Of a stretch of DNA of 21,637 nucleotides, positions 1 through 21,637 are shown piece after piece; position 1 is the stretch's first letter, and the number at the start of each line of letters is the position of its first letter. A program made the position numbers and the translations under genes. The stretch is from NCBI GenBank assembly GCA_016234975.1, contig JACRND010000075.1:1-21637 (forward strand), given 5' to 3'. The notes below the pieces were generated by a model. It saw only the letters and a list, made by a program, of their open reading frames with translations, had not been told where the DNA came from and did no database searches. Source of the DNA: Nitrosarchaeum sp. (GTDB lineage Archaea > Thermoproteota > Nitrososphaeria > Nitrososphaerales > Nitrosopumilaceae).

Positions 1-85
1 AAATACTCAAATCAATCATAGGTTCTGCAAAAGCAGTGAGTGGAATCGACATTGCAATTAAAACAAGTAATGCAATCTTGAGCAC
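1..85 (-). CDS. N-terminus of a secreted protein (partial, runs off left edge)
   Basis: Read on the minus strand from a GTG at 85, the frame stays open to the window edge. It gives a short positively charged start, a hydrophobic run (LKIALLVLIAMSIPLTAFA) and then E-P, which is a typical Sec signal peptide with an A-x-A cleavage site. Only about 28 codons are visible, so the mature protein cannot be identified. No in-frame ATG lies between the GTG and the upstream TAA, so a GTG start is the best choice. The protein is probably exported or anchored outside the membrane. Confidence 0.5.
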   Translation of the reverse strand, partial: MLKIALLVLIAMSIPLTAFAEPMIDLSI

Positions 86-189
86 ATTTTTTATAAGAAA
101 CTGTTTGTATATTAATTATCCTATACAAATCAACGATGATTTTTTGATCTATGTTTTGAAGAAAAAATAGATTTTGAAAAAACGAAATA

Positions 190-750
190 TTAGTTATATA
201 AAATTAATTTTTTTTCTTCCAGTGCAGAATGAATTTGATGAATTGCATGAAAAGCCTGTTCAGAGGATTTACCTCCAGTGCAGATTAATTTGCCAGATGC
301 AAAAAGCAGCATTACTGTTTTTGGATTAAGTTGTCTGTGAATTAAGCCGGGAAACTGATCGGGTTCATACATACTTCTAGGAAGAGTTCTAGCTGCATCT
401 TCAATGAGAATTTTGCCTCCAAGATTTACAGCTGTAACTACGTTTTGGATTAGAATATTTGCATCATTTTTAATTTTGATGTTTTTGGAACGTAGTTGTT
501 GGACCACATTATTTATCGCCGTATATGCATGTTTTTCAGATTTTGAGCCAGTGCATACCATGTTACCAGTTCTAAAAATTAATGTTGTAGTCTTTGGCAG
601 ATCTATCTTAAAGACAACCCCGGGAAATTCTTGTGGATCATAACGGGCGTTAGGAAATTTTTTTTTAATTTCATTTAAATCTAAATTTTGATCAATATTT
701 GCAGTTGCAACTACGTTTTCAATGCAAACAAGAGGAGTTGTAAATGCCAG
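190..750 (-). CDS. tbp: TATA-binding protein (TBP), no AUG start
   Basis: This is the general transcription factor TBP, which binds the TATA box and recruits TFB and RNA polymerase. Both halves of the pseudo-twofold fold are visible. The first repeat carries FPNARYDPQEFPG and later GNMVCTGSKSE; the second carries RSMYEPDQFPGLIH and GKLICTGGKSSEQA. The frame is open from 753 to 190. An ATG (Met of MVCTGSK) occurs only in the middle of the first repeat, at 561, so a product from there would be half a TBP. Upstream, the frame meets a TAG at 754-756. The coordinates given assume initiation at CTG 748-750, which falls where the family's initiator Met would lie a few residues before the conserved IENVV; that gives 186 aa, a normal TBP length. 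The gene is either non-canonically started or start-less. The 35-aa finger gene lies upstream in the same frame. Family is certain; start is not. Confidence 0.85.
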   Translation of the reverse strand: MAFTTPLVCIENVVATANIDQNLDLNEIKKKFPNARYDPQEFPGVVFKIDLPKTTTLIFRTGNMVCTGSKSEKHAYTAINNVVQQLRSKNIKIKNDANILIQNVVTAVNLGGKILIEDAARTLPRSMYEPDQFPGLIHRQLNPKTVMLLFASGKLICTGGKSSEQAFHAIHQIHSALEEKKLILYN

Positions 751-753
751 AGT

Positions 754-861
754 CTAAACTCCAATCTGATTAAAGGGGTGATTTGTAATATCCTGATGTA
801 TGTGAGCATGCAGTTCTTGCTTGAATGTAAGGTCGCATCTATAACATTTCCATGATTTCAT
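754..861 (-). CDS. Micro-protein with one C2H2 zinc finger (35 aa)
   Basis: A 35-codon frame runs from ATG at 861 to TAG at 754-756. It contains WKCYRCDLTFKQE followed by H22 and H28, giving Cys6-x2-Cys9-x12-His22-x5-His28, a classical C2H2 spacing. Thaumarchaeota encode many such single-finger micro-proteins of unknown role; nucleic-acid or protein binding is possible. A TATA-like box lies about 27 nt upstream of the ATG, fitting a leaderless message. The gene ends 3 nt before the earliest possible TBP start (CTG) and is in the same reading frame as tbp, so the two are probably co-transcribed. It is real by motif and promoter position; function is unknown. Confidence 0.6.
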   Translation of the reverse strand: MKSWKCYRCDLTFKQELHAHIHQDITNHPFNQIGV

Positions 862-883
862 ATTTCACATAATGGGATTTTTG

Positions 884-891
884 AATATAAC
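884..891 (-). promoter_or_regulatory. TATA-like box of the C2H2 micro-gene / tbp
   Basis: The minus strand reads GTTATATT here, centred about 27 nt before the ATG at 861, the distance expected for a leaderless archaeal transcript. No other promoter-like element was seen between the finger gene and tbp, so this may drive both. Confidence 0.35.
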
Positions 892-949
892 AAAAGCGTA
901 GAAATCATTCATAGTAATGAGTAGTATCTACTAAATACGGGCATGGCAA

Positions 950-1672
950 CTAAACGCTAATTATTCCTAAATTAGATAATTCACTGCCAATACCATATCC
1001 AATAAGAGCGATTCCAGTACCAAGTCCTGCCATTTCCAAACCTCCAACTATCATATTGGTATTTGCCATTTTTGATTTAATCACACCAACGGTAAAAGAT
1101 GTTGAAATACTAACACCTATTGCAACAAAAAGGGCATCAAAGCCAGACAGAAAAAAGAATGGCAATATAGGCAGCATTCCACCAATTAGAAAAGAGACAA
1201 ACATTCGCAGTGCGCTTTTTAGAGGACTGCCAGCAATATCCAAATTCAAATTCAGTTCTTCTGTCAGCATTGTGTCAAGCCACACTTTTTTATCAGAAGT
1301 TATCTTGTCCACAATCATTTCAAGTTCCTTTCCAGAAAAGCCCTTAGCTTTGTAGATATCTTCTATTTCTTTTTTTTAATCATCGGGTTTATGTTCGATT
1401 TCCCATTTCTCACGTTCAATTTCTGATGTAAGTAATTGTCTTTGAGTTTTTACTGCAAGATAGTTTTGAACAGCCATTGCTTTTGCACCAGTAAACATTC
1501 CAACTAATGCAGCAAGAATTATTATGTTGCCTGAAACATCAGCTCCTCCAACACCAGCAGATATACCTAACGATGTGTTAATTCCATCACCAAATCCAAA
1601 AACAAAATCCCGCATGGCACTTGATTCTTTAAGATGAGGTTCAAGATGTCTAGGTTCAGATATTTCTCGCAA
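950..1672 (-). pseudogene. VIT1/CCC1-family membrane transporter, interrupted by in-frame TAA
   Basis: Two open segments in the same frame (1672-1376 and 1375-950) together give one VIT/CCC1-type protein of about 240 codons, a family that moves Fe2+/Mn2+ across membranes. The first half holds MRDFVFGFGDGINTSLGI, a typical first membrane segment, then a second helix and GAKAMAVQNYLAVK, followed by the charged cytoplasmic loop with REKWEIEHKP. A TAA at 1376-1378 falls in this loop, just before KKEIEDIYKAKGFSG. The second half holds DKKVWLDTM and three further hydrophobic segments ending at TAG. Loop sequence continues unshifted on both sides of the TAA, so a single base change explains it (TAA in place of GAA, AAA or CAA). 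The start is TTG at 1672. An ATG at 1318 could restart the second half, but half a transporter is unlikely to work. It could instead be a consensus error. Confidence 0.75.
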
Positions 1673-1766
1673 CAGATATGTTTCTAAACATCACCTTAAT
1701 GGAGTTTTTGATGAGTTTAATTTTTTGTAGAGTAAGGAACAGACAGATAATTATTTACTAAAAGGT

Positions 1767-2690
1767 CTAGTTAAAAATAACGATTGTCTGATTCAACAAT
1801 GATTTTGTTGGAATTACAATGCTTTCATTTCTATCATTGGTTACAATAACATGCAACAAATGAGATGCAGTTACAGTTCCAGTGACTTCACCAATTTTGA
1901 CTTTCTGACCCACTTTAAGAACAGAGCGTTGAGTTGATGCACCCATAATTGATGCAGGAAGCAAGTCTTTTAACGTAAATCCTAATCCTACTGCAATTGA
2001 TGCACCTACGGCAATTGCAATACTCCATGCAAAAGCAGATACAAGAATTGGGATGATGGTTTCACCAACACCTAGTTGTGTGAAGCCTATTGCAAATATT
2101 ATACCATAAATAACTGCCTTGATTATAGATATGATAATTCGTGGACTTGCAATCTGATGATCTAATAATTGGTGTTCGATCCACTTGCTGACAAAGTTAA
2201 CGACAATGGAGCCAATTACAACAATCAAAACAAACGCAAGGAGGTTAGGAACCCATAACCATAGGCTTGTAAGGGCAAATGAAAGTTGCTCAAACTGTAA
2301 TGCGTTAACTGCTGCAACTATGAAAAATAGATAGACAAACCAACGAATAGTTGCTGAAATTAGTTTTACCGAGTTAAATTTGCCATATACCCCTTCTACA
2401 ACATGTAGTTCTTGGTTTTTCTGACTGGTTTTTTGGAGTATGTTTGTTGCAGCTTTAGTTGTAACTCTGCCTACTAATTTACCAGCTATGAAACCGATTA
2501 TGAGTAAAATTGCAGCAGCAATTATTTTCGGGGTACTATCTGCAACACTTACTGCAAATTCTTTTAATGCGTCACTTGTTGGAACATAGATTCCTTCAAG
2601 AAAATTTTCTTCTGCAAATGCAGAATTAAAACCAATTAAAATTAATGAGAATGTTAAAATGGCAATAAAATAATTTTTTGAACTTTGCAT
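1767..2690 (-). CDS. MscS-like / conserved TM-helix small-conductance channel
   Basis: A 307-aa membrane protein. The frame is open further, to 2768, but Met at 2690 is the better start. It begins a signal-type segment (residues 1-26, ending SAFA-E), and a TATA-like box sits 29 nt upstream, inside the extra 26 codons. About five further hydrophobic helices follow, near residues 55-75, 112-130, 144-165, 185-205 and 212-237. The last is Gly/Ala-rich (AVGASIAVGLGF), as in the pore helix of MscS relatives, and leads into a beta-rich segment (KVGQKVKIGEVTGTVT, then NESIVIPTKSLLNQ). This matches bacterial and archaeal small mechanosensitive channels that release solutes on hypo-osmotic shock. It lies downstream of the artubulin block but has its own promoter, so a functional link is not implied. 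Confidence 0.8.
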   Translation of the reverse strand: MQSSKNYFIAILTFSLILIGFNSAFAEENFLEGIYVPTSDALKEFAVSVADSTPKIIAAAILLIIGFIAGKLVGRVTTKAATNILQKTSQKNQELHVVEGVYGKFNSVKLISATIRWFVYLFFIVAAVNALQFEQLSFALTSLWLWVPNLLAFVLIVVIGSIVVNFVSKWIEHQLLDHQIASPRIIISIIKAVIYGIIFAIGFTQLGVGETIIPILVSAFAWSIAIAVGASIAVGLGFTLKDLLPASIMGASTQRSVLKVGQKVKIGEVTGTVTASHLLHVIVTNDRNESIVIPTKSLLNQTIVIFN

Positions 2691-2715
2691 TACTTTTTTC
2701 AAACTATTAATTGAA

Positions 2716-2723
2716 TTATTATA
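2716..2723 (-). promoter_or_regulatory. TATA-like box of the MscS-like gene
   Basis: The minus strand reads TATAATAA, centred about 29 nt before the ATG at 2690. This spacing fits a leaderless archaeal message and supports the internal Met as the true start over the longer open frame to 2768. Confidence 0.45.
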
Positions 2724-2745
2724 CCTTGCTACTTCAACATGTGAT

Positions 2746-2838
2746 CTATACAATGTCTTTGCATTCACATTTTTTTTGTTTATCAGATCTAGTATACTTG
2801 AGTTTATGACACACTTCGCAGTAGAGTTGATTTGTCAT
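2746..2838 (-). CDS. Micro-protein with CxxC...CxC motif (30 aa)
   Basis: A 30-codon frame runs from ATG 2838 to TAG 2746-2748. It has Cys7-x2-Cys10 (LYCEVCHKLKY) and Cys24-x-Cys26 (KKCECKD), four cysteines that could bind one zinc ion. The layout resembles the zinc-ribbon micro-proteins frequent in thaumarchaeal genomes. It lies between the coiled-coil gene and the MscS-like gene on the same strand. No convincing promoter or ribosome site was seen right upstream; it might be read from the artubulin transcript. The paired Cys motifs in an otherwise non-coding gap are the main evidence, so confidence is moderate. Confidence 0.45.
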   Translation of the reverse strand: MTNQLYCEVCHKLKYTRSDKQKKCECKDIV

Positions 2839-2911
2839 ACAAGATCATATATGAGATAGTATTTCCATCTTTATTTTCATGTTTTTTCTGATCCCAAAAC
2901 GCAAGATCAGT

Positions 2912-3457
2912 TTATTTTTTTTTAATTAATAATGTATTTTGAACTTCATGAAAACTGTTGATGAATTTTTGTTTTGCTTCAAATTCATCTTTTACAGCTA
3001 TTACGATTTCAGTTGGGGACAGCATCACATCTTTTACAACCAGCGGGGAGCTTAGACCCAAGATTTCACACAAAATATCAAAAACATTTTTGAATTTTGC
3101 ACCATTTCTATATTTGTAGACAGTATTTCCATCTATTATTTTTGGATTTTCTTCAAGTGGAATAATCAAATTTGGAGAACTGACTTCAGAGATAAAAACA
3201 TCAGTGTCTTTGGCAACAGAAACTTTCAGGTCTGTTTTTGTTCTTTCCAGTTGTTCTTTTACCTTTTCAAGTTCAGCAAGTTTATCATCATATCCAACGC
3301 CAATCATTTTTGCAAATGTTGATTCAGTTGAGCGTTTTAGAGGTATTTCACGCAGTTTTATATTCACATCAGACAAAGCATCTTCTATATCATACAGTTT
3401 TGACCGGTTTTCTTTGATTTGGATGGCAAGATTTTCAAGAAATTCAAAATCAGACAT
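2912..3457 (-). CDS. Coiled-coil protein of unknown family, co-transcribed with artubulin
   Basis: A 181-aa soluble protein; I do not recognise its family. Residues 1-40 and 57-82 are charged and heptad-like (e.g. LAELEKVKEQLERTKTDLK), predicting two helical coiled-coil segments split by a short Gly-containing link near residues 52-57. From about residue 85 the character changes to a compact alpha/beta domain with hydrophobic strands (SSPNLIIPL, NTVYKY, TEIVIAVKDEFEAKQKF) and a basic end (LIKKK). There is no signal peptide or membrane segment. Its ATG lies 4 nt after the artubulin stop codon, so the two are almost certainly on one message and made together. By position a role as partner, adaptor or regulator of the tubulin-like filament is reasonable, but this is inference only. 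Confidence 0.8.
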   Translation of the reverse strand: MSDFEFLENLAIQIKENRSKLYDIEDALSDVNIKLREIPLKRSTESTFAKMIGVGYDDKLAELEKVKEQLERTKTDLKVSVAKDTDVFISEVSSPNLIIPLEENPKIIDGNTVYKYRNGAKFKNVFDILCEILGLSSPLVVKDVMLSPTEIVIAVKDEFEAKQKFINSFHEVQNTLLIKKK

Positions 3458-3461
3458 ATCT

Positions 3462-4847
3462 TTAGCTGAATTGGTGGATTACATCCATCAGACCCTGTTT
3501 AAATTCTTCAGTTGAAAGTCCCCATCGCCCATATTCATCTTTATAACCATCCCATGCCTCTTCTGCTTCTTTTGCAATCTCCAGAATCTTAGGTCCAATT
3601 GCCTTAGTGTTTACAAGAACCGCAATACTTGCTTGTTCTCCTTCCATTATGGGTATTTTTACAAAGATCATTCTAGATTCTTCAATGTTGAATTTGTCTT
3701 TGATGATTCTTTTAATTGACTCTCGTTCTTTGATGTCAAATTCTCCTTTCACTTTAACTAAAACACAACAAGAATCACGAGAACCACCATTGTTTCTAAC
3801 ATCATTTTCATCAATGTCAAAGAGTAACGCATCTTCTTTCTTACCAATTTTATTTAGAACGTCTTCCATTGTATTGTTTTTAGTTGATGTAAGCATATCT
3901 TTTCCCCATTGACTTTCAGATGGACTGACAGGCATAATCCAAGGAACTGCAAATTTTGGTTTTTTTGTTGCAAGCCATGTACGATAATTAGACATATCCC
4001 ATTCAGTTTCTCTTGCAAATGATGAGATAAACATAGAAATTGTATTGGCAGCTATCAAGTTCATTCCTTTGTAATCTTTCCATCCTACTTCATGTTCTTT
4101 TGGCAGATCATCTATTATGGAAGGAATTTTTTGTAATTTCTTTTCATGTTGGTGTGCAAGTTGTCTCAATGCCTTATTGGAAATTAAAATGGAGCAATCA
4201 CTGTATTTTATTTGGTATTCCAAGTTCATCACTATGTTAATTGCAGCTGCTTCAAAAATTACTGGATCCCAACCAAATTCAGGAAGTAATCCAAAAGTTG
4301 CAATAGTTGCATGTTCTTTTGTATCATTTTTTATGTATTCAATAAATGCACTTGAAAACGAGCTTCCGGTTCCACCACCCATGGCAAATGGAACCACGTA
4401 TCCCCTTACAGGTTCTGGAGAAATAGCAGATAATTGTTTTTTGATATCGACTTTAGTCCTCATCTCTTCTAAAAATCTCGTTTTTCCTTCCGCCCAGTTT
4501 CTTGCGGCCCCTCCTGCTCCATGAATTACATGCTGATCACGTAATGCAAAAAGGTCAGGGTATGATTGCAAAATAAGATTAGCTGCCCTTGGATCTAGGT
4601 CAACAAGTAGTGCTCTTGGGATAAGCGGAATATTTCCAGCGCCATAAGAAGGAGAAAATCTCAAAATGGTACTACCGTATCTTTTTAAGACACGTGACTC
4701 ATCTTTTGGATTTAGTGTTGGTTTTAACGGATCTGCTCCAACATCTAACAATAATCTTCGATATGATTCCGCCCCTAATCCAATACCACAATGACCAAAG
4801 CATATCATCAAGACAGGTGCTGGTGGAAGAGGAGCTAATTTTGACAT
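3462..4847 (-). CDS. Artubulin: archaeal tubulin-family GTPase
   Basis: A 461-aa tubulin-superfamily protein, closer to eukaryotic tubulin than to FtsZ or CetZ by motif style and length (tubulins are about 450 aa). Visible motifs: FGHCGIGLGAESYRRL at residues 17-32, matching the tubulin GQCGNQIG T1 region; PRALLVDLDP at 77-86 (T3, tubulin PRAVxVDLEP); GAGGAARNWAEG at 110-121, like the tubulin GxxNNxAxG segment; the signature GGGTGSS at 157-163 (T4, phosphate-binding); and ISNKAL at 222-227, where tubulin has the nucleotide-base contact IDNEAL. The T7 loop, which in tubulin carries N-x-D-x-x-E, seems to be MNLIAAN near residue 262, without the Asp. The C-terminus lacks the acidic tail of alpha/beta tubulin. 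Known family: artubulins were described in Nitrosoarchaeum. Neighbours are an ESCRT-III-like gene upstream and a coiled-coil gene 4 nt downstream. Expected role: GTP-dependent filament in the cytoplasm; its cellular job is unknown. Confidence 0.92.
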   Translation of the reverse strand: MSKLAPLPPAPVLMICFGHCGIGLGAESYRRLLLDVGADPLKPTLNPKDESRVLKRYGSTILRFSPSYGAGNIPLIPRALLVDLDPRAANLILQSYPDLFALRDQHVIHGAGGAARNWAEGKTRFLEEMRTKVDIKKQLSAISPEPVRGYVVPFAMGGGTGSSFSSAFIEYIKNDTKEHATIATFGLLPEFGWDPVIFEAAAINIVMNLEYQIKYSDCSILISNKALRQLAHQHEKKLQKIPSIIDDLPKEHEVGWKDYKGMNLIAANTISMFISSFARETEWDMSNYRTWLATKKPKFAVPWIMPVSPSESQWGKDMLTSTKNNTMEDVLNKIGKKEDALLFDIDENDVRNNGGSRDSCCVLVKVKGEFDIKERESIKRIIKDKFNIEESRMIFVKIPIMEGEQASIAVLVNTKAIGPKILEIAKEAEEAWDGYKDEYGRWGLSTEEFKQGLMDVIHQFS

Positions 4848-4975
4848 GACAACATCTTAACCTATACCCATAACACGCTGCTCATTAATAAGAGAGTAGA
4901 AGAAATTATACCAACCATATCGCATTCGAATATTTTTGGACTTAAAAATAGATTCTATGATGAATGAATATTTGA

Positions 4976-5599
4976 TTATTCCAATCCAATAGAGTTTGAT
5001 GAAGAGATTCCAGTTGGAGTTGATGGGAATTTGTCACCAATACGAGTTCCAGCTACTGCTGCTGCCTCTTTTAGTATACTTTCAGTTTCCTCATTAGATA
5101 CACCGTCAGATTCAAAGCTTCCTTCAAATGAGCCAGAAATTGATTCGTTGAGAATTCCAAATAGTGATTCAAACTCATGGCTTACTTCAGGCATGATTCT
5201 TCCCAAAGAGGGTTTTAATGCATTCATAGTTGCAAGAATTGGTCGTAGTGAAACCATTGCATCACCCAAATCTTGAACTGTTGACAATCTAAGATTAACT
5301 TGTTCTAATGATATTTTCAATGTGTTTAGTATTTTTTTATTTTTTTTTAATTCTACTAACTCATTTGCAAGTACTTTTCCAGTTGTTAAATCGTGGTTCT
5401 TTTTTGCCAATACAATTCTATTAAATAATTTTGTGTCTTTTTCGTCTAAGCTTTTTACTTTGTAATCAAGAGAAGATACTGTTTTATTTAATTGAACAAG
5501 AGAATTTTGAATTCTTGGTTTTAATGGTGCTTCTTTTTTTAGTCCGTGAAGATGATCTGAGAGTCCTTTTGATTGTGGGTTATTCCAGTTCTGTTGCAT
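4976..5599 (-). CDS. ESCRT-III / CdvB-like (Snf7 family) protein
   Basis: A 207-aa, highly helical charged protein that looks like the ESCRT-III core used in archaeal Cdv division and in eukaryotic membrane scission. The N-terminal stretch is basic (LKKEAPLKPRIQNS, residues 20-33), followed by a long helical hairpin. The second arm (KKNHDLTTGKVLANELVELKKNKK, about 66-89, with the usual A-N-E-L-V-E-L-K pattern) and a Met/Leu-rich part (VQDLGDAMVSLRPILATMNAL, 108-128) match CdvB proteins. An acidic helix follows at 167-182. The protein ends in a short Ser-rich tail with no room for the winged-helix CdvA-binding domain of canonical CdvB, so it is probably one of the paralogues that Thaumarchaeota carry. 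It is upstream of artubulin on the same strand with a 128-nt gap, and divergent from the dCMP deaminase. Expected site: inner face of the membrane. Confidence 0.82.
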   Translation of the reverse strand: MQQNWNNPQSKGLSDHLHGLKKEAPLKPRIQNSLVQLNKTVSSLDYKVKSLDEKDTKLFNRIVLAKKNHDLTTGKVLANELVELKKNKKILNTLKISLEQVNLRLSTVQDLGDAMVSLRPILATMNALKPSLGRIMPEVSHEFESLFGILNESISGSFEGSFESDGVSNEETESILKEAAAVAGTRIGDKFPSTPTGISSSNSIGLE

Positions 5600-5715
5600 G
5601 AAATTCTATTTTACGTCATAAAACAAGATCATAATTAGAGGTGTCTAAGATATTACACAAAAAAGATAGTTTTGAGGTATTTTGACAATTCCAGACAGAA
5701 TAATTAAGGAATTTC

Positions 5716-6279
5716 ATGAATCAATATATTGAACAAACAGGCATGATTTGTGTGAGCAAATCTTTTGAGAGACCTAATTGGGATGAATATTTTATGCTTC
5801 AAGCAGAGTTAGCCAAACTACGCTCAAATTGCATGACAAGACAGGTAGGTGCAGTAATTGTACGTAAGAACAGACAGCTTGCAACAGGGTATAATGGAAC
5901 ACCACCAGGAATCAAAAATTGTTTTGATGGAGGATGCAAACGTTGTCAACTAAGAATGGAGGGAAAGATAGAATCCGGGGCATCATTAGATAGATGTCTT
6001 TGCAATCATGCAGAAGCAAATGCAATAATGCATTGTGCAATTTTAGGGATTGAAGCAGGAATTGCAGGGGCCGTGTTATACACAACATTTGTTCCATGTT
6101 TAGAATGCACAAAGATGGCAATTACTATTGGAATTAGAAAATTTGTCTGTCTTGATTCTTATCCAGAAACAGATTTTGAATTATTGAAAGAAGCAGGTGT
6201 TGAAGTTGTTCATCTTGATAAAAGTAGAATTACTAAATGGGCAAAAGAACTAGTTAGCAAATACGAAAATTCCAACTAA
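5716..6279 (+). CDS. dCMP deaminase (ComEB-like cytidine/deoxycytidylate deaminase)
   Basis: A 187-aa zinc deaminase that would convert dCMP to dUMP, feeding thymidylate synthesis. The catalytic zinc site is intact: His98-Ala-Glu100 (NHAEANAI) and Pro127-Cys128-x2-Cys131 (VPCLECTK). Additional Cys residues (C69, C74, C77, C94, C96) precede the HAE motif and may form the second, structural zinc site seen in dCMP deaminases. The N-terminus ERPNWDEYFMLQAELAKLRS is typical of the family. The start at 5716 has an AAGGA stretch about 6 nt upstream; the Met at codon 10 is an alternative. The gene is 8 nt from polB and most likely in one operon with it, a sensible nucleotide-supply/DNA-synthesis pairing. 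Confidence 0.88.
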   Translation: MNQYIEQTGMICVSKSFERPNWDEYFMLQAELAKLRSNCMTRQVGAVIVRKNRQLATGYNGTPPGIKNCFDGGCKRCQLRMEGKIESGASLDRCLCNHAEANAIMHCAILGIEAGIAGAVLYTTFVPCLECTKMAITIGIRKFVCLDSYPETDFELLKEAGVEVVHLDKSRITKWAKELVSKYENSN

Positions 6280-6287
6280 GTGATCAC

Positions 6288-8762
6288 ATGCAGATTAACG
6301 TTAAAGAAACAGAAAAGATCACATCAATGCCGCCATCAATGTTAGTATCTGCAGCATATGACAACATAACAAGAACTGCAGTGTTAAAATTCTACGAACC
6401 AACATCACAGAAATTAATTTTATGGCATGATGAAACGGGACACAAACCATACTGCTACTCCAGACTATCGCCAGACGAATTGGACTTTCTGCAAGAAAGA
6501 GATGATATTTTAGAAATTAAAACAGTGAAACGTCATGATTTGATGAAAGACGAAGAAATCAACATGTCAAAGATTATAGTAGCAGATCCGCTTACAATTG
6601 GAGGAACTACTGGAGACAAAAGCATCAGAAACATAATTGAGACATGGGAATCAGATATCAAATATTATGAAAATTATCTTTACGATAGATCACTAATTGT
6701 TGGAAAATATTATGAAATAGTGGACGGAAAAATAAAACCCCATGATTTAGAAATAGCAGACGAGGTTAATTTCAAATTGGGCAGATTTACTGAATCAGCC
6801 AATTCCCAGAATCAAAAGATTGAGCATAGACATTGAAGTCGAGGCAGAAATTGGTAGAATTCCAGACCCAAAGATTGCAGAAAAAAAAGTAACTGCGATT
6901 GGACTAAAGGGAACAGATGGTTTTGATCAAATTTTCGTGCTAAGAACAGAAGGTACTGATGTGGGAACAAATGAGCTTGGACAGAACATCAAGATTGCAT
7001 TTTATGATCAGAGTAAAGAAAAAGAGATGATTTTAGATGCGTTTAAAATAATTGAAGAATTTCCTTTTGTGGTAACATACAACGGCGATGAGTTTGATTT
7101 ACCATATTTGTTTAACAGAGCAGAAAGACTTGGGATAAAAAATGAAAACAACCCATTATACATGATGAAGGATTCTGCCACGCTAAAACACGGAGTACAT
7201 CTTGATTTGTACAGAACACTTTCAAATCGTTCATTTCAGATTTATGCATTTAGCCAAAAGTATACAGATTTTTAATTAAACAGTGTATCAAAGGCACTTT
7301 TAAACAAAGAAAAAATAGATTATGGTTTGGAGTTTGATCAGCTCAGTCTATATCAAATTGCAAATTATTGTTACAATGATGCGTTACTAACATATGAGCT
7401 TACAAGTTTCAACAAAGATCTTTTGATCTTGTGATCATTGCCAGAATTGGGAGAATGCCAATCGATGACATTGCAAGAATGGGTGTATCGCAGTGGATTA
7501 GGAGTCTACTGTATTATGAACACAGACAAAGAAATGCATTGATTCCAAAAAGAGAAGAACTCGAGAGAAGATCAGAGGGAGTATCATCAGATGCGGTAAT
7601 CAAAGATAAAAAATATCGAGGAGGACTAGTCATAGATCCAAAAGAAGGGATTCATTTCGATGTAGTTGTGATGGATTTTGCAAGTCTATACCCAAGTATC
7701 ATAAAAGTGAGAAACATATCATATGAGACAGTAAGATGCTCTCATGAGGAATGTAAGAAAAATACCATACCTCAGACAAACCATTGGGCATGCACAAAAA
7801 GAAACGGGCTAACAGCAATAATTATTGGATCACTGCGAGATTTGAGGGTAACTTACTACAAAAGTCTCTCAAAAAAAGAGACCTTGACAGAAGAACAGAG
7901 GCAGCAATACACAGTAGTCAGCCAAGCACTCAAGGTAATCCTAAATGCCAGTTATGGAGTAATGGGTGCCGAGATTTTCCCATTGTATTTTCTTCCAGCA
8001 GCAGAGGCAACAACTGCCATTGGAAGATTCACGATTTTAGAAACTATCAAAAAATGTGAAGCAATAGGAATCGAAGTTCTTTATGGCGACACAGATTCAT
8101 TATTTATCAAAAAACCTACAGATGAGCAAATACATACAGTGATAGAGCAAGCAAAAAAAGAACATGGAGTAGATTTAGAGATTGACAAGGTTTACAGATA
8201 TTGTGTATTAAGTAATAGAAAGAAAAACTATCTGGGGGTAACCAAAGCAGGGACAGTAGACGTAAAAGGTTTGACTGGAAAAAAGTCACATACACCGCCA
8301 TTTATTAGAAAATTATTTTACGAGTTACTTGATGTATTATCCAAAGTTCAAACAGTTGCAGATTTTGAGCGAGCAAAAAAAGACATCACAGATAAAATTG
8401 CAATATGTGCAAAAAAAGTAGAAACAAAAGAGATACCATTGCAAGACTTGACATTTAATGTGATGATTAGCAAAGCACCGTCAGAATATGTCAAAACAGT
8501 TCCACAGCACATACGAGCAGCAAAATTACTCGAATCAATCAGAGAAGTAAAAAAAGGAGACAAGATATCATATGTTAAAATTTTAAACAAACCTGGAGTA
8601 AAACCAGTAGAGATGGCAAAAAAAGAAGAGATAGATTCAAAGAAATACATGGAGTTTATGGAATCTACATTGGATCAAATTACATCATCGATGGATTTAG
8701 ATTTTCAAACTATGTTAGGCAAACCAAAACAAACGGGATTAGACGAATTTTTTTGGAGTTAG
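6288..8762 (+). pseudogene. polB: Family-B DNA polymerase, broken by two frameshifts and one stop
   Basis: Together the three open pieces make a full-size family-B polymerase of about 825 codons. Exonuclease motifs: SIDIEVEAE (Exo I, near 6825), VTYNGDEFDLPYL (Exo II, near 7075) and YCYNDALLTYEL (Exo III, near 7365). Polymerase motifs: DFASLYPSII (motif A, near 7674), KVILNASYG (motif B, near 7935) and YGDTDS (motif C, near 8085). The C-terminus KQTGLDEFF is a good PCNA-binding PIP box. Lesions: a +1-type shift near 6795-6820, where the first frame leaves homology and the next picks it up at PIPRIKRLS; an in-frame TAA at 7273-7275 between YTDF and LNSVSKALL; and a -1-type shift near 7419-7431, before VIIARIGRMP. 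The two shifts cancel. All else is well conserved, so decay is recent or the sequence has errors. Thaumarchaeota also have PolD, so loss of PolB may be tolerable. A GTG at 7431 could start a polymerase-domain-only product. Confidence 0.85.
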
Positions 8763-8771
8763 TGATTTATT

Positions 8772-9059
8772 GTGGAAATTGACGGGACTTTACTTACAAT
8801 ACTTGGAATAGCTGCAGGAGTTTTAATTTTATCAGGATGGGTAGAACAAATAATCAAAGGATATAAGACAAAGAGCCTTAAAGACGTTTCAAAATATCTA
8901 ATGGTTTTCATCTCGGGAGGTTCTATTTTGTGGTTAATTTATGGAATTGTAGTTTCGGATGTCTTCATTATAGGCACAAATATTGCAGCAATTTTTCTTA
9001 TGATGATAGTGTTATTTATGAAAAAAAGATATGAAAAGATATCAAAAATAAATCAATAA
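8772..9059 (+). CDS. SemiSWEET-like (MtN3/PQ-loop) three-helix membrane protein
   Basis: A 95-aa protein with three hydrophobic helices (about residues 7-25, 41-61 and 64-84) and the loop KTKSLKDVS between helices 1 and 2, the hallmark of the MtN3/SemiSWEET family (KxxKTKSxxxxS). The conserved Trp54 in LWLIYGI and Asn70 in helix 3 are in the family positions. The usual Pro-Gln of helix 1 is Glu-Gln here (VEQIIKGYKTKS). SemiSWEETs form dimers that carry sugars, but for archaeal members the substrate is unknown. The start is GTG at 8772, 9 nt after the polB stop, so it is likely in the same transcript. Confidence 0.75.
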   Translation: MEIDGTLLTILGIAAGVLILSGWVEQIIKGYKTKSLKDVSKYLMVFISGGSILWLIYGIVVSDVFIIGTNIAAIFLMMIVLFMKKRYEKISKINQ

Positions 9060-9074
9060 AACATCCAATCAAGG

Positions 9075-9082
9075 ATTAAATA
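9075..9082 (+). promoter_or_regulatory. TATA-like box of tpiA
   Basis: ATTAAATA is centred 29 nt before the ATG at 9108, the spacing expected for a leaderless archaeal message. It separates tpiA transcription from the upstream polB group. Confidence 0.5.
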
Positions 9083-9107
9083 CAATACAGAAATTTTCAA
9101 AGAAAGA

Positions 9108-9764
9108 ATGTTCATAATCAATTGCAAAAACTATGAAGAAATTGCAGGGAATAAAATAATAGAATTTGTAAAGATAGTAGAGGAGATTTCAAAAAAATAT
9201 AAAATAAAAATTGCGGTTGCACCTCCACAGCACTTGATTGGTCTAGTAGCAAATTATTCAATTCCAATTTTAGCACAGCATGTAGATAATTCCAAAGTAG
9301 GAAGCACTACAGGATTTATGATTCCAGAACTGCTAAAAAAATCCAAAGTTAGTGGTTCTTTGATTAATCACAGTGAACATAGAATTTCGGAGAAAGAGAT
9401 TACCGAATTGATTTCAAGATTAAAAGAATTAAAGATGATTTCAGTTGTTTGTGTCAAGGATGTGGCAGAAGCTAAAAAATATGCAAAATTAAATCCAAAC
9501 TACATTGCCATAGAGCCACCAGAGCTAATAGGATCTGGAAAGGCAATTTCAAAAGAGAGGCCAGAACTGATTACAAAGTCAGTAGATGCTGTAAATAGTG
9601 TAAATAACAAAATCAAACTACTTTGTGGTGCAGGAATCGTTTCAGGGCAAGATGTTACAAAAGCATTAGAATTAGGTTCCAAAGGAATTTTGGTTGCAAG
9701 CGGAATAATCAAAGCAAAAAACTGGACAAAAATAATTGAAGAATTTTCAAAGGCAATGTTTTAA
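9108..9764 (+). CDS. tpiA: Triosephosphate isomerase (archaeal type)
   Basis: A 218-aa TIM-barrel enzyme that interconverts dihydroxyacetone phosphate and glyceraldehyde 3-phosphate in gluconeogenesis/glycolysis. The length fits archaeal TPIs (about 220-225 aa), shorter than bacterial or eukaryotic ones. Catalytic residues are all visible: Asn5 and Lys7 (INCKNY), His88 (NHSEHR) and Glu136 (AIEPPELIGSG, with the flexible loop 6). The phosphate-binding GAG at 174-176 and the LVASGI stretch near 195 are also present. The archaeal-type QHVD segment lies near residue 57. The gene has its own TATA-like box. With PPDK downstream, it fits a gluconeogenic carbon flow in an autotroph. Confidence 0.93.
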   Translation: MFIINCKNYEEIAGNKIIEFVKIVEEISKKYKIKIAVAPPQHLIGLVANYSIPILAQHVDNSKVGSTTGFMIPELLKKSKVSGSLINHSEHRISEKEITELISRLKELKMISVVCVKDVAEAKKYAKLNPNYIAIEPPELIGSGKAISKERPELITKSVDAVNSVNNKIKLLCGAGIVSGQDVTKALELGSKGILVASGIIKAKNWTKIIEEFSKAMF

Positions 9765-9904
9765 AAAATTAAACCTTCAAAATTTCACTTGGAAAACAAA
9801 GTATGAAAACATATTCAGATTAACCTTTGAAAATATGAAACTATTTGTAATAGTAAAGTGACCTCAGCACATATGAAAATTAATTTCTAATCTCTTTGTT
9901 TTTC

Positions 9905-10033
9905 TCATGTATCGTCATTATTTTCTGCCCAACAGTCACATTGTGTCCAAGTACAATTAGGACAATCATAAGGAGTATCACTGATTCTGCATTCTGAAGG
10001 AAGGCAATTACAACGTGGGCATCTAACTTCCAT
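9905..10033 (-). CDS. Cys-rich zinc micro-protein (42 aa)
   Basis: In the 437-nt gap between tpiA and PPDK, a 42-codon minus-strand frame runs from ATG 10033 to TGA 9905. It holds eight cysteines: CPRCNC at residues 5-10, C15, CPNC at 24-27 and CDC at 32-34, enough for two zinc (or other metal) sites. The CPxC pairs are typical zinc-ribbon knuckles. A TATA-like stretch (AAATATA on the minus strand, 10061-10067) lies about 31 nt upstream and overlaps an inverted repeat. No known function; small zinc-ribbon proteins are common in Thaumarchaeota. Nothing else was recognised in the rest of this gap except the inverted repeat and the PPDK promoter. Confidence 0.6.
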   Translation of the reverse strand: MEVRCPRCNCLPSECRISDTPYDCPNCTWTQCDCWAENNDDT

Positions 10034-10064
10034 AGATATTTTTAGAAAATATGTTTTGAATATA

Positions 10065-10089
10065 TTTACATTTTAGAATAAAATGTAAA
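10065..10089. promoter_or_regulatory. Perfect 10-bp inverted repeat, possible operator
   Basis: TTTACATTTT and AAAATGTAAA flank a 5-nt centre (AGAAT), forming a perfect 10+10 inverted repeat. It lies between the divergent 42-aa Cys protein and the PPDK gene and touches the TATA-like stretch of the former. A 10-bp perfect arm next to a promoter suggests a dimeric repressor site. A hairpin in RNA would be A+U-rich and weak, so a DNA-binding site is more likely than a terminator. Confidence 0.4.
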
Positions 10090-10160
10090 TAATTCCACAG
10101 AGATTGTATGGCCTAAAGGATTTAGGAAAAAAGTTTAGAATAGCCATGGTAAGGCAATGC

Positions 10161-10168
10161 TTTAAAAA
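10161..10168 (+). promoter_or_regulatory. TATA-like box of ppdK
   Basis: TTTAAAAA is centred 37 nt before the ATG at 10202. That would give a short leader of about 10 nt containing AGGT as a weak ribosome site. Confidence 0.45.
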
Positions 10169-10201
10169 CCCCTGATTTTGATTTGATAACCTAGGTAAAA
10201 A

Positions 10202-12976
10202 ATGAAGCAAGTTTACTTTTTTGATGAAGGAGACGGGAAAAACAAGAAACTCCTAGGAGGAAAAGGAGCGGGTCTTTGCGAGATGACTAGACTAAAATTG
10301 CCTGTGCCTCCAGGATTTATAATTACTACCGAAGTCTGTAAAGAATATTACAAGAATAACAAAAAGCTACCAAAGACACTGATTCCAGAAGTAAAAAAGA
10401 ACATTGCAAAAATCGAAAAGAGGGCAGGAAAAAAATGGAACTCTAAAGAAAACCCATTACTTGTATCAGTAAGATCAGGTGCTGCATTATCCATGCCTGG
10501 AATGATGGATACTATTTTGAATTTGGGATTAAATGATGAAACAGTAGAAGGACTTGCAAAGAAAAGCAACAACCCAAGATTTGCATGGGATTCATACAGA
10601 AGATTTGTTCAATTATTTGGCAAAGTAGTATTTGGTGTTGAGGATAAAAAATTCGATGAAGTTTTAGAAAATGCAAAGATAAACCAAGCTGTTCAAGCAG
10701 ACAGTGCATTAAATGAAAAATCTCTAAAAACAGTTGTTTCAGAATACAAAAAGATTTGTGAAAAACACACGGGTGTAAAATTTCCATCTGATCCATCTGA
10801 ACAATTAGAGTTAGCAATCAAAGCGGTGTTTGGAAGTTGGATGGGAGAAAGAGCAGTCGTATACAGAGAGAGAAACAACATTACAAAAGACATCGCAGAT
10901 GGTACTGCTGTAAATGTAGTTTCAATGGCATTTGGAAATATGGGAAACGACAGTGCTACAGGAGTGGTATTTACAAGAAACCCTGGAGATGGAACAAGAC
11001 ATCTTTTTGGAGAATATCTAGTTAATGCACAAGGTGAAGATGTAGTGGCAGGAGTTAGAACAGGAAAACCGGTAGATGAGATGAAAATAGAATTACCAAA
11101 ATCATATGAACAGCTAGTACAAACATGTGAAAGATTAGAAAAACATTACAAAGAACCTCAAGACATAGAGTTTACAATTGAGCAAGGAAAGTTCTACTTG
11201 TTACAAACAAGAAATGCAAAGATGAATGCAGTAGGAATGGTAAAAACATCAGTGGATATGGTTAATGAAAAATTAATTGATAAAAACAGAGCACTAACAA
11301 GACTTCATGCAGAACAACTGGAGCAACTATTACACAGAACAATTGATTCAAAATCTATCAAAAATTACACCCTATTAGTAAAGGGAATTGCAGCATCGCC
11401 CGGAGCAGCTAGTGGAATAGCAGTATTGGATGTAAAAAGAGCAACTGCCATGGGAGAAAACGGTGCAAAAGTAATTCTAATCAGAGAAGAGACAAAACCA
11501 GAAGATGTTCCTGCGTTCTTTGAGTCAGTTGGAATCCTTACCAGTAGGGGTGGAAAAACATCACATGCTGCAGTTGTTGCAAGGGGCATGGGCAAACCAT
11601 GCATTGTTGGCTGCTCTGATTTGAGAATTGATTATGATAACAAACAATGCAGTGTTGATGGAAAAATAGTATGTGAAGGAGATGCAATTACAATTGATGG
11701 TAGCACAGGTTCAGTTTATCTCGGAGAGATTCCAACAATAGAGCCAAAAATCACAGAAGACTTTAAGACAATTCTAGAATGGGCACAAAAAGTCAAACAG
11801 ATTGGAATCAGAGCAAATGCAGATACTCCAGAAGGAGCAAGATTAGCAAGAGAATTTGGAGGACAGGGAATTGGTCTTTGTAGAACAGAGCGAATGTTCA
11901 ACGGAAGTGACAGAATAGGATTGTTTGTAGAAATGATCATGGCAGAAAACATCGAAGAGAGAAAAAAAGTTCTAACTAAACTAGGAGAATTACAAAAAAG
12001 TGATTTCATTGAAATTCTAAAAGCGATGGAAGGATATGCGGTAACTATCAGACTACTGGATCCTCCATTACACGAGTTCTTACCAAATCCAGAAGAATTA
12101 GCTGAAAAGATTCACAAACTAGAACAAAGAAACGAAACAGCAGAAATAGAGAAAGCAAAAATTTTACTAAAAAGAGCAAGAGATCTAGCAGAAATCAATC
12201 CAATGATGGGGCATAGGGGAGTTAGAGTAGGAATCACATATCCAGAAATTTATGAAATGCAAATTAGAGCAGTGTTTGAAGCAGCAGCTGAATTGGCTAA
12301 AAATAAAGTAGATGCACATCCACAAATTATGATTCCACAGATAAGCAGCATTGCTGAATTGAACCATATTAAAAAAATCTATGATATCATCAAAAAAGAA
12401 ATGGAGTTAAAATACAACATGAAATTAAAAATAAACTTTGGAACAATGATCGAGGTAGTAAGAGCTGCATTAACGGCAAATGAACTTGCAGATACTGCAG
12501 AATTCTTTAGCTTCGGTACAAATGATCTTACACAGGGAACTTTTAGTTTCAGTCGTGAAGATGTAGAAGGAAAATTTCTTCCAGAATATATGGACAAAGA
12601 AATTCTCGAGAGAAATCCATTCCAATCAATTGATGTAAACGGAGTTGGCAGTCTAATGAAGATTGGAATTGCAGCCGGACGAGGTATAAAGCCAAACATG
12701 GAGATTGGAATTTGTGGAGAACATGGAGGAGATCCAAATTCGATCAAATTCTGCCATAATGCAAATCTAAGCTATGTCAGTGCATCACCACATAGAATAC
12801 CAATTGCAATAATAGCAGCAGCACAGGCAGCAATTGAGCAACCAAAAAAAATAAGAACATCAGTAAAGAAATCCGTAAAAAAACCAGTAAAGAAAGCATC
12901 TAAAAAACCAGTAAAGAAAATTGTAAGAAAAACAGTAAAAAAAGCTACAAGAAAGAGCAAATCTAAAAGAAAATAA
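10202..12976 (+). CDS. ppdK: Pyruvate, phosphate dikinase with a lysine-rich C-terminal tail
   Basis: PPDK interconverts pyruvate + ATP + Pi and phosphoenolpyruvate + AMP + PPi; in an autotrophic archaeon it would make PEP for gluconeogenesis. The order is normal: an ATP-grasp nucleotide domain (residues 1 to about 340, with GGKGAGLCEM, SVRSGAALSMPGMMDT and FTRNPGDG), the phospho-His swivel domain with GGKTSHAAVVARGMG (His455), and the PEP/pyruvate barrel (about 520-875) with GIGLCRTERMF, FGTNDLTQ and GICGEHGGDP (catalytic Cys838). The family's normal end is near residue 878. Here 881-924 add a tail of about 44 residues with 23 Lys/Arg in KK-x-V/P repeats (VKKSVKKPVKKASKKPVKK), like a histone H1 or HU-extension tail. 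The tail is in frame and reaches TAA directly. The gene has its own TATA-like box. Confidence 0.95.
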   Translation: MKQVYFFDEGDGKNKKLLGGKGAGLCEMTRLKLPVPPGFIITTEVCKEYYKNNKKLPKTLIPEVKKNIAKIEKRAGKKWNSKENPLLVSVRSGAALSMPGMMDTILNLGLNDETVEGLAKKSNNPRFAWDSYRRFVQLFGKVVFGVEDKKFDEVLENAKINQAVQADSALNEKSLKTVVSEYKKICEKHTGVKFPSDPSEQLELAIKAVFGSWMGERAVVYRERNNITKDIADGTAVNVVSMAFGNMGNDSATGVVFTRNPGDGTRHLFGEYLVNAQGEDVVAGVRTGKPVDEMKIELPKSYEQLVQTCERLEKHYKEPQDIEFTIEQGKFYLLQTRNAKMNAVGMVKTSVDMVNEKLIDKNRALTRLHAEQLEQLLHRTIDSKSIKNYTLLVKGIAASPGAASGIAVLDVKRATAMGENGAKVILIREETKPEDVPAFFESVGILTSRGGKTSHAAVVARGMGKPCIVGCSDLRIDYDNKQCSVDGKIVCEGDAITIDGSTGSVYLGEIPTIEPKITEDFKTILEWAQKVKQIGIRANADTPEGARLAREFGGQGIGLCRTERMFNGSDRIGLFVEMIMAENIEERKKVLTKLGELQKSDFIEILKAMEGYAVTIRLLDPPLHEFLPNPEELAEKIHKLEQRNETAEIEKAKILLKRARDLAEINPMMGHRGVRVGITYPEIYEMQIRAVFEAAAELAKNKVDAHPQIMIPQISSIAELNHIKKIYDIIKKEMELKYNMKLKINFGTMIEVVRAALTANELADTAEFFSFGTNDLTQGTFSFSREDVEGKFLPEYMDKEILERNPFQSIDVNGVGSLMKIGIAAGRGIKPNMEIGICGEHGGDPNSIKFCHNANLSYVSASPHRIPIAIIAAAQAAIEQPKKIRTSVKKSVKKPVKKASKKPVKKIVRKTVKKATRKSKSKRK

Positions 12977-12990
12977 CGATACAAAGCACA

Positions 12991-12998
12991 TTTTAAAA
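12991..12998 (+). promoter_or_regulatory. TATA-like box of the XRE-CBS regulator
   Basis: TTTTAAAA is centred about 29 nt before the TTG at 13024, the leaderless spacing seen for other genes in this window. This supports the TTG start. Confidence 0.45.
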
Positions 12999-13023
12999 CT
13001 AGTTCAACATACAACAATACGAA

Positions 13024-13584
13024 TTGCTACCAAGAATTGATTCAATCAAACAAATGAGACTAAAAATAGGCATTACACAAAAAAAACTTGCCACTATGAC
13101 AGGGGTGAGTACTTCAATGATCAACCAAATAGAATCTGGCAGGAGTCAACCTAGTTACGAAACGGCTAAAAGAATTTTTGATAGTCTTGCGAGTCTTGAG
13201 GGCAAATCATCATCTCATAAAGCAGGGGATTTCTGTAGTAAAGATGTCGTAAAACTAAAGCCAAGCAACACATTACATGATGCAATAAAAAAAATGCATG
13301 AATCATCAATTAGTCAAATTCCTATTTTTGATGGACGGGAACTTGTAGGAGTAATATCAGAAGATGGGATTGTCAAGCATCTTGCAGATGTAGGAGAATC
13401 TGAATTAAAAAATGCAAAACTAGCAGACACTATGGAGCCAGTACCACCAATTGTGGATTACGACACACCGGCAAATGTTCTTGTTCCGTTAATTAGATAT
13501 TCGAAATGTATTCTAGTTTCAAAAAAATCAAAAATTGTTGGAATAATTACAGCATCAGATACTCTAAAAATGATGGAGCAGTAA
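13024..13584 (+). CDS. XRE-type helix-turn-helix regulator with paired CBS domains
   Basis: A 186-aa predicted transcription regulator. Residues 8-52 form a Cro/XRE helix-turn-helix (GITQKKLATMTGVSTSMINQ, then IESGRSQPSYETAKRIF). A CBS pair follows at about 68-125 and 133-184 (DAIKKMHESSISQIPIFD, then GIITASDTLKMM). CBS pairs usually sense AMP, ATP, SAM or related adenosyl ligands, so the protein may couple energy or adenylate state to DNA binding. The architecture is known in archaea. The start is TTG, chosen because it directly precedes the domain and lies 29 nt after a TATA-like box. It sits just after ppdK, an enzyme that makes AMP, but has its own promoter; regulation of ppdK is a guess. 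It converges on the epimerase gene with 15 nt between. Confidence 0.88.
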   Translation: MLPRIDSIKQMRLKIGITQKKLATMTGVSTSMINQIESGRSQPSYETAKRIFDSLASLEGKSSSHKAGDFCSKDVVKLKPSNTLHDAIKKMHESSISQIPIFDGRELVGVISEDGIVKHLADVGESELKNAKLADTMEPVPPIVDYDTPANVLVPLIRYSKCILVSKKSKIVGIITASDTLKMMEQ

Positions 13585-13599
13585 ATTAGAAAATAGATA

Positions 13600-13995
13600 T
13601 TATTTTGGGTGTGAACAAAGTTCTGTCAAAACACCATGAAGTGATTTTGGGTGAATGAATGTAACTTTGGTGCCAGCAGATCCAGGTCTAATTTTTCCTA
13701 GAAATTGAATTCCGCATCCCTCCATTCTTGAAACTTCACCTTCAATGTTATCAGTTTCTAGAGCCATGTGATGAAGGCCAGGTCCTTTTTTATCAAGGAA
13801 TTTTTTAATTGGACTGGAATCATTTGTCGGCTGCATCAATTCAATTCTTCCATTTTCAAGATGAATTATTGCCACTTTTACGCCTTCAGTCTCTACTGTT
13901 TCAAATTCAACGCTATGAACACCCAATGCTTCTTGGTAAACTTTGGCAGATTCCTCCACATCAGTTACTGCAATTGCAATATGATCAATTTTCAT
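13600..13995 (-). CDS. mce: Methylmalonyl-CoA epimerase
   Basis: A 131-aa vicinal-oxygen-chelate protein that interconverts (S)- and (R)-methylmalonyl-CoA before the mutase. Metal ligands expected for the family are in place: His5 (KIDHIAIAV), Gln55 (IELMQP), His76 (GPGLHHMALE) and Glu125 (HGVLTELC). The length matches the family (about 130-150 aa). Its ATG at 13995 abuts the stop of the mutase gene (13996-13998), so the two are translated from one message. In Thaumarchaeota this step belongs to the 3-hydroxypropionate/4-hydroxybutyrate carbon-fixation cycle, converting propionyl-CoA-derived methylmalonyl-CoA toward succinyl-CoA. Confidence 0.93.
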   Translation of the reverse strand: MKIDHIAIAVTDVEESAKVYQEALGVHSVEFETVETEGVKVAIIHLENGRIELMQPTNDSSPIKKFLDKKGPGLHHMALETDNIEGEVSRMEGCGIQFLGKIRPGSAGTKVTFIHPKSLHGVLTELCSHPK

Positions 13996-15606
13996 CTAAA
14001 AGACCTCTTTTGGACGATATTCACCAAATACTTCTCTGAATGTGTTACTGATTTCACCAGTAGTTGCATATGCTTTTGCAGATGCAATGATGTACGGCAT
14101 CAGATTCTCATCAGTATCAGCAGCGCTTTTCATTGCAGATAATGCTTTTTCGAGTTTTTTATTATCCCTCGTTGCTCTTAATTCTTTGAGTGCTTTTCTT
14201 TGTTGGATTTCAATCCTATCATCGATTCTTAATAGTTCAGGTGATTTTCCTTCTACTTCAGAATACTTGTTTACGCCAACTATGACTCTATCACCAGCAT
14301 CTGCCTCTTTTTTTAGACGATACGCGTTTTGCCTAATCTCAGATTGGAAGAATCCTTTTTCAATTGCCTTAATCGAACCTCCCATTTTCTCAATTTGCTT
14401 TAGATATTTCCAGACATCCTCTTCAATTTGATCACATAATTCCTCAAGATAGTAAGAACCAGCCATAGGATCTGCAGTTTTAGTGACTCCACTTTCATGT
14501 GCTACAATTTGCTGTGTTCTAAGGGCAATTTTTGCAGATTCCTGGGTAGGCAATGCCAATGCCTCATCTCTAGAATTTGTGTGAAGTGATTGGGTTCCAC
14601 CCATTACTGCCGCCATTGTTTGTATGGCAACACGTACAATATTATTGTCTGGTTGTTGTGCAGTTAGAGATTCTCCACTTGTTTGTGTATGAAATTTTAA
14701 TTGTAATGAACGAGGATCTTTTGCATGAAATTTTTCTTTGAGAATTTTAGCATAAACTTTTCTTGCAACTCTAAACTTTGCAACTTCTTCAAAGAACTCA
14801 ATTGTACAGCAAAAGAAAAACGAAAGTCTTGGTGCAAAATCATCTATTTTTAGTCCCCTATCAATGCATGTTTGAATATACGCAATAGCATTTGCAATTG
14901 TAAATGCAATTTCCTGTGTTGCAGTGCATCCGGCTTCTCTCATGTGATATCCAGAAATTGAAACAGGATACCATTGCGGAACTTTTTCAGCACAGTATCC
15001 AATCATGTCTCCAATTAATCTCATCGAAGGTTTTGGAGGATAGATGTAGGTGTTTCTTGCAATGTATTCTTTGAGGATATCATTTTGTGTGGTGCCCCGT
15101 AATTCAGCGCTTTTGAATCCTTGTGATTCACCTACTACGATATAGTATGCAAGCAATGTTGATGCGGTTGAATTGATTGTCATAGAGGAACTGACTTTTC
15201 CCAAAGGAATACCATCAAATGCAATCAGCATGTCTTTAAGGGATGCAATTGAAACTCCTACTTTTCCTACTTCGCCTTCTGCTTGTGTAGAGTCAGGGTC
15301 ATATCCTATTTGAGTTGGAAGATCAAATGCCATACTAAGACCTGTTTGACCTTTTTCAAGCATGAACTTGAATCGTTCATTTGTTAATTTTGCATCGCCA
15401 AAACCAGAATATTGTCTCATGGTCCAGAATCTTTCACGAAACATTTCAGGATGAATTCCACGTGTAAATGGATATGCTCCTGAATCTTCTTTGACGTATT
15501 TCTTTGAGGATCTATAATAAATTCTCTTTACTGGAAAATTAGAATCAGTCACGTATTGTTTCACAGGCTCTTTTTTTGGATTTTGTTTTTTGACCATGTT
15601 TTTCAC
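13996..15606 (-). CDS. mcmA1: Methylmalonyl-CoA mutase, large (catalytic) subunit
   Basis: A 536-aa B12-dependent mutase catalytic subunit, converting (R)-methylmalonyl-CoA to succinyl-CoA. It covers only the TIM-barrel part: YPFTRGIHPEMF at 45-56, RQYSGFG at 64-70, GLSMAFDLPTQ at 89-99, SGYHMREAG at 218-226 (catalytic His221) and GGTQSLHTNS near 330. The cobalamin-binding domain is absent, as in split archaeal enzymes, and is not encoded in this window. The longest frame starts at GTG 15606; ATG at 15597 (MVKKQNP) is equally good. It lies 32 nt after meaB and directly abuts the epimerase, forming a mutase operon. It should work in the 3-hydroxypropionate/4-hydroxybutyrate cycle. Confidence 0.95.
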   Translation of the reverse strand: MKNMVKKQNPKKEPVKQYVTDSNFPVKRIYYRSSKKYVKEDSGAYPFTRGIHPEMFRERFWTMRQYSGFGDAKLTNERFKFMLEKGQTGLSMAFDLPTQIGYDPDSTQAEGEVGKVGVSIASLKDMLIAFDGIPLGKVSSSMTINSTASTLLAYYIVVGESQGFKSAELRGTTQNDILKEYIARNTYIYPPKPSMRLIGDMIGYCAEKVPQWYPVSISGYHMREAGCTATQEIAFTIANAIAYIQTCIDRGLKIDDFAPRLSFFFCCTIEFFEEVAKFRVARKVYAKILKEKFHAKDPRSLQLKFHTQTSGESLTAQQPDNNIVRVAIQTMAAVMGGTQSLHTNSRDEALALPTQESAKIALRTQQIVAHESGVTKTADPMAGSYYLEELCDQIEEDVWKYLKQIEKMGGSIKAIEKGFFQSEIRQNAYRLKKEADAGDRVIVGVNKYSEVEGKSPELLRIDDRIEIQQRKALKELRATRDNKKLEKALSAMKSAADTDENLMPYIIASAKAYATTGEISNTFREVFGEYRPKEVF

Positions 15607-15638
15607 TTTATCAAAGTCTTTGTAATTTTATCTGCTGC

Positions 15639-16520
15639 CTAAAAAGGATCCATTTCTTTTGATTGAATTTTTTTAAGATATTTTGAAAATGTTTTGTCAG
15701 AATCTAACATTGCTTGAATCTTTTCACTCATATTATTTAAAATAATATCTTTTAATTCAGTCTCGAGTCTAAGCATATCCTTTTCTTGCTTATTTTTATT
15801 TTTTACAACCATCATTTCTTTTAGGGTCTTGGCAAATTCAGATATTCCAGAGTTTTTCTTAACAGATGTCTTTAAAATTACAGGATTTTTCTCAGATGAG
15901 CCGATATATTCACGAACTGCATCAAAGAGTTGATTGGCTCCATCAAGATCACTTTTGTTAACAAGATAGATATCTCCGATTTCAGTCAATCCTGCCTTTA
16001 TGGTTTGTATACTATCGCCAGTATTTGGATTAAAAACAACTACTGTAATGTCGGCAATATTTGAAATTTCCACTTCGGTCTGACCTGCGCCAACACTCTC
16101 AATAATTATAGGATTGAATCCAGCATAGTCTAAAATTCGAATACTGTTTCTCAATGATCTAGAAACGGCACCGGTTGCTCCCCTTGATGCAATACTTCGA
16201 ATGTAAGTTCCAGAGTCGGTAGACTCGGTCATTCTGACTCTGTCACCCAATATTGCGCCTCCTGTCACATGACTTGTAGGATCAATTGCAAGAATAGCTG
16301 GCTTTGTATGAAGTTTTTTTAATGCAATGGATGTTTTATTGATGAGTGAACTTTTGCCAGCGCCTGCAGGTCCTGTAATTCCAATTATTGATGCATTTCC
16401 AGTTTCTTTGAAAATTTTTTTGAGTAGTTTTCTTGCCTTAGTAGGATCATTTTCAACTAAAGTGATGGCTTTGGCAATTGCCCCCCTTTTGCCTTTTTTT
16501 AAATCAGAAATATCCAACAC
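15639..16520 (-). CDS. meaB: MeaB/ArgK-type G-protein chaperone of methylmalonyl-CoA mutase
   Basis: A 293-aa P-loop GTPase of the MeaB (formerly ArgK) family, which loads and protects the B12 cofactor of methylmalonyl-CoA mutase. Visible motifs: Walker A GPAGAGKSSL at 50-59; DPTSHVTGGAILGDRVRM at 80-97 (metal-binding and switch region, typical of MeaB); ESVGAGQTEVEI at 141-152; and the guanine-specificity motif NKSD at 188-191. The dimerisation arm is in the lysine-rich C-terminal part. The start is GTG at 16520; no in-frame ATG lies closer. The gene stands just before the mutase, the usual functional pairing, and 41 nt after the small anchored protein. Confidence 0.92.
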   Translation of the reverse strand: MLDISDLKKGKRGAIAKAITLVENDPTKARKLLKKIFKETGNASIIGITGPAGAGKSSLINKTSIALKKLHTKPAILAIDPTSHVTGGAILGDRVRMTESTDSGTYIRSIASRGATGAVSRSLRNSIRILDYAGFNPIIIESVGAGQTEVEISNIADITVVVFNPNTGDSIQTIKAGLTEIGDIYLVNKSDLDGANQLFDAVREYIGSSEKNPVILKTSVKKNSGISEFAKTLKEMMVVKNKNKQEKDMLRLETELKDIILNNMSEKIQAMLDSDKTFSKYLKKIQSKEMDPF

Positions 16521-16561
16521 GGTATAATTTTTTGAAGCTGCAATAAAATCTTGTGTGTGAT

Positions 16562-16966
16562 CTAAGGATTGCCATAGATGACTGGAGGTGCAGGTTTGCC
16601 ATATGGGTGTATTTCAGTTTTCAGTGAAACTTTCCCAAGTTCTTGATGGTCTATGAGAAATGTCACAGGATGAACTTGCCACCCATATTTTGGAACAACT
16701 GGGAATGGGACAGTTTCTATAAATTTAGAACCGGACAAAGTTTTTTGAAAAGATTCATCCATTCCTAAAATTTCCAGTACAACATGATTAGTCTTTGTTG
16801 TTTTATCCAGATATGAAATCTCAACATATCCTGCATCATAATATGTTGCATCAATTTCAAATGTGGATTTTAAGATGTTTTTGTTTGAACTGGAATCAGA
16901 AAGAAAAAACAATCCCAGCACGCTAATTATAACAATAGAAATTACAGGGATTATTTTTTTTGCCAT
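16562..16966 (-). CDS. Membrane-anchored hypothetical protein (134 aa)
   Basis: I do not recognise this family. The protein starts with two lysines and a hydrophobic run (residues 4-22, IIPVISIVIISVLGLFFL) followed by S-D-S-S-S, a signal anchor or uncleaved signal peptide. The rest is beta-rich and polar and reads like an extracytoplasmic beta-sandwich (ATYYDAGYVEISYLDK, VPKYGWQVHPVTFLID), ending in Pro-rich HPYGKPAPPVIYGNP. The ATG lies 5 nt after the stop of the aminopeptidase gene, and the stop lies 41 nt before meaB. Position alone suggests co-transcription; no functional link to the mutase is evident. Confidence 0.7.
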   Translation of the reverse strand: MAKKIIPVISIVIISVLGLFFLSDSSSNKNILKSTFEIDATYYDAGYVEISYLDKTTKTNHVVLEILGMDESFQKTLSGSKFIETVPFPVVPKYGWQVHPVTFLIDHQELGKVSLKTEIHPYGKPAPPVIYGNP

Positions 16967-16971
16967 AAGTG

Positions 16972-19350
16972 TTATGATGTAAATTCTTTTCTCATTCTAC
17001 GCAAGAATTTGGAATTTATTCTGATTCGTTCAAGAGTTTGCTCTTGTGTTCTTTCAGTACCAGGCGTTGGATTCTTTTTGAAAAATTGGCGAATCTCTTT
17101 TTCCATAGAGTCATCTGCAATAGAAGAGATGCTTGCAATAATTCTATTAAACAAAGGATTTCCACGACCAACTTTCTTACTAAGTTTTGGCCAGTTAGTC
17201 TTAAGCCAAGGCCATAGAATTTTTTTACCGTATGGATTTGCGGCAACTTTCATGATTGGCAGCTGCATGTTTTGAGAGCGAACCTCTGGAGTTTGTGAGA
17301 AATTAAGTGACTTTAGCAATAGCTTTTCATCTTTGAAACTACACATTGCCCCAAGGAAACGGAGTTTTTCTTCCATTGTTTTTGCATTTCTGTAGAGTTT
17401 GGTTAGTTCTTCATGTGTTTTGGAATTTCCATTCCATGCCATAACAGAACAAACAGGCTCAACTAAATCAGGAGACAATGAGTGTGGATTTTTTAAGAAT
17501 TGCTTGTATCTGTTTTCTGATTCAATTGTAACTTCATCATCACCTAATTTACCCAGTGTAAAAATTGCAAATGCCCTCATCAGAGCATCAGTGTGTTTGT
17601 CTGTTTTTTTAGGATTCCATCCCAAGTCATACAAAATTTTCTTGAGATAGTTCGTGGCATAATTGTGAATTTCCGCAGAGAATTCTTCATCGAATGCTCT
17701 AAAATACAATGAAGATAAGTTGTGTGCAACATTTACAGATGCCAAATAGCTGTCTTCATCATAGTACGCATCAGAAAAATCAAGATAATTACGAACGGTC
17801 TCATCACCGGATATGCATAATGAAAACAAATCATTTTGAATTGCCCACCTATCAATTGGTGGAATTTGTTTTTGATCTACAAGCATTTTTAGATCGAGCA
17901 GAGTTCCCTCATCGTATTTTACGCGATAGAATCCTTTTCTTCCAAAATTTGCTACAAATCCAATACTATCTTTAGGTAATTTTACAGACATTGATTTTTT
18001 TGTAAAGAGTTTCTGGAACAACTCATCTTTTAGTCCCACGGAAAGAGGAATGGACCACAGATCTTTGTTTGATTTTTTATCAGATTCCAGCATGTAACGT
18101 CTTTGCTTGAGATGTAATGTAGAATCTTGTTTTTCTATTTCGACTACTTATCGCTTTAATCCTTTTTGAAAATTTGATTCGCCAACATAATGTTCCAACA
18201 TTCTTAAAACACATCCCCCTTTATCATATGAGATAGCATCAAATATTTCACGTATTTCAGATGTAGAATTTACTTTGACGTCAATTGGGTGTGTGTTTTT
18301 TAACGAATCCAACCCCATTGCAGTGTTCATCGCATCTTCGACAAATTGATTCCACAAGTCCCATTCAGGATAGAATTTATCAACAAACTTTGTTGCCATA
18401 AATGTTGCAAAGCTCTCATTTAGCCACAGATCATTCCACCATTTCATGGTAACAAGATTTCCAAACCACTGGTGTGCAATCTCATGGGATATGACTTCGG
18501 CGATGTATTGCTTGGTTCTAGTTGAAGATGTCTTTGGATCATAAAGTAAAATGGTTTCTCTAAATGTTATTGCTCCCCAGTTTTCCATTGCACCTGAAGC
18601 AAAATCAGGAATTGCTATCAAATCTAATTTAGGCAAAGGGTATTTTATTCCAAAATATTTCTCATATGACAAAAGTAGTTTCTTTCCAAGTTCAAGTGAA
18701 TACTTGCCCTTTGATTTATTTCCCTTTGTCGTAATTACGCGAACTTGGATTTTACCAATCTTACCTGTAAGATATTCAAACTCACCTACACCAAGATAGA
18801 GAAGATATGTAGACATTACAGGAGTTTTTGCAAATTTGTACAGAGTTTTATTTTTTATTCTCCTTTTTGATGTAATTGGCATATTAGAAATTGCAGTGAA
18901 CGTATTTTCGGCAATTATGGAAATATCAAATGTTGCCTTGGCTTCTGGCTCATCCCAGCATGGAAATGCTCTTCTTGTGTCAGCCGCTTCAAATTGCGAT
19001 GTTGCAAGATATTTTGTCTTGCCATTTTGTTTGTATTGACTTCGGTAGAACCCAAGTAGACGATCATTTAATTCTCCAGTAAATTCAATTTCAATAAAGG
19101 CATCACCTTTGATTTTGTTTTTAATGATAATTGTCATCTCTTCTTTTTTGACGTCAGTTTTAGTAACTGCCTTTTGGGATATTCCATTATGTATAATATG
19201 ACATGATTTTATTTTGAGTTCAGCGCAGTGCAGTGTAATTGAATTTACAGATTCCTTGCACTCAATAGTAATTGTCTCTTTTCCATTAAAGGTAAAATTT
19301 TTGAAAATAGGCTCAAATTCAAGCGCATAGTTTATTGGAATTACCTTCAT
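16972..19350 (-). pseudogene. M1-family zinc aminopeptidase with internal deletion and stop
   Basis: Two segments in one frame make an aminopeptidase N/tricorn-factor-type enzyme that removes N-terminal residues from peptides. Segment 1 (19350-18148, 400 aa) has the substrate motif GAMENWGA (253-260) and the zinc site HEIAHQWFGN...NE (His289, Glu290, His293, Glu312), then DKGGCVLRMLEHYVGESNFQ. It stops with TAA at 18148-18150 just after KGLKR. After the TAA the same frame continues as VVEIEKQDSTLHLKQRRYML and joins segment 2 (18093-16972, 373 aa), a normal HEAT-like C-terminal domain. In M1 enzymes some 45 residues, including the end of the catalytic domain, lie between 'F.KGL..Y' and the '(P)VVE.' strand; these are missing. 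So the junction is an in-frame-sized internal deletion with the TAA formed at the seam. The product of segment 1 alone would keep the zinc site but lose the support domain. An assembly join error is possible. Confidence 0.82.
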
Positions 19351-19391
19351 AGTGAAGGTACCTTTCTAGCGCTTTATGTAAATTTCTAATA

Positions 19392-19508
19392 ATGGAAAAG
19401 GTAGAAAAACAAAAGATCTATTCATTTTTAGTTATCAGAATACTTGAAAGAGAGTTTTGGAAGAACAGAGAAGAGAATTTAGGTTATTTCTTTGAAGTGT
19501 TGAATTAG
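19392..19508 (+). CDS. Possible micro-ORF (38 aa) filling the gap before the protease
   Basis: An ATG at 19392 opens 38 codons to TAG at 19506-19508, ending 1 nt short of the convergent subtilase stop. The product is charged and amphipathic (EKQKIYSFLVIRILEREFW). A weak TATA-like stretch (TTTATGTAAA) lies about 20 nt upstream. There is no recognisable motif, and chance cannot be ruled out in A+T-rich DNA. Confidence 0.25.
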   Translation: MEKVEKQKIYSFLVIRILEREFWKNREENLGYFFEVLN

Positions 19509-19509
19509 G

Positions 19510-20742
19510 CTAGTAATTTCTTACGTAAAGTAGTGGTTCTGAAAATGTGTCTTTGTCATCAGCGAAATAACCGAATCCATTACCATCACATATCGAAGAT
19601 GGTGTTGAACCATTTGATATCAATGATGCCTTAACATCTGCAGGACTAACATTATGAGTTGATTTGTACAATGCCGCAGCACCTGCAACATGGGGGGATG
19701 CCATGCTTGTACCGCTTAGAGTATTATATCCTCCATTTTTCCAAGTAGAATAGATATTCACACCTGGTGCTCCAATATCAACTACAGATCCAAAGTTTGA
19801 AAACGATGCAAATGTATCATCTAAACCATATCCTGTAGATGAACCAAATCCACCACATTTTCCGTCAGTGTCAACTATAGCTGAAACTGCAATTACATCA
19901 GGATGATTTGCAGGGGAAAATGCTGATGCATCCATTGCGTTATTTCCTGCTGCCACCACATAGGTAACACCTGCTTTTACTGAGTTGGTTATCGCAGTAT
20001 TCATAGCATCAGAAATACACTGACATCCAAGACTCATGTTTGCAACTTCAATTGAACCAGCGTTACTTGTGACATAGTCAATTCCTTTGATAACATTAGA
20101 TAATGAACCAGAGCCATTTCTGTCAAGAACTTTGATGGCCCAAATTCTTGCACCAGGAGATATGCCTACAACACCACTAGAATCATCTTTTGCAGCGGCG
20201 ATTCCGGCCACATGTGTTCCATGTCCGTTGTCATCGTTTCCAGTTTTTGTAAATTTAACAAATGAGATATTTTTAAAGACATTAAGATCTGGATGCGTCA
20301 AGTTAACGCCTGTATCAATAATTGCAATGTCCACATCTACGTTGTCGTGACCATTGCCGCTAATAGTTGAGCTAAGATCCGCATCTGCTCTGTTTACTCC
20401 AGTTGGAATAATTTGTGCAAATGTTTGCATCTCATAATCTGGTTCTATATAGGAAATTGAAAGATTGTTCTTTTTGATGTTCTCAAGGACTTGATCATTG
20501 TTTATCTTGACTGCAAATCCCTTAATGGCATGTTTGTATTCTTGAATTATTTCAGCACCTTTTGCTTTTGCTTTACCTATTTCGTTTTGCAAGTCTGAGT
20601 CATCTGAAAGTATTACAATGTACTGACCTTGAATTTTGTTTGCTTTTGAATTTGCAGAATATGCACCTATCAATACAGGCTGCATTATCATTAAAGATAT
20701 TAGAAATAAAGAAAATATTGTGAGTGTGAAGTTATTATTCAA
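19510..20742 (-). CDS. Secreted subtilisin-like serine protease (S8)
   Basis: A 410-aa extracellular protease. Residues 1-29 are a signal peptide (LTIFSLFLISLMIM). Residues about 38-110 form an inhibitor-I9 propeptide (QGQYIVILSDDSD to YIEPDYEMQTFAQ), which folds the enzyme and is then cut off. The catalytic domain carries Asp143 (IAIIDTGVNLTHPDL), His174 (NGHGTHVAGIAAA), oxyanion Asn267 (VAAGNNA) and Ser346 (LSGTSMASPHVAGAAALY), all intact. Cys residues (CQC at 240-242, C296 and C385) may form disulphides. The start is TTG at 20742; a TATA-like box lies 28 nt upstream and no in-frame ATG is nearby. Likely role: turnover of extracellular or cell-surface proteins. Confidence 0.93.
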   Translation of the reverse strand: MNNNFTLTIFSLFLISLMIMQPVLIGAYSANSKANKIQGQYIVILSDDSDLQNEIGKAKAKGAEIIQEYKHAIKGFAVKINNDQVLENIKKNNLSISYIEPDYEMQTFAQIIPTGVNRADADLSSTISGNGHDNVDVDIAIIDTGVNLTHPDLNVFKNISFVKFTKTGNDDNGHGTHVAGIAAAKDDSSGVVGISPGARIWAIKVLDRNGSGSLSNVIKGIDYVTSNAGSIEVANMSLGCQCISDAMNTAITNSVKAGVTYVVAAGNNAMDASAFSPANHPDVIAVSAIVDTDGKCGGFGSSTGYGLDDTFASFSNFGSVVDIGAPGVNIYSTWKNGGYNTLSGTSMASPHVAGAAALYKSTHNVSPADVKASLISNGSTPSSICDGNGFGYFADDKDTFSEPLLYVRNY

Positions 20743-20765
20743 TGTGAATCCATCATGATTTGAAT

Positions 20766-20773
20766 TATTTAAA
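20766..20773 (-). promoter_or_regulatory. TATA-like box of the subtilase gene
   Basis: The minus strand reads TTTAAATA, centred about 28 nt before the TTG at 20742. The spacing supports a leaderless transcript starting at the TTG. Confidence 0.5.
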
Positions 20774-20838
20774 GTTATGAAACAACATGCAGTCTATTGT
20801 AAATTAGGCGGGTGTGAGATGATAAAAGAATTTTCGAT

Positions 20839-20919
20839 TTAAAGGACATATTTTCTATTGTTTGCTAGAAATTCTATTCCGCTGAGAAAATCATCGTCTG
20901 AAATCACATTATCTGTCCA
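20839..20919 (-). pseudogene. Remnant of a secreted-protein C-terminus
   Basis: Within the 204-nt gap, a minus-strand frame of 26 codons, from just after a TGA at 20920-20922 to TAA 20839-20841, reads W-T-D-N-V then ISDDDFLSGIEFLANN. This resembles the short 'W...G-I-S-D-D-E-F-L-x-G-I-x-[FY]-L' module found at the C-terminus of many thaumarchaeal secreted proteins. There is no start codon apart from an internal GTG and no upstream domain, so it looks like the tail of a deleted gene. Recognition is from memory of the module. The rest of this gap shows only the subtilase promoter. Confidence 0.4.
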
Positions 20920-20970
20920 TCAGAATCAATATTTGTTAGCAGTATTTTGAATAATACCCAACGTAACAAT

Positions 20971-20978
20971 AAAATATT
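20971..20978 (+). promoter_or_regulatory. TATA-like box of the 144-aa hypothetical
   Basis: AAAATATT is centred about 32 nt before the ATG at 21007. It lies inside the longer open frame that begins at TTG 20947, so it favours the ATG as the real start. Confidence 0.4.
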
Positions 20979-21006
20979 ATCCATTACAGGTGTGAACACA
21001 TACCAC

Positions 21007-21441
21007 ATGAGCCAGAAAATTACGTTCTCAACGTCTAAAGGTACAAACTCTTATCGAGGATATCATTCACCCAAAAAAGAAAATGCATACAATAATCTCC
21101 AAACAATAATTGTTGAAAAGGGCACCAAAAGGATACAAGTTCGAGTTCACCCCATAATAAAGAAAAATAGTCAGACTGATCGAGTACAAAAAATTGTTTG
21201 CAATACTTGTAATGAAGAAATAGGCTCAGATATTTGCAAAGTTTTAGTTATGCGCAATAAAGATGACAGCCCACATGTATTTCATTATCATTTTTTCTTT
21301 CCTTGTTGGGATTTTGAACTCTTGTGTAAGAAATATCCCAATTTGACTTTAGATCGAGTTGGAGTTAGTATTCCTGAAAATATTTTGATGAATGAAAGCG
21401 CCATAGAAAAATTAAAAAATAATTTTGATTTTTGGAAATAA
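21007..21441 (+). CDS. Hypothetical protein with a CxxC...C and HYHFFFPCWDF motif
   Basis: A 144-aa soluble protein starting MSQKITFSTSKG; the frame is open from TTG 20947, but the ATG at 21007 is preferred for its TATA spacing. The first half is polar and basic. The centre holds IVCNTCNEEIGSDICKVLV (Cys-x2-Cys and a third Cys), followed by HVFHYHFFFPCWDFELLCKKY, a dense group of His and Cys that together could form a zinc site. I recall similar H-x-H-[YF]-F-x-P-C-W-D proteins among thaumarchaeal hypotheticals, but no function is known. There is no signal peptide. It may bind nucleic acid or a metal, but this cannot be told from sequence. Confidence 0.65.
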   Translation: MSQKITFSTSKGTNSYRGYHSPKKENAYNNLQTIIVEKGTKRIQVRVHPIIKKNSQTDRVQKIVCNTCNEEIGSDICKVLVMRNKDDSPHVFHYHFFFPCWDFELLCKKYPNLTLDRVGVSIPENILMNESAIEKLKNNFDFWK

Positions 21442-21508
21442 ATATAATTTTAAAATAGATGTCTGATTAGTAAAAAAACTATTCCAAATTAAAAATTTGT
21501 CATATAGG

Positions 21509-21516
21509 TTTAAATA
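21509..21516 (+). promoter_or_regulatory. TATA-like box of the last gene
   Basis: TTTAAATA is centred about 25 nt before the ATG at 21538, the usual leaderless spacing in this window. Confidence 0.5.
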
Positions 21517-21537
21517 TAATTTTCAGACAATGCCATT

Positions 21538-21637
21538 ATGAATCACAGAATTACAATAATGCTGGATGAAGATATCATAAAAAAGCTTAGAATTCTTCAA
21601 GCCAAACAAATCAAGGAATCTACAGAATCAGTGAGTT
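21538..21637 (+). CDS. Start of a small, possibly ribbon-helix-helix, regulator (partial)
   Basis: An ATG at 21538 opens a frame that stays open to the window edge (33 codons): NHRITIMLDEDIIKKLRILQ and onward. A short basic strand (RITIML) followed by D-E-D and an amphipathic helix is the usual opening of ribbon-helix-helix DNA-binding proteins, many of which are small in Thaumarchaeota. A TATA-like box lies at leaderless distance. The C-terminal part is outside the window. Confidence 0.55.
   Translation, partial: MNHRITIMLDEDIIKKLRILQAKQIKESTESVS

Follow-up and report, generated by a model that had tools for sequence, protein, structure and literature searches.

Three genes follow one another on the minus strand of the window, the whole stretch of 21,637 nucleotides analysed here, on contig C95 of a Nitrosarchaeum genome (G000, 78% complete). 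In the order of transcription they encode an ESCRT-III-type protein, a tubulin-family protein (artubulin), and a third protein for which we use the name CC. The open reading frames confirm the arrangement described in an earlier note on this DNA, with CC starting after only 4 nt (3458–3461) past the artubulin stop. The locus comprises the following features:

2912–3457, minus strand: CC, 181 aa; called as an ORF, immediately 3' of artubulin at 92 of 97 loci
3462–4847, minus strand: artubulin, a tubulin-family protein of 461 aa; called as an ORF, with a Pfam Tubulin match
4879–4914, minus strand: conserved block upstream of artubulin, TTGGTATAATTTCTTCTACTCTCTTATTAATGAGCA; few changes in all 11 artubulin loci of the genus
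4976–5599, minus strand: accessory ESCRT-III (CdvB-type) paralogue, 207 aa; called as an ORF, with Snf7 and CdvB1/B2 matches and placed by a tree

Only artubulin and CC have an operon-like spacing, since a gap of 128 nt containing the conserved block separates the ESCRT-III stop from the artubulin start.

The protein identities proposed in the earlier note were upheld by Pfam and NCBIfam. The 461-aa protein passes the Pfam Tubulin cut-off (62.3 bits, cut-off 33), and the tubulin motifs named in the note are conserved in all 89 artubulins of at least 440 aa except for a single change: the T1 residues G18, H19, G21, G23, G25, A26, and E27 and the T3 motif GGAARNWAEG are invariant, and the T4 motif GGGTG differs by one residue in one protein. 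The 207-aa protein, for which failure to match Snf7/CdvB profiles had been named as a refuting outcome, passes the Pfam Snf7 cut-off (31.6 bits, cut-off 27.3) and matches the NCBIfam CdvB1/B2 model (NF041005) over nearly its whole length (residues 2–200, E 4.6e-41). It scores below the equivalog cut-off of that model (140.6 vs. 350 bits), as does a core ESCRT-III paralogue of the same genome (165.1 bits). Against the CdvB model, the 207-aa protein aligns only up to position 195 of the 260 in the profile. No C-terminal extension is therefore visible, which agrees with the lack of a winged-helix tail noticed earlier. This lack is the usual condition, as no thaumarchaeal CdvB protein carries a fused winged helix (PMC10936438).

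Linkage of artubulin and CC across the order

Among 400 genomes drawn from the order, artubulin was found in 94, at 97 loci, and all 97 neighbourhoods were retrieved. The carriers belong to families f1 (n = 68), f10 (n = 22), f13 (n = 3), and f3 (n = 1). By name, among the best 80 of 85 confirmed loci, they are Nitrosarchaeum (g1, the genus of the window), Nitrosotenuis (g2), Nitrosotalea (g8), a few Nitrosopumilus (g6), and further relatives. Artubulin thus extends beyond Nitrosarchaeum and Nitrosotenuis to Nitrosotalea, part of Nitrosopumilus, and three additional families.

CC lies directly 3' of artubulin and on the same strand at 92 of the 97 loci, and at the remaining five the contigs stop 0, 1, 2, 45, and 139 bases past the artubulin frame; in the last case (L045), the contig extends far enough to encode CC residues 1–43. 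When the longest frames are read, 2–18 nt separate the two genes at 85 of the 92 loci and the frames overlap at seven. A CC profile matched 138 of the 400 genomes, including every one of the 94 with artubulin. Three genomes in which the artubulin profile finds nothing (G220, G183, and G013) hold remains of CC disrupted by stops or frame breaks. Evidence to the contrary comes from two Nitrosopumilus loci of different genomes (L124, L126), where only a C-terminal portion of the artubulin frame is left next to a CC that is intact. With 92 of 97 loci and 94 of 94 genomes, the artubulin–CC part of the module proposed in the earlier note is strongly supported. As CC tracks artubulin across loci and genomes whereas ESCRT-III does not, artubulin and CC are a conserved two-gene unit rather than members of a three-gene ESCRT module.

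Two conserved elements lie upstream of artubulin. The block at 4879–4914 is the only conserved stretch in the otherwise poorly conserved ESCRT-III–artubulin gap at all 11 Nitrosarchaeum loci and is probably a promoter or operator of artubulin–CC. The second, TCTA[CT]AAC, was found upstream of artubulin at 44 of 89 loci, mostly in Nitrosotenuis, g4, and Nitrosotalea. It can often be read as a short peptide (MS[IT]TIK...), but a conserved upstream micro-ORF was rejected because an early in-frame stop breaks the peptide at several loci, which makes a DNA element more likely. Together, the two elements suggest that artubulin–CC has its own promoter.

The gene preceding the pair varies. Outside the ESCRT-III loci, members of cluster F2 are the most common (33 loci, same strand), and two scanned members gave SHOCT and weak zinc-ribbon matches. 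At 18 other loci a divergently oriented gene matching VWA precedes artubulin, and at 14 the preceding gene is Nre, on the same strand.

The neighbouring ESCRT-III paralogue

In a tree of 50 ESCRT-III proteins, the Nitrosarchaeum gene forms a group of 17 rows (support 100/100) within a larger accessory clade (29 rows, 100/100) that also holds genes of g3, g5, and Nitrosopumilus from other loci. By its tree position, the 207-aa neighbour is an accessory CdvB paralogue found in part of family f1. Each of 12 genomes searched, artubulin carriers included, contains at least three ESCRT-III matches: four or five in four Nitrosarchaeum genomes that are at least 97% complete, and three in those artubulin genomes of the set that belong to Nitrosotenuis, Nitrosotalea, and family f10.

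The paralogue adjoins artubulin at 11 of the 97 loci, all in Nitrosarchaeum, with gaps of 73–230 nt. All 10 artubulin genomes of this genus keep the three genes in a row (11 loci). The ESCRT-III orthologue (at least 84% identity) is present in 16 of 17 Nitrosarchaeum genomes, the exception being 61% complete, and artubulin in 10. Six genomes lacking artubulin retain ESCRT-III at the same site, beside a dCMP deaminase gene; in five of them the next gene is MscS, directly or after a single small ORF on the opposite strand, and in the sixth the contig ends. The artubulin profile had no match in five of the six, and for G324 the absence of artubulin is taken from the initial survey.

In G220, ESCRT-III is intact (91%) and artubulin is missing; the gap retains a decayed copy of CC that aligns over 683 bases (73.5% nucleotide identity) and is disrupted by a stop and a frame break. 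A gain of artubulin–CC by insertion beside ESCRT-III was rejected for G220, and for this genome only, by the decayed CC downstream of the intact ESCRT-III gene. For the other five artubulin-less genomes, we infer a loss of artubulin from the ESCRT-III tree, in which artubulin-less genomes occur at two or more, probably three, positions: four of them group together (100/99), G220 pairs with the artubulin-bearing G222 (98/98), and G141 has no resolved position. The median dN/dS of ESCRT-III is 0.101 among artubulin-less genomes (15 pairs) vs. 0.085 among artubulin-bearing ones (55 pairs), compared with 0.025 for artubulin and 0.077 for CC. The remnants in G220, G183, and G013 thus mark three artubulin-less genomes with a decayed CC, whereas the ESCRT-III gene of Nitrosarchaeum is not decayed.

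Outside Nitrosarchaeum, 84 genomes carry artubulin and 23 have an accessory ESCRT-III match, defined in this analysis as a match below E 3e-52. As only four of these 23 have artubulin, the two genes are mostly found apart. In Nitrosopumilus, three of the four artubulin genomes hold an accessory-clade ESCRT-III gene at another locus.

The earlier note had envisaged a module of tubulin, ESCRT-III, and third protein and asked whether their genes occur and vanish together. Of this proposal the artubulin–CC pair stands, but the linkage to ESCRT-III does not extend beyond a single genus, and ESCRT-III persists where artubulin is missing. For ESCRT-III, the outcome that the note had named as a refutation, separation of the genes in most artubulin genomes, is the one observed. 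The adjacency behind the idea of two cooperating polymers is real and had already been reported by Yutin and Koonin in 2012, together with a predicted cooperation in division (PMC3349469). It is very unlikely, in our view, that artubulin, the neighbouring paralogue, and CC act jointly in Nitrosarchaeum as two polymers and an adaptor at one membrane site. This reading would draw on the unbroken row of genes in every one of the 10 Nitrosarchaeum genomes with artubulin, on the accessory clade in the Nitrosopumilus carriers, and on the published prediction. It is opposed by the restriction of the adjacency to 11 of 97 loci, by the six genomes that keep ESCRT-III at low dN/dS without artubulin, by the conserved block that the 73–230 nt gap holds for itself, and by the small overlap (n = 4) between the 84 artubulin genomes outside the genus and the 23 with an accessory match. 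A tie between artubulin and ESCRT-III may exist within some lineages, namely Nitrosarchaeum and Nitrosopumilus, because all Nitrosarchaeum carriers keep the neighbour and most Nitrosopumilus carriers have a related gene.

Alternatively, artubulin–CC could cooperate with the shared core Cdv/ESCRT-III division machinery regardless of gene order. A relative divides by means of ESCRT-III (PMC3349469), and all 12 genomes searched, including artubulin carriers, have several ESCRT-III matches. However, core ESCRT-III occurs with or without artubulin, and co-occurrence is therefore uninformative on this point; we consider such cooperation unlikely.

Predicted folds and a possible role of CC

The artubulin of a relative (83% identical) was modelled joined to CC, and its model matches complete tubulin chains over 470–480 columns. 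Its best structural match is OdinTubulin (E 6.7e-18, ~19% identity, TM-score 0.77 by target length), and Asgard tubulins are also the best sequence matches to artubulin among solved structures. As modelled, artubulin is a full tubulin-fold protein. The T7–H8 block RETEWDMSNYRTWL is nearly invariant among the 89 artubulins. At the position that would correspond to the catalytic glutamate of alpha-tubulin helix H8 (Glu254), 88 of them have an asparagine (Asn287) and one a serine; sequence searches leave the T7–H8 region unaligned, and the equivalence comes from a manual, gapless alignment by eye to H8. The asparagine suggests an unusual mode of GTP hydrolysis. The nearby residues E280, E282, and D284 could compensate for Asn287.

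In Pfam and NCBIfam, no family model scores CC above its cut-off, and 232 proteins match the CC of the window at E 0.001. Its AlphaFold2 model (110 sequences, mean pLDDT 92.5, pTM 0.80) consists of a long helical hairpin (residues 4–92, with helices 4–52 and 59–92) followed by a C-terminal alpha/beta domain, and it has no match among solved structures at E 0.001 or better. Comparison of the alpha/beta domain with Pcc1 (KEOPS) using hhalign gave a probability of <1%, but small control alignments of Pcc1-like proteins with each other reached only 47%, which makes the comparison a weak one. A coiled-coil protein encoded upstream of cdvC has been described as arCOG08707 (PMC10936438). Two CC profiles searched against all ORFs at eight cdvC-type loci (seven genomes), where arCOG08707 was placed by position only, gave E 0.09 or worse.

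CC also occurs without an artubulin match, in 44 genomes: six of family f2, 33 of f8, the three with remnants, and two (G027 and G142) at contig ends, the G142 contig opening with the end of artubulin and having CC at the contig end. Searches with the artubulin profile were negative for all six f2 genomes and for five of the CC-positive f8 genomes. The f2 proteins are full length, directly follow a gene that was checked as radical SAM in one case, and are followed by an ORF of 93–110 aa at five of six loci. At 10 f8 loci that were read, the proteins are short (129–158 aa) and lack most of the hairpin (roughly residues 9–60) while retaining the alpha/beta domain; an Emg1/Nep1-like gene (read by eye) is adjacent or one gene further at nine of them. 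Stops interrupt the CC match in four of the 33 f8 genomes. Given these relatives in f2 and f8, CC is not tubulin-only and has or had another role. For lineages without artubulin, an additional partner that interacts with the alpha/beta domain would be a fitting explanation.

Overall, we regard it as probable that the locus contains a two-gene operon encoding a tubulin-fold artubulin and a dedicated CC binder or regulator, beside an accessory ESCRT-III gene that is kept without the pair. Artubulin would be expected to bind GTP and polymerise into filaments, and CC most likely acts by binding to artubulin or to its filaments and regulating them. The helical hairpin of CC would dock on artubulin or on the filament, the alpha/beta domain may dimerise or connect to another cell component, and CC could thereby control the assembly, bundling, or anchoring of artubulin. 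Small co-encoded partners of tubulin-family polymers include BtubC, TubY, and ZapA, and CC, likewise small and co-encoded, may by analogy act like them. The modelled complex of artubulin with the 181-aa protein that the earlier note had called for did not yield a confident contact: the joined model of the relative's artubulin and CC (79 input rows, 16 of them natural pairs) reached a pTM of 0.67, with a disordered linker (pLDDT <50) and a mean pLDDT of 56.6–81.6 across the five models.

A more specific version of the regulator reading is doubtful, although somewhat less so than the alternatives discussed here. It holds that the hairpin binds artubulin filaments and that CC, rather than ordinary GTP hydrolysis, sets filament turnover, because the T7–H8 block has an asparagine in place of the catalytic glutamate. 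The hairpin would be the tubulin-facing part, since the artubulin-less lineages keep the alpha/beta domain and one of them has lost most of the hairpin.

CC could also be a folding or storage cofactor of artubulin instead of a filament regulator, in the manner of tubulin cofactor A, which has this function for tubulin. Such a cofactor would have no client in f2 and f8, where CC occurs without artubulin, and tubulin cofactor A is not known to have a counterpart to the alpha/beta domain of CC. We therefore find this explanation quite improbable and prefer CC as a regulator of artubulin.

Comparison with known artubulins and other tubulins

The possibility that artubulins are related to the ancestor of eukaryotic tubulin has been under discussion since 2012. 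Their phylogenetic position was never fully resolved (PMC13394414), and in the literature searched, as far as its text was available, we found no functional study of any artubulin. The main published clue to their role is the ESCRT-III neighbour, which in our survey is limited to one genus and is kept without artubulin. The Nitrosarchaeum neighbourhood is thus poor evidence for an ancient tubulin–ESCRT partnership, and caution is needed in reading it as such. The artubulin–CC pair, in turn, offers concrete candidates for co-expression, binding, and imaging studies.

The adjacency of artubulin and ESCRT-III was known before. For CC as the constant partner of artubulin, the literature searched, with subscription papers outside its scope, gave no account in the text available. 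Among the neighbours named in the legend to Figure 2B of PMC3349469 is a 'conserved hypothetical protein' that could be CC or another protein. PMC9871819 restates the connection to Snf7 and notes, for archaeal tubulin-like genes at large, that coiled-coil genes occur nearby. The published artubulins of Nitrosarchaeum and Nitrosotenuis (PMC3349469, PMC3835317) belong to the same family as the protein in the window, and that of Nitrosarchaeum has the same Snf7 neighbour, whereas the artubulin of Nitrosotenuis uzonensis lies away from any Snf7/CdvB gene (PMC3835317). In the available text of both accounts it is Snf7 that is discussed, whereas the constant neighbour found here is CC.

Similar comparisons can be drawn for the individual proteins. 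The 207-aa neighbour resembles CdvB1/B2 (NF041005) almost from end to end but, as an accessory paralogue, stays far under the equivalog cut-off. BtubA/B with BtubC is likewise a case of tubulin encoded beside a small non-tubulin partner, although BtubC is a TPR protein (PMC3349469, Figure 2B legend), in contrast to the hairpin and alpha/beta domain of CC, which lack a family match. OdinTubulin and other Asgard tubulins share the tubulin fold with artubulin, but OdinTubulin differs from it in sequence, with ~19% identity in the structural alignment, and in gene context: two genes without homologues elsewhere flank OdinTubulin (PMC9871819), whereas CC belongs to a wide family.

Second copies and interrupted frames

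Two loci of artubulin and the adjoining coiled-coil protein (CC) gene are found within a single assembly in each of two genomes, G374 (L033 and L040) and G002 (L094 and L095). Because the G374 assembly has a contamination of 5%, its second copy may originate from another strain. Shortened artubulin frames, comprising only the C-terminal 261 and 171 aa, are present at L124 (7921-8706, genome G295) and L126 (3810-4325, genome G237), respectively. These frames lie deep within long contigs next to an intact CC gene, and represent either true truncations or assembly faults. In the window itself, a DNA polymerase-like gene (6288-8762) is split over three ORFs and an aminopeptidase-like gene (16972-19350) over two, both named by reading; the breaks probably stem from frameshift mistakes in the draft assembly.

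Sequences flanking the artubulin-CC pair

Upstream of artubulin, 44 of 89 loci (L046, L069, L070, L083, and others), chiefly from Nitrosotenuis, Nitrosotalea, and the genus g4, share a conserved element centred on TCTA[CT]AAC, which is located about 85-100 nt before the conserved start region of artubulin and differs from the conserved block of the window's genus, Nitrosarchaeum. Directly after CC, 19 loci of family f10 (L105-L123) encode a further protein of about 312-325 aa (cluster F14), for which the one member scanned had no Pfam or NCBIfam match.

CC relatives in genomes without artubulin

Genomes of family f8 lacking an artubulin match encode shortened CC relatives of 129-158 aa, with most of the hairpin missing (L234-L241, L246, L247). 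An Emg1/Nep1-like gene (identity by reading) is close by at nine of these ten loci, and small ribosomal-protein-like genes are often present too. Six f2 genomes without artubulin encode full-length CC relatives (L228-L233; e.g. L228:9116-9766), immediately preceded by a radical-SAM-type gene and, in five of the six, followed by an ORF of 93-110 aa.

ESCRT-III-like genes at other loci

A small divergent ESCRT-III-like ORF (L320:1603-2166), two genes ahead of a cdvC-type ATPase gene, matches the ESCRT-III profile with an E-value of 1e-8, compared to only 0.0007-0.005 for the comparable ORFs L321:1818-2381, L322:2621-3178, and L323:1514-2074. In two Nitrosopumilus genomes (L145, L146), an accessory ESCRT-III gene and an MscS-type gene are arranged head to head; in Nitrosarchaeum, MscS is positioned 3' of CC, or 3' of ESCRT-III in genomes lacking artubulin.
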